Positions 1 to 62,283 of a stretch of 62,283 nt of DNA are shown here, one piece after another (within the stretch, counting starts at the first letter, position 1; every line of letters begins with the position of its first letter). Location: assembly GCA_018920365.1 (NCBI GenBank), contig JAHLMM010000002.1:1-62283 (forward strand). Reading direction: 5' to 3'. Below the pieces are notes generated by a model that worked only from the letters and a program-made list of their open reading frames with translations, was not told the DNA's origin and searched no databases. This stretch comes from Candidatus Aenigmatarchaeota archaeon. Its GTDB lineage: Archaea > Aenigmatarchaeota > Aenigmatarchaeia > CG10238-14. The position numbers and the translations under genes were made by a program.

Positions 1-970
1 CTTGGACTGTGAATGAAAAGCCTGACAATGGTTGCTCGCCTTGATCCCATACGCCGTTTGCGTTGGAATCGTAAAATTTGAAGACTTTTAGAGTGCCTTG
101 TATTGTAGGCTCAGGTGGTAATGCTAAAGCAGCTGTGGTTGGAAATCCATCTATACCATTAGAAAATGTCAACCTTCTTTGATTTGATCCATCAGCGTTC
201 ATTACCCATAATTCTCTTTGACCATCAGCATCCCTTGTAAATACTATACTGTATCCATCAGGTGAAAATACAGCATCTCTATCATCAACACTATTGAATG
301 TTAACTGCCTTACACCGCTACCGTCTATATTCATGACATATATTTCATTGTCACCGTCTCTGTCAGATGTAAATAGTATTTTGCTACCATCTCTTGAAAC
401 TGATGGTAACAAATCTTTAGCTGTACTATATGTCAATCTTCTCAAACCACTACCATCCTGATTCATTATATATATTTCATAATTTCCATCCCTATTTGAG
501 TGGAAAACTATTCTTCCGTCAGGTGCGAAAGAAGGATCAGCATTATCATAATCATCCCATGTCAAGCTTCTTTGGTTTGATCCGTCAGCATTCATTATAA
601 AAATATTTGAATCATGACCGGTTCTTCTTGAAGACGTAAACACTATTTTGCTTCCGTCTGGTGAAAATGCAGGATCCCAATCAATAGCATCATTGAATGT
701 CAATCTTCTTTGATTTGATCCGTCAGCGTTCATTACATATATCTCGCTCTGCCCATCTCTTTTTGAATCAAATGTTATCAAGTTACCATCAAATGAAAAC
801 ATAGGGTTTTTATCTGTAACTGAATTAAATGTTAATTGTCTTAGGTTGCTTCCATCTGGATAAATGGTGTGTATCTCTAAATCACCATCTCTTTCAGAAG
901 CAAAGCCTATGATAAAATTAGCCTGAGCAATCGGCAAAAGCAACAATACTAATAGCAGTAGTTTTTTCAT
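1..970 (-). CDS. Secreted TolB/PD40-type beta-propeller protein (C-terminus truncated by window edge)
   Basis: Reverse-strand reading from ATG at 970: MKKLLLLVLLLLPIAQA signal peptide, then repeated 'F.SDRDG..EIYVMNADGSN.RRLTFN' blades; open at window start so missing from the ORF track. Confidence 0.85.
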   Translation of the reverse strand, partial: MKKLLLLVLLLLPIAQANFIIGFASERDGDLEIHTIYPDGSNLRQLTFNSVTDKNPMFSFDGNLITFDSKRDGQSEIYVMNADGSNQRRLTFNDAIDWDPAFSPDGSKIVFTSSRRTGHDSNIFIMNADGSNQRSLTWDDYDNADPSFAPDGRIVFHSNRDGNYEIYIMNQDGSGLRRLTYSTAKDLLPSVSRDGSKILFTSDRDGDNEIYVMNIDGSGVRQLTFNSVDDRDAVFSPDGYSIVFTRDADGQRELWVMNADGSNQRRLTFSNGIDGFPTTAALALPPEPTIQGTLKVFKFYDSNANGVWDQGEQPLSGFSFTVQ

Positions 971-1065
971 ATCAATCTTTTTACTATTATAAGGTAGTTA
1001 ATATTTAAATATTTCTATTCATCAGTGAATAAATCATTTATAGCATAAATCCAATATTATGATAG

Positions 1066-1665
1066 ATGTTTATAGTAATAGAAGGTATTGATGGTGCTGG
1101 TCATACAACTCAAGCAGACTTGCTAAAGAAATATTTTGAAAAAAATTCTGAAAAATTTGTTTTTATAAAAACACCAAACAAAGATCTTCCTGTTGGTAAG
1201 GCTTATTATTCTTACTTGAACAAAGAATATGATCTTAATACAGAGGCTGTTTTTTTGCTTTGCGCTTCTGATGTTATTTCAAGCAAACATATAATTCAAT
1301 CAGCATTAAATAGCGGCATCAACATTATCTCAGAAAGATATATCACATCTACAATAGCATATCAATCTGCAAATGGTTTCAACTTTGAAAAAGCAATGAA
1401 AATAACAAAGCTTATAGGCTTTCATAAAGCTGACAAAATAATATATTTGGATATTAGCCCAGAATTATCAGTTAAAAGAAAGGAAAAAATGAAAAAATTA
1501 GACAGGCATGAAGAAGATGTTGAATTCTTAACAAAAGTAAAAGAATTTTATGAAAAACAAATAAAGCTTAATTTTTTAGGAAAATGGTATAGAGTTAATG
1601 GTGAAAAAAGTATAGAAGATGTTCATGAAGAAATAATAAAAATAATAAAAGACAAAAGAAAATAA
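1066..1665 (+). CDS. tmk: Thymidylate kinase (dTMP kinase family)
   Basis: MFIVIEGIDGAGHTTQAD N-terminus, SERYITSTIAYQ motif, ~200 aa. Confidence 0.85.
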   Translation: MFIVIEGIDGAGHTTQADLLKKYFEKNSEKFVFIKTPNKDLPVGKAYYSYLNKEYDLNTEAVFLLCASDVISSKHIIQSALNSGINIISERYITSTIAYQSANGFNFEKAMKITKLIGFHKADKIIYLDISPELSVKRKEKMKKLDRHEEDVEFLTKVKEFYEKQIKLNFLGKWYRVNGEKSIEDVHEEIIKIIKDKRK

Positions 1666-1674
1666 AATCAAACT

Positions 1675-1869
1675 TTATTTCTTTTTCAAGAAAGGCAAAC
1701 CAGTTTTTGGATTCTCCACAACCTTATATCCTTGTGGCAGATCAATTGCACCCTTAGCATCCTTGCTAAAGTAATAAATTGTCTGCATTCTTCCTGTGCT
1801 TTTCAGTTTCACATTTTTCATGTGGAGATAGTACTTTTGTCCTTTCTTGTTTTTGTGCTCATATGCCAC
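1675..1869 (-). CDS. Small conserved-looking basic protein of unknown function
   Basis: 64 aa ORF in intergenic slot, MAYEHKNKKGQKYYLHMKNVKL..., high Lys/aromatic content. Confidence 0.6.
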   Translation of the reverse strand: MAYEHKNKKGQKYYLHMKNVKLKSTGRMQTIYYFSKDAKGAIDLPQGYKVVENPKTGLPFLKKK

Positions 1870-1970
1870 TAAATATCACCCCTGGATACTATATTATCTT
1901 TACAAATAAAAATAGTTATCTATATGATTAGCTGAAAACTTTATTTTAAATCAACCACTAATTTAATATT

Positions 1971-3842
1971 ATGGTTGAATATCCTATATTAAGTCCACCA
2001 GAACCTCCGAAACCTCCTGTGAAGCTTGGTAACGGCATAGTTCTTGATTTGAACATGTTTCCTGGAGAAGGAATAAACTCATCTCCTTTTGAAGCAAGAG
2101 GTTTGCTTGATCTTACGTTTAATTTAGGCGGCGGTACTGGAATGATGCTTGGTTTGATTTTCCAGTTAGGCAAATGGGGATACAATGTTGTGAAAACAAA
2201 ACAAAGCATTGCTGTCACACCAATGTATACAGAATATTATCAAAAAACAATTGAAGAAAAAAGAAAACTTGAAGAGCAAATGAAAGCTGGTTTTGCTAGC
2301 TTGACGACAGCCGTAAGCGATTATGAATTGCTTATGCATGATGTAAGAAAGTATAAAGAATACCTGGATTATTTCAAGGATATAGAAATAGCTAAAAAAG
2401 AATTAGAAGAAGCTGAAAAGAAAAAGGATGAAAAAAAGATTTCAGATGCAAAAGAAAAATTAAAAAGGGCAAAACATGTTCTAAGGGCTGTGTTTGTTGA
2501 TCAAGTTGATGCTCACACAGGAGAAGGCATCAGCATGAAAACAATTGCAGTAAGATGGCCCACTATTATAACAGATTTTATGAGTTTGGCAGAAGATTAT
2601 GATGATCCTGACCAAATAATTAAAGCATTAGGCAACGGCATACCAAGAGCAGAAGCTGTTATTCTTGCTACAAAATGCAAATTATTCAGGGAATGGTTAA
2701 CATATTTTTACAGCACAGTAAAGGAAAGATATACAAGACTAATGAGCATGGCAGAAGCAAGAAGAAAATCAATAGAAGAATATAGAAACAATCTCAAGCC
2801 TGTCATCAGTAGATTCAAGCAGATAAATGACATGGAAACTTCTATCGGACCTTTAAACAGATTCGCTTGGTTCAAATCAGATTCGCAGGCAATTTCAATG
2901 GATTCTGAAACAATATGGGCATGGCGTCCTTTCATATCGCCAGATCCTTTTAGGCCACCAAGAGACGTGGCTAGTGATGTTACATTTCAGCAAGCTGGTT
3001 TTTACAATTTAGCCAAATATTATGTTCCTGGAAAAACTGAAGAAGAAAGGAAAAAAAATAGAGAAGAAATAATCAAAGCCATCAAAAGACTTGAAAAAGA
3101 CAAAAAAACTGTGCCTGCATTACCTGCCATACCTTGTGTTGACAGAATACTTGTAGCTCTTGCCAGACAAATAGAGTATGAATATAATATACCGTCAACA
3201 CAAATGGTTGGCTTAATTTATGATAAAATAAAAGAATTATCTGGTAAATTTGTACCACCTGATTTAGCAAAACCAACGGCAGCCGGCATAAAATGGCCTT
3301 TTAGCCCATATTATATATTTGTCCAGATGAGTGTTGACAGAACTGTTATAAAGCTACCTAATGGTGCATTAATAGAAGATATATGGATTGAACCTTTAGA
3401 AACATACAACTCAACACAAAATGTTATTCTTGGAAGAATGCTAGAAGTTGAAGCCATAAACATTAAAGAAAAGAGGGAAGTTTTAACACTACTAGGCGAG
3501 CAAATAGAAAGAGGAAAAGATATAATAGGAATGGATGATATAGGAAAGGTAGATTATCCTGAGATATTTGACGGCGAAAAAAAGGAAGAAAAGATTGATT
3601 TAAAACTGCCACCAGAGCCTCTGAATCAAAGAATAGAGGACTTTGCACTAAAAATATCAGAGCATTTAAGAAAAATAGGAATCAATGCTAGATTCTTTTA
3701 CGCACCTACATATGAAAAGCTGATGAGTGAAAGAATGTCAAAAATGATGCAACTTGGTCCAGGAAGAATGTATGGTACAATAACAGAATATTTAAAAAGG
3801 GCTGCAGGTGTGCCCGGAGCTGAGCCAAAGATATGGATATAA
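1971..3842 (+). CDS. Large protein of unknown function, central coiled coil
   Basis: 623 aa ORF; Pro-rich N-terminus; stop overlaps next start by 10 nt. Confidence 0.8.
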   Translation: MVEYPILSPPEPPKPPVKLGNGIVLDLNMFPGEGINSSPFEARGLLDLTFNLGGGTGMMLGLIFQLGKWGYNVVKTKQSIAVTPMYTEYYQKTIEEKRKLEEQMKAGFASLTTAVSDYELLMHDVRKYKEYLDYFKDIEIAKKELEEAEKKKDEKKISDAKEKLKRAKHVLRAVFVDQVDAHTGEGISMKTIAVRWPTIITDFMSLAEDYDDPDQIIKALGNGIPRAEAVILATKCKLFREWLTYFYSTVKERYTRLMSMAEARRKSIEEYRNNLKPVISRFKQINDMETSIGPLNRFAWFKSDSQAISMDSETIWAWRPFISPDPFRPPRDVASDVTFQQAGFYNLAKYYVPGKTEEERKKNREEIIKAIKRLEKDKKTVPALPAIPCVDRILVALARQIEYEYNIPSTQMVGLIYDKIKELSGKFVPPDLAKPTAAGIKWPFSPYYIFVQMSVDRTVIKLPNGALIEDIWIEPLETYNSTQNVILGRMLEVEAINIKEKREVLTLLGEQIERGKDIIGMDDIGKVDYPEIFDGEKKEEKIDLKLPPEPLNQRIEDFALKISEHLRKIGINARFFYAPTYEKLMSERMSKMMQLGPGRMYGTITEYLKRAAGVPGAEPKIWI

Positions 3843-5824
3843 TGAGCCTGCTTGGTTTTAACAAACCAAAACCTATTGAAGTTAAAGAAAAAAAAGGCGG
3901 TTTTAAGATATCTGTATCTTCAGGACTATATAGAATAGCAAGAAGTGATGAGCTGCAAACTCTGGTGAAAAAAGTTGGCTATGCATTGACAAGAGGCACG
4001 TCGGCAATAGAAATAGCAAGCGACATACCAAACGAAATAAACTACACAGAAGGACGGGAAATAAGGTACATAGCAGAACATCAGGGAATAGAAATGACTT
4101 TGCACGGCGATTTGGAAATACCGTTTGAAATGCCTGACAGAACAGAATGGATAAATGCTCAAGATAAATTTGAAAAATCAATCAAGTCAGCTGTTTTTGG
4201 CGGTTGTACTTATGTTAATTTCCATTCATGTTTGAGAGAATGGTTAGAGCTATTTACATATGCAGGACAAAGATTGGAAATAACAATGTGTGATCATCTC
4301 GGAAGGATGTTCTCTGAATTATTCAAAGAAGATAAAGAAAAAGGCAGCGGCAAGTTAGCAAAATGGCTTGTAAGCACGAGTTCTGTTGAAGATACGCCTG
4401 AAAATAGGTATAAGAAAAAATACGATTTTGTTAGCAAATATATATACAATATTTTAGGAAGAGAAGAAATCGAAAAATTAAATAGCCTTGTTTCAAAAAC
4501 ATCAGCTCAGCAAATTATCGGAACTGCATTAGACAGATTAGAAAAATCTAATTTACCTGACGATGTAAAGGAAAATGTGTCACTGATCCTTCAAAACAGA
4601 ATTATTGATTTTCAACAAAAATTGGATACTATCTTTCAATATAATCTTTTAACATCAGCTGAAATGAGCAATATCCAAAGAAATGTCTATAGAAATATTT
4701 TTATGCAAGAAGTTGAGGATAGATTAAGTCAGAGATGGTATGATGAAAATATGAGAGGTGGATCGCTCGACGATATTTATGTAATAATAGCTCATTATCT
4801 ATACTTCAATCAAGATCCTTTGTGGAAGGATATGGAAAAGGCATATTCTGATGTGTTCAATCAATTTAAAATAGAGAAAGATGATGATTGGCTGCTGAAA
4901 ATGTTGGATAGAGCAAATACAACATCTGATGTTTGGTCATTAAGATTTAAAGAATTTTACTATGGTGTTGTTGCTGCAAAATACTTGCAGGGTCATGTTA
5001 TTAGAGCCATAAAATGGATGAAAACTGAATTGAAGAAATCAATTTCAGAAGAAATTAAATCAATTGAAAAAGATAGCAAAAAAGCTAAAGAAGAGGAAGA
5101 AAAAATCTTTAAGAATATTGATAATTTGAAAATATGCTTTGAAACACCAGATGCAAGAAACCCTGAGCTTGGTGGTAGATATATGCTTTGGAAAACAAAG
5201 CAAATATATTTGGCTGTCAAACATGCAAGACTTGCGTTGAAAAATGACGAAACAACAAGATCTCATTCTGACAAAATATTTATGATAATTGATTGGGAAC
5301 ATGTTGCCACACAAGGTGTTGATCCGTTTTATGAGGCGGATGATTTTGTCAAAACCATCGAATTTTTAGGCGAGCAGAATGCAGGCGATTTAATTTTAGG
5401 CGTCCACTCGAATTATCCCAGCCCGCTTCAACCGCATAAACCAATAGAAATAGCTGATAGACCTGTAATCTACAGACTTTTATATAAACTAAGAAAAATC
5501 GGTTTTGGTAAAAATCAAATGGCCTATTTACTTTTCGAAAGAGGTGGTGGTGATAATCCATTTAAAGGAAGTATAATAGCTTTAAGAGCAATAGCTAATG
5601 AGCTTGAAAAGGACACAGATCCTGACAATTTGCCTTTAGACTTTTTCGCGTTACCAGAAGGCACAAGAGATTACGCCAGACAGTATGTAATTATCAAAGA
5701 GCATGCATTTGATCCATTAAAAGGATTAATAAAAGTGCCAGAAGAGGACTATACATTTATTGGTACGGCTGCTATAAAATCAGGTAAACAACCAGATCAA
5801 TGGAAGAAAGAAGAATTGAGATAA
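3833..5824 (+). CDS. Xylose isomerase/AP endonuclease-like TIM barrel protein with large central helical insertion
   Basis: 663 aa; barrel-like segments 'MTLHGDLEIPFEM', 'YVNFHSC', 'MIIDWEHV', 'LILGVHSNYP' flank a ~300 aa helical insert. Confidence 0.6.
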   Translation: MDIMSLLGFNKPKPIEVKEKKGGFKISVSSGLYRIARSDELQTLVKKVGYALTRGTSAIEIASDIPNEINYTEGREIRYIAEHQGIEMTLHGDLEIPFEMPDRTEWINAQDKFEKSIKSAVFGGCTYVNFHSCLREWLELFTYAGQRLEITMCDHLGRMFSELFKEDKEKGSGKLAKWLVSTSSVEDTPENRYKKKYDFVSKYIYNILGREEIEKLNSLVSKTSAQQIIGTALDRLEKSNLPDDVKENVSLILQNRIIDFQQKLDTIFQYNLLTSAEMSNIQRNVYRNIFMQEVEDRLSQRWYDENMRGGSLDDIYVIIAHYLYFNQDPLWKDMEKAYSDVFNQFKIEKDDDWLLKMLDRANTTSDVWSLRFKEFYYGVVAAKYLQGHVIRAIKWMKTELKKSISEEIKSIEKDSKKAKEEEEKIFKNIDNLKICFETPDARNPELGGRYMLWKTKQIYLAVKHARLALKNDETTRSHSDKIFMIIDWEHVATQGVDPFYEADDFVKTIEFLGEQNAGDLILGVHSNYPSPLQPHKPIEIADRPVIYRLLYKLRKIGFGKNQMAYLLFERGGGDNPFKGSIIALRAIANELEKDTDPDNLPLDFFALPEGTRDYARQYVIIKEHAFDPLKGLIKVPEEDYTFIGTAAIKSGKQPDQWKKEELR

Positions 5825-5857
5825 ATTATTAAATAATAACTTTTACGTGATATTATT

Positions 5858-6736
5858 ATGGCAAACGAAAATGAACTAATAAATGAATTGGAAAAACCGC
5901 TTATAGAAAAAAATGAGTATAAAATCGAGGAGAAAAAAGAAAGAGACATAACTAAAGAATCATTCTTTCCAAAAGTTGTTGAATTTACGAGTAGACTAAA
6001 AAAGATTTATGGAGATATGATTAAATCAGTGGTAATATTTGGTTCAGCTGCAAGAGGTGACATGAAAGAAGGTTCTGATATAGATATATGGGTTGTTGTT
6101 GATGATACAGCTGCAAAAAGAACAGAAGATGTCAACAAGATTAGATTGCAAATTCAGTTATTGGCTGGAGAATTGAAAGATATTCATCCTCAGATGAATA
6201 CGCTAACAGAATTTTGGAACTGGATGAAAATAGGCAGTCCAGAATTGTTTAATTTCTTGAGATATGGTTTTGTCGTTCATGACAATGGATTTATTAAACC
6301 TGTTCAAAGAATGCTTCAAATGGGGATAATAACACCGAGTGAAGAAAGCATTGCATTAAAAACAAAATCATCTGATGCTATAATAAAAAGGGTTGAAGCT
6401 GCATTCAAAACAATGATATTTGATTTAAGATATTCAGCCACAGATATATGTCAATCTGTTATTATGTACAAATATAGAGAAGCTCCTGATCAAAAACATA
6501 TGAAAGAATATCTAGAGAAACTAGTAAACGAAAGGCTTATCAGCTCTACAGTTGTTGAAAAGTTTGAAAGATTGAATAAATTATGGAAAGATATAGATCA
6601 CAACATCACAAAAGAAGTAACAATAGATCATCTAAAAGAAGCTATGGATTTATGCAAAAGCATAAATACTGAAATGAAAAAGCTATTACCGCATGAAATA
6701 AAAAATTATGATGATTTACCAACTGGGTTGATTTAA
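5858..6736 (+). CDS. MNT-type nucleotidyltransferase with C-terminal HEPN-like helical domain (degenerate)
   Basis: GSAARGDMKEGSDIDIWVVVDD = GSx9DxD motif; helical C-terminus with LWKDIDH at the position of Rx4H. Confidence 0.75.
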   Translation: MANENELINELEKPLIEKNEYKIEEKKERDITKESFFPKVVEFTSRLKKIYGDMIKSVVIFGSAARGDMKEGSDIDIWVVVDDTAAKRTEDVNKIRLQIQLLAGELKDIHPQMNTLTEFWNWMKIGSPELFNFLRYGFVVHDNGFIKPVQRMLQMGIITPSEESIALKTKSSDAIIKRVEAAFKTMIFDLRYSATDICQSVIMYKYREAPDQKHMKEYLEKLVNERLISSTVVEKFERLNKLWKDIDHNITKEVTIDHLKEAMDLCKSINTEMKKLLPHEIKNYDDLPTGLI

Positions 6737-7821
6737 TGAATGTAATACAAGACGAATTAACAAAAGAGAAAATTGAAAAGTATGCTGAAGAGTTTAAGAA
6801 AAAAGTTCTTGAAAAATATGGAGACAAGATAAAATGCATAGTAATGATGGGTTCTGCTGCAAGAAATGAGTTTAAAAAAACTTCTGACATTGACTTTTTT
6901 GTTGTAATTGATGATACTGAAGCGCCACTTGATCCAAATGAAAAGGCTAAAATAGATGCTGATATATTGAAAATGGCTCAAGAAATATCGCCGGCTATGT
7001 CTTTTCAACCTTTGTATACACTGACAGAATTCATGGAATATGCTAGAATAGCCCATCCTATAGTTTACAATTTCATAAAAGATGGTAAAGCTTTGTATGA
7101 TGTCGGTTTCTTTACACCGTTTCAAAGACTTTTGCAGCAAGGAAAGATACCTACAACAAGAGAGGCTATTGAAAATTACATGGCAGATGCACCAAAAAAG
7201 ATTAACAGGGCAAAGACAGTAAAGCTTTTGATGCTAACAGAAGACTGTTTTTATGCTATACTCAACACAGCACAAGCAGTTTTAATGTTTATAGGTATAG
7301 AACCACCTGCACCGAATAAAGCTTATGATGAATTTAAAAAACACCTAGTTGAAACAGGAATTATTGAAGAAAAATATGCAATATGGCTAAAAGATATTGT
7401 TGATGTAAGAAAGAAAATAGAGCATAAAGAAATAATTGATGTTACTGGAGCTTTTGTTGACGAATGGATACAAAAATCAGAAGAATTTGTAAACAAAATG
7501 TATGAAGTCCTAAACATGCTTGAGAAGAGAAAAAAAGAAAAAGTGCTTGAGAAGAGCTATGAAGTTATGAAAAAAGCTATAATAGCAGCTTTGAAAGAGA
7601 TGAAAAAAGATGTTGATGAAAATAATGTTGATGACGTCTTCAAAAAAGAATTAATTGAAACAGGCAAAGTTAGTAGCCATTATTTTGACGTATGGAGAAA
7701 AATAGAGATAATGAAAGGGTTGATCGATCAAAATAAATCTGATAAGATAGACCAGAGAGATGCTTATAGAATGAGAGATTATGTAAAAGACTTTATCAGA
7801 GACCTATCAAGGCTAAAGTAA
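6736..7821 (+). CDS. MNT-type nucleotidyltransferase with two HEPN-like domains
   Basis: GSAARNEFKKTSDIDFFVVIDD; VRKKIEH (Rx4H); second related segment without Rx4H; TAATG overlap with upstream gene. Confidence 0.75.
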   Translation: MNVIQDELTKEKIEKYAEEFKKKVLEKYGDKIKCIVMMGSAARNEFKKTSDIDFFVVIDDTEAPLDPNEKAKIDADILKMAQEISPAMSFQPLYTLTEFMEYARIAHPIVYNFIKDGKALYDVGFFTPFQRLLQQGKIPTTREAIENYMADAPKKINRAKTVKLLMLTEDCFYAILNTAQAVLMFIGIEPPAPNKAYDEFKKHLVETGIIEEKYAIWLKDIVDVRKKIEHKEIIDVTGAFVDEWIQKSEEFVNKMYEVLNMLEKRKKEKVLEKSYEVMKKAIIAALKEMKKDVDENNVDDVFKKELIETGKVSSHYFDVWRKIEIMKGLIDQNKSDKIDQRDAYRMRDYVKDFIRDLSRLK

Positions 7822-7853
7822 AGCTTATAAAAATTCCATACATATATTTTTGA

Positions 7854-8114
7854 GTGATTTTAATGGAAGGTATAATACTTGGATATAGAAGAGGGAGCAC
7901 AACACAAAATGTAAATCAAGTGCTGATAGATTTTGGTATAGATGTTAGCAAAGCAGCAGAATTAGTGGGAAAAGAACTTTTGTGGACATCTCCATCTGGA
8001 AAACAGATAAAAGGAAAAGTTATTGCAATACACGGCAAAAAAGGTATAGTAAGGGCAAAATTCAATCCAAATTTACCTGGACAAGCAAAGTCAACAAAAG
8101 TAAATCTAATCTAA
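7854..8114 (+). CDS. rpl35ae: Ribosomal protein eL33 (L35Ae)
   Basis: GIILGYRRGSTTQNVNQVLI...GKELLWTSPSGKQIKGKVIAIHGKKGIVRAKFNPNLPGQAKSTKV. Confidence 0.92.
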   Translation: MILMEGIILGYRRGSTTQNVNQVLIDFGIDVSKAAELVGKELLWTSPSGKQIKGKVIAIHGKKGIVRAKFNPNLPGQAKSTKVNLI

Positions 8115-8560
8115 CCATGATAAGCAGGTTCACTACTATCTCTTAACACAACTTCAGGCCATTTCTTTTCAAACAATTCAAATATTCTTAATAAATCTGC
8201 CTTTGCCTTTTTCCATTTTAACATTGTCTTCCCAATAAAATCACAAATTTTTTGATCATTTCCCTCCATTAATAGTTTTTTTCCTTGCCAATATGTGGCC
8301 ATCAAGCTTTTATATAATTCAAAAACATCGATATCTTCCTCTCTTAACATACTAGCTTCATATAGATGGGATGCTGGGCTTCCAGAATCAACGAATATTA
8401 ACGATTCGAGCATTCTTGCATTTTCGGATAAGACCTTTATAACTTCTTCTGCTATGTCTTTTGGTATTGGTTTTTTTATTTCTATCCCAAATTCTTTTTC
8501 TAAATCCTTCTGATTTGGCAACCCAAATTTCTTCTGTATATTTTCATACTTTTCAGCCAT
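8111..8560 (-). CDS. Hypothetical protein
   Basis: 149 aa ORF, convergent with eL33. Confidence 0.6.
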   Translation of the reverse strand: MAEKYENIQKKFGLPNQKDLEKEFGIEIKKPIPKDIAEEVIKVLSENARMLESLIFVDSGSPASHLYEASMLREEDIDVFELYKSLMATYWQGKKLLMEGNDQKICDFIGKTMLKWKKAKADLLRIFELFEKKWPEVVLRDSSEPAYHG

Positions 8561-8614
8561 AACTTATTAATAACAATCCAAAACAAATAAATCTTTCTGT
8601 AACATCTATAAATA

Positions 8615-9292
8615 ATGAAAGTAGCAGTTATGTTTTCTGGAGGAAAAGACAGCACTAGAACTGCTCATTGGTGTATAGAAAAAGGTTATGATGTTAAGTG
8701 TTTGTTGACATTTGTACCATCAAACAAAGAGTCGTATATGTTTCACTCTGTTAATCTTAATATAACAAAATTATTGGCAAAATCAATGTCCTTACCAATA
8801 AAACAATTTAAAGTATCAGGTATCAAAGAAATAGAAGTTGAAGAAATGAAAAAAATAATAGAAAAAATTGATGTCGACGCAATAGCATGCGGCGGTATAA
8901 AAAGTGATTATCAAAAACAAAGAATAAAAAATGCATGTGATCTATGCAATAAACAATTCATAGCACCTTTTTGGCACTATGATGAAGAAAAGTTTTTAAG
9001 AGAATTGGTCGATTTGAAATTTGATGTTATTATTGTAAGTGTTTCATCATTTGGACTGACAAAACAATGGCTTGGTAGAAAATTGAATCATGAAACAATC
9101 GATGAATTAATAAAATTAAATAAAAAATATGGATTGAGTATTGTGTTTGAAGGTGGTGAGGGAGAGACACTTGTTCTAGATGCTCCAATGTTCAAAAAAA
9201 GGATAAAAATACTGGAGACAAGACAGCACTGGGATGAGAAAACATCAAGCGGTCATCTAGAAATAATCAAAGCTAAATTAGAAAATAAATAA
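8615..9292 (+). CDS. dph6: Diphthine--ammonia ligase family (Dph6-like PP-loop ATPase)
   Basis: MKVAVMFSGGKDSTRTAHW PP-loop, IACGGIKSDYQKQRI, FEGGEGETLVLDAPMF. Confidence 0.88.
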   Translation: MKVAVMFSGGKDSTRTAHWCIEKGYDVKCLLTFVPSNKESYMFHSVNLNITKLLAKSMSLPIKQFKVSGIKEIEVEEMKKIIEKIDVDAIACGGIKSDYQKQRIKNACDLCNKQFIAPFWHYDEEKFLRELVDLKFDVIIVSVSSFGLTKQWLGRKLNHETIDELIKLNKKYGLSIVFEGGEGETLVLDAPMFKKRIKILETRQHWDEKTSSGHLEIIKAKLENK

Positions 9293-9320
9293 TGTAATAC
9301 TATTTAAAATTAGACAACAT

Positions 9321-9668
9321 ATGAGTATTATGAAAAATTTTTGTGAAAATATTGCAAATGACTTTATACCATCAATAAGAGCATTAATAACAAGAGAGCT
9401 TGTTGAAAGATATGGGTTGACACAGAAAAAAGCTGCTGACCTACTAGAAATAACCCAACCAGCTGTTTCACAATATCTAAAAGAAGCCAGAGCATCAAAG
9501 GCAAAGAATTTTGCTAAAAACAAAGAATTAATGAAAATGATAGAGGAGTTAGCTTTTAGAATATACAACAATGATATAAAATCATCTGAAATATCGAAAA
9601 ATATATGTAAAATATGTGAAAAATATAGGAATAACAAGGACGAGTGTATTTTGTCAGACTTGAGCTGA
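9321..9668 (+). CDS. HTH transcriptional regulator (COG2522-like)
   Basis: YGLTQKKAADLLEITQPAVSQYLKEAR HTH; C-terminal CxxC-x8-C. Confidence 0.75.
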   Translation: MSIMKNFCENIANDFIPSIRALITRELVERYGLTQKKAADLLEITQPAVSQYLKEARASKAKNFAKNKELMKMIEELAFRIYNNDIKSSEISKNICKICEKYRNNKDECILSDLS

Positions 9669-12600
9669 TTTGGATTCTAGCTCTTTTTCCTTTTCCTTTA
9701 TCTGTTTTATCTCTTCTTCTAGCTCTTTTTCCTTTTCCTCAACTGTTTTTATCTCTTCTTCCAATTCTCTTATTTTCAAGTTTTCTTTTATTTCTTTCAA
9801 TTCGCTTTTTGCTGTACTCTTTCTTTTAGTTTTAACTTTGAAAACACCCCTCTTTTTAAGAGTATCAAAAACTGTATAGCCCAATGCAGAAACAAACAAA
9901 AATCCACTTGATGCTATAAGAGTTGTTGGCCAGTTAAAAGCAGCTTTAGGTTTTACAACATTCTCTTCTGTTATTTTTATATCATCTAATAATTTCTTAA
10001 CATCATTAAGCATTGAATAAGCTGATGAATAATCACCTTTATCAACATAAGCTCTCAATTGCTTGACATAGTTTTCAGCTAAATCTATTTTTGATTTTAC
10101 AGTCTCATTTGTTGAATTATAAAACTGTTTCAAATCTTGAATCCTTGTTTCAAAATCAGTTAGAGATTCGTTTATTATTTTTTTCAAATTTTCGCCTGGT
10201 ATAATCTTTAATGTGAATTGAAGTCTTTCTGTTTTATATTTGCTTTCTACATTTATTTGTCCTGTATAATCTTTAATATCTGCATTATCTGGAATCGTAA
10301 ATATTATTCTGTAAATATAATAATCGCCTGAAGATATTGTCTTTTCGGTCGGAGAAACAGTATACCAGCTTGTGTTTATTGATGATAAAGATAATTTAAT
10401 AGTTTGAATTTTTGAATAGCTGTTTGTTATTTTTATTTCCATTGATTTATTTTTTCCTTGCTCAACTGAAAATGTTGATGGATAAGAAACTGAAAAGTAG
10501 TTTATACTCTCTTCTTCCTGTTGTAATTGCTGCAATTCTTCAGCAACAGTTGTTGTTGTGACTTGCTGACTGCTCGATGTTGAAACTTTGAAGCTTATAT
10601 TAATAGCAGAAGGATCTAACCAACCAAATTGCGGAATTGCTCTTATACCTGACATACACGAACTAGCATTCTCGCTACCAGTTGTTATATCCCACATGAA
10701 TATACAAGATGAATAAGCTTCGGGTGTAAATGTAAAATTATAATCTGTTTTTGACGCTGTACATCCTATTTTATCTACAGTAACTATTTCATAACCAGAA
10801 CAGCTTTCATTGAATATAAGAGTATAAGCATTCTTTGCCTTCTCTCCATAATTAGTAACATTAACAGCAAATCTATAAGTCGTGCTTGCTGGTAAAGTTG
10901 ATGGTGTCGAATTTAACGCAATCATAACTAGAGCTGTGTTGTTTATAACAAGAGATGTGTTGTAAGATGTGCCTGAATATACTTTTCCATTTCTATTCCA
11001 TGTCAATCTTGCATAGGATTTATACAAACCACCTAATTTATTTGCAGGCACAGTAAAGTTGACTTCATAATCGCCGTTATAATACAATGGATTTGTACCG
11101 TTAGATATTGTAAGATTGCCTGATGATGGAACGCGATAGCTTACGTTAGCATGTTCAAGCCATAATTCAAAATTATTCAAACCTAATTCATTTCCAGCTT
11201 CTATTTCTGTACCATTTATGTAAAATGCTTTTAATCTCATTGTAACAATTTTATCACTGTTAGGATCTCTTACATAGACAGAGCCATCTTCTGTTTTTAT
11301 TTCACTTATATTCAAGTTAAGTTGATCAGTCAACTGAATTGACAATGTTATGTTGTAATTTTGATTTGGATGAGATTTTCCAAGACTGTCAAAATGTATC
11401 CATCCAACATAATTACCAACAGGTGCAGAGCTATTGAATGTTATGTTTACTGGAAAATTAATTGAAGAAAATGCTGGTATATAAGTGCTGGTGTTGTGGT
11501 AGATCGATATATAATTAGCCTGATTTGTAAGATTTGTTGATGTAACGCTTACATTCACAGGAATAGATCCTGTATTATTAAGCTGAAATATTATTTGAAT
11601 AAATGTGTCTTGGCCGTAATTGTGAGTTTTTGAATATTGACTTAAAGTAAAGCTGTTGTTTACAATTAAAACAGGTGTTGTTACATTAAAAGTTAAAGGA
11701 ACTCTAACAAAAGATCTTCTAGAATTATAAAAATCTATATATCCGCTGTAATTACCGTCAATAATATTTAGAGGAATCGTAAGATTGGCTTGAACTACAA
11801 CTTGTTCATTTTTATTTAGACTTGCTGTTGTCAAATTAGTGGTGATCATATTGTTGAAATATTGATATATTTTTACATTGTATGTTGTCAAAGGTGTATA
11901 ATTGATGACTTCTAACCTCCAAATACCAGGTTGAATATTGGTTGTAAAAACATATTCTTCTACAGAAACAGATGAATTCTTTGCAATGTTCTGTTTTTTA
12001 GATGAGGTAGACACAAGTTGATCGTCTCTGTATAACTTTAACAACAAACTGTTGTTAGATTCTACAGATGCTTTTAAAGAGTAAACTGCAGAAGAATTTG
12101 GAACAACAAATGTAAAGTTTGATGGTTTGCTGCTAGTGAACTCATCCAAATGATATATTGTTGGTGAATATGACAAAATATTTTCTTGATTTTGCCATAA
12201 ATTTGTTAATGTAACTGTTTTTAACTGACTTTGTGTTGCGTTCAAAACACCAAAATCAAGAATGTTTGAATAATTCAATCCATTAAACATAACACTTCCT
12301 TGATATGATGAGGACTGATTGCCTGATATTCTTATCTCCCAAAATTGGTTTTCAGGCAATCCTGTGTAAGTTAGCAACTCACTTGTATCGTTTATCGATT
12401 TTGTCTTTAACTGTCCATTAGAATCAAGCAAAAATACATCAACATCAACTGCGGATGTCAAATTAATGTTAACTGTACTTGCGTTTTCAATTAAACTTGT
12501 GTTAAAGTAATACGAGTGATACAGATTATCATATACACCATCAAAACTTGCTATATAATCATTTTGTAGTTGAGGGTTGTTAAAAGATGACAAAGGCAAA

Positions 12601-13046
12601 TCAACATAAACATTTAGAGAAACCTTTTCTGTATCATTTACACCAACAACATAATTGTTTGTATAATATCTACCAGGCTTGCAGTCTAAATTATGATTTT
12701 CATATAGCTTGACTGTTACATTATCACCAATAGACCCATAAATAGTGTTATTATAAGATGATTCATTTAGGTTGTAAACAACTAATCTGTGTCCTTGTTG
12801 CATTGACTGGCATTTTGTTTTCAAACTATTGTCTTGTGAATAGTATGCAGAAAGATAAGAAGTGTCATTCATTACATTAACTGTCAATCCATTTTGATTT
12901 ATGTACAAATAAATGTTTGAAGAGAAATTATTTGTCCAATTTAATCTTATAATTTCAGGTACTACTTGAAAATGATTATTTGGGCTTGAAAGTGCATAAA
13001 CTGTAGCTAACAAAAGTATCAATGACAACAAAATCAATACACGCAT
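9654..13046 (-). CDS. Giant secreted/anchored surface protein, C-terminal TM and charged cytoplasmic tail
   Basis: 1130 aa, N-terminal signal peptide, many NxS/T sequons, Ig-like beta repeats, C-terminal TM plus Lys/Glu coiled coil. Confidence 0.8.
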   Translation of the reverse strand: MRVLILLSLILLLATVYALSSPNNHFQVVPEIIRLNWTNNFSSNIYLYINQNGLTVNVMNDTSYLSAYYSQDNSLKTKCQSMQQGHRLVVYNLNESSYNNTIYGSIGDNVTVKLYENHNLDCKPGRYYTNNYVVGVNDTEKVSLNVYVDLPLSSFNNPQLQNDYIASFDGVYDNLYHSYYFNTSLIENASTVNINLTSAVDVDVFLLDSNGQLKTKSINDTSELLTYTGLPENQFWEIRISGNQSSSYQGSVMFNGLNYSNILDFGVLNATQSQLKTVTLTNLWQNQENILSYSPTIYHLDEFTSSKPSNFTFVVPNSSAVYSLKASVESNNSLLLKLYRDDQLVSTSSKKQNIAKNSSVSVEEYVFTTNIQPGIWRLEVINYTPLTTYNVKIYQYFNNMITTNLTTASLNKNEQVVVQANLTIPLNIIDGNYSGYIDFYNSRRSFVRVPLTFNVTTPVLIVNNSFTLSQYSKTHNYGQDTFIQIIFQLNNTGSIPVNVSVTSTNLTNQANYISIYHNTSTYIPAFSSINFPVNITFNSSAPVGNYVGWIHFDSLGKSHPNQNYNITLSIQLTDQLNLNISEIKTEDGSVYVRDPNSDKIVTMRLKAFYINGTEIEAGNELGLNNFELWLEHANVSYRVPSSGNLTISNGTNPLYYNGDYEVNFTVPANKLGGLYKSYARLTWNRNGKVYSGTSYNTSLVINNTALVMIALNSTPSTLPASTTYRFAVNVTNYGEKAKNAYTLIFNESCSGYEIVTVDKIGCTASKTDYNFTFTPEAYSSCIFMWDITTGSENASSCMSGIRAIPQFGWLDPSAINISFKVSTSSSQQVTTTTVAEELQQLQQEEESINYFSVSYPSTFSVEQGKNKSMEIKITNSYSKIQTIKLSLSSINTSWYTVSPTEKTISSGDYYIYRIIFTIPDNADIKDYTGQINVESKYKTERLQFTLKIIPGENLKKIINESLTDFETRIQDLKQFYNSTNETVKSKIDLAENYVKQLRAYVDKGDYSSAYSMLNDVKKLLDDIKITEENVVKPKAAFNWPTTLIASSGFLFVSALGYTVFDTLKKRGVFKVKTKRKSTAKSELKEIKENLKIRELEEEIKTVEEKEKELEEEIKQIKEKEKELESKSAQV

Positions 13047-13093
13047 AAATACCTACTAAATATATTACTCATCTTAATTAAATAATATTTTCT

Positions 13094-14266
13094 TTAATTT
13101 TTCTTCATAAATCCTTCTAATTTGTTAAATGCTTCTTCCATAACATCTATTGGTGGCAATATTATTGACCTGAAATGATTTTTTCCATATCTTTGGCCAA
13201 AACCAGAGCCGTAAGGAAAGATTATGCCAGTATTTCTCAAAACATCAAGACAAAATTCTTTGTCATTGTTCCATCTTCCTTTGATATCGACCTTTGGAAA
13301 TATGTAAAATGCCCCCTTAGGTTTTACAGCACTTAATCTGTTTATTTCATTAAATCTTTTGAATGCATATTCGCCTCTTTCTTTTAATTTTTTGTTTATT
13401 TCTTGTATGTGTGATCTCTCTGAAAAAGCCTTTGAGCATGCCTTCATTACAGGTGTGGATGCGCATAATCTATTTCTTGCCAAAGAATTGACAACTGCTT
13501 TCAAGTTATTGATTTTTCCTGTTGGATCTTGGAAATACATATAACCTAAACGCCAACCAGGAATTAAATATGATTTTGAAAATCCATTCAATATTATAGT
13601 TGGTACGTCTCTTGCTATGGACGCCATACCAGCATAAAAAGCATTGTCAAATATTAGCTCGTCATATATTTCATCTGAAATTATTGGTACTTTGAATTCT
13701 GCTGCTATGTCAACTATTTGCTTTAATAATGATTTGTGATAAACAGCACCAGTTGGGTTGTTTGGGTTTATGACAACAATAAACTTTGTGTTTTTTGTTA
13801 TAGCTTTTCTTAAACTATCCAAGTCAGGCTCCCATTCTTTTTCTTCATCTAATTTGTATGTATTTATACTGCCACCAAAAAACTTTATTATTCCTATATA
13901 CGGAGCATATGAAGGTTCTGGTAGCAGCACTTCATCCTTTTTTGATGAAATAGAAGAAGCAAACAAGAAAAACAGACCTTCGCTTATCCCTTGTGTGACC
14001 AAAACATCTTCTTTTGCTATATGAGCATCATTTTTTTCCCTCTCCCTCTTAATTATAGCATCTATTAATTCGCTGTCGCCTTCAGAATCAGAATAGTGTC
14101 CTGCTTTTTGTTTTACTGCATCTATTAAAGCATTTTTCAGAAATTCTGGAGTATCGAAATCAAACTTGTTAGGATCGCCTATGTTAAATGGGTAAATTTT
14201 CTTGTCTTTTATCTTTCTAGCCTCAATTACCATATCTCTTATTGGATTTTCAATTGGTTTTCTCAT
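13094..14266 (-). CDS. Class I/II PLP aminotransferase (alanine/aspartate aminotransferase-like)
   Basis: VVINPNNPTGAVY, SDEIYDELIF, NGFSKSYLIPGWRLGY (PLP lysine). Confidence 0.9.
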   Translation of the reverse strand: MRKPIENPIRDMVIEARKIKDKKIYPFNIGDPNKFDFDTPEFLKNALIDAVKQKAGHYSDSEGDSELIDAIIKREREKNDAHIAKEDVLVTQGISEGLFFLFASSISSKKDEVLLPEPSYAPYIGIIKFFGGSINTYKLDEEKEWEPDLDSLRKAITKNTKFIVVINPNNPTGAVYHKSLLKQIVDIAAEFKVPIISDEIYDELIFDNAFYAGMASIARDVPTIILNGFSKSYLIPGWRLGYMYFQDPTGKINNLKAVVNSLARNRLCASTPVMKACSKAFSERSHIQEINKKLKERGEYAFKRFNEINRLSAVKPKGAFYIFPKVDIKGRWNNDKEFCLDVLRNTGIIFPYGSGFGQRYGKNHFRSIILPPIDVMEEAFNKLEGFMKKN

Positions 14267-14313
14267 TAAATCACAAAATTAATTGATTTATTAAAAAATT
14301 AAAATATTGAGAG

Positions 14314-14325
14314 TATAAATAAATA
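14314..14325 (+). promoter_or_regulatory. TATA box-like element upstream of sRNA candidate
   Basis: TATAAATAAATA about 20-25 nt upstream of the candidate C/D RNA 5' end. Confidence 0.4.
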
Positions 14326-14336
14326 TGAGCTTTAAA

Positions 14337-14394
14337 CCCGATGAAGACTGACAGGCGGACTGAAATAATGAAGATTCCTTTAAGTTCAGAGGGG
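14337..14394 (+). ncRNA. Candidate C/D box sRNA guiding 16S rRNA 2'-O-methylation
   Basis: CCGATGA (C-like) - guide - CTGA (D', 14360-14363) - AA - TAATGA (C'-like, 14366-14371) - guide - CAGA (D-like, 14387-14390); ATTCCTTTAAGTT (14374-14386) is the exact reverse complement of conserved 16S AACUUAAAGGAAU. Confidence 0.6.
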
Positions 14395-14401
14395 AGGTGA
14401 C

Positions 14402-15748
14402 TCATCTGCATGTTTCAATATATTCAAAATGCATTGGATCAAAACTGCACCAATATCTTCCGCCCCATCTAAATCCTGATGATTCAAATGCTTCAACTAC
14501 TTCTGGTGGAATATCTATAATACATGAAGGATTATTGCATGGATCAGGATCATTAACATTTCCCCAATTTGTATTTACATTCAGATCAATAGCCAACCCA
14601 AAAGAATGAGGACTTAAAACCGTTGGGTTGTTAACATTATACCTAAAATTATAACTACCGCCATTTACAAAAGTATATGTTCCACTTGGGAAATAATATG
14701 TCCTGCCACTGTGTGGATATTTGTTTAATTTAGATTCCACTTCTGCAAATTTTGAAACTAGTCTTTTGTTTACTGTTATTTTCATGCCGACAAAATCTAT
14801 TGTCTGAAGCTGGCTTTCTATTTCACTTTTCAAATCATTCCATGTTTGAGTATCATAAACATTTAGATAATTTGACGATGGGTTGTGAATGCTTTCGTAC
14901 ATGCAAATTGTGCTGTCGCATGAATCTATATCTGCTGGATTTGTATTTGAATTTTTTACATTATTTGGGCAAGGTGGATATGGTACACCATTTTTTTCTC
15001 TGTTTATCATGCAAGGATTATATGGGCATGTCATATCTCCGCCTTTTTTACATGAATTTAATGTTATTTGACTTTGCTGTTTGCAAAAGTTATCATTATT
15101 ATCAATTAATCCATTACAATCATTGTCAATTCCGTCAGAACATGAAAATTCAACAGTAGACTTGCAGTATTTGCACCAATCGCTGTTTGAAGGGTTTGAA
15201 GTAGTTGGCGGTTGACACAAACTACAATCGATTTGAGTTTCACAGATACATTCATTGCATAAAGTATTACCTGTGCAAGTACCAAAGTTATTTGCTTGAC
15301 AGACAGTTGCATCACCGTCACAAAATTCTGTCCCCTCTACTATATTATTACCACAATATCCTTCGTTAATAACAGATATTTCTTGCTTGCTATAGTCATA
15401 TCTTAATTTTATTTTGTAAAAGGTGTTTTCATTCAAATCAAAATTCAAATAAGATTTTACGTTGAAATTTTTTGAAATACTTTCAATATCTTTGTTTGTT
15501 ATTTTCTCTCTAGAATTAACTGTTATTGAATAACAATCAACAGAATTTGGTTCTTTGCCGTAATCATGTTTTGACCAACAATTAGATGCGCACAATGTAA
15601 GATAGTCTTTTATATCTGTTTTACTACCAGTTATATTTTCAAAGCATTTTGCTGTTGATGATGATTTGGAAAGAAATATAAAGAGAAGCAGTGCTGCTAT
15701 TGGTATTACAACTAAAACAATAGTTGATATCAACTTTCCTGCTTCCAA
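14402..15748 (-). CDS. Secreted M15-family (VanY/CwlK-like) peptidase with Cys-rich N-terminal region
   Basis: SPHSFGLAIDLN (SxHxxGxAxD), GFRWGGRYW, DPMHFEY; N-terminal TM; DGIDNDCNGLID metal-binding-like motif. Confidence 0.85.
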   Translation of the reverse strand: MEAGKLISTIVLVVIPIAALLLFIFLSKSSSTAKCFENITGSKTDIKDYLTLCASNCWSKHDYGKEPNSVDCYSITVNSREKITNKDIESISKNFNVKSYLNFDLNENTFYKIKLRYDYSKQEISVINEGYCGNNIVEGTEFCDGDATVCQANNFGTCTGNTLCNECICETQIDCSLCQPPTTSNPSNSDWCKYCKSTVEFSCSDGIDNDCNGLIDNNDNFCKQQSQITLNSCKKGGDMTCPYNPCMINREKNGVPYPPCPNNVKNSNTNPADIDSCDSTICMYESIHNPSSNYLNVYDTQTWNDLKSEIESQLQTIDFVGMKITVNKRLVSKFAEVESKLNKYPHSGRTYYFPSGTYTFVNGGSYNFRYNVNNPTVLSPHSFGLAIDLNVNTNWGNVNDPDPCNNPSCIIDIPPEVVEAFESSGFRWGGRYWCSFDPMHFEYIETCR

Positions 15749-15789
15749 AAGAACACCTTTAAAATAATTTGATTAAGATAAAATAAAAA

Positions 15790-16146
15790 TTATCTTTTTG
15801 AAACAGCTTCAAATGGTAATAGAACATTTCCATATTGAGTATCTTTCAAAAGATGTCTTTCTATGTCTTTTATATCATTAGAATAATAAACTATGTAAAA
15901 TTGTCTATTTCCATATTGATCAATATAATCTACTATCAAAACAAAATGTTCTCCTTTTTTAGATGAAACTTTATAAACACCTATCTGTCCTTCGCCTGGA
16001 ATTATTCTACCAACCAGCCATGGTTTATAAGTTATAGTTTCTTCAACTTTATATTTACGATGTTTATATTTAAACTCTTCTATCTCCACACCATCTGGCT
16101 TTGGTACATATTTGACTCCGAATAGCTGCTCTTTCATAAAAACCAC
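15790..16146 (-). CDS. Hypothetical protein
   Basis: 118 aa ORF with no overlapping alternative. Confidence 0.6.
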   Translation of the reverse strand: MVFMKEQLFGVKYVPKPDGVEIEEFKYKHRKYKVEETITYKPWLVGRIIPGEGQIGVYKVSSKKGEHFVLIVDYIDQYGNRQFYIVYYSNDIKDIERHLLKDTQYGNVLLPFEAVSKR

Positions 16147-16211
16147 ATTATATTAAAAGTTTAAATAATATACCATAAAAATTAAATATTTATAACGCTG
16201 TTATATATTGG

Positions 16212-16991
16212 ATGTCTAAGTTAGAAATAAAAGACTTGTATGTTTCGGTTGAAGGTAAAGAAATACTCAAAGGTGTCAACCTAAAAATTGAGCAAGGCCA
16301 AATTCATGCAATAATGGGACCTAATGGTGCTGGTAAAAGCACATTAAGCTATGCGATAATGGGTCATCCAAGATATAAAATAACAAAAGGCAAAATCATT
16401 TTGGATGGTGAAGATATAACTGATTTACCTGCAGATGAAAAAGCAAAAAAAGGTTTGTTTTTAGCATTTCAATATCCTGTTGCTATTCCTGGTTTAACAT
16501 TATCAAATTTCTTGAGACATGCATATAACTCTGTTAAAGGAAAGGACGTTACAAACAAGGGTGAGGAGCTTTTATCTACACTACAATTTCAGAAAATATT
16601 GAAGCAAAAAATGAAATTACTCAAAATGAAAGAAGAATTTGCTAACAGATATTTGAATGATGGATTTTCAGGAGGTGAAAAGAAAAAAGCTGAGATATTG
16701 CAGTTAGCTGTTTTAGAGCCAAAATTCGCATTTCTAGATGAAACTGATTCAGGATTAGATGTAGATGCTTTGAAAGTAGTTTCGAATGGTGTGAACAAGC
16801 TTGTCGGCCCACATCTAGGCGTTGTCGTGATCACACACTATCAAAGAATGTTAAAGTACATAAAGCCTGATTATGTTCATATAATGTTTAATGGTAAGAT
16901 AATAAAAACAGGCGATTACAAGCTCGCTGAAGAATTAGAAGAAAGGGGATATGAAGAAATTATAAAATATGCAGAAAATATTCACAATTGA
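16212..16991 (+). CDS. sufC: Fe-S cluster assembly ATPase SufC
   Basis: MGPNGAGKSTLSYAIMGHPRYKIT, FLAFQYPVAIPGLTLSNFLR, FSGGEKKKAEILQLAVLEPKFAFLDETDSGLDVDAL. Confidence 0.93.
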   Translation: MSKLEIKDLYVSVEGKEILKGVNLKIEQGQIHAIMGPNGAGKSTLSYAIMGHPRYKITKGKIILDGEDITDLPADEKAKKGLFLAFQYPVAIPGLTLSNFLRHAYNSVKGKDVTNKGEELLSTLQFQKILKQKMKLLKMKEEFANRYLNDGFSGGEKKKAEILQLAVLEPKFAFLDETDSGLDVDALKVVSNGVNKLVGPHLGVVVITHYQRMLKYIKPDYVHIMFNGKIIKTGDYKLAEELEERGYEEIIKYAENIHN

Positions 16992-17044
16992 ATTTTTAAC
17001 GCATATTTCTATTTAATAGCAAAATGATATAATATTATAACATT

Positions 17045-17809
17045 ATGGATGGGCGCAGTGACCACATAGACTCGTTAATAAAAGAAATGCAAGTAAGATG
17101 TTACCCTAAAAGAATGATAAAAAAATATTCTTTAATCATAAAAAATTACTTGCAACTTAAACAATCGCCAAGCGAATTTATTTCAAAAAATTCTAATTCA
17201 TACTCAACATTAAAGACAAATTTTTTGGCATTAAAATTCTTTTTTGATCATGTATTGAAAGAAGATCTTGAAATAAATCTAAAAAACATCAAACTTAAAA
17301 TACCTGAGTATCTTTCTAAAAATGACATATCTAAAATGTTTGTTATAGTAAAAAACCCTATTCATTATGCTGTTTTATGTTTTTTATATTTTGCTGGTTT
17401 GAAACTCAATGAAGTAAGATTTCTGAAATGGGATGATATTGATTTTGAGAATGATTTGATAAGGATAAATAAAAAATATGGTTTTAGATTTGTGTTTCTT
17501 CATCCTAGAATAAAAAATGCATTGGAAAAAATAGAAAGAAAAAGCGATTATATATTGATTTCAGAAAAAGGTGACATATTTGATGAAAGGACGATACAGC
17601 AAATAGTAAACAATGCAGCAAGAAAAGCTAGAATACCAAAGAGAGTTACACCACATATGTTGAGGCATAGTTTTGCTACACATTTATTAGAGGCTGGTGC
17701 TGACATAAGATATATCCAACATTTGCTTGGACATAAAGATATAAGAACAACCCAAATATACATGCACGTAGCAAACATTGACATAAAAAGGCTTGCAAAT
17801 CTTCTCTAG
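17045..17809 (+). CDS. xerA: Tyrosine recombinase/integrase (XerA/XerC/D-like)
   Basis: HMLRHSFATHLLEAGADIRYIQHLLGHKDIRTTQIYMHV (HxLRH...GH...Y). Confidence 0.88.
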   Translation: MDGRSDHIDSLIKEMQVRCYPKRMIKKYSLIIKNYLQLKQSPSEFISKNSNSYSTLKTNFLALKFFFDHVLKEDLEINLKNIKLKIPEYLSKNDISKMFVIVKNPIHYAVLCFLYFAGLKLNEVRFLKWDDIDFENDLIRINKKYGFRFVFLHPRIKNALEKIERKSDYILISEKGDIFDERTIQQIVNNAARKARIPKRVTPHMLRHSFATHLLEAGADIRYIQHLLGHKDIRTTQIYMHVANIDIKRLANLL

Positions 17810-17819
17810 TGTATTTTTT

Positions 17820-18320
17820 ATGAAAAGGATAAAAATTAATTTAGGTTGTGGGAAAATAAAATACAAAGATTTTATAAATATTGATAGAAACAAATCAGTA
17901 AAGCCTGACATAATTGCTGATCTAAATCATTTACCTATCAAAAGTAACAAAATAGACTATATTTATTCTGAACAAGTATTAGAACATATTCAAAATTTGG
18001 AAGATTTAATGAAGGAATTTTACAGAATATTGAAGCCTAATGGCATAATGAAACATATTGTTCCCCATTTCACATCTATATCAGCACATATAGGCAATCA
18101 CATTCACACATTTTCAAGTCGGGGTTTTATATTTTGCGACTATAAAGATAATTCAAATTTTCAGACTAACATAAAATACAAAATAAAGTCAAGAATAGTT
18201 TTCAACAAATGGTTAAGACCATTCGAGTTTTTAGCAAACCTTCATCCTTTTATATGGGAACAATACATAAGATTTCCTAATGCAGAATCAATAATATTTG
18301 AATTTGAAAAAACCATTTAA
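17820..18320 (+). CDS. Class I SAM-dependent methyltransferase
   Basis: INLGCGKIKYKDFINIDRN, ADLNHLPIKSNKIDYIYSEQVLEHI; start set at ATG 17820. Confidence 0.75.
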   Translation: MKRIKINLGCGKIKYKDFINIDRNKSVKPDIIADLNHLPIKSNKIDYIYSEQVLEHIQNLEDLMKEFYRILKPNGIMKHIVPHFTSISAHIGNHIHTFSSRGFIFCDYKDNSNFQTNIKYKIKSRIVFNKWLRPFEFLANLHPFIWEQYIRFPNAESIIFEFEKTI

Positions 18321-18343
18321 AAGTAATTTACAAGATTATAATT

Positions 18344-19552
18344 ATGAAAATATCTGTTTTTTCTGATTTACATTTTGGGGTTAATGCTAACACCAAGTTA
18401 GAAAATGATTGTTTTGAAAATGCTGAAGAAGCAATTGATAAGAGTCTTGATAGCGATATAATAATCATATGTGGCGATATTTTTGATAGTCGCTATCCAA
18501 GACCAGATACAATCGCTAAAGCTACTAAGATATTGTCAAAACCTTTGTTCAAGCATTCAGAAATAAAAATTGTGTCAACTATTGGGAAAAAAATTGAAAA
18601 AATTCATGAAAGAATATTAAACGGTATACCTATAATAGCTATACATGGTACACACGATAGACTAACAAAGGATCAAATAAACGCAGTCCAGCTATTAGAT
18701 ACTGCTGGCATATTGTTTCATCTTCATTTAAATGGTATTGTTCTGGAAAAAGATGGCGTCAAAATAGCAATACAAGGGATGTCGGGTGTACCAGAAAGAT
18801 ACGCCGGACAAATACTTGAAGAATGGTCACCCAAACCTATTGAAGGTTGCTATAATATCTTGCTTCTGCATCAAAGTATAGATCCATTCATTTACTCTCC
18901 GCAAGAACCACCAACTATAAGTATTGACTCTTTACCTGAAGGATTTGATTTAATAATAAATGGACATATACATAAATCGACTTTGGAAATATTTCAAACA
19001 AAAAAAATTCTTCTCCCAGGAAGTATTATAGTAACGCAATTTAAGAAAGAGGAACAAGATGCTAAAGGAATATGGAAAATAGAGATACCCAAAGAAAAAA
19101 TTTATTTTGAAAAACTGTTAAATACAAGGAAATTTTTTTACGAGGAAATACATATAGACAAAAACAAGTCAATAAAAAGTCAGATAAAGGAAATATTGCA
19201 AAAATTTGTTGATGATCAAAAACCACCTGTTGTAAGACTCAAGATATACGGTTCTAGTTTATCAACGTTGGATAAGGAAATTAAATCAATAGAAGATGAA
19301 TATAAAGACAAGATTATACTAAAATATTCAAAACATGAAAGCAACGAGCAAGTAAAAAGAAAAACTGATTATTTGAGAAAGGCTAGAGAAGGTTCTCTGT
19401 CTATTGACGAAATGGGAATAAAAATACTTGTTGACAATTTAAACGATCTTAATTTTGATAACAAAATAGATTCTGCAAAACTTTTTGAAGAATTGTCATC
19501 TGGAAATATTGAAGAAGCTGAAATTTTGCTAAAAGGTGAAAATAGTGATTAA
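18344..19552 (+). CDS. mre11: DNA double-strand break repair nuclease Mre11
   Basis: SDLHFGV, GDIFDSRYPRP, GTHDR, NGHIHKS phosphoesterase motifs; directly precedes Rad50. Confidence 0.9.
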   Translation: MKISVFSDLHFGVNANTKLENDCFENAEEAIDKSLDSDIIIICGDIFDSRYPRPDTIAKATKILSKPLFKHSEIKIVSTIGKKIEKIHERILNGIPIIAIHGTHDRLTKDQINAVQLLDTAGILFHLHLNGIVLEKDGVKIAIQGMSGVPERYAGQILEEWSPKPIEGCYNILLLHQSIDPFIYSPQEPPTISIDSLPEGFDLIINGHIHKSTLEIFQTKKILLPGSIIVTQFKKEEQDAKGIWKIEIPKEKIYFEKLLNTRKFFYEEIHIDKNKSIKSQIKEILQKFVDDQKPPVVRLKIYGSSLSTLDKEIKSIEDEYKDKIILKYSKHESNEQVKRKTDYLRKAREGSLSIDEMGIKILVDNLNDLNFDNKIDSAKLFEELSSGNIEEAEILLKGENSD

Positions 19553-21914
19553 AAGCATAAAACTAATTAATTGGAAATCGCATGAAGAGAGTTTTCTTGA
19601 ATTTTCAGGCGGTACAAACGTGCTAACAGGAAGTATAGGAGCTGGTAAAAGTTCTATTATGGATGCTATATGTTTTGCTTTATTTGGTACATTCCCATCA
19701 ATTCAATCCAAAAAAATAAAACTTGACGACGTTATAATGAGCAAACCAAAATTTACAAATGATGCTTCTGTCATATTAAATTTTGATTATGATGGGAAAG
19801 AATATACGATAGAAAGATACATAGAAAGAGGTAAAGGCACAACAAGCTCTGAAATAAGAGAAGGTGATAAGCTATTAGAAAAACCAAATTCCCAAAGAGT
19901 TACTGATATTGTTCAAAGAATATTAAAAATTGATTATGATCTTTTTAGCAAAGCAATATATTCCGAACAAAATTCAATTGATTATTTTTTGAAGCTTTCA
20001 AAAGGAGAACGAATGAAAAAAATTGACAACTTATTGAAAATAGATAAATTTGAAAAGGCAAGATCATCCCTTGTAACTTTGAGGAACAAACTAGCAAACA
20101 AAAAAATTACTATTGAAAAATATTCTATAGACGAAGATGAGGAAAAAATTGAAGAAAAAATTAAAAATTCCAACGAAATTATAAAGGAGAATTATGTTAA
20201 AATAGAAAAATTGAATGAGGAGAGAAATAAAGCAAATTTACAGTATCAAAAAATAAGTGAAGATATTGAAAAAATTGAAAATGACATAAAGAAAATGGAA
20301 ATTCTAAAGGAAAGAATAAATAATATGGATAATAATATAAGGGAAAACAAAAGAAGAATGGAAAAGATAAGAGAGAGTTTAAAGGGCTTGTCTACACACG
20401 ATATTTTAAACGAAATTAGCAAGTTGAAAGAAGCGATAAAAAATCTGGAAATTGAAAAAAGCGCTATGGAAAAAAATATAGAAATTATGCTTGTAGAAAA
20501 ATCTAAAAAAAATAGTGAAATTACTTTTTTATCAAAAAAGAACGATGAACTTGATAAAAAAATCAAAACTATTAAAGATGCAGAAGAAAAACTTAAACAA
20601 ATAAAAATAAAATACGATAATGATCCTCAGATAATTTTAAATAATGAAGAAAAAAAGCTTAGAGAATTTGAAACATCTATATCAATATTAGAATTCAGGC
20701 TTCATGATATTGAAGAATCTTCAAAAAAAATATCAGAAATATCTGGAAAGTGCCCTGTTTGTGATTCTGATATAAATGAAGACAAAAAGAAGCATCTTCT
20801 TCATATAAGGAGTGAAATGAAAATAGAAATTCAGAAAGAAATTCAAAAACTGAATAATGAAAAAAAATCAGCAGAAAACAAAATATTGCAGATAAAACTT
20901 GATATAAAAGAAATAGAAAAAATAAAATCTACCATAGAAAATGTAGAACCTATTATTAAAGAATACCAAGATAACGAAAATATAATAAAAAAATACAAAG
21001 ATGAAATAATAAAAATTGAAACTAATATTGATTCAGAAAAATCAAAGCTTGAAAAAAAATCAAATGAAATTGACATTATGAAGAGAAATTTTGTTCAACT
21101 GCAAAATTTAAGTGAAAAATTAAACGATTTGCAAGAATTAAAAAAATCAAACGAAAACATGCAGGTTGAAATGGACAATGCAAATAAAGAATACAAAAAT
21201 CTTTTTGAAAAATATAAAAATATTGATTTTGAAAAAATGAAAAATGAAAAGATTTCTTTTGCTATGAAAATTTCTGAAATAAACGTTGAGATAGAAAGAT
21301 CAAAAGAAAGGATAGAAAATAATGAAAAATTAATTGATGAATTGAAATTAAAATTGGAGAAAATCAGGAAAATAAAGTCAGAAATAATTAATATTCAAAA
21401 TTCTATAAAAAATTTAGATTTGTTTGAACTGGCTCTTGAAAGAACACAAAACCAATTAAGACAAGATTTTATTGAAACTGTAAACATCAAAATGTCTGAA
21501 ATATGGTCTGAAATATATCCTTATTCTGACTATATTGACATAAGGCTTGCTGTCGAAGATGACGATTATACCCTGCAACTTTCTGACTCCACTGGTCAAT
21601 GGATGGATGTTGATAGAGTATCAGGTGGTGAAAGAAGCATAGCTAGCTTGACATTGAGAATAGCATTTTCCCTTGTGCTCGTGCCTCATCTTAATTGGCT
21701 AATTCTTGATGAGCCCACACATAACCTAGATTCAAAATCAATAGAAAAATTAAATGAAGTTTTAAGAGATAGAATAAATGAATTTGTCCAGCAAGTTTTT
21801 ATAATAACACACGAAAAATCACTTGAATCTGCGGCAAGCGGAGAAATATATAATATAAAAAGAAACAAAGATAAAGATGAAGCCAGTGCTGTTGAAAGAA
21901 TAACAGAAATATAA
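19536..21914 (+). CDS. rad50: DNA double-strand break repair ATPase Rad50
   Basis: LTGSIGAGKSSIMDAICFALFG, zinc hook CPVC, VSGGERSIASL, LILDEPT. Confidence 0.93.
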   Translation: MKIVIKSIKLINWKSHEESFLEFSGGTNVLTGSIGAGKSSIMDAICFALFGTFPSIQSKKIKLDDVIMSKPKFTNDASVILNFDYDGKEYTIERYIERGKGTTSSEIREGDKLLEKPNSQRVTDIVQRILKIDYDLFSKAIYSEQNSIDYFLKLSKGERMKKIDNLLKIDKFEKARSSLVTLRNKLANKKITIEKYSIDEDEEKIEEKIKNSNEIIKENYVKIEKLNEERNKANLQYQKISEDIEKIENDIKKMEILKERINNMDNNIRENKRRMEKIRESLKGLSTHDILNEISKLKEAIKNLEIEKSAMEKNIEIMLVEKSKKNSEITFLSKKNDELDKKIKTIKDAEEKLKQIKIKYDNDPQIILNNEEKKLREFETSISILEFRLHDIEESSKKISEISGKCPVCDSDINEDKKKHLLHIRSEMKIEIQKEIQKLNNEKKSAENKILQIKLDIKEIEKIKSTIENVEPIIKEYQDNENIIKKYKDEIIKIETNIDSEKSKLEKKSNEIDIMKRNFVQLQNLSEKLNDLQELKKSNENMQVEMDNANKEYKNLFEKYKNIDFEKMKNEKISFAMKISEINVEIERSKERIENNEKLIDELKLKLEKIRKIKSEIINIQNSIKNLDLFELALERTQNQLRQDFIETVNIKMSEIWSEIYPYSDYIDIRLAVEDDDYTLQLSDSTGQWMDVDRVSGGERSIASLTLRIAFSLVLVPHLNWLILDEPTHNLDSKSIEKLNEVLRDRINEFVQQVFIITHEKSLESAASGEIYNIKRNKDKDEASAVERITEI

Positions 21915-21936
21915 ACTAGCTTGCAAATTAATAATT

Positions 21937-22515
21937 ATGAAGTATTTAATAATAATTCTTTTAATGCTTCCTTTAGTAAGTTCAGCTGAAGATTATAAAA
22001 TAAAATATTTTTTTTACCCCAAAGACATGACAATAAAATATGGAGAAACAAACGATACATTTACAATCATACAAAATCTGCATAATGAAACATTATATAA
22101 TGTTGAACTAAAATATCAACTGCCAAAAGGTTTTGTTATAAACCAAAAAATAATAGAAGAGCTAGAACCCAATCAAAGAAAATCATTGAGATTCAATATA
22201 ACTCCAAATGTACCAAATGGTGTTTATAATATAACTATATGGGCAGAAACGTCTCAAACAATAAGTGGAACAAAAGTTTCAAGCCCAAAATACACATTCA
22301 AAGTAAATGTTCATGGATATGTGAATGCAACCACAACCATACAAACAAACTCTACATTAAAAACAACAACAATAAATTCAACTTTTACTCAATTTAACAA
22401 AACCACAACAACAGATGTAGTCAAAGATCAAGGAAAAACTACGAATAAATTATTTTTTATAATACCTGCCATTATAGTTATAATACTTATTGGTTTTGTA
22501 CTGTTTTCAAGATAA
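21937..22515 (+). CDS. Secreted/anchored protein with Thr-rich stalk and C-terminal TM
   Basis: N-terminal signal peptide, NEW3-like beta domain, TTTT stalk, C-terminal hydrophobic segment. Confidence 0.7.
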   Translation: MKYLIIILLMLPLVSSAEDYKIKYFFYPKDMTIKYGETNDTFTIIQNLHNETLYNVELKYQLPKGFVINQKIIEELEPNQRKSLRFNITPNVPNGVYNITIWAETSQTISGTKVSSPKYTFKVNVHGYVNATTTIQTNSTLKTTTINSTFTQFNKTTTTDVVKDQGKTTNKLFFIIPAIIVIILIGFVLFSR

Positions 22516-24468
22516 TTAAATAGTTAGATTATGTAGTCCGTAATACAAAAGATGGGTGTTGTTTAAAGATGGTTGGTTGTCAATTTTAAAACTTGATGGA
22601 AAACCTTTTATTTTATTAGAAGAAAAATAGCTTGCATTGAAGTATAGATAATCTATATTCGTATCATCCTTAACATTGATGTCAATAGAGTCAAAATAGT
22701 CTTTATCTACAAAACTCTCAATACCTGAATTGCCCCTGCTCAAAAAATATTTACCTTCCATTCTGTCCAAAAAACTCGGCCCATTAAGACTAGGTGAATA
22801 ATAACCACTATTGTAATATTTTAGAATGTTGTCTATATACCATACTCTTCCATTTTCAGCATCTAGAAGAATGTTATTTCCATCAGAAATTTGATACTTT
22901 ACACTAGCATTTTCACAAAATGGTATACTAACTGAATAATTTATATCTTCAGGACTTATTACTCCAAGAAATTGATTCACTAAATTTGAATCTGCTATAT
23001 ATGGATTAGGCAAATACAATATTTTTTGAGACTTGTTGCCAACTTGATTTATTTGATTATAATCATAACCATAAAATATTTGTCCATAAGCCCAATTGTT
23101 GGATGGACTGCACTCAAACAGAACAAAAGTAAAATTGTTCAAATATTTTGATTTCTTAATTATTTTTGTTGCTTTACCTTCTGTGCTTAAAACATATAAC
23201 GGATCTTCAAAACCTTCTATTGATACTGTTTTTGAAAAATTATGAACCCTGTTTATACTAGCAACCCCGTTTCTGTCAGTGATATTGATTAAAGCAGAAC
23301 CTCTTGCAACTAAATTAAAACTATCATATTGCTCTATGTTTAATGATAAAAACGATATAGTTATATTGTAGTTTTTTGATTGGCCAACATAATTTATTCT
23401 ATTTGACCAATCAACAATTGTTGAATTTTGCATAAGTTGCTTTTCCTGGCCATTTATAGTGCCGTAAAATACAAGTTCCTTTATTTTTTCTTCTGGATTA
23501 TTTAAAGGCTCTCCGCTTGTTACTATATCGCTTATTGCTGTGCTTATTGCTCTTTTAGTTATTATATCAACAGCCTTGTCAAGATCAAAAACTATACTTT
23601 CATATAAATTATTCATATCGTTTATCCTATTCTCAATAAAACCCTTCTGATAATTTTTGTAATATATGCTTTTCTGAAGTATTAACAAACTAATTAATGC
23701 TAGAGACACTATTACCAGACTAAAGCCGAACAAAATACCCTTGGATCTTATTTTTCTAACAATAAAAAATGCGATCAATGCAGCAGATATCAAAAAAATA
23801 AATTGATAATTTGGTTTTTCTTTGCAATTAAATTCATGCTTTTCAATTATCTTACTGTTTTGATCAACTAAAACACCCTCGCCTACTGGACAATTAAATG
23901 TTATGTTCCAAATTATTTGTCTAGTACCGTCCTCATCAACTTTTACTATTTTATTGACAAAATTAGGTCTTGATTCTATATCCAAATAATCTTTTGCTGC
24001 TTCAACTGCTTCTTCCTCAGTTATACCTTCTGTTATAACTTCATCCTCACTAAAATAATATCTCAAATTGCCGACAGCATATATTTGACCATCTGAAGTC
24101 ATAATAACAGTTGTGTGTGTATCCAAAATAGGTAAACCTTCAAACATTTGACCTTGATATACAATAACCCATGAATATTTTTTTTCAATATCTAAAATTT
24201 TTGCTGAATCAGTATAATTAAGAGTTTCTACACCAAAAAACTTGGAATTTGATTTAAGAAAATTATTGGCGATCTCTATTGCCTGCTCTCTACTTACTTC
24301 ATTTGAAACTTCTTGCGGTCTTTGTTTTGCTGCCGATGAAATATAACCCCATTCATATGTTTCAACAGCCCATTCATAACCATTTATCTGTTTAAATTGT
24401 TCATCAATAGATTGTGCTAAAACAGAACTAAAGACTAATAAAATCAAAATTAATTTTAATTTTCCCAT
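22516..24468 (-). CDS. Membrane protein with PepSY-like N-terminal domain
   Basis: Start placed at MGKLKLILILLVFSSVLAQS; 'EEEAVEAAKDYLDI...DGTRQIIWNITF'; central TM segments. Confidence 0.7.
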   Translation of the reverse strand: MGKLKLILILLVFSSVLAQSIDEQFKQINGYEWAVETYEWGYISSAAKQRPQEVSNEVSREQAIEIANNFLKSNSKFFGVETLNYTDSAKILDIEKKYSWVIVYQGQMFEGLPILDTHTTVIMTSDGQIYAVGNLRYYFSEDEVITEGITEEEAVEAAKDYLDIESRPNFVNKIVKVDEDGTRQIIWNITFNCPVGEGVLVDQNSKIIEKHEFNCKEKPNYQFIFLISAALIAFFIVRKIRSKGILFGFSLVIVSLALISLLILQKSIYYKNYQKGFIENRINDMNNLYESIVFDLDKAVDIITKRAISTAISDIVTSGEPLNNPEEKIKELVFYGTINGQEKQLMQNSTIVDWSNRINYVGQSKNYNITISFLSLNIEQYDSFNLVARGSALINITDRNGVASINRVHNFSKTVSIEGFEDPLYVLSTEGKATKIIKKSKYLNNFTFVLFECSPSNNWAYGQIFYGYDYNQINQVGNKSQKILYLPNPYIADSNLVNQFLGVISPEDINYSVSIPFCENASVKYQISDGNNILLDAENGRVWYIDNILKYYNSGYYSPSLNGPSFLDRMEGKYFLSRGNSGIESFVDKDYFDSIDINVKDDTNIDYLYFNASYFSSNKIKGFPSSFKIDNQPSLNNTHLLYYGLHNLTI

Positions 24469-27047
24469 ACAGCCACCTTTACAAGAGCCGGACCCCACAA
24501 CCATTTTATACCACTTATACTTTCTTGTTTTACGTCTATATTATTTCTTTCAATTTCAACAAAATTGCCTATTTGATATCTTAATCTATTTAATGCATCA
24601 TCAATGGCTGCTTCCGAAGAATTAAATGCATTTCCATAGCCCACTATACCATTGACAACAACATCATAAATAACTTTATCATCACCAGAGCCGCCTGTTG
24701 TGTTTGTTGAAGAAAGACCTGTGCCTACTGCAATATAATTTGTTGTGTTTGGTTTTAACATATATGGCGGTATCATAACAACAAATGGATCGCCTAGAGA
24801 TTGATATGGAACTATATAATCTTTGAGCATAAATACACTATTCCAATTGTTATCACTTTTTACAAAAACCTTGTCTGTCCAAAATTCAGATGAATATGAT
24901 GTCACTTTAGCAGAATTTACTCTTAATACATTAGGTATGTAAAAACCACCGGAAACAAACGTTGTGTTTGATGTATAACCAGTCATGCTTTCTATTTTGT
25001 CGCTTTCAATTGTTAAAGTAATTTCTCCATACTTTAAAGGTTCGTTTACATTTGTATAATTAAAGGCAATATAAGAGTCTGGATATAATACATTGTCAAG
25101 GGTTATGTTTCCCGTGATATTTACTCTTTGCGTGTCATAGCTTAAACTCACAATCTCGCCTGCAATACTTCTATATATATTCATTAACTCTGTTGTGTTC
25201 GAGCTACTGAAATATTTGCCTCCACCACAATTTGCAATTTCATTCAATGTATAATTACTCATTGGACATGAAGAAACAGGTCCAAAACCAATGCTATATA
25301 CTGTTATGCTATTATTTTTAGCTCTGCACGCTTCGTTTATAGAATCATTAGCAGCTCTTTCTGATATCCAATCACCACATGTAGAATACAAACATCCGCC
25401 ACCTGCACAATATGTTGTATATGGGCATATTCTTGGTATGCAACCTAAAGTTGAATTTTGACTAGAAGGATTGCATTGAACATTAGCTAAACCATCTGTC
25501 ATTAAAACAATAAATTTGCTTCTTGATGAATTGCTTTGATCCAAAAGTATTTTTATTGCTTGACGAAGAGATCCACAAATACCAGTAGCACCTGAAACTG
25601 AATAACTGTTTATCTGATTAATAAGCTGAGTAGAATTGGAAGTTAGGTTATCATAAGACACTAACATTTGACTACTTGATGTAGGTATTGAACTTGGATT
25701 ACCACTGTATCCTACTAGGCCGACTCTGTTGCCGGAAACATTTAGAATAATATTCACAAATTCTTTATCCAAACATTTTGCCAGACTTATTCTGTTTATA
25801 TCACTAGAATTTATCTGACTGCAATCTCTATTGACACCGTTATTATTGCTATCAAGCCTCCAATTCATACTTCCTGATAAATCTGTTATTAAAATTACAT
25901 CTGCCTTACCCCCAACACTTTCTTGAAAAGCTTCTGTTCCTATTCTTATAGGTACAGTCTTATTACTCAAAAAAGCATAATCTAGTTGCGATGATAGATT
26001 TTGTGTGCCAAGCTTAACTGAAACTGTTGTTTGATTACTTCTCCAAACAGTTTTATTGCCAACAGTCATAAAAACAGTATAGTTTGATTTATAATGCATA
26101 TAAATTTCCAACTCATTTAAATTACCTGGAATATCAAAAGATGAATAAATATTTATTACACCTTTTATGCCTGGAAAGTTATACTTGTTTGTTTCATTAG
26201 AAATTAGTTGGCTTGTGTTATAATTAACTCTGATGAACCCGCCGCCAACAAAATTATTTTTTTGACTTGAAAAATTTATATTAAAAGTATTGTTGTTTGA
26301 CAAATAGTCACAATAATTTTTGTTAAATGTTTGATTGCAAACAATCCATTTTGATGGAATTAAGCTAGAATTCGTTACATTATAAATACCGCTAAAGTTC
26401 CCGTTTATATAAAAAGTGAAATTGTTTCCAAATACGCCCTCGACATACAAACTGTTTATTTTTGTATCAGTCGGCAGAATCATGAGTTTAGTTATATTAC
26501 CATCTCCTTCATATCCACCAAAGAATGAATATTCGCTGGTAGTTTTGTTTTTAATAGAAGTAACAAATGCTCTTGCTATATATCCATAAGAAGGCTTACC
26601 TAATTCATATCCCGTTTCTATTCTGCTTGAAACTGCAAGAGGCTTGTCCTTTAATTCGCAAGATGAATATATCAATTCATCATCAATATACAATGCAACG
26701 CACTCATCAAAATTACTTAAAATTTCTTTTGATATGTTTTGAGCTATAGTTTTGTTATCTGAAAACCAAAAACTTGATATCAAATCTAGTATGTTCTTAT
26801 CCATATCTGCATCAGAAATTACATCTGAAGTTAAAAGGTTTGAAATTGTAATAGAATCTACTTCATATGCTTTTAAATTAGATAAAACTTTAATTATGTC
26901 GTCAGATATTAGAATATTCTTTTCATATATTTTTTCGTTAACAAAAGATTCTGGCTTTAGGCTTTGAAATATAACGGCTGCAAGTATAACTATTGTTATA
27001 CTCAATAATATGTCTAAAGTAAATATAACGCCTTTGCTCATCTCCAC
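24456..27047 (-). CDS. VWA-domain surface protein with pilin-like N-terminus
   Basis: VILITDLSGSMNW (MIDAS DxSxS), IVLMTDG; N-terminal MSKGVIFTLDILLSITIVILAAVIFQSL. Confidence 0.8.
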   Translation of the reverse strand: MEMSKGVIFTLDILLSITIVILAAVIFQSLKPESFVNEKIYEKNILISDDIIKVLSNLKAYEVDSITISNLLTSDVISDADMDKNILDLISSFWFSDNKTIAQNISKEILSNFDECVALYIDDELIYSSCELKDKPLAVSSRIETGYELGKPSYGYIARAFVTSIKNKTTSEYSFFGGYEGDGNITKLMILPTDTKINSLYVEGVFGNNFTFYINGNFSGIYNVTNSSLIPSKWIVCNQTFNKNYCDYLSNNNTFNINFSSQKNNFVGGGFIRVNYNTSQLISNETNKYNFPGIKGVINIYSSFDIPGNLNELEIYMHYKSNYTVFMTVGNKTVWRSNQTTVSVKLGTQNLSSQLDYAFLSNKTVPIRIGTEAFQESVGGKADVILITDLSGSMNWRLDSNNNGVNRDCSQINSSDINRISLAKCLDKEFVNIILNVSGNRVGLVGYSGNPSSIPTSSSQMLVSYDNLTSNSTQLINQINSYSVSGATGICGSLRQAIKILLDQSNSSRSKFIVLMTDGLANVQCNPSSQNSTLGCIPRICPYTTYCAGGGCLYSTCGDWISERAANDSINEACRAKNNSITVYSIGFGPVSSCPMSNYTLNEIANCGGGKYFSSSNTTELMNIYRSIAGEIVSLSYDTQRVNITGNITLDNVLYPDSYIAFNYTNVNEPLKYGEITLTIESDKIESMTGYTSNTTFVSGGFYIPNVLRVNSAKVTSYSSEFWTDKVFVKSDNNWNSVFMLKDYIVPYQSLGDPFVVMIPPYMLKPNTTNYIAVGTGLSSTNTTGGSGDDKVIYDVVVNGIVGYGNAFNSSEAAIDDALNRLRYQIGNFVEIERNNIDVKQESISGIKWLWGPALVKVAVWEN

Positions 27048-27508
27048 ACCACTAAATCCAAAAAGACTATTTTTCCGTTTATTATAGAAGCTCTTTTTAT
27101 TTTAACTGCTTCTATCGATGTTGAAAAATCCTTACCAAACTCATAAAATGTATTATTTGATTTATCATAAATTTTAAAGTAAAAATCATAATAATCCAAA
27201 CCAAGTAAATTCTTGACTCTATAATATCCGAATGAATTAAGCATGTAAATTTTGGTTTGATTTAATCTATTATCATTCATCAACCCAATGCTAACAATAT
27301 GAGTCTCATTCCAGTATTTTGGTGCACCTTCTGAAAGCAGGATATTTGAAGCCAAAAAAGCAGAATCAACCATGCTACTTATTCTTCTTTCTTCGTCTAT
27401 TTTTTGAGACAAATTTGTCCAGTACAAATATATTATGGAAATAACAAGGACAAAAATTATTGAGGCAATGATAAAATCTGATGATATAACTTGGGATTTA
27501 GTTAACAT
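27038..27508 (-). CDS. Pilin-like membrane-anchored protein
   Basis: MLTKSQVISSDFIIASIIFVLVISIIYLY N-terminus; start chosen at internal ATG. Confidence 0.6.
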   Translation of the reverse strand: MLTKSQVISSDFIIASIIFVLVISIIYLYWTNLSQKIDEERRISSMVDSAFLASNILLSEGAPKYWNETHIVSIGLMNDNRLNQTKIYMLNSFGYYRVKNLLGLDYYDFYFKIYDKSNNTFYEFGKDFSTSIEAVKIKRASIINGKIVFLDLVVWR

Positions 27509-27881
27509 AAATTGTGCCTCCAACATTCTTTATTCTATTAAAATCCTTTGTAAAATTACCAACAACATCTCTTGTTATTATGGTTTTATACATACTCCAT
27601 TTTCCATAAACCAAGATTATTTCGTTTCCATGTATTTCCATATTGTACTGACTTAATGTAGTATAGATATTCATGTTAAATGATCTCTCATACCCATCAC
27701 CAGCTTTAACAGCAGCATTTATCTCAAAGCTTGCAGCATCTAAAAGATCTTTTAGCTCATTCTCTGTCTTTATATTAATCAATTCTGCTTGTTTTGAGTA
27801 GGAAGAATACAGAAAAATGCTGATAATTACTAATAGCAATGATGTCAACACTACAAATTCTATGCCCATTTGAGCTTTCAT
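27498..27881 (-). CDS. Minor pilin (class III signal peptide)
   Basis: MKAQMGIEFVVLTSLLLVIISIFLY. Confidence 0.75.
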   Translation of the reverse strand: MKAQMGIEFVVLTSLLLVIISIFLYSSYSKQAELINIKTENELKDLLDAASFEINAAVKAGDGYERSFNMNIYTTLSQYNMEIHGNEIILVYGKWSMYKTIITRDVVGNFTKDFNRIKNVGGTIYVN

Positions 27882-28285
27882 GAAACCACACTTATGTTTA
27901 CACCATTATCGATAGCTTGAATTAAAAGATAGTAATAGCCTTCTCTTTCTGTAATATTACCATAAAGATTTGCAATAGAATAATCAACTACTTCTTGATA
28001 TGATGACCCCATATCTAATCTTATTATGATCGAATTATTAGTAAAATAGATTTTTTCAACATCAGCTGGTATATAGACTTGAATTATATTCTTTGCTGGT
28101 TCACCTTGGGAAAAAACCCAATCTGATATTGAAACAATTTTGCTTGCAGCTGTCTTTGCAGAAGATAGTTTATTTTCATTCCTATAAGATATATACAGAT
28201 CATTAAGGTAAACAATCATTGGTATCAATATAAACAAACCTATAGTAATTATAGCAATATACTCTATAGCAGATTGTGCTTTCAT
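27878..28285 (-). CDS. Minor pilin (class III signal peptide)
   Basis: MKAQSAIEYIAIITIGLFILIPMIVYL. Confidence 0.8.
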   Translation of the reverse strand: MKAQSAIEYIAIITIGLFILIPMIVYLNDLYISYRNENKLSSAKTAASKIVSISDWVFSQGEPAKNIIQVYIPADVEKIYFTNNSIIIRLDMGSSYQEVVDYSIANLYGNITEREGYYYLLIQAIDNGVNISVVS

Positions 28286-28349
28286 ATTATCAATATTATT
28301 TTAGAAATAATTATTATTATATAGAAAAACAGATATTTTATTAGATTTT

Positions 28350-29108
28350 ATGAAGAAAACACACAAAATATCAAAATTTGTAAAAAAAATGAAAAAAAAG
28401 AAGAACAGACATATTCTTCACGAAGTAGTCAAAACTGAGATTGAAAGAAATTATGTAGATATTGAAACGCCGATCAAAAATATAATGAGTACAAACCTCA
28501 AAGTTGTTGAAGTTGGAAAAAATCTAAGAGAAGTAATAGAGCTTTTGGGGGATTTTGAAATAACTGGTGTTCCTGTTAGAAATGGTAACAAAGTTGTCGG
28601 TGTTATAAGCGATACAGATATAATGAGAGTTATGCAGGAAAGAGGGTTACTTGATCCAAAAAAAGACACAGTTAATTTAAGCGGTTTGGAAAAGATCAAA
28701 GTCGAAGAAGTCATGAGCAAACCGCCTATAACAATTTATCAAAACGAAAAGATTACTGATGCTAGTGATCTCATGATAAAACATAAAATTGACAGACTGA
28801 TTGTAGTTGATGAAAACAATAAAACAGTGGGTATTGTCACAAGAGAAGATGTGGTTAAAGGTTTAACAAGTGAATTTTTCTTAAAGTCATTGAAAAAATC
28901 AGGAGAAAACACTATAAATAGCAATGTTGATTTAATGCTATCGATTCTAAGAAAGAAGAATCAAGTAAGTATAAAAGAGCTTTCAAAAGAAATGAAAATG
29001 AATATAAAAGATTTGGAAGATTTGATAAAAATCTTGGAAAATAAAGGGCTTGTAGAAATAGTATATCCTTTGTTAGGTTGGCCAAAAGTTAAAATGGTGA
29101 AAAAATGA
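28350..29108 (+). CDS. Tandem CBS domain protein with C-terminal winged-HTH-like region
   Basis: TNLKVVEVGKNLREVIELLGDFEITGVPVRNGNKVVGVISDTDIMRV and VGIVTREDVVKGL; C-terminal 'KNQVSIKELSKEMKMNIKDLEDLIKILENKGLVEI'. Confidence 0.85.
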   Translation: MKKTHKISKFVKKMKKKKNRHILHEVVKTEIERNYVDIETPIKNIMSTNLKVVEVGKNLREVIELLGDFEITGVPVRNGNKVVGVISDTDIMRVMQERGLLDPKKDTVNLSGLEKIKVEEVMSKPPITIYQNEKITDASDLMIKHKIDRLIVVDENNKTVGIVTREDVVKGLTSEFFLKSLKKSGENTINSNVDLMLSILRKKNQVSIKELSKEMKMNIKDLEDLIKILENKGLVEIVYPLLGWPKVKMVKK

Positions 29109-30613
29109 GCAAGCTAATTGATAGTTATAACATATATTCAAACAAAGTCCTAGCAAGCATAGAAATTATCAAAAAACCAGAAGAGTTTGTACCAATTTAT
29201 AATTTGATAAAACCTACAATAGAACCTGGAACTCTAGTAATCATGGAAGAGATAAAAGAAAGGCTTGTAAGCGAATTGCAGATAAAAGTTTCAGAATTAA
29301 TAGATCCTTCATCAATAGAAGAGTTGAAGAAAAAATTCTATACTAAATCATTGCAGCTTATAAACAAACTTTTGCCTAATCTTGCAATTGAAAAAAAAGA
29401 GTTTATGTCGGGAATACTTGTGAATGAAATGCTTGGTTTAGGTGACATTGAAATATTGCTTTCTGATCCTAATCTGGAAGAGATTGTTATAAACAGCTCT
29501 AAAGAACCTGTCTGGGTTTATCATAAAAAATATGGTTGGTTGAAAACAAGCTTAATTTTAAAAGATGAACAGCAAATCCAGAATTATGCTTCAAATATTG
29601 GTAGAAAGGTTGGAAGGCAAATAAGCATATTAAACCCTTTATTGGATGCACATTTAACATCTGGTGATAGAGTTAACGCAACATTGTTTCCAATATCAAC
29701 AACAGGAAATACAATAACAATTAGAATGTTTAGAAGAAATCCATGGACTATTACAGATCTTATAGTAAATAAAACAACTGACATAGATATAATATCGCTG
29801 TTATGGCTTGCCATAGAATATGAAATGAATGTTGTAATATCAGGCGGTACTGGATCGGGTAAGACAAGTTTTTTAAATGCTTTGATGTTTTTTGTACCCC
29901 CAAATAATAGGATAATAAGCATAGAAGATACAAGGGAATTAAGACTGCCTGATTTCTTACATTGGGTTCCTTTGACTACAAGAGAGCCAAATGCTGAGGG
30001 AAAGGGTGAAGTTGATATGCTTGATCTGCTCGTCAACAGTTTGAGAATGAGGCCTGATAGAATAGTTGTAGGTGAGATAAGAAAAGAGAGACAAGCAGAG
30101 GTTTTATTTGAAGCTATGCACACAGGCCACAGTGTTTATTCAACTGTACATGCAGATACAGCGGAACAAACATATAAAAGATTAACAAACCCGCCGATTA
30201 ACATACCAGAAGCTTTGTTGGATGCACTTGACTTGGCTATTGTTATGTATAGAGATAGAAGAACTGGTAAGAGAAGAGTTTATCAAATAGCAGAATTTTC
30301 ACCAGAATCAAAAAACAAAGTAGATGTTTTATTTTCTTGGAATGCTGCTAAGGATAATTTTGTAAGAAACCAGAAAAAGTTTAGATTTTTAGAAAAGATA
30401 AAAATGCATACAGGAATGTCAAATTCTGATATTGAAAAAACTTTGAAAGAAAGAAGCAAAATATTAAACTGGATGGTAAAAAACAAGGTAACCAATGTAA
30501 ATGGTGTTGGAAAGATAATTGCTGAATATTATATGGATCCTAAAAACATTTTGAAAATAGCTGAAAAAAATGAAAACCCAGACAAAATAATACCAAAAGA
30601 ATGGTTAAAATGA
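29105..30613 (+). CDS. Type IV pilus/Tad secretion ATPase (TadA/FlaI/GspE family)
   Basis: VVISGGTGSGKTSFLNAL, IISIEDTRELRLP, SLRMRPDRIVVGEIRKERQAEVLFEAMHTGHSVYSTVHAD. Confidence 0.93.
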   Translation: MSKLIDSYNIYSNKVLASIEIIKKPEEFVPIYNLIKPTIEPGTLVIMEEIKERLVSELQIKVSELIDPSSIEELKKKFYTKSLQLINKLLPNLAIEKKEFMSGILVNEMLGLGDIEILLSDPNLEEIVINSSKEPVWVYHKKYGWLKTSLILKDEQQIQNYASNIGRKVGRQISILNPLLDAHLTSGDRVNATLFPISTTGNTITIRMFRRNPWTITDLIVNKTTDIDIISLLWLAIEYEMNVVISGGTGSGKTSFLNALMFFVPPNNRIISIEDTRELRLPDFLHWVPLTTREPNAEGKGEVDMLDLLVNSLRMRPDRIVVGEIRKERQAEVLFEAMHTGHSVYSTVHADTAEQTYKRLTNPPINIPEALLDALDLAIVMYRDRRTGKRRVYQIAEFSPESKNKVDVLFSWNAAKDNFVRNQKKFRFLEKIKMHTGMSNSDIEKTLKERSKILNWMVKNKVTNVNGVGKIIAEYYMDPKNILKIAEKNENPDKIIPKEWLK

Positions 30614-31491
30614 ACAGAATACCCTTCCTTCCAATACCAATAGAAGTTGCAAAGAGATTGGCAAAACCATTTTACGGTATATCAAAGAAAATTTCAAAAT
30701 TATTTCCTGTTTTAAGCATTCAACTAGAAAGATGTGAAATGAAATCCGATGCAAATGAATATATATCAGTTGCTTTGTTTGCTTCTTTATTTTGGTTAAT
30801 ATTGACAATATTATCTTTTATAATAATATTTCAAGTTTCACAAATAGAAATCAATTTTGGCATTACTTTTTTTGTGTCTTTGTTTATTTCACTATCATCA
30901 TTTTCTTATATTCTGTTATATCCTAATCTTCTTGTAAGCAGAAAAATAAGAGAAATAGATAGAAATATACTATTTGCATTAAGGCATTTGCAAATACAAA
31001 TAAAGTCAGGTGTTACTTTGTTTGACAGCCTTGTTTCTGTAGCAAACGCAAATTATGGTGCTGTTTCAGAAGAATTTAAAAAGGCTATTAAAAAAATATC
31101 AACTGGTACTCCAGAAATAGATAGTTTAGAAGATCTGGCTGTAAAAAACCCTTCGCTTTATTTCAGAAGAGTCATATGGCAAATAGCAAATTCCATAAGA
31201 TCTGGCGCTGATTTAGGACAAACATTAGATTCTATGGTTTCGAGTCTGTCAAATGAAGAAAAAATAGCTATAAGAAAGTATGGCTCTCAGTTGAATCCGC
31301 TAGCTATGATGTATATGATGACTGCTGTTATAATACCAAATCTTGGTATAACCTTTATGCTTATTTTATCATCACTGACTGGATTGACAATTTCAGAACA
31401 AATGTTTTGGGTTATGTTATTTGGATTAGCTGTATTTCAATTTTCATTTATAGGAATGATAAAAAATAGAAGACCGGCGATGGATATATGA
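30601..31491 (+). CDS. TadB/TadC-type pilus platform protein (single T2SSF domain)
   Basis: ALRHLQIQIKSGVTLFDSL...WQIANSIRSGADLGQTLDSM; multiple TM. Confidence 0.82.
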   Translation: MVKMNRIPFLPIPIEVAKRLAKPFYGISKKISKLFPVLSIQLERCEMKSDANEYISVALFASLFWLILTILSFIIIFQVSQIEINFGITFFVSLFISLSSFSYILLYPNLLVSRKIREIDRNILFALRHLQIQIKSGVTLFDSLVSVANANYGAVSEEFKKAIKKISTGTPEIDSLEDLAVKNPSLYFRRVIWQIANSIRSGADLGQTLDSMVSSLSNEEKIAIRKYGSQLNPLAMMYMMTAVIIPNLGITFMLILSSLTGLTISEQMFWVMLFGLAVFQFSFIGMIKNRRPAMDI

Positions 31492-32474
31492 TAGGAATAT
31501 ACAGATCAATTTACAAGATATTGCCTAAATTTTACAGAGAATGGGTTAGAAAATACCTTGTATATGCCAATTTTCAAATAAATCATGAAAAATATGCAGG
31601 GTTTTCGGTTTTGTATGGCTTGATTCTCTTTGCAACTATTTTATCTTTGTTCAAAATCATGGAATTGCCATCAAAAACAGGTTTTATAGTTGCTTTATCC
31701 GTATTAATAATATTTGAGTTTTTTATGCATGGTATATTGATATTAATTTCCGAAAGCAGAGCAAATTTTGCAGACGAAATTTTACCAGATGTATTGAATC
31801 TACTTTCATCAAACATAAGATCTGGGTTAACTCCTGACAAGGCTTTGATGCTTACAGCAAGACCAGAATTTGGTCCTTTAGAAGAAGAGATAAAAAGAGC
31901 TGCCAAAAAAACCCTTTCAGGTGAATCAATAGAAGAAGCTATAAAAATAATTCCTGAAAGAATAAATTCAAAAATTCTGGAAAGAACTGTAATGCTTTTG
32001 TCAGAGGGTATGGCCAAAGGCGGTAGCCTTCAAGGGTTGCTTGATGGTTTGGCTAATGATATAAGAGAATCAAGAATGCTTAAAAAAGAAATAGCAGCTC
32101 AGGTCATGGTTTATGCAATATTCATATTTTTTGCTGTTTCGATAGCAGCACCAATATTAATGGCTACATCAAATCACTTAATAGAGGTTATGAGCAAAAT
32201 AAGCTCTAATATAAATATAGGTGACGTAAGTATACCGTCTCAAATGCCTTTGAAAATACAAAAAATCAGCGTAAATAAAACATTCATGTTGAGTTATTCC
32301 TTAGCATCCTTAACAATTACATCCATTTTTGGTGGAATTCTAATAGGGCTTATAAGGGAAGGGACAGAAAAAGCTGGAGTAAAATATATACCTGTTATGT
32401 TTGCTATAAGTATAGGCATATTTTTAATAAGTAAAATAATACTTTTGAAAGTGTTTGCTATAGGTTTGGCTTAA
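31488..32474 (+). CDS. TadB/TadC-type pilus platform protein (second, single T2SSF domain)
   Basis: PDVLNLLSSNIRSGLTPDKAL...LLSEGMAKGGSLQGLLDGLANDIRE; multiple TM. Confidence 0.82.
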   Translation: MIGIYRSIYKILPKFYREWVRKYLVYANFQINHEKYAGFSVLYGLILFATILSLFKIMELPSKTGFIVALSVLIIFEFFMHGILILISESRANFADEILPDVLNLLSSNIRSGLTPDKALMLTARPEFGPLEEEIKRAAKKTLSGESIEEAIKIIPERINSKILERTVMLLSEGMAKGGSLQGLLDGLANDIRESRMLKKEIAAQVMVYAIFIFFAVSIAAPILMATSNHLIEVMSKISSNINIGDVSIPSQMPLKIQKISVNKTFMLSYSLASLTITSIFGGILIGLIREGTEKAGVKYIPVMFAISIGIFLISKIILLKVFAIGLA

Positions 32475-32518
32475 TTTTAAATTGTAAAAAACCGATTTTA
32501 ACATATATAGCTCGAGCA

Positions 32519-34597
32519 GTGATTATGGTGAAAAGGCAGAAGAATTTATCTAATGTTTTCAGCAAAGTAGCATCTATAGAGAAAAAATTGAAAAAAATTG
32601 AAAAAACTGTTTCTATTGTGGATAAATACATTAATCTTAATGACAAAAAATTAAGTCAGACTAGCAATGAAATAACAACTCTTAATGACAGAATTGAAAT
32701 ATTGAAAAAAGAGTTTAGTGAACTGAAAAAGGAGATTGACAGTCATTTAAAAGATAGGTTTAATGAAAATAGGAAAGATATCAGGGATTATATTGAAAAA
32801 ACAATGGAAATTGTAAATGAAAAAATTGATGATATTCAAGAAGAAATGGAAGAATTTAACAAAAAAATAATAGGTGCTACAGAAGTTGTTCATGAAAATA
32901 TTTTTGAATTTGACAAAAAATTGGAGCAAAGATTGATAGATTTTAATGAATTAAAGGTTGATAGAGTCACATTTGATGAAACAGTCAACAACATTAATTC
33001 AAGCATAACAGAAACAACAAATCTCATAGATGGAATGAGAAAAGAAATACTTTACTTGTTCGAAACTTTTAATAACAAAGTAGATTTAATAAATGAAGAT
33101 CTTGGTAAAAAACTTCAAACAAATGTTGATCTATTGGAAGAAAAAATAGCTGCAAACATTCTCGACGTCAATAAAGAAATAAAAGATCTTGAATCTAAAA
33201 TTGAGGTAAAATTGGAGAAAACTGACTATGAATTTGACTCAAAACTGTCAAAGCTAAATCAGGATTTAATAGCAAAAATGGATGATAATACTGGCTATCT
33301 GAACAATTTATTCAATCTTATGCAGTCTAGATTAGATAGTGTAGAGAAAAGTTACTCGGCAAAAATTGCTGAAATGGAAAAAGAGATAACAGATTTTGAG
33401 GACAATTTGAAAAAGCAAACAGAGAATACACTAAGAACAAACCAATCAGATAATGTATCAAAATTAAATGAAATGAAAAAGTATCTTGACGATAAGATAA
33501 TTGCTTTTCAAACAGAGCTTGACATGTTAAGTGATGAATATAAGAATATTGAAAATTTGATGAAAAGCTTTGGATCTAATTTGGCTTCTTTTGATAAAAG
33601 AATTACAGAGATGAATGATAGATTTCATATGAGAATGTCTGAAATTAAAGAATTCATAAACGAAAAGATAAACGCGTTCCAAGATGTAAGTACTCAAAGA
33701 ATTGACGATTTAAGCGGCTTTGTTGATACAAAAATTTCAAGTTTTGAAAGTCAATTAAAAGATTTACAAAACGAAAAGTTGGAAAAGTTGTCAACTTCAG
33801 AAAGTAAACTATCTAACTTAGAGTTTAAAGTAAATTCCATATCAGATGAGAATAGAATAATGCATGAAAATATAATGAATATAATAAAATATTACTCCAA
33901 AATAAAAGAAGATTTAAATAGAAAAACAGATTTGCTTTCTAATGATGTTAGGAAAGATTTAGCAAGTATACATGAAAATTTTGAAAAAAGATTTGATGAA
34001 AAAATCAAAGATTTGATAAAAGATTCATCTGAAAAAGAACAAATCAAAGACAAGATAAATTATATAACAGAAAGATTGAAGCATTTAGAGGATATATCAA
34101 AAAATATACCTAAATCAGAGAATGTTTTCAATGAAATAAGTTCAATAAAGGAATGGATGAAAAAAATAGATAGTTATATAGAATTGTCAGAAAAGGAAAA
34201 GATGGAGATTAACGAGAAAATGTCAAGACTTGCTAAATATTTTGATTCATATAGCGGTGTCTTAGCTAAAAAAGACGATTTGGATAATTCTCTGAAAAGG
34301 ATTGAATCAATAGAAAATAAAATTAATAGTTTGTTATCGCAAATAAACAATTTGTCTATCAAAGTAATTGAAAATGAAAAGAAAATTGAATCAATAGAAT
34401 CGTTTAAATCTAGCAAATTTGAAAAACAAGTTCAAGAAATGAAAGCTTTAAAAGATATGACAGAGCATTTGTTAGAGAAGACAAGGCATGAAGTAAGTGA
34501 TTTAAAGAAGGAAATTGAAATTAAGAAAGCAAAAGAAGAAATGGAAGAAGAAGTTTTCTTCAAAACCTTGATGGAGAGGATAAAGAATGAAAAGTAA
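32519..34597 (+). CDS. Long cytoplasmic coiled-coil protein in pilus operon
   Basis: 692 aa, almost entirely heptad-like charged sequence; no signal peptide or TM seen. Confidence 0.75.
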   Translation: MIMVKRQKNLSNVFSKVASIEKKLKKIEKTVSIVDKYINLNDKKLSQTSNEITTLNDRIEILKKEFSELKKEIDSHLKDRFNENRKDIRDYIEKTMEIVNEKIDDIQEEMEEFNKKIIGATEVVHENIFEFDKKLEQRLIDFNELKVDRVTFDETVNNINSSITETTNLIDGMRKEILYLFETFNNKVDLINEDLGKKLQTNVDLLEEKIAANILDVNKEIKDLESKIEVKLEKTDYEFDSKLSKLNQDLIAKMDDNTGYLNNLFNLMQSRLDSVEKSYSAKIAEMEKEITDFEDNLKKQTENTLRTNQSDNVSKLNEMKKYLDDKIIAFQTELDMLSDEYKNIENLMKSFGSNLASFDKRITEMNDRFHMRMSEIKEFINEKINAFQDVSTQRIDDLSGFVDTKISSFESQLKDLQNEKLEKLSTSESKLSNLEFKVNSISDENRIMHENIMNIIKYYSKIKEDLNRKTDLLSNDVRKDLASIHENFEKRFDEKIKDLIKDSSEKEQIKDKINYITERLKHLEDISKNIPKSENVFNEISSIKEWMKKIDSYIELSEKEKMEINEKMSRLAKYFDSYSGVLAKKDDLDNSLKRIESIENKINSLLSQINNLSIKVIENEKKIESIESFKSSKFEKQVQEMKALKDMTEHLLEKTRHEVSDLKKEIEIKKAKEEMEEEVFFKTLMERIKNEK

Positions 34598-35291
34598 AGT
34601 TTATGAAACAATAGTGGAAATGCTAAACGAGATTAAAAAAAACAATTCTGAAGAATTGAAAAAGTTAAGCTCAATTACAAACCATTTATCTAAAGAAATT
34701 GAATCGCATAAAACTACTTTTCAACAAATAAACAGCAAAGTTTTAAGGTTAGAGCAAGAGATAGACAGTTTGAAAAAAGCAAAAGAAACTCAAGATAATC
34801 ACAAAAAAGTCTTATCTAACATAGTTTATGACTTTGAAAACATGAAAAACAAACTGGAAAGGCAAATATCACTAGTTGAAAATAAAACAATCATACTAGA
34901 AAGTAAAATTAACATGAATAAAGGTAAACAATTTGACATTACACCTCTAATTAATTCTGTCAATGAGCTAAAAGATGTGATGAGTTTAAATATGAAAGCA
35001 ATGAATGCAAAAATAAATGAAGTTTTCAAAAGATATGAATCAATTGAAATAAGACAAAAAATAATTGAAAAACTTTTAGACATTTCAACATCGGCTGACG
35101 AAATAAACATAAGAAAAGGTTTGGATGAATTGTCTGAATTGACGAAAAAACTTAAAGATCTTGATAATTTTGACGAAAAACTTCAACAAACCATTTATAA
35201 ATATTTGGATTCTGTTGCATTTTACATGCAATCAAATGGTCTTGAAGAAATAGCAAATTTTTTAAGAGATAAAAGGACTGAAATAGTGTAA
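34587..35291 (+). CDS. Second coiled-coil protein in pilus operon
   Basis: 234 aa, overlaps preceding ORF by 11 nt; heptad-like. Confidence 0.75.
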   Translation: MKSKVYETIVEMLNEIKKNNSEELKKLSSITNHLSKEIESHKTTFQQINSKVLRLEQEIDSLKKAKETQDNHKKVLSNIVYDFENMKNKLERQISLVENKTIILESKINMNKGKQFDITPLINSVNELKDVMSLNMKAMNAKINEVFKRYESIEIRQKIIEKLLDISTSADEINIRKGLDELSELTKKLKDLDNFDEKLQQTIYKYLDSVAFYMQSNGLEEIANFLRDKRTEIV

Positions 35292-35317
35292 CTATCACTA
35301 GATAGTTACTTTTTTTT
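35288..35317 (+). terminator. Hairpin plus T-tract terminator-like element
   Basis: GTAACTATC-ACTA-GATAGTTAC perfect 9-bp stem followed by T8. Confidence 0.7.
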
Positions 35318-35368
35318 GAAATATTTATTAATCAGAAAATTTAATTATAATCTATTGGAGGGTTTTAG

Positions 35369-35779
35369 ATGAAGAGAAAAGCACAATCTGCAATGGAATA
35401 TTTAATGACATATGGCTGGGCAATAATAATACTAGTAGTAGTCGTCGGTGCACTCTATGTAATGGGTGTATTTAAGACAGGAACAACAGTAGCATGTAGC
35501 AATCCTTGCTTTGGTTCTCAGTTTACATACAATGATCACAATCAAGACACACTTGTATTAACCAATGGTCCAAGAAGAATCCAAATTCAAAGCATTGAAG
35601 GCATTCCACAATCAGGTAGTCCACAATCATTGTCATCTGATGTGAATGATGTGGAAGCAGGAGGAAAAATAAGAATAACAATAACACCTATAACATCAAG
35701 ACCATTAACAGTTAACATAACATATCTAGATGTAGACAGCCAATTATCACACTGGGAAGCAGGTGTGTTGAGAAAGTAA
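35369..35779 (+). CDS. Major archaeal pilin (class III signal peptide)
   Basis: MKRKAQSAMEYLMTYGWAIIILVVVVGALYVMGVF; strong GGAGG ribosome binding site upstream. Confidence 0.9.
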   Translation: MKRKAQSAMEYLMTYGWAIIILVVVVGALYVMGVFKTGTTVACSNPCFGSQFTYNDHNQDTLVLTNGPRRIQIQSIEGIPQSGSPQSLSSDVNDVEAGGKIRITITPITSRPLTVNITYLDVDSQLSHWEAGVLRK

Positions 35780-35796
35780 TTTTTTCTTTTTTTGTT

Positions 35797-37290
35797 TTAT
35801 TTAAATGCTTCCAAATCTTTTTTATTTAAATTTTTCTTTAGATTATATTCTAAAACTGCTTTTTCAAAGTTAGCCTCTTCAGCAGAAACTCTACTTTTTC
35901 TTTGACGAACCTTCATCATCACTGGAAAGTTGACAGCTTCGCCGACAATCAAAGATTCTCCTGTTTTTAACCCTGGTAGTGTTTTTAGCAAATCGCCTGT
36001 CATGCCTTCAGAGCTTTTTCCTATATGATCTATATCATACGGATTAACAACTCTTAATATTATGTGAGTGTTGCATTGTGATAAAGCAGTCGTACTTAGA
36101 TGAATAGGTCTTTGGGAAACAAGCATCAATGATGCGTGAAACTTTCTGCCTTCTCTCGCTATCGTCTCAATTATATTTTTAGAAATTGCACCTTCTCTCT
36201 TAACACCTTCTGGACAAAATTGATGAGCTTCTTCAATAACAAGCAAAAAAGGTGGTATTCTTCCCTTTCTCCTCTCTGAAAAAAGTCTTCTTGAAAAATA
36301 TGTTGCTATTATTTGTTTTTCATTCAAGTGTGTAAATTCTGACAAATCTATTATACTTAGTTGACCTTGCCTGGCTAAAACATCTATTGATGGTCTTGTG
36401 TATTTGGAAAATATATTCATATTCTTTAGAGAATAAAGCCACCCAAGCAAACTTTCTTTTGTACTACTTTTAACATCACTAGATTCTAGCTCAGCTATTA
36501 TCTCATCAAAGTCATAATTTTCTGTCTTCATGTTTTTTAGTATTTTTTCAAGCTCTCTTTTTTGAGCAGAACTAAAATCTGAAATAAATTCTGATATTTG
36601 ATTGACGCCTAAACTTGATACACCTATAGCTATGTTTTGTTCATCAAACACTTTTGTATATCTACTATAAAAAGAATCATTTTGAAATTTTTTATATTCG
36701 CCGTGCGGGTCAATGACTATTATCGCTGGTTTTCCTAATTCATCCCTTCTGTCTAATAGCTCTTCAATGAGAACGCTAACAAGATGGCTTTTTCCAGCAC
36801 CTGACATAGCCAATATAGCTGTGTGTTTTTGTAAAAGTCTTGTCATATTTAATTTTACTTCAAGATCATGAAAGCTTAGTCTGCCTAAAGTCAAACCACT
36901 ACTAAAATCAAACCCTAAAAATTTTGACAAGATGTTTGTATCTGCTTCTTCAACTTTGATTCCAGGAGACGGTGGAAATGTTAATCTTTCTATTGAATCT
37001 TGGTTAAAATGACCTAGAATTGTACAATTTGCTACAAGATACTCCCATCTTTCAGTTGGGAATGCAATATTTATTGGGTTGCCTGATTTTTCATATTCTA
37101 TGACAGTATCAGCCCTTTCAAAATACCTATTTGTCTTGTATATCTCATCGATTCTTGCTATAATATATCCATTTTCATGTTTTATTTGAACGAACTGGCC
37201 TTTCTTTACAGAATTATCATTTATAACAAAATCAAAATTCATTGTAGTAGGCCCATTTTCATTAGATATTATAATTCCTAAAATTTTCAT
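35797..37290 (-). CDS. herA: HerA-like bipolar DNA translocase/helicase
   Basis: AILAMSGAGKSHLVSVLIEELL, PAIIVIDPHGEY, LVIEEAHQFCPEG, SQRP; start corrected to ATG at 37290 (MKILGIIIS). Confidence 0.9.
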   Translation of the reverse strand: MKILGIIISNENGPTTMNFDFVINDNSVKKGQFVQIKHENGYIIARIDEIYKTNRYFERADTVIEYEKSGNPINIAFPTERWEYLVANCTILGHFNQDSIERLTFPPSPGIKVEEADTNILSKFLGFDFSSGLTLGRLSFHDLEVKLNMTRLLQKHTAILAMSGAGKSHLVSVLIEELLDRRDELGKPAIIVIDPHGEYKKFQNDSFYSRYTKVFDEQNIAIGVSSLGVNQISEFISDFSSAQKRELEKILKNMKTENYDFDEIIAELESSDVKSSTKESLLGWLYSLKNMNIFSKYTRPSIDVLARQGQLSIIDLSEFTHLNEKQIIATYFSRRLFSERRKGRIPPFLLVIEEAHQFCPEGVKREGAISKNIIETIAREGRKFHASLMLVSQRPIHLSTTALSQCNTHIILRVVNPYDIDHIGKSSEGMTGDLLKTLPGLKTGESLIVGEAVNFPVMMKVRQRKSRVSAEEANFEKAVLEYNLKKNLNKKDLEAFK

Positions 37291-37336
37291 AAAATAATTA
37301 ATGTTATAAACAAATAAATTGTTAAGAGTTGTTTTT

Positions 37337-38092
37337 ATGGAGCCGAAATTTGTTTTAAATGAGCCTGTTTTGTATATAGAAAAAATTAAATCAATAGTTA
37401 TAGCTGATTTACATATAGGCATAGAATATGAACTTGCGAAAAATGGGATAAAAATACCCAAGCAGACAAATTTAATGATAAAAAAGATAAAAAGTGTAAT
37501 AGAAAAGACAAAAACAAAAAAACTGATAATACTAGGCGACATAAAACATCAAGTGCCTGGTATAAATTTTTTTGAGCAAAAAGAGATACCAGAATTCTTT
37601 GAACAGCTAAAATCATTTTGCTCGATAAAAATATGTTTGGGAAATCATGACACTTTTATTAAAGAGTTAATACCTGAAGGTATAGAAATATATGATTCAA
37701 AAGGTTTTGTTTTAAATGGGTATGGGTTTTTTCATGGTCATGCGTGGCCAGATAAAAAGCTTTTAAAATGTAAATGGATCATAACAAGTCACATACATCC
37801 AACTTTGCTTTTCACTGACAAGTTTGGTCACAGAATAATAGAACCTGTGTGGATAAAATGTTTGATAGATAAAAGAAAAATAAAAGAAAAATATGGAATT
37901 GATAAAAAATATGAAACAAAAATGATAATTTTGCCAGCATTTAACAAGATTTTGAGTGGATCTAATATAAATGTTTTGAACATAAAATATGATTTCATAG
38001 AACCTTTGATGATAGATATGATAAATAAAGATAGATGCGAATTATATTTGTTAGATGGCACTTTTATCGGTAAATTAAGTGATATGAAATGA
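37337..38092 (+). CDS. Metallophosphoesterase (COG1407-like)
   Basis: VIADLHIGIE, ILGDIKH, CLGNHD, FFHGHAWP; start at ATG 37337. Confidence 0.82.
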   Translation: MEPKFVLNEPVLYIEKIKSIVIADLHIGIEYELAKNGIKIPKQTNLMIKKIKSVIEKTKTKKLIILGDIKHQVPGINFFEQKEIPEFFEQLKSFCSIKICLGNHDTFIKELIPEGIEIYDSKGFVLNGYGFFHGHAWPDKKLLKCKWIITSHIHPTLLFTDKFGHRIIEPVWIKCLIDKRKIKEKYGIDKKYETKMIILPAFNKILSGSNINVLNIKYDFIEPLMIDMINKDRCELYLLDGTFIGKLSDMK

Positions 38093-38511
38093 AGAGTGTG
38101 CAAGCCGTAATTTATGATAATAAAGAAAAAGAATATTTGTTGATAAAAAGAAGAGGTTATAACGATACAAAATATCTCTGGAGACTAGTAAAAGGTAGAA
38201 TAGAAAATAATGAAGATGAAGTAAATGCGTTAAAAAGAGAAGTAAACGAAGAGACTGGGCTTGAAAAAATAGATATAATCAAAAAAATTTGGGAGTATTA
38301 TTATACTTCTAAAGAATATGGAAAAACTCATGTTTCATCATTTCTTGTCTTTGCTAACAGCAAACAAAAACTTGAAAAGAAAGACGTAAATGAAGATATA
38401 AAGGATTATAAATGGGTTAATTATAAAAATGCAATAAAAATGTTGTTTTTTGAAGAAGAAAAAGAATGTATAAAAAAAGCAGAAGAACTAAACCATACCC
38501 CAATCTCTTAA
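38089..38511 (+). CDS. Nudix hydrolase
   Basis: GRIENNEDEVNALKREVNEETGLEK matches Gx5Ex7REUxEExGU. Confidence 0.88.
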   Translation: MKSVQAVIYDNKEKEYLLIKRRGYNDTKYLWRLVKGRIENNEDEVNALKREVNEETGLEKIDIIKKIWEYYYTSKEYGKTHVSSFLVFANSKQKLEKKDVNEDIKDYKWVNYKNAIKMLFFEEEKECIKKAEELNHTPIS

Positions 38512-40269
38512 AAGTTGTTTTTCATCATCCTGAAGTTTATCCCAAACCTCTGTTAAAATTTTCAAGTTGTGAGGAGTTATTACACTTATCAATATATCTC
38601 CTTCTTCAATCTGTCTACCAACTGTTGGTTCATCCATTGATATTGCTGCCTTGTCTCCTGTCTTTATTTGATTAACATTTTTTCCATCTTTTTGTATTTG
38701 TTTTATCTTTCCTACATCTCTTTTGTCTTCATGACAAACTGGAGTATTTACCTTCAAAACTCCTGCTAAGACTTCTACTCCAACTATTGCCGGCTGCCTG
38801 TTTCTAAAAACAAAACCTGGTATTATTCTTATTTTTGCTGGTCTTATTGCAGATTCTAGTTTTTCAGTTTTTTCTCTTTCCTTTTTATCATCTCTCCATT
38901 TTTTATAATCCTCGACAATTCTATATATTATATTGTTCTTGAACACAGGAATTTTCTTATCCCGAACAATATCTTCAGCTTCTTGTAAAAGATCTACATT
39001 AAAGCATAATATAACCTTTTTTTCAGGATCCTTGACAACGTCTATTTCAACAACATCTTGTTTTGTCACATGGCCTATTTCTGCTTTTTTTATTGGTATT
39101 TGATTGTCTGTTAATATTTTGACTAGAGCTTCTAAACTACCAATAGTGTCCGCTTTAGCCAGAACACCATCTATGTCCTTGTTAAATTCAACTATATCTA
39201 TTTCTTGTTCTATAATCTTTTTTGCTTCTTCTATTTCAGCTTCATCAGAAACACAAATGATAGGACTGCCTGCTATAGCATTATCTAAGCCAGGAGCCGC
39301 AATTTTTATACCTGCTGCTGCAGAAACTTGCTTGACAAAATCAAACTTTTTCTCCATTCTCAACTCTTTTAATTCTGGTGGTCTCAATAAAGCTTTGATT
39401 TTTGTGACTATACATCCATTTTTGCTACCAACAATTAAAGTATCTCCGACACTTATCGATCCATCATAAATTATTGCGTCAATTGTTGCTCCTAAACCTT
39501 TAACTTCTTTTACTTCAAGAACATTGCCCATGGCTTTATCTGACAATTCAAGTTTATCTTTCAAAAACCTTTGAGCCAAACCTGAAAGCATGACAAGCAA
39601 CTCTGAAATGCCTTCGCCAGTCTTGCCAGAACAAGGTACAATTGCAACTTGTTTTTTAAAATCTGTTATTCGATCGAATCTCTCGGCTTCAAATCCTCTC
39701 TCATAAAGTTGTGAAACTATGTTGTATATTTTTGCTTCTAGTTCATCTTGAACGCTGTCTGATTGATTTGTGAAACTATCTTTAAAGCAAGTTGTTTTGT
39801 TTTGTTTCCAACCATAAATTAAATCAACTTTGGTTGCTGCAACAATAAAAGGTGTTTTAAATTGTTTTAGAAATTCTAATGATTCATCTGTTTGCGGTTG
39901 AAAACCCTCATTTATGTCAACAACAAGTATTGCAAGATCTGCTACAGAACCCCCTCTTTTTCTTAGAGTGATAAACGCTTCATGACCTGGTGTATCAATG
40001 AAAAGCAAACCTGGTATAATTATATCTATATTTAATTTTGTCAAAAGATTACCGCATATACTCTTGATAACAGAAGATGGTACAAAACTAGCACCTATAT
40101 GTTGGGTTATCTGGCCTGGTTCAGCTGCATTTACAGTGCTACCTCTAATTGCGTCAAGAAGAGATGTTTTCCCATGGTCGACATTTTCGGTTAGCCGCTA
40201 TAAAGCAAACTAATGTCCGAGGACCGACACAATGGGTTGTCTTATTTTGCCTTCAATTATTTCCACCAC
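38488..40269 (-). CDS. infB: Translation initiation factor aIF5B, interrupted by a 30-nt candidate intron (exon 1 ~40215-40269, exon 2 38488-40184)
   Basis: Joined translation [54 protein letters not shown]...LFIDTPGHEAFITLRKRGGSVADLAILVVDI...ATKVDL; start codon uncertain (GTG 40269 or TTG 40281). The ORF track begins only at an internal TTG (40044). Confidence 0.9.
40185..40214 (-). other. Candidate archaeal bulge-helix-bulge intron in aIF5B
   Basis: ATTAGTTTGCTTTATAGCGGCTAACCGAAA; central helix UCGG/CCGA, 3-nt bulges ACA and AAA, inner stem UUAG(UU)/(GG)CUAA; removal restores GGACATGTCGAC = GHVD. Confidence 0.8.
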
Positions 40270-40315
40270 CTCTTTAAGCAATATAGATTTATTTTTAAAA
40301 AGTTATATAATATTC

Positions 40316-40762
40316 ATGTCGTTAACAATGCATGATATCAAACCAATAGGGCTTTGCATAACAACACAAGAATTATTTGACACGAGAAAATTTCTACTTA
40401 ACTATTGCGATAATACATTGTTAAGAGGTGGCGATCCTTCTATAGCTAACAGAATAAATGCAATGAAAAGAGATTTAAACAGCGTAAGAACGCAAGCAAA
40501 ATTTCTGGATGGTTATAAATCGGTTATTGTTAACAATATAGACAAAATAATAGCTCTAGTAGAGTCAAGGTACGCAAAAACATTTTCTCAAGATGTTGAG
40601 CTAGTGAAAAAGAGTGGAAGAAATATAATAGAAAAGGTTATGAATGCCCAGAGTTTTGATGAAATAGCAATTTTAGAAGATGTATTCAAAACAAATGTTG
40701 TCCTGCCAACATATAGATTGTTTATAGATGATATGAAAAAATTGAAAATAAATATTGTCTAA
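40316..40762 (+). CDS. Hypothetical alpha-helical protein
   Basis: ORF from ATG 40316 (MSLTMHDIKPIGLC...), divergent from aIF5B. Confidence 0.65.
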   Translation: MSLTMHDIKPIGLCITTQELFDTRKFLLNYCDNTLLRGGDPSIANRINAMKRDLNSVRTQAKFLDGYKSVIVNNIDKIIALVESRYAKTFSQDVELVKKSGRNIIEKVMNAQSFDEIAILEDVFKTNVVLPTYRLFIDDMKKLKINIV

Positions 40763-41376
40763 GCGTAGCAACATCTTGGACTTAAAGATCTGTAAAATGA
40801 ACCTAGAACACTTTCTGGTGATTTTCTAAAATTAAGTATATCATACAAAGTTTGCCTTGTATTATATCCAAACATTCTTAATGTATCCTCAGCTGCTTTA
40901 ACATATTCATCATAAGCTCTTGAATAATATCCCAATTGTCGTGTTATTAATTCTGTAAAACCTTCTATTACAGGTCTTGCTGCCTCGCCAAATCTTCTAA
41001 AATATTCTAATGCCCATTTTCTTGTGGCTTGATGGACGCTTTCATGAGCTAAAACAGATTCCACTTCATCTTTCGGCAAATATCTGTTTAAAACTATTTT
41101 GTTTCTAAGCAAATCATAATATCCTAAAACACCTGAAACAAATCTCCTAAAAGTATTTTTAGCCCTATCATAATAGAAACCTATTTTTGAAGGTAATTCT
41201 GAAACTTCGTATACAACTTTTCTTGCTTCATCAAGGTAGCTTCTATATGCTTCTGGAGATAGGTATTTTTGTGCAAAATCATTTATTTTTGATGTTACAT
41301 TTTCTTTAACTCTATCAAGGTCTGAATAAATTTTATTCTCATATAATTCATTCAATAGCATTTTAAATAAACTCAT
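40759..41376 (-). CDS. Putative zinc metallopeptidase-like protein
   Basis: VLAHESVHQATRKWA (HExxH) followed by EGFTELI (possible third ligand). Confidence 0.6.
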   Translation of the reverse strand: MSLFKMLLNELYENKIYSDLDRVKENVTSKINDFAQKYLSPEAYRSYLDEARKVVYEVSELPSKIGFYYDRAKNTFRRFVSGVLGYYDLLRNKIVLNRYLPKDEVESVLAHESVHQATRKWALEYFRRFGEAARPVIEGFTELITRQLGYYSRAYDEYVKAAEDTLRMFGYNTRQTLYDILNFRKSPESVLGSFYRSLSPRCCYA

Positions 41377-41406
41377 AAAATAATTAAAATAGCAACAATT
41401 AAATAT

Positions 41407-43104
41407 CTATTCCTCTTCTATCCAGGAGAATTTTCTTTGTAAAGTTTTTGAATAATATTTTTTCCAGTCAAAATTAACTTTGTTAAACCATCTGTAAAAA
41501 ACTCTTGGATCAATATAACTTTTTAAAGACGTATTCAAGTTATAATCCCTTGTTTGTTTTGTTGCATCTATTTTCAGCTTCATAACCTCTATTTTGTCTT
41601 GCATTCTTTGCATTTTATCCTTGATTGCTTTTTCCATTTTATCTTTTGTTTCTTTCATCTGTTTATTGAGTTTTTTTAATCTATCTTCCAAAGATTTTAT
41701 GTTCTTTTCCTTTCCAGATTCTTTTGCCTTTGAAAGTTTTTCTTCTGCTTCTTTAATTTTCCTTTGATAATTTTGAATTTTTTGATTCAATTTATCCTCC
41801 ATCTTCTTTTTTGATTCTTCTTTTTGCTTCTTTAATTTTTCAAGACTTTCAATTTTCTTATTCAAAGATTTTTCCCATGTTTTTGGCAGTGTTCTTTTAT
41901 GATTACAAACAATTGCAGCTTGTAAGTTAGCTAAAGTAGCTATGTATTTTTTGTATTCTTCATTATCATTCTTTGGCTCTACTTTTGACAAATAATCATC
42001 TATTGTTTTTGTTGCGTGATACGTACGAAATACTTTAGCAGTTATACCATCTACAACACTGCTCAAAAATTCATTGACATTCTCAGATCTAACGCCGGCA
42101 AATATTTTACCTTTTTTATCAGGTTTTGAAATAAATTCTTTCAAATTATTCACAACTTCTTCTGGCAATTTGACCTCTTTATGCCAATGAACAGAATCTT
42201 TGCCTAAAAAATCAAAAATTACAGTACTGTCATCCTTTATTTTCACATTTTTTGTTGTCAATGTTGTCGCGCCAACTGTATCGGCTTCATCCTTGTCCTT
42301 TTCATCGCCAACTCTCATTTTAACAGCATCTATAAGATAACAAACAGTTGCTATTTTTCTTGTCTTAACATCATCTGCTGTTAAATTATCCTTAATATGC
42401 TTCATAAGCAAATCATATTTTTTGCCCAATTCTATGGCTTTATCAAACTTTTCTTTTTCTCTATTTTGTTTTACAAAAGAAGTATCTGCCAACCATACAT
42501 ATTTTTCTTTTCCTGTGAGCTTATCATCCCATTTTGCAATCCACATGCATTCAGGCATCCACACTATTTCTTTCCAATTTCCTTCTGGTCTAGGCGCATC
42601 TGGGGACAAATTCAATATTATATCACTTTGTTTTGGACCCTGTTTCCATTTACCTCTCAATGGATGATTACCTCTGCCCATAAAAATTGAGCTAGGTTCT
42701 GCTATGTAATTTCCAAGCTCTACTTGTTGGCCATCAACAATCGCATATCCATATTTTTGCTTGTTTTCTTCTCTTATTTTTTTTCTTTGCTCAGCTAATT
42801 TCTTTTTCTCTTCCTTGCTCATATTTTCTTTGATAGCCTTTTCTCTATTAACAAAATCAATTATTTCAGAAAAATCAAAATCATCCTTATTACCAGAAAC
42901 ATTAAGCGCCTTGCAAAAATCTGAAAAGAAATTTTTTACAAAAACTTCATCTTCAACATATGGCGTCCCCAATTTTTTAACCCAAGCTAAAGCCATTTCT
43001 TCCTGATCTTCTGTAAGCTTTATTTTTTGTCCTTTAAATTTTATGCTAAACCCTTTATAATCGTATTTTGGTACAAGTATTCCATTGTGTATTAATTGTT
43101 TCAT
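41407..43104 (-). CDS. top1B: Eukaryotic-type DNA topoisomerase IB
   Basis: RGNHPLRGKWKQGPKQSDIILNLS, MRVGDEKDKDEADTVGATTL, FDFLGKDSVHWHKEV, ITAKVFRTYHATKT, CNHKRTLPKTWEKSL, NTSLKSYIDPRVFYRWF (catalytic Tyr). Confidence 0.95.
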   Translation of the reverse strand: MKQLIHNGILVPKYDYKGFSIKFKGQKIKLTEDQEEMALAWVKKLGTPYVEDEVFVKNFFSDFCKALNVSGNKDDFDFSEIIDFVNREKAIKENMSKEEKKKLAEQRKKIREENKQKYGYAIVDGQQVELGNYIAEPSSIFMGRGNHPLRGKWKQGPKQSDIILNLSPDAPRPEGNWKEIVWMPECMWIAKWDDKLTGKEKYVWLADTSFVKQNREKEKFDKAIELGKKYDLLMKHIKDNLTADDVKTRKIATVCYLIDAVKMRVGDEKDKDEADTVGATTLTTKNVKIKDDSTVIFDFLGKDSVHWHKEVKLPEEVVNNLKEFISKPDKKGKIFAGVRSENVNEFLSSVVDGITAKVFRTYHATKTIDDYLSKVEPKNDNEEYKKYIATLANLQAAIVCNHKRTLPKTWEKSLNKKIESLEKLKKQKEESKKKMEDKLNQKIQNYQRKIKEAEEKLSKAKESGKEKNIKSLEDRLKKLNKQMKETKDKMEKAIKDKMQRMQDKIEVMKLKIDATKQTRDYNLNTSLKSYIDPRVFYRWFNKVNFDWKKYYSKTLQRKFSWIEEE

Positions 43105-43137
43105 ACAAATGCAACCATAATTAAAAATTTAAAAATT

Positions 43138-43890
43138 TTACTCTTCATCCTGTACTCTGGGTGCAAGGACAAAACTAATTTCAATCTTGTCAGTGTCTCT
43201 AAATGTTAATTTCATTGGATAGTCTTTTGACCAAAATAATGTAACTTCTTCAGCTATTTTTGAAGCTTTGATCATTTTTTTCAGATAATCCAAGGGGTAT
43301 CTAGCTTTTGTGCCATCTGTACCTTCTAGTTCCAATAATGCACTATCACCTTTTTGCAGAGTTAATTCTGTTGAGCTAGTGTCACCTGTTGCCTTCATTG
43401 AAAATAGATCTTTCTTTGACTCAAAGACAACTGAGTCAGAAACAACATCAGCATCGTCTATACCATTTTTCAGTATGTCAGATTTTATTCTTGCCTTTGT
43501 TTTAAATTCAAGCTGATTTATTGACGGCAATTCTTCTTCTTGTAAATCAATCAATGGTAAATTAAACTTTCTTGTAGAATCGCTTTTCATTGTAACTTCA
43601 AGTTTATTATCCTTTAATTCCAAAACTATCTTGTCTTCAGGTTTTGCTCTTTTTATAATAGAAACAAAGTTTGTTATTTGAATGGGCATGGATTCTGGTT
43701 TGTCAACAGAAAATTGTTCAAAAACATTAGGAGGCATTTTGAATTGAACAACAGCTACCATTGCTCTATCAGCTGCTGTTAATGACAATCCATTTTTGTC
43801 TGCTTTAAAAACACCTTCATCTATCAACTCTCCAACAGCGGAGATTGCATCTCTTAATAAATCAGCGTTTGATAAAGTTGCTTTAAACAT
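43138..43890 (-). CDS. pcn: DNA polymerase sliding clamp PCNA
   Basis: MFKATLSNADLLRDAISAVGELIDEGVFKADKNGLSLTAADRAMVAVVQF...LAPRVQDEE. Confidence 0.95.
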   Translation of the reverse strand: MFKATLSNADLLRDAISAVGELIDEGVFKADKNGLSLTAADRAMVAVVQFKMPPNVFEQFSVDKPESMPIQITNFVSIIKRAKPEDKIVLELKDNKLEVTMKSDSTRKFNLPLIDLQEEELPSINQLEFKTKARIKSDILKNGIDDADVVSDSVVFESKKDLFSMKATGDTSSTELTLQKGDSALLELEGTDGTKARYPLDYLKKMIKASKIAEEVTLFWSKDYPMKLTFRDTDKIEISFVLAPRVQDEE

Positions 43891-43893
43891 TTA

Positions 43894-44217
43894 CTACACC
43901 CCCAACTTTTTATATAATTCGTGTACCTTTTTATAAAGATTTAAGTTTAAACCATTTAAATCTTGAATTACATCAGCTTTCATTTCAAATCCATCATCAG
44001 ATGGTATAGTAGAACCAAAAACAGCAATCAACTGATGTATTTCTATACTTTCAATTTGATCTGGTTCAACAAAAACTTTAACTTTGCTTTTTCCGTCATC
44101 TACAATTATGCTTGTATCTGTCTTATCAACAACTAATCCTATAATCTTGACTTTATAGTCTATATCAGGATTAACTTCAGATATTAATTTAAAAGTATAA
44201 TTATTCTTATATGGCAC
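43894..44217 (-). CDS. Small OB-fold-like protein (RPA-related)
   Basis: 107 aa; VKIIGLVVDKTDTSIIVDDGKSKVKVFVEPD OB-type strands; adjacent to PCNA. Confidence 0.65.
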   Translation of the reverse strand: MPYKNNYTFKLISEVNPDIDYKVKIIGLVVDKTDTSIIVDDGKSKVKVFVEPDQIESIEIHQLIAVFGSTIPSDDGFEMKADVIQDLNGLNLNLYKKVHELYKKLGV

Positions 44218-44263
44218 ATTTAAATAATGATTTTAACTTTTTTATATTTGATCAAGTGGTTGT

Positions 44264-45409
44264 ATGAATGAATTTGTTGAGATAGCATTAAAAAACATAT
44301 GGAGGCAGAAGACAAGATCTGCTTTGACAATAATAGGTATAATGATAGGAATTTCTGCAATTGTTGCTTTAGGTTCAATTTCAGAAGGCTTGAAAGTAAT
44401 TGTTGAAGAAAACTTGCAACAAGCAAGTGGAATGATAACAATAATCCAAAAATCTGACAGATCATTATTTGTAGCAATAGCTACAAGCAGGATAAGCGAG
44501 ACAACAGCAGAAGAAATAGCCAAAGTCAATGGCGTTAAACAGACGACAAACATATTAATGAGTTCTGCATATTTGGATAGTCAGAATACATTTTCTCAAC
44601 CAGATATATTTTTTGTTGGAATTGAACCAGCTGACATTGATATGTTTATTTCTTCTAACATAAGATATGATGGCGAACTTTTAGAAGTTGGTGATACAAA
44701 CGAAGCTGTTCTAGGTGAAACTATTGCTAAAAAATTAAATGCTGATTTAGGTGATATTGTTACATTCAAAGATTATGAGTTTGTAGTAAAAGGAATACTT
44801 GAAAAAACAGGTGACACAAGCACTGATTCTGGTATCATAGTTCCAATAGAAACAGCAAGAGTTGTTTTGGATAGAGAAGATTATACAATGGTTATAGCTT
44901 TACCAGAGGATATAGATGATGTTGGCGAAGTTGCTAAAAATATTGAAGAAAATGTTGATGGTGTCACAGCAATAACAACAGAGCAATTTGCAAAACAGGT
45001 TTCAAATATAATAGATCAGATAAGTTTCTTTACAGTAGGTATAGCTGCCATATCTGCCATAGTAGGTGGCCTAGGTGTCATGAATACAATGATAATGTCT
45101 GTTATGGAAAGAAGGAAAGAGATAGGAGTGTTAAAAGCAATAGGTGCTACAAGAAAGTTTGTAATAAAACAAATCATTGTTGAATCTGCGCTGCTTAGTT
45201 TAATAGGAGGTTTGATAGGTATAGGCATAGGTTATTTAGGTAGTTATTCAATAAGCTATTTTTCAGAAGGGCTTGCTTTCGCTAAAGTGACTGTCAGTTT
45301 ATTAATAAATGCCATGGGATTTGCTTTATTTTTAGGTGTAATTGGTGGATTATACCCAGCAATAATGGCTTCAAATCTAGATCCAATAGAGGCGTTGAGA
45401 TATGAATAA
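44264..45409 (+). CDS. MacB-like ABC transporter permease
   Basis: IALKNIWRQKTRSALTIIGIMIGISAIVAL N-terminus; GLGVMNTMIMSVMERRKEIGVLKAIGATR; C-terminal LDPIEALRYE. Confidence 0.9.
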   Translation: MNEFVEIALKNIWRQKTRSALTIIGIMIGISAIVALGSISEGLKVIVEENLQQASGMITIIQKSDRSLFVAIATSRISETTAEEIAKVNGVKQTTNILMSSAYLDSQNTFSQPDIFFVGIEPADIDMFISSNIRYDGELLEVGDTNEAVLGETIAKKLNADLGDIVTFKDYEFVVKGILEKTGDTSTDSGIIVPIETARVVLDREDYTMVIALPEDIDDVGEVAKNIEENVDGVTAITTEQFAKQVSNIIDQISFFTVGIAAISAIVGGLGVMNTMIMSVMERRKEIGVLKAIGATRKFVIKQIIVESALLSLIGGLIGIGIGYLGSYSISYFSEGLAFAKVTVSLLINAMGFALFLGVIGGLYPAIMASNLDPIEALRYE

Positions 45410-46079
45410 TGTTATAAAATTAGAAAATGTTGAAAAAATTTACAATCAGGGAAAAGAAAATGAATTAAAAGTATTGAAAGGTATAAATCTGGAAATAAAA
45501 GAAGGAGAATATGTCTCAATAGTAGGCCCGTCTGGTTCTGGAAAAAGCACATTAATGCATATAATGGGTTGTTTGGACAGACCAAGTTCTGGTAAAGTTT
45601 TGATTGACGGGCAAGATGTGTCAAGATTAAATGATGATCAACTAGCTAAAATAAGAAGAGAAAAAATTGGCTTCATTTTTCAACAATTTTATCTTATACC
45701 TGTTTTGAATGCAGTAGAGAATGTGAAAATACCTATGAATTTAAATAATTATAGTAAGAAAGATAAAGAGGAGAAGGCTAAAAAACTGCTAGAAATGGTC
45801 GATTTAGGACACAGGTTATATAACTTTCCAAATCAATTATCTGGTGGCGAGATGCAAAGAGTTGCTATTGCCAGAGCATTAGCAAATGATCCAAAAATAA
45901 TATTGGCTGATGAACCTACGGGAAATCTAGATACAAAAAGAGGGCAGGAAATTATAAATATACTAGAAAAATTAAATAAACAAGGAAGAACAATAATAAT
46001 TGTAACACATGATTTGAATGTGGCTAAAAGAGCGAAAAGAAAGATAATGATGAGAGATGGTGTGGTGATTAAAGAATGA
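45402..46079 (+). CDS. ABC transporter ATP-binding protein (MacB/LolD-like)
   Basis: IVGPSGSGKSTLMHIMGCLDRPSSG, LSGGEMQRVAIARAL, ILADEPTGNLDT. Confidence 0.93.
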   Translation: MNNVIKLENVEKIYNQGKENELKVLKGINLEIKEGEYVSIVGPSGSGKSTLMHIMGCLDRPSSGKVLIDGQDVSRLNDDQLAKIRREKIGFIFQQFYLIPVLNAVENVKIPMNLNNYSKKDKEEKAKKLLEMVDLGHRLYNFPNQLSGGEMQRVAIARALANDPKIILADEPTGNLDTKRGQEIINILEKLNKQGRTIIIVTHDLNVAKRAKRKIMMRDGVVIKE

Positions 46080-47185
46080 AAAAATTGTTGCTAATATTGA
46101 TTTTGTTGATTCCACTAGTTCAAGCTTCACCAGAAATAAGTGTAAAGACTGCATACACAAATCCATATCCAGTTGAACCTGGAACAAATTTTATTCTTGA
46201 TATTGAAGTTTCAAATTTAGGTGATGAAGCAGCAAAAGATCTTACTATAACATTAAAACCAAATCAACCATTTACTGTTGTTGATAAAAATCAAGAAGTA
46301 ATATCCAATTTTGGTTCAGGTACAAGTAGAATAGTTGAATTTAAATTATTTGTTGATATATCTGCAGTATCCTCTGTTTATCAGATACCTGTTGAAATAA
46401 AATACAGCGGATCAAACGAAATAACAAGAAATGTTAATTTAAGGATACAAGGAAAACCAAACATAGCTTATGTAAACATTCCATCTTTCTCAATTTTACC
46501 TGGAGAAACAAAAACGCTCAAAGTTGAAATAAACAATCTAGGTAGTGGTTCTGCAAAAAGAGTAATAGCATCTTTAGAATCATCATCAGAAAATATTAAA
46601 CCTGTTTTATCAGGAGGAAATGTTTATGTTGGTGATATATCACCACAAAATAAAAAGGATGCCATCTTTCAAATATATGTAAATCCTGACACAAATTATG
46701 GTGTTTACGACACAACAATAAAAATAACATATGAAGATGAGTCTGGTAACTTGAATACAAAATCATTCAAAGTTGGTTTACTTGTTTCTGGAAATCCCGA
46801 TATCAAGATAATTAAAACTAGTGTAAACGAAGCTAAAAAAGAATTGGAAGTTGATGTAATTAATGATGGAAATTCTGAAGCAAGAGGAATAAAGGGTGAA
46901 TTGCTATTAAACGGTGCTATTATAGATGTTGATTATATATCTAAAATAAATGCAAAGAAAAGTTCAACATTAAAGTTCGATATACCTCAAACAAAAGATA
47001 ACAAAATTGATTTAAAGATTTCATACCTAGGCCCTGATAATCAAGAATATTCATTTACTGAAAAAATAGCATGGTCTATTCCAAGTCAAACAAACTGGTT
47101 GGTTATAATTGCTATAATTGTATTAGCCTATTTTGTTATAAGAAAAATAAAAGAATCTGGTGTTTTTAAAAAGAAAAAATCTTAA
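46076..47185 (+). CDS. Exported CARDB/COG1361-like protein, C-terminal TM anchor
   Basis: Signal peptide MKKLLLILILLIPLVQA; repeated Ig-like domains; C-terminal TM; 4-nt overlap with the ABC ATPase. Confidence 0.78.
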   Translation: MKKLLLILILLIPLVQASPEISVKTAYTNPYPVEPGTNFILDIEVSNLGDEAAKDLTITLKPNQPFTVVDKNQEVISNFGSGTSRIVEFKLFVDISAVSSVYQIPVEIKYSGSNEITRNVNLRIQGKPNIAYVNIPSFSILPGETKTLKVEINNLGSGSAKRVIASLESSSENIKPVLSGGNVYVGDISPQNKKDAIFQIYVNPDTNYGVYDTTIKITYEDESGNLNTKSFKVGLLVSGNPDIKIIKTSVNEAKKELEVDVINDGNSEARGIKGELLLNGAIIDVDYISKINAKKSSTLKFDIPQTKDNKIDLKISYLGPDNQEYSFTEKIAWSIPSQTNWLVIIAIIVLAYFVIRKIKESGVFKKKKS

Positions 47186-47445
47186 AGTTTTTTTAATAGA
47201 TACTTCATTTTTAATAAATTTTCTGTTGGAGTCACTAGCTTAGACATTCCTATGTGCAAAAATGCCACTAAACCTATTAATGATAGTATCTCAAGCATTC
47301 CTGAAAGTTTATGTCTTTCTATACCAGTTTTTTTTGATATTTCTGAAAGGCTTATACCAACCTTACCAGACTTGAATTCTTCATATAAAATTTTTACTAT
47401 TTTTTTTATAGGGTTTTTGGATACAATATCTCCTAAATCTCTCAT
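47182..47445 (-). CDS. Small winged-HTH protein
   Basis: 87 aa; GISLSEISKKTGIERHKLSGMLEILSLIGLVAF. Confidence 0.65.
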   Translation of the reverse strand: MRDLGDIVSKNPIKKIVKILYEEFKSGKVGISLSEISKKTGIERHKLSGMLEILSLIGLVAFLHIGMSKLVTPTENLLKMKYLLKKL

Positions 47446-47482
47446 AATACCCTTTTAATAAATCAATTTTAAATTTAAAAAA

Positions 47483-47809
47483 TTAATATTCTCTCCATTT
47501 GTGCTTACAGTGCATGCATGAATAAAATATTGTCGGTGCTTCATCTGCTGCTCTTGTTTGACGCATGAACCAATAAGCCCCTTTTTTACCACATTCGGGA
47601 CACTTTACATCTTTATCTATAGGGTATTGTTTCATATCCTTTTCATCATCTACAACAATAACTATATCTTTTTTATCTCCAATCTTCTCTGTTATCGAAG
47701 AAACTGTGTCTGATTTTTCTTTATTCCCGCATTTTCTGCAAACATATACCAATTTACCATTCAAATTTTCAGATATCATAAGATTTCCACACTTGCTACA
47801 AAACTTCAT
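47483..47809 (-). CDS. tfs: Transcription factor S (TFS)
   Basis: MKFCSKCGNLM zinc ribbon; C-terminal QTRAADEAPTIFYSCMHCKHKWREY. Confidence 0.95.
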   Translation of the reverse strand: MKFCSKCGNLMISENLNGKLVYVCRKCGNKEKSDTVSSITEKIGDKKDIVIVVDDEKDMKQYPIDKDVKCPECGKKGAYWFMRQTRAADEAPTIFYSCMHCKHKWREY

Positions 47810-47818
47810 AATTTCACC

Positions 47819-48346
47819 TCAAAATATCAAATTTAAAATCCAAGATACAATCGAATTAAATATAACTTTGGGCCAGCCTAGAAAAGGTATTACAAAAATT
47901 ACTTTGCCGTGAATTCTTTCAACTTCCCATGGATCTAAAATTGGATTATGATCTCCCTTTGTTTGTATACCATCATCCATGCTTACAACTCTGTGAACTA
48001 TTGGTATCTTTTGACCAACTATGTCAAACACTATCACATCACCTACTTTTACTTCTTCTTCATTTATGCCTTTTATGACCAAAACATCGCCTTTTCTAAA
48101 ACCATTTTTCAAAGGCCAGCTGTCTATTTGCTCTCTAGTATATCCAAATTCCTTGTTCAAAAACTGATAATGTCTTTCTTCAGTTGTCTTGTCATGTGTC
48201 ATTGATTCTGATATAACAGCAACCACAGGCAAGTCTGTTTTTAATATAAAACCAAGTCCATAATTTATGAATAATATAATTGCTATTGCTAACAAGAAGA
48301 ATTTTATATCCTCTTTTGTCTTTTCATTCAAGCTCTTCCACCACAT
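47819..48346 (-). CDS. Signal peptidase I (archaeal type)
   Basis: VVAVISESMTHD (catalytic Ser), IPIVHRVVSM, TKGDHNPILDPW; flanking TM segments. Confidence 0.9.
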   Translation of the reverse strand: MWWKSLNEKTKEDIKFFLLAIAIILFINYGLGFILKTDLPVVAVISESMTHDKTTEERHYQFLNKEFGYTREQIDSWPLKNGFRKGDVLVIKGINEEEVKVGDVIVFDIVGQKIPIVHRVVSMDDGIQTKGDHNPILDPWEVERIHGKVIFVIPFLGWPKVIFNSIVSWILNLIF

Positions 48347-48909
48347 TCTCCTCTTACGAACGCAGATGCTATCATATGTGCAAGCCTCAATGGCTCAGGT
48401 ATTAAACTTCTCATACATGTTAATAAAATTATCTTTTCTGCATCTTTTTTCTCTAAACCATAAAACTGAAAATAGATATTTTTATTGTTTTTTAATTTTA
48501 ATTTGTTAATCTTTCCCGCCTTTTTTATGATTTCCATCCTTTCTTTACCGTCTTTAAAATTCAAGAGAGCTTTACCTATACTTTTCATATTGGGTTTTTT
48601 TCTGCTTATTATTATAACAGGCAAGCTAGTCTTCCTGTAAAGCATCTCTACATCTATTAAATTGAAACCAGCCATTGTTAAACCTTTGAACATTATCACT
48701 TTTAATTCTCTCTTATATTTTGATGAATTGATAATAGAGGAGATAATATCAGTTGCATCTCTTCCGTCAATAGTTATCTCTGACTTTAGCATACCGTCAA
48801 ACCAATCACCACCTCTGGTTATTATTCCTACTAGAATTGTCTTTGATTGCCCTTTAACAAAAGGGCCATCGTCAAAGCCTATTATTCTTATCTCTCTCTT
48901 TATTTTCAT
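48328..48909 (-). CDS. DUF99 family protein
   Basis: IIGFDDGPF...ILVGIITRGGDWFDGMLKSEITIDGRDAT. Confidence 0.85.
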   Translation of the reverse strand: MKIKREIRIIGFDDGPFVKGQSKTILVGIITRGGDWFDGMLKSEITIDGRDATDIISSIINSSKYKRELKVIMFKGLTMAGFNLIDVEMLYRKTSLPVIIISRKKPNMKSIGKALLNFKDGKERMEIIKKAGKINKLKLKNNKNIYFQFYGLEKKDAEKIILLTCMRSLIPEPLRLAHMIASAFVRGECGGRA

Positions 48910-48966
48910 AAATAGATAATATTTTTAAATCTTAATTTATTGATTATTTAAGTTAAAGGTGGTTTT

Positions 48967-49143
48967 TTGGTAAGAAAGATATTCCCAGAAGCAATGAACA
49001 GGCTTTTTAATAGGGTTTATGTTTGTAGAAAATGTAAGCATAAGATAAAAGCTGATTATGCTAAAGTTAGAGCTGGCAAAGTTAAATGCAGACACTGTGG
49101 CTCTAAAATATTAAGACCAAAAAGAAAGGAAAAGAAGGCATAA
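48967..49143 (+). CDS. rpl40e: Ribosomal protein eL40 (L40e)
   Basis: TTG start, SD AAAGGTGG; MVRKIFPEAMNRLFNRVYVCRKCKHKIKADYAKVRAGKVKCRHCGSKILRPKRKEKKA; absent from ORF track. Confidence 0.92.
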   Translation: MVRKIFPEAMNRLFNRVYVCRKCKHKIKADYAKVRAGKVKCRHCGSKILRPKRKEKKA

Positions 49144-49147
49144 GAGT

Positions 49148-49417
49148 ATGGAAAGCAAGCTTTTAAAAGAATGGATGGATAAAGGCTTGAAGATTTCCAC
49201 TGATTTTGAATACTATACAAAAAGAGATTTTGTCGTAGTTGCTAAGCTAAAAGGACAGCCACCAATAATAGAGTATGAATGTCCTGAATGCAAACATTAT
49301 GAGATCAGTAATGATGTCGAGTTAGAAAAAAGTAAAAATGGTAAAAAATTCCAAAGACCAAAGTTCAAATGCTCTAAATGTGGGAAAAGATTTGTTATAG
49401 AATCTCTAAAGAAATAA
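49148..49417 (+). CDS. Zinc ribbon protein
   Basis: CPEC...CSKC; 89 aa. Confidence 0.7.
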   Translation: MESKLLKEWMDKGLKISTDFEYYTKRDFVVVAKLKGQPPIIEYECPECKHYEISNDVELEKSKNGKKFQRPKFKCSKCGKRFVIESLKK

Positions 49418-49443
49418 ATATTATTATGTTATATTTTATTTCT

Positions 49444-51306
49444 ATGAAAAAATTCTTGTTAATTCTAGTCTTGTTAACAATAGCGAATGTTTATGCTGAA
49501 GAATATTCATCATCAATAAAAATAATAGGAGTGAGAACAGATGGAACAGGTGTTGAAGGCAATTTAACAGTAGAGGTTCAACCTGGAAAAGGAAGAATAT
49601 TGGTTGACACTTATCCTTTACAAGGACTGTTTACACAAGATTCTGAAAGAACTGCAGTCAAAGTTGCATCTGAAATAACTAAATTTGATTTTTCAAAATA
49701 TGATGTCATTTATTCTATTTCAACACCTGGAGTTACAAACGTAGATGGTCCTTCAGCTGGCGCTGCTATGACTATTGCAACTATTGCAGCTGTTCAAAGA
49801 AAGCAGATTAGTCCTGCTTTTTCAATTACAGGTACTATAGAAGAAGATCATTCAATTGGAAAAGTTGGAGAAATATTTGCAAAAGCTAGAACGGCAGCAG
49901 ATTCAGGTGTATCATTGTTTTTGATACCTGAAGGTCAAAGAATGCAGATTCAATATACAAGAAAAGTTAGAACACCATCACCAGGTTGGAGAATAGAAAC
50001 TATTGAACCTTATTCGATTGATACAATAAAATATGCTAAAGAAAACTGGGGAATGGAAATAGTTGAAGTTGGAACAATAGAAGAAGCTTTGGAATATGCT
50101 TTCAAAGAGATTCAACCGAGAAGGGGTTTTGCAAACTATACTTTACCTGAATTTGAATTGAATTTCAAATCAGCGAATGAAAAATATAATCAGTTCGATA
50201 GCTTTGCTAAAAATGCTATACAAAGAGGTCAATCAAGCTACAGAAAAGCTGAATCTAAATTACAGTCCACATATTTACCTGAAAATGTAAAGCAAGACTT
50301 AAATTATCTGTTAAAACAGTCAAAAGAGTTGCTTGATGAAGCAGATAAGCTGCTTAAAAGTGGCTATAAATATTCTGCTGGAAACAATGGATTCAAGGCA
50401 AGTGTATATTCACAAACAGTTATTGATCTAATAAACTATTATTCAGCATCAAATGCAAATAAAAATCTTGTAATTGAAAATAAAATCAATCAATTGAAGA
50501 CAGAATTAAAAGAAACAAAGCCATATGTAATTGAAAAAGTTCAAGGTTCTATTTGTGACAAAAATCAGTTTGAATGGTCTGTAATAGCATTGCAAAGAAT
50601 AACTTATGCTGAAAATAGAATTAATAACATAGACAATGAAGATGTTTTTAATTCTTTCTTTGATTTGAATGTTGCTGATGAATGGATAAAAATATCAAAA
50701 GAGTTTTCTGACAAAATTGTAATAACATCAAATGACAAATGTCAAGAAAGATTTGAATCAAAAGCAAGAAATCTAATAGATCAGGCTGAAAACTCAATAA
50801 ATTATTTGCAGTCATTAAACATATATCATAGCATTGATTCATATCTTGATGCTGCCAAGACAGAATATGAAAACGGGTTTTATTCTGTTGCAATAATAGA
50901 TGCTTACACTGCAAAGGCAAGAGCAGACGCATTGAAAAATTACAATGAAAAAAGCATTGAAAAAATATATGAAGATTTCAATAAAACTCAAATGACACCA
51001 AACAATCTAATAAGCACAATATTTTATGAACATTCGATGTTCTCAATGTATAAAGCTGCTGTTGATAGTTCAGATGAAAATGCAATAGAGTCGATGCAGC
51101 TTTTGAAATCAGCTGAAGCTGTGAATGAAGGATATGAGTATATATCATCCAGAATTGAATCAGAATCTAACATAAAAACAGAAATAGTCATAATAATATT
51201 GTGTGCATTGTTAACGACTTCTATAATTTATATAGTAATCCTTAAATCAAAGACTTCTATTAAGAAAAAGAGGATTGTTAAAAAAAGGTTGACTATTAAA
51301 AAGTGA
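49444..51306 (+). CDS. Secreted Lon-like (S16/COG1750-type) serine protease, C-terminal TM
   Basis: Signal peptide at MKKFLLILVLLTIANVYA; GPSAGAAMTIAT; GTIEEDHSIGKVGEIFAKARTAADSGVSLFLIPEG; start corrected to 49444. Confidence 0.82.
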   Translation: MKKFLLILVLLTIANVYAEEYSSSIKIIGVRTDGTGVEGNLTVEVQPGKGRILVDTYPLQGLFTQDSERTAVKVASEITKFDFSKYDVIYSISTPGVTNVDGPSAGAAMTIATIAAVQRKQISPAFSITGTIEEDHSIGKVGEIFAKARTAADSGVSLFLIPEGQRMQIQYTRKVRTPSPGWRIETIEPYSIDTIKYAKENWGMEIVEVGTIEEALEYAFKEIQPRRGFANYTLPEFELNFKSANEKYNQFDSFAKNAIQRGQSSYRKAESKLQSTYLPENVKQDLNYLLKQSKELLDEADKLLKSGYKYSAGNNGFKASVYSQTVIDLINYYSASNANKNLVIENKINQLKTELKETKPYVIEKVQGSICDKNQFEWSVIALQRITYAENRINNIDNEDVFNSFFDLNVADEWIKISKEFSDKIVITSNDKCQERFESKARNLIDQAENSINYLQSLNIYHSIDSYLDAAKTEYENGFYSVAIIDAYTAKARADALKNYNEKSIEKIYEDFNKTQMTPNNLISTIFYEHSMFSMYKAAVDSSDENAIESMQLLKSAEAVNEGYEYISSRIESESNIKTEIVIIILCALLTTSIIYIVILKSKTSIKKKRIVKKRLTIKK

Positions 51307-51381
51307 AAATAAATTTTTTTTAGATAAATTCATTTAAATCTCATTAACAAAATAAAGTTTTATTTTTGATGTGGTGGTTTT

Positions 51382-53154
51382 TTGAAACTAACTGATAATG
51401 CATTGACACTACTGAATTTAAGATATTTAAGAAGAAATGAATATGGTGAAGTAATAGAAACACCTGAACAACTTTTCAGAAGGGTTGCTCACGCCATAGC
51501 TATAGTTGAGAGGAAATATGGAAAAAGTGACGAAGAAATAAAAAAAATTGAAGAAGAGTTTTACGAGCTCATGACAAGTTTAAGATTTCTGCCAAATTCA
51601 CCAACATTAATGAATGCTGGTACTAATTCAGGGCAACTGTCTGCTTGCAATGTCTTACCATTAGAAGATTCCATGGAAAGTATTTTCGAAACCATTAAAA
51701 ATGCAGCGATTGTTCAAAAATTTGGCGGTGGAACTGGTTTTTCCTTTTCAAAATTAAGACCAAAAGGAGATAAAGTAGGCTCTACTGGCGGCATAGCAGC
51801 AGGTCCTGTTTTCTTTTTAAATGCGTTTGACTCTGCTTTAAAGGGTATAAGACAAGCACATAGAAGGTTTGCAACAAACATGGGAATATTGAGAGTTGAT
51901 CATCCAGATATTTTTGAATTTATAGATGCTAAAAAACAAGAAGGTGTCATTACAACATTCAATATTTCTGTTGGTATAACAGACAAGTTTATGCAAGCAG
52001 TAAAAAACAATCAAATGTTTGACCTTGTTAATCCTAGAAATGGAAAAACTGTAATGAGATTGCCTGCAACAGAGATATTTGACAAAATTGCTAAAAATGC
52101 ATGGAGCAATGGTGAACCAGGACTTGTTTTTATTGATAGGATGAATAATACAGCGTCAAATCCAGTTCCTCATTTAGGTCCAATAGAAGCGACAAACCCT
52201 TGTGGCGAACAACCATTATATCCATATGACTCTTGCAATTTAGGATCAATAGATGTTTCTAAAATGATTAAAGATAAAGAGATTGATTGGGTTTTGCTAG
52301 AAAAAACTGTAAAGTTGTCTGTAAGATTTTTGGATAATGTTATTGATTCAAGTTTGTTTGCATTAAAAGAAATAGAGGAAAGGACAAAAAGCATAAGAAG
52401 GATTGGTTTAGGTGTAATGGGTTTTGCTGATATGTTAATAAAGCTTGATATTGCTTACAATTCTGATCAAGCATTAGAATTGGCTGAAAAATTGATGAAG
52501 TTTATAACAGAAAAAGGAAGGGAAATGTCTGTTGAGCTTGGTGAAGAAAGAGGTTCTTTTCCTGAATTTGAAAAAAGCATATGGAACGGAAAATATAAGG
52601 CATTAAGAAACTCAACAATAACAACAATTGCACCTACAAGCAATCTAAGCATTATAGCTGGATGTTCTCACAGCATAGAGCCAATTTTTTCAATAACATA
52701 TATTAGAAATGTAAAAGACTCTCTTGGAACAAATCTTGTTGAGACTAATCCTTTGTTTGAAGAGATTGCTAAAAAAAGAGGATTTTACTCTGAAAAATTA
52801 ATGAAGCAAGTTTTGGCCAAAGGAAAGCTCAACGGAATTGATCAAATACCTGACGATGTTAAAAGAGTTTTTGTTGTTTCGCATGATATTTCACCTGAAT
52901 GGCATGTAAAAATGCAAGCTACATTCCAAAAATATACTGATAATGCAGTGTCAAAAACAGTAAATCTTCCAAACAATGCAACTGTTGATGATGTGAAAAA
53001 GATATACATGCTTGCTTATGATTTAGGATGCAAAGGAATAACTGTTTATAGAGACGGTAGCAGGGAAAAGCAAATAATAAACATACCAAAAGAGCAAGAT
53101 GATGCTGAAAAAATAATAGAAAATTCTGGTGGTTGTGTTACTTGTCACTTATGA
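51382..53154 (+). CDS. nrdJ: Ribonucleotide reductase, class II-like, without ATP cone
   Basis: SACNVLPLEDSMESIF, NPCGEQPLYPYDSCNLGS, C-terminal GGCVTCHL; start TTG. Confidence 0.88.
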   Translation: MKLTDNALTLLNLRYLRRNEYGEVIETPEQLFRRVAHAIAIVERKYGKSDEEIKKIEEEFYELMTSLRFLPNSPTLMNAGTNSGQLSACNVLPLEDSMESIFETIKNAAIVQKFGGGTGFSFSKLRPKGDKVGSTGGIAAGPVFFLNAFDSALKGIRQAHRRFATNMGILRVDHPDIFEFIDAKKQEGVITTFNISVGITDKFMQAVKNNQMFDLVNPRNGKTVMRLPATEIFDKIAKNAWSNGEPGLVFIDRMNNTASNPVPHLGPIEATNPCGEQPLYPYDSCNLGSIDVSKMIKDKEIDWVLLEKTVKLSVRFLDNVIDSSLFALKEIEERTKSIRRIGLGVMGFADMLIKLDIAYNSDQALELAEKLMKFITEKGREMSVELGEERGSFPEFEKSIWNGKYKALRNSTITTIAPTSNLSIIAGCSHSIEPIFSITYIRNVKDSLGTNLVETNPLFEEIAKKRGFYSEKLMKQVLAKGKLNGIDQIPDDVKRVFVVSHDISPEWHVKMQATFQKYTDNAVSKTVNLPNNATVDDVKKIYMLAYDLGCKGITVYRDGSREKQIINIPKEQDDAEKIIENSGGCVTCHL

Positions 53155-53189
53155 GTAAATAATTTAAGTGTTATACATATTTTAACATT

Positions 53190-53780
53190 ATGAGAATATT
53201 ACCTCGTATATTGTGTGCTCTAGCTATAATTGGATTGGTATATTGGGGTTGTGCCGAAACTGTTAGACTCACATCGGTTAATGATGCAGAAAAATATCAA
53301 CAAACGCCAACTGTTCAATTAGCAGCTGCACAGGAATTAATAGTAATTCCATATGGGTATCATGAATGTGAAAGAACAAAATTCAAACTAACATATTATA
53401 ACCCTCTTCGAGGTGGTATTAATTGTGATGATGATTGTACGAGAACAGCAAACGGTACTAGGATTATTGGAGATGATGGGAATACTATATCAGAATATTG
53501 GTTTGATGGAAAAAAAGGCGGGGTTGCATGTCCACCTAAATATCCTTTTGGAACAGTGTTTGTAATTCCTGGGTATGATATACAGTTTGTTTGTATAGAT
53601 AGAGGAGGTAGAATAGTTGTAGAAGATGGTGTCGTAATACTAGATATACTTTATGACGATGGAAAAAGGAAAGGTGATAATGGCTATGATCATCCTAAAG
53701 CAAGTGATGGTACTGTGCTAAGTGGTATAGTTGATGGTTATGTATATTCAAATAACTGTGAAATAATCTCTTCAAAGTAA
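53190..53780 (+). CDS. Secreted 3D-domain (double-psi beta-barrel, MltA-like) protein
   Basis: ACPPKYPFGTVFVIPGY...CIDRGGRIV...LDILYDD; N-terminal hydrophobic segment with Cys. Confidence 0.7.
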   Translation: MRILPRILCALAIIGLVYWGCAETVRLTSVNDAEKYQQTPTVQLAAAQELIVIPYGYHECERTKFKLTYYNPLRGGINCDDDCTRTANGTRIIGDDGNTISEYWFDGKKGGVACPPKYPFGTVFVIPGYDIQFVCIDRGGRIVVEDGVVILDILYDDGKRKGDNGYDHPKASDGTVLSGIVDGYVYSNNCEIISSK

Positions 53781-53862
53781 TATTAAAAATCTTGTCTATA
53801 CAAAATAAATTCTTTTAAATCACTTTACACAAAATTCAATCTATCCTTATTAAAAATAGGGG

Positions 53863-56367
53863 GTGTGTTTTATGGTTAGTGACATTTCTAAAATTAAAAA
53901 GAGAGATGGAAGAATTGTAGATTTTGACCAAGAAAAAATTTCAAATGCTATTTGGAAAGCTGTAAAAGCTGTTGGCGGCAAAGACAAAAAACCTATTTCT
54001 GAATTGACAAAAAAAGTTGTTGATCTTTTAAAGCAACAGTTAAAAGATGGACAAATACCTGATGTTGAAATGGTTCAAGATTGCGTTGAAAAAGTGCTTA
54101 TAGAGGAAGGGCATGCAAGAGTTGCCAAAGCTTATATAATCTATAGACAAAAAAGAGCTGAACTGAGAAAGGAAAAAGCTGCATTGCTTGAAAAAGAAAC
54201 TACTGATGAAGTTGATAAACAATTTGATGTCAATGCACTTAGAGTTTTAAAGTCAAGATATTTGAGAAAAGATGAATCAGGCAAGCTTATAGAATGGCCC
54301 AAACAACTTTTTACACGTGTTGCCATAAATGTTGCATTGCCAAACATAATATATGATGAAAGTGTTTATGATATAAATGCTAAGCAAAAACAACATCCTT
54401 TTGAAGAATTTAATTTAAACCAATACAACAACCAACTTAAAATTGGTAAATACACATTGAACAAATATCATGTAGAAGCCTTGAAAAGTGTTTATGATTA
54501 CATGAATGAACATGGCAAAATCAAAGTTTCTTGGTCAAAATTGACTGAAATGATTAGTAAAGGTGAATTTGACAAGTATGAAAAAACAATTGATGAATTT
54601 TTTGATTTAATGGTCAGCAAAAGGTTTATGCCAAACACACCAGCCATAGCAAACTTTGGTGCTTCGCTCGGTTTAGGTTCTGCGTGTTTTGTTCTTGATA
54701 TTGACGATTCACTTGATAGTATAATGAGTACGCTGCTTAAAGCGTCAAAAATATTTCAAGCTGGCGGTGGTTTAGGATATAATTTCTCAAAACTTAGACC
54801 TGAAGGTGATTATGTCAGCACAACAGGCGGCAAGTCTTCTGGTCCAATAAGTTTTATGACATTATTTGACAAGATGACAGATGTTATCAAGCAAGGTGGT
54901 ATGAGAAGAGGAGCAAACATGGGTATATTGAATATAAATCATCCTGATATTGAGAAATTTGTCAAAGCAAAAGAAGGTAACAAGATGTTGAAAAATTTCA
55001 ATATTTCTGTGCTTGTAATGCCTGATTTTTGGGAACATTATGAAAAAAACAAACCATATCCTCTTGTAAATCCACGAAATAAAAAAGTAGTGAAATACAT
55101 CAATCCTAGACTGCTTTTTGATATGATTGCTTATCAGGCATGGGAATCAGCAGAACCAGGTGTAATATTTTTTGATCATGTTAACAAATATAATCCATTT
55201 TATGAGTATATAGGACCAATTGTAACAACAAACCCGTGTGGTGAAGTTTTGTTATATCCAAATGAATCTTGCAATCTCGGAAGCATAAATGTATGGAATT
55301 TTGTGAAAAAAGATGAAAACAAAGTAGATGTTGATTGGGATAGGTTAAAAGAGACTGTAAGATCTTGTGTAAGATTTTTAGATAATGTTATAGACATAAA
55401 CAAATATCCTTTGGAAGAAATAAGAGAAATGACTTTTTCGACAAGAAAAATTGGTTTAGGTATAATGGGTTTGGCTGATCTTTTGTTTGAACTTGAATTG
55501 CCCTACAATAGTGAAGAAGGAAGAAAGTTTATGGAAAAGTTAATGGAATTTATAAATTATTGGTCAAAAGTTGAATCAATTGAACTTGCAAAGAAAAGAG
55601 GCAAGTTGCCTTTCTTTGAAAAAAGTTTTTACAAAGATGGTAAGTTGCCATTTGCAGGATTTTATGATAAACAAAGCTGGAATTTTGATTGGGACAAATT
55701 AGCTGAAGAAGTGAAAAAACATGGAATAAGAAATGGATACACAACTGTAATTGCACCAACTGGAAGTATATCAATGATTGCTGGCTGTAGCAGCGGTATA
55801 GAACCTGTGTTTACATTGGTTTATGAGAAAAATGTTGCTATAGGTAGCTTTTTCTATGTCGAACCTGTATTTGAAAGGGCTATGACTGAAGAGGGATTAT
55901 ATGATGATGCATTGCTAAAGGATATTGCATTAAACAAAGGTAGTGTTCAAGGAATAAAATACATACCACCAAAAATGAAAAAGATATTTGTAACAGCAAT
56001 GGACATAAAACCTGAAGATCACATTAAAGCTTTAGCCTCATTCCAAAAATGGGTTGACTCTAGCATATCAAAAACAAATAATTTGCCTGCAACAGCAACT
56101 GTTGAGGATGTTAAGAAGATTTATACACTTGCTTACAAACTTGGATGCAAAGATGTAACTGTTTACAGAGATAGCTCAATACAAGAACAAGTTTACGTTG
56201 CCCCAACTGTTGAAAAAAAATCACAAAAGATTGATGACAATGGTGTTTCAAATGGAGAAATGCCTTCTGCAAAAAAATTGACAAATTGTCCTGAATGTAA
56301 TACTATACTCGTACATGGCGAAGGTTGTGTAACATGTCCTAACTGTGGCTGGGGGTTATGCAAATAA
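53863..56367 (+). CDS. nrdJ: Ribonucleotide reductase, class II-like, with N-terminal ATP cone
   Basis: ATP cone KKRDGRIVDFDQEKISNAI; GSACFVLDI, QGGMRRGANMGIL, NPCGEVLLYPNESCNLGS; C-terminal zinc-finger-like Cys cluster. Confidence 0.92.
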   Translation: MCFMVSDISKIKKRDGRIVDFDQEKISNAIWKAVKAVGGKDKKPISELTKKVVDLLKQQLKDGQIPDVEMVQDCVEKVLIEEGHARVAKAYIIYRQKRAELRKEKAALLEKETTDEVDKQFDVNALRVLKSRYLRKDESGKLIEWPKQLFTRVAINVALPNIIYDESVYDINAKQKQHPFEEFNLNQYNNQLKIGKYTLNKYHVEALKSVYDYMNEHGKIKVSWSKLTEMISKGEFDKYEKTIDEFFDLMVSKRFMPNTPAIANFGASLGLGSACFVLDIDDSLDSIMSTLLKASKIFQAGGGLGYNFSKLRPEGDYVSTTGGKSSGPISFMTLFDKMTDVIKQGGMRRGANMGILNINHPDIEKFVKAKEGNKMLKNFNISVLVMPDFWEHYEKNKPYPLVNPRNKKVVKYINPRLLFDMIAYQAWESAEPGVIFFDHVNKYNPFYEYIGPIVTTNPCGEVLLYPNESCNLGSINVWNFVKKDENKVDVDWDRLKETVRSCVRFLDNVIDINKYPLEEIREMTFSTRKIGLGIMGLADLLFELELPYNSEEGRKFMEKLMEFINYWSKVESIELAKKRGKLPFFEKSFYKDGKLPFAGFYDKQSWNFDWDKLAEEVKKHGIRNGYTTVIAPTGSISMIAGCSSGIEPVFTLVYEKNVAIGSFFYVEPVFERAMTEEGLYDDALLKDIALNKGSVQGIKYIPPKMKKIFVTAMDIKPEDHIKALASFQKWVDSSISKTNNLPATATVEDVKKIYTLAYKLGCKDVTVYRDSSIQEQVYVAPTVEKKSQKIDDNGVSNGEMPSAKKLTNCPECNTILVHGEGCVTCPNCGWGLCK

Positions 56368-56376
56368 ATTTAATGT

Positions 56377-57567
56377 ATGAATAATATTGTCATGCCTAAC
56401 TTTGAATTTAAAATAAAACATCAAGACGATAAATGTCTTGCAAGAATTGGTGAAATAAAGACAAAACACGGTAAAATTGAAACGCCTGTATTTTTACCAG
56501 TTGCTACAAATGCAAGTGTAAAATCATTAACGACAAGAGATATGCTTGAATTAAATGCTGAAATTTTAATGGCAAACACATATCATCTGTTTCTTCGTCC
56601 TGGTTTAGATGTCATTGAATCTCATGGTGGTTTGCATAAATTTATGAATTGGTCTTTACCATTAATGACTGATAGCGGCGGTTTTCAAGCATTTAGCCTT
56701 GGTATTGGTGCTAAACATGGTGTTGGAAAAATAGCAGGTGAAGCAAAGCAGATAAAAAAGATAAAACATGCCAAAGTAAATGATGATGGTGTTATTTTCT
56801 ATTCACAATATGATGGGAAAAAAGTATTTCTCACACCTGAATTATCAATACAAATACAGCAAATTTTAGGATCAGATATTATGCTTGCGTTTGATGAATG
56901 CACTTCGCCATTAAGCAATTATAATTATAACAAAAAAGCTATGTTAAGAACTCACAAATGGGCTGAAAGATGTTTGAAAGCAAGAGAAACTGATCAAGGT
57001 TTATATGGAATAATACAAGGCGGGATCTTTAAAGATTTAAGAGAGCAAAGTGCAAAATTCATTTGTTCGCTTGATTTTGATGGAATTGCAATAGGTGGTT
57101 CTTTTGGAAAAAATGAAATGTATACAGTCTTAGATTGGTTGAGTAAAATAATAACAAGAGACAAACCTGTCCATCTGCTAGGAATAGGAACAATTGAAGA
57201 TTTTTTCAATTCAATTGAAAGAGGTATAGATAGCTTTGATTGCGTGACGCCAACAAGATTAGCCAGAGTTGGGTTTGCTTTTATAAGACCTGAAGATGGC
57301 GGGAATGTAAAAAACAAATTTAGAATTGATATTGGAAGAGCTGAATATAAAAAAGATCAAAGACCAATAAGTGAAGTGTGCAATTGCTATACTTGCAAAA
57401 ACTATACAAGATCCTATTTAAGACATTTATACAATGTAAAGGAATTAGCGTTTTACAGACTAATGAGCATACACAACTTGAACTTCTTCTTACAATTGAT
57501 GAAAGAAATAAGGAAATCAATCAAAAATTCATCATTTATCGAAATGAAAAATGAATGGTTGAAATAA
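56377..57567 (+). CDS. tgt: Bacterial-type queuine tRNA-ribosyltransferase
   Basis: MTDSGGFQAFSLG, DIMLAFDECT, GIIQGGIFKDLREQSA, GIDSFDCVTPTRLARVG, zinc site CNCYTC...H. Confidence 0.92.
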   Translation: MNNIVMPNFEFKIKHQDDKCLARIGEIKTKHGKIETPVFLPVATNASVKSLTTRDMLELNAEILMANTYHLFLRPGLDVIESHGGLHKFMNWSLPLMTDSGGFQAFSLGIGAKHGVGKIAGEAKQIKKIKHAKVNDDGVIFYSQYDGKKVFLTPELSIQIQQILGSDIMLAFDECTSPLSNYNYNKKAMLRTHKWAERCLKARETDQGLYGIIQGGIFKDLREQSAKFICSLDFDGIAIGGSFGKNEMYTVLDWLSKIITRDKPVHLLGIGTIEDFFNSIERGIDSFDCVTPTRLARVGFAFIRPEDGGNVKNKFRIDIGRAEYKKDQRPISEVCNCYTCKNYTRSYLRHLYNVKELAFYRLMSIHNLNFFLQLMKEIRKSIKNSSFIEMKNEWLK

Positions 57568-57597
57568 TTTTAAATAAAAACAATTCAATATTTTTTT

Positions 57598-58860
57598 ATG
57601 AAATATATTTTACTCCTACTTCTATTTCTTATATCAGTTGCAGTAATCGTTGCATATAAGACAAATGCAATCACTGGTTATCAAATTTTACCTGCAACAC
57701 AATATGATTGGCCACAAGTGCAGCATGATCCACAAAGAACAGGAAAGGCAAATGAAAATTTGGGAACAAATTTTAGAGTTGTTTGGAAATACAAATTTCA
57801 TCCAGAAAGAGTTTATCCACAAACTCAAGCTATTATTTATAGTGGAAGGGTTTTTGTTGGAACTGAATCTGGCAATTTATATGCATTTGATGCTGCTAAT
57901 GGGAATGTTTTATGGGTTTACAACGCCGGTTGCCCTATTCTAAACAGTGTTGGTGTTGCTAATGGAAATACAAGAACAATGGTTTATTTTGGTTGTATGG
58001 ACGGTGCAGTTTATGCAGTTGGCGCAAGTGACGGTAGACTTGTATGGAGAAATCAATTATCAAAAGTTGGTTTTTCAACTGCTCCTGTAATAGCTGATAA
58101 TAAAGTAATGTTAGGTGGTAGGGATGGAATATTTTATGCATTAGATCTGAACGACGGTCATGTAATATGGCAATATAATGCAGGTTCACCAATTTTACAA
58201 ACAGCTGCATGGAGCAATAACAAAGTTTTCTTTGGTACAATGGATTTATACTTTTATGCATTAAACAGCAACAATGGACAATTATTGTGGAAAAGCAACA
58301 AGCTTACTGGTTATATAATAAAAGATTATTGGCCTGTTGTAGTTGAAGGAAATCCTTCTTATGTTTTTGTTAGAACAACTTCTTATACAACAAACTTTTA
58401 TGCATTTAATGCTGACACAGGCCAACAAGTGTCAACATCGCAATTGCCACAAGAACCAAAAATAGTAATGAATGGCGCTATGGCGCCACCTTGTGTCATC
58501 GACTCAACTAGAATTGTTATACCAGCACTTTTACCAGGAGAAATATATAGAACTGGCTGGGGTACATTGAATTTGCAGACATGGTCTGTTAATAGTTTTG
58601 GAGGTCAAGGCGGAAATCAAGATGAAAATATGGCTGTTTCATGTTCACAAAACCTAGTGTTAGCAATGCATGTCCAAGAAATGAATGCACAATTTACAGG
58701 TGCTTATAATTTGAATACAGGATCATGGATTGGCATATCACCTGCTTCAACATTTGAAATGAGTTCAAACACACAAGGCGGTGGAACAAATCCAGCATCA
58801 ATATCAAACGGTATGTTTTACCATATAGTATATCACGAATTGATTGCAAGGAGAGGTTAA
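57598..58860 (+). CDS. Exported PQQ-like beta-propeller protein
   Basis: Signal anchor; repeats GNLYAFDAANGNVLWVYNAG, GAVYAVGASDGRLVWRN, GIFYALDLNDGHVIWQYNAG. Confidence 0.88.
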   Translation: MKYILLLLLFLISVAVIVAYKTNAITGYQILPATQYDWPQVQHDPQRTGKANENLGTNFRVVWKYKFHPERVYPQTQAIIYSGRVFVGTESGNLYAFDAANGNVLWVYNAGCPILNSVGVANGNTRTMVYFGCMDGAVYAVGASDGRLVWRNQLSKVGFSTAPVIADNKVMLGGRDGIFYALDLNDGHVIWQYNAGSPILQTAAWSNNKVFFGTMDLYFYALNSNNGQLLWKSNKLTGYIIKDYWPVVVEGNPSYVFVRTTSYTTNFYAFNADTGQQVSTSQLPQEPKIVMNGAMAPPCVIDSTRIVIPALLPGEIYRTGWGTLNLQTWSVNSFGGQGGNQDENMAVSCSQNLVLAMHVQEMNAQFTGAYNLNTGSWIGISPASTFEMSSNTQGGGTNPASISNGMFYHIVYHELIARRG

Positions 58861-58862
58861 TA

Positions 58863-61800
58863 TTGATAGAAAAAAATAAAATTCAGTTGATTTTGCTAAT
58901 CTTTATTTTATTTTCATCCGTCAATGCACAAACTCTTGATCCATTAGCATGGCAAACATCTTCTGTTGGATTGAGAACAACAAGTGATTCTAGTTCAAAA
59001 ACAGGTGGTTTAAGTTTTATAATAACACAAAGTGGTTCAAACTGGCCTGCAGTATCTATGTTAGGTAATGCTATAGAAGATACTACAGGAACTTGTTGGT
59101 TCAAGTCTGGTACACAGTTATTAGCATATGAACAAGAAATAAATTTGGGTACAATAAAACCAACAACAGGTACAGCAACAACACCTACACAAACATCTGA
59201 TTGGTCGTTTGTTGAATTAAATTATGGAAGTAATTTAAGGTTAAACATAAGCAGATTAACAGCAGCTATGCTTGTTAATAGCGATTCTTCATCAGTTAGA
59301 TTCTTTGCCAGCACATCTGCACCACAATTCAAATATATAGCATATCAAACCTCTTCTGGTATTGTTGTCTCACAATTATCATCATCCTTGTCTCTTTCAT
59401 CAATGTCATCCAATTGGATATTGGTGTGGTATGGAAGAAATTCTAATTTTTATAGTACAAAAATGCCAAACAGTTATGAATGCGGTGTAGCAAATACATA
59501 TAGGTATCAAGGTGATATACCAATACTTTTTGTTTTTAGCAGAAATCCTTCATCTGCATCAATATCATCAGAAAGAGGAATAGATTTAACATTTAGCGGT
59601 TCTGCTGGAAATGTTGTTGTTATGCCTTTGTTTGGAAATGATATACAAAGAGCTGACGTTACAGACACATGGACGTCTCTGCCTAGTTATGTTGTCAATA
59701 ACATAACTTTCTGGTCTTCTCGTTTATGTTATTATCCTTCGTCTGTCAGGGAAAGTTATTCATATCAATCAACAACTGACACTATAACAATAACAGAAAA
59801 CATAAACTTTGTTAATGTATGCAGCGGCACAAGATTTGCACCTATACAACCATTTTTAGCAATTGCAAAAGATTCTGTTTCTGTCTCATTCTCTGGAAAT
59901 GTAATAGACACAAAACTACCAACAACTTTTGGTCCCTTAATGGGAATTGAAAATGTGAATAGTTATACATGGAGTATAAGTGGGTTGAAAAAATATACTG
60001 ACAGTAGGATCATTGTTCAAAATACAAACGAACCTTCTGATCTTAAAACAAAGATAGAACAAGAAGTAAATAAAATGATATCAGACGGCCATTACAGACC
60101 TTGGGTATTTCAAGATGCAATACCTGTTCACAAAGACAGAGGATATATTTACTGGGACAATCCAGGTGAAACGTTAGCACAATTGACAGACATAGCAGAA
60201 TCTATAAGCGATACAACTGTAAAAAATAATTTCATAAATTACATAAAGTCTGAAAGACAAAACTCGCTCTTGCAGCCAGAAAATGTTTTCACGACAAACA
60301 TAATTCAAAATGGCCAAATTTATGGTACACCTAGAAGAGATTATCAAGATACTACAACAAATGGATACGACGATTGGGGTTATTCTTGGGTATATAGTGC
60401 TAGTTGCGAAGGTTGCAGAAAAGATATGTTTTATAAAAGAGTTCCTTTGTTTAATTTTTACTCTTTAGCAAAATATTACGAGCTTGTTGGCACTGATAAC
60501 TTGTTCTCACAAACAATATCGAGAGCAAAAACAGTCTTGGACCAAGATATGAAAGAACAAGATTGGGCAACATATTATTGGTTTTCTAATAGCAACAACT
60601 TCTATTCAACACCATATCCATCTCTCGTCTCCACGAGACATCTAGCTGGTACAATTGGATATGTAAAATTAATGAAAATGGCTGGTGATAGCACTGAAAA
60701 TTTGGGAAGATATGTTTTTACAAGAGCATTAATAACAAAAGTCGCAATGGAAAAATATCCAAGATATCTATACAAATATAACCTTGCTCAACTGCCACCA
60801 ACACCTGATTGGCATCCAAAAGCTTTAGCTGGTTCATGGGTTGGTTTTGTATTTAACTATAATTGGAGAACACCAAATGATGATGCAAGAAAAATGGCAA
60901 TTCTAAATCAATATAAAACAAGATTGTTTGAAGATAATGCATATTTCATCAGGGATGGTTCTGCGGTTGGTACTGGTTATTTAATAGGTTATACACATCT
61001 TGTGCCAGAAGTAGGTAGAATATTGAAAGATTATGCAAAAGATGATTCGTTAGCATTAATGAAAGTTTATACAAGTGTTACACCAAACTGGTATGTTGCA
61101 TATCCAGAAGGTATAGTTGGAAATGAGCATGGTCTTGCACAACCAAGTGATGGTTATCAAATATTTCTAGCAAAAGCACATATAGAAAAAGCATCTGCAC
61201 AAGAATTAGAAAAATATATTGATATTTCATGGCTTAGAGCAGGCGATTTGTTTTATATAAATAAAATAGCTCAAGTTATCAAATCATACAAAGGTTATTG
61301 CTGGTCTGATGAATGTTCAAGCATGACTACATATACAACTGCTGTTACATCTACAGTTACTACATCTGTTGTCACAACACTACCAAGTACAACAATACCT
61401 TCAAATACTGTTTGGGAATTGACATTTAGCGATGAATTTGATGGAAGTACTATAGATAGGAAAAAATGGAATATAAGATATCAGTGGGACGAAACATCTA
61501 TAAATAATGAGTTGCAGGCATACGTTGATGATGCGTTTGAATTATCAAATGGTATATTAAGAATAAAGGCTGAAAGAAGAAATGCTGAATACGGCGGACA
61601 TCAAATGTCTTATACATCTGGTGTTATCTCTTCTGCTGATAAGTTTTATCAACAATATGGATATGCTGAAATTAGAGCAAAAGTACCTAAAGGAAGAGGT
61701 TTATGGCCTGCATTTTGGATGACTGCTCAAAATGAAACTGGTATACATGAAATTGATATTTTTGAAATATTGGGTGATCAGCCAACAAGAGTATATATGT

Positions 61801-62283
61801 CTAACCATTGGGGAACTAATTGGGACAATGATCATAATTATGATACAACATATTGGACTGGGCCTGATATGAGTGCTGACTTTCACACTTATGGGCTTGA
61901 ATGGAATTCTACAACAATAGTATGGTATATAGACGGTGTTCAAAGAAAAGTAATGACAAGAGGTCTTCATAACATTCCAATGAATTTCATAGCAAACCTT
62001 GCTGTTGGTGGTGATTGGCCAGGAAGTCCTGATGCATCAACTGTATTTCCTGCTTACTTTGAAATTGATTATATAAGAGTTTATAAAAAAGCTGACAATA
62101 GAGTTTCAGCACCTATAATCTATCCAAATAACACAAAAATATTCATCAATCAAGGAACTGTGGAAATGTATACAAGCACACCTGGTGCTGAGATAAGATA
62201 TACATTGGATGGAAGCACGCCAACATCCTCATCAACTCTATACACTCAACCTATCACAATAAGTAATAATGTTGTAGTTAAAG
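58863..62283 (+). CDS. Large secreted multidomain protein with GH16 domain and chitobiase/FN3-like C-terminal module (truncated by window edge)
   Basis: TTG start; signal peptide IQLILLIFILFSSVNAQ; Thr-rich linker; WELTFSDEFDGSTIDRKKWN...HEIDIFEILGD (GH16 ExDxxE); open at end. Confidence 0.85.
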   Translation, partial: MIEKNKIQLILLIFILFSSVNAQTLDPLAWQTSSVGLRTTSDSSSKTGGLSFIITQSGSNWPAVSMLGNAIEDTTGTCWFKSGTQLLAYEQEINLGTIKPTTGTATTPTQTSDWSFVELNYGSNLRLNISRLTAAMLVNSDSSSVRFFASTSAPQFKYIAYQTSSGIVVSQLSSSLSLSSMSSNWILVWYGRNSNFYSTKMPNSYECGVANTYRYQGDIPILFVFSRNPSSASISSERGIDLTFSGSAGNVVVMPLFGNDIQRADVTDTWTSLPSYVVNNITFWSSRLCYYPSSVRESYSYQSTTDTITITENINFVNVCSGTRFAPIQPFLAIAKDSVSVSFSGNVIDTKLPTTFGPLMGIENVNSYTWSISGLKKYTDSRIIVQNTNEPSDLKTKIEQEVNKMISDGHYRPWVFQDAIPVHKDRGYIYWDNPGETLAQLTDIAESISDTTVKNNFINYIKSERQNSLLQPENVFTTNIIQNGQIYGTPRRDYQDTTTNGYDDWGYSWVYSASCEGCRKDMFYKRVPLFNFYSLAKYYELVGTDNLFSQTISRAKTVLDQDMKEQDWATYYWFSNSNNFYSTPYPSLVSTRHLAGTIGYVKLMKMAGDSTENLGRYVFTRALITKVAMEKYPRYLYKYNLAQLPPTPDWHPKALAGSWVGFVFNYNWRTPNDDARKMAILNQYKTRLFEDNAYFIRDGSAVGTGYLIGYTHLVPEVGRILKDYAKDDSLALMKVYTSVTPNWYVAYPEGIVGNEHGLAQPSDGYQIFLAKAHIEKASAQELEKYIDISWLRAGDLFYINKIAQVIKSYKGYCWSDECSSMTTYTTAVTSTVTTSVVTTLPSTTIPSNTVWELTFSDEFDGSTIDRKKWNIRYQWDETSINNELQAYVDDAFELSNGILRIKAERRNAEYGGHQMSYTSGVISSADKFYQQYGYAEIRAKVPKGRGLWPAFWMTAQNETGIHEIDIFEILGDQPTRVYMSNHWGTNWDNDHNYDTTYWTGPDMSADFHTYGLEWNSTTIVWYIDGVQRKVMTRGLHNIPMNFIANLAVGGDWPGSPDASTVFPAYFEIDYIRVYKKADNRVSAPIIYPNNTKIFINQGTVEMYTSTPGAEIRYTLDGSTPTSSSTLYTQPITISNNVVVK

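Follow-up and report, generated by a model that had tools for sequence, protein, structure and literature searches.

The window analysed here is a 62,283-nt stretch of a Candidatus Aenigmatarchaeota genome. Between a gene for a class I/II aminotransferase (13094–14266, minus strand; PF00155, E 2.8e-54) and a gene for a D-Ala-D-Ala carboxypeptidase-like protein (14402–15748, minus strand; PF13539, E 4.8e-16), the spacer is occupied by a 68-nt gene at 14330–14397 on the plus strand, opposite to both, which is identified with high confidence as that of a dual-guide archaeal C/D-box sRNA, its transcription and the methylations it would direct being predicted. The aminotransferase gene is its divergent neighbour and its syntenic partner in the genus; the carboxypeptidase-like gene is convergent, with a stop codon 5 nt beyond the RNA. 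An A+T-rich, TATA-like element, TATAAATAAATA (14314–14325, plus strand), is a possible promoter by its sequence only, and the assignment is uncertain because it lies closer to the stem than a TATA box usually would. A scan of the whole window at Rfam gathering scores returned no match, and the sRNA has no Rfam family; by class it is very probably an ordinary guide RNA, but one previously unlisted. A sequence-only reading of the locus had already claimed an unannotated C/D-box sRNA. The strings that it quoted are all present (TATAAATAAATA from 14314, ATTCCTTTAAGTT at 14374–14386), and the claim is upheld by homologs, stem covariation, joint target statistics, the protein machinery and the empty Rfam scan.

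All elements of the RNA lie on the plus strand, in the order terminal stem, C box, 12-nt guide, D' box, C' box, 12-nt guide, D box, stem. The 5' strand of the stem (14330–14340) is made of CUUU (14330–14333), an AAA bulge and CCC (14337–14339), followed by G 14340 as the first nucleotide of the k-turn loop; it pairs with the 3' strand, GGG then GAGG (14391–14397). The C box, AUGAAGA (14341–14347), has one mismatch to the RUGAUGA consensus and is followed by the D' guide CUGACAGGCGGA (14348–14359) and the D' box CUGA (14360–14363). The C' box, again AUGAAGA (14368–14374), precedes the D guide UUCCUUUAAGUU (14375–14386) and the D box CAGA (14387–14390; consensus CUGA). By joint target scoring, the N+5 nucleotides opposite the D' and D guides are 16S C1402 and U912 (E. 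coli numbering), respectively. Although each is one base off consensus, AUGAAGA and CAGA keep the bases needed for tandem G-A pairs. The C-12-D'-C'-D pattern occurs a single time in the window, at 14341, against a mean of 0 over 200 shuffles; the fold energy is unremarkable (z 0.19), as expected for C/D RNAs.

This register departs from that of the sequence-only reading, which had misplaced the C boxes as CCGATGA and TAATGA. These strings overlap the true boxes and would leave guides of 14–15 nt, whereas the AUGAAGA register makes both guides exactly 12 nt long, the standard 12+12 arrangement, with CCC/GGG abutting the k-turn. The boxes had also been described as non-consensus and possibly divergent: AUGAAGA and CAGA are indeed off consensus, but the divergence is smaller than was claimed, AUGAAGA being one base from RUGAUGA. 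For annotation purposes, AUGAAGA is thus a usable C box, possibly one that standard scans miss.

Within the genus, a DNA search recovered a copy in G002 at 75% identity, and reading upstream of the aminotransferase gene located the element at the same locus in all four genomes, with G001, G002 and G003 arranged like the genome of the window (G000). The four sequences align nearly gap-free, and the covariance model built from them, a scan of the kind that the sequence-only reading had proposed, has hits in 24 of the order's 37 genomes, with E from 1e-6 to 1e-23, and at E<=0.001 it has no hit in the 121 remaining members of the class; a model rebuilt from all 24 copies gained only two marginal matches. 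Every copy parses as C(7)-12-D'(4)-3..7-C'(7)-guide-D(4) flanked by a stem. The boxes, on whose conservation in relatives the earlier claim had been staked, are kept across these homologs: the C box starts with ATGA in 23 copies and GTGA in one (ATGAAGA in 20), the D' box is NTGA in 23 and AAGA in one and always lies exactly 12 nt past the C box, the C' box has ATGA in 24/24 and the D box is CNGA in 24/24. Guide length is likewise constant for the D' guide (12 nt in 24/24), and is 12 nt in 18 of 24 D guides and 10–13 nt in the others. The two strands of the stem (14330–14339 and 14391–14397) covary, with compensatory changes at 7/7 pairs; over the 24 homologs, 97.6% of the cells are paired, compared with 76.8% in shuffles, and 42 cells are doubly changed where shuffles average 12. 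A lineage known solely from assembled genomes gains in this way an order-wide family of guide RNAs. As a side observation, the guides of the window copy (14348–14386) are closer to those of genus g7 (G011 and G012: GACAGGCGG, TCCTTTAAGTT) than to those of its own genus (G001–G003), despite sitting at the genus locus.

The proteins expected to act with such an RNA are encoded. Fibrillarin is present in 35/37 genomes of the order, and G000 encodes fibrillarin (PF01269, E 5.4e-84), an adjoining Nop5 (PF01798, E 1.6e-63) and L7Ae (PF01248, E 4.7e-30). If transcribed, the RNA would form a C/D k-turn closed by its terminal stem and a second k-turn from the internal C'/D' motif, and L7Ae, Nop5 and fibrillarin would assemble on it. 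The D guide would then pair with 16S AACUUAAAGGAA (or AACUUAAGGGAA), so that U912, in the region of helix 27 and the central core, would be 2'-O-methylated; the D' guide would pair with 16S CCGCCCGUCA, and here the nucleotide to be methylated would be C1402 of the decoding centre.

The D' half is conserved across the order. Taken together, the 24 D' guides pick 16S ACCGCCCGUCAA, for which N+5 is C1402, with a score of 195 against 163.5 for the runner-up (0/300 shuffles), and scoring the four genus guides together likewise gives C1402 (33.5 against 28.5). Since the 16S gene of the window genome is absent from the assembly, in which neither its own 16S nor its own 23S was found, pairing was tested in relatives, where it holds against their own 16S. 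Two relatives, G015 and G023, have U1400 in their 16S, matched by an A at guide position 3; because the same A also occurs alongside C1400 in Methanoliparia and in G005, this change is not clean covariation. The only clean case is a C/D RNA of Huberarchaeum, in which the guide (GAUAGGCGG) has changed at two positions in step with two changes in the 16S (CCGCCUAUC), so that pairing is perfect.

Against the 16S of relatives, the window D' guide pairs in the pattern x|||||x||||x, and, if its own 16S resembles theirs, position 7, which is two nucleotides from the target, is mismatched as A-C. G011 and G012 have this mismatch against their own 16S, and on such grounds one may suppose that the RNA is mainly a folding chaperone acting on both 16S sites, the D' guide of this copy no longer methylating C1402; chaperone roles are proposed in PMC4644070 for N. 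equitans dual guides to distant sites. The supposition is unlikely, though it deserves weighing: the mismatch comes together with a C8-G1405 pair in place of a U-G wobble, position 5 and its neighbours are paired, and G009, G011 and G012 have retained the same D' guide, which suggests that it is functional. Methylation of C1402 is kept as the prediction for this half of the RNA.

Far less credible is the target given to the D' guide by the sequence-only reading, namely that its CAGGCGG is aimed at CCGCCUG in the 880 region. There are 7 contiguous pairs between the guide and 16S GCCGCCUGGGG, but these 7 bp are all, and the target is not conserved; G012 has the identical CAGGCGG guide, yet its 16S reads CCACCUG there, so that the target is missing, and joint scoring favours C1402 whether the four genus guides or all 24 are taken. 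Of the accompanying proposal, a dual guide acting on one rRNA neighbourhood, what stands is that there are two guides and that both are predicted to address the 16S; because the D' target is C1402 and not the segment just upstream of 912, the two sites are distant in sequence.

Synteny with the aminotransferase gene in the genus could also be taken to mean a cis-acting leader or k-turn element controlling the aminotransferase or the peptidase gene, instead of a trans-acting guide, the more so as L7Ae can bind k-turns in mRNAs (PMC5539422). This is highly improbable, for both neighbouring genes lie on the opposite strand and the locus differs outside the genus, the sRNA being 9 kb off in G007 and on different contigs in G009 and G012; besides the boxes, moreover, the strongest conservation is that of the rRNA-complementary guides.

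Turning to the D guide, the 13-mer ATTCCTTTAAGTT is the exact complement of AACUUAAAGGAAU, as the sequence-only reading had stated. The match is a fact of sequence, though insignificant alone: counting antisense 13-mers in the window gives 2 for a 16S reference and 6 for 16S and 23S together, so that a 13-nt match by itself is not beyond chance. The proof of class is comparative. That the 16S match arose by chance in A+T-rich intergenic DNA can be given almost no credence, however frequent such 13-mers are in the window, the idea being refuted by the conservation, covariation and architecture of the homologs. A minus-strand 16S vestige was considered as well and rejected, the two complementary segments being in the order opposite to that of 16S.

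At the D-guide site, the 16S of relatives mostly reads AACUUAAGGGAAU, and mostly has AAACUUAAGGGAAUU, not AAACUUAAAGGAAUU. The window D guide forms 12 bp with the 16S of a relative, one of them a G-U, whereas the D guides of G001–G003, AACCCUUAAGUG or AACCCUUAAGUC, pair over positions 2–10 and have a C opposite the G of that G-U site; for G001 and G003, the members of the genus whose 16S is known, the pairing thus covers only 9 bp. Jointly, 13 related D guides pick 16S AACUUAAGGGAA, with 127 against 94.5 for the runner-up when 16S and 23S are scored (0/300 shuffles). The assignment of U912 by the N+5 rule, made earlier from a single guide, is thereby confirmed as a prediction through homologs and joint scoring. 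Unrelated sequence takes the place of the D guide in other genera, which means that this half has been retargeted, or its target lost, there; the divergent guides (GUUUGCCGAGUY, AGCCUUAAAAA, AUUGGCUGGCU and others) gave no convincing rRNA match in a comparison that did not cover their own 23S. One of these genera keeps the D guide GTTTGCCGAGTY (G017, G022, G030 and G020), likewise with no convincing rRNA target, as an orphan guide.

Some relatives have 16S genes with introns at or beside the sites targeted by the guides. In G003 and G011 the intron follows GGGAA, at about position 918; G009 has one close to 908, and G009 and G017 apparently have one around 1398–1400, where CGCCCGTCA occurs without the preceding CACAC. 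The G003 intron (about 2440–3096 of the G003 16S) is roughly 650 nt long, and its ends are complementary. It is conceivable, but quite improbable, that the RNA serves as a 16S maturation checkpoint, in which holding the 912 and 1402 strands would couple folding of the core and decoding centre to the removal of introns at both target sites in several relatives.

A pattern scan of a genome contig collection for this type of D' guide gave matches beyond the order, in dozens of Archaeoglobi and in Hydrothermarchaeota, Methanoliparia, Huberarchaeum and others, most of them showing the full C/D architecture together with a GCC/GGC stem. Among 12 bacterial matches, only two parse, and in neither is the stem longer than 1 bp. 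The C/D RNAs of Archaeoglobi, Hydrothermarchaeota, Methanoliparia and Huberarchaeum share with the Aenigmatarchaeota family the D' guide type NNGAUGGGCGAN, the D' box CUGA, the C/D architecture and the predicted C1402 target, but their boxes are textbook AUGAUGA (the C box in these other phyla is mostly ATGATGA) and their D guides are unrelated. They may share an ancestor with the Aenigmatarchaeota family. Dozens of Archaeoglobi species combine the C1402-type D' guide with a conserved D guide, AGGGAGAG(T/G), and the Hydrothermarchaeota D guide is CCCTATGAGC(A/G); neither gave a convincing rRNA match in a comparison that did not cover their own 23S. Overall, these sequence comparisons indicate that Cm1402 would be guided by C/D RNAs in many archaea.

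The Cm1402 mark of the decoding centre is made by proteins in bacteria and by snoRNAs in eukaryotes. Bacterial RsmI and RsmH modify the same C1402, but they are stand-alone enzymes with no guide RNA. The eukaryotic guides, such as Arabidopsis AtU43 for Cm1645, act on the identical nucleotide (Cm1639 in yeast, Cm1703 in human), whereas the archaeal RNA is dual, with U912 as its second site, and there is no evidence of sequence descent. Nm has been mapped at the position corresponding to C1402 in E. coli, yeast, human and plants, as well as in Pyrococcus abyssi, where it is listed as Cm1369 (PMC8053127, PMC11542601), and as a target this nucleotide is therefore already known in bacteria, eukaryotes and Pyrococcus. 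A survey of seven species describes predictions for helix 44 as sparse and mentions A1408 and G1494 there (PMC4644070). Considering that a review of seven archaea reports no guided site common to all (PMC7994747), a C1402 guide retained this widely merits a test. The RNA family, the box variant and the combination of U912 with C1402 appear to be unlisted in the literature, the supplementary target lists of PMC4644070 aside.

To conclude, the RNA at 14330–14397 is a new family, while guides of the same build are already known, and are standard, in archaea (PMC7994747). Compared with the archaeal C/D-box sRNAs of Nanoarchaeum equitans, Pyrococcus and Sulfolobus (PMC7994747), it has AUGAAGA and not RUGAUGA as C and C' boxes, CAGA as the D box of the window copy and no Rfam match; what it shares with them is its size, the four boxes, two guides of about 12 nt, a terminal stem by the C/D k-turn, predicted targeting of the rRNA core by the N+5 rule and the encoded fibrillarin, Nop5 and L7Ae.
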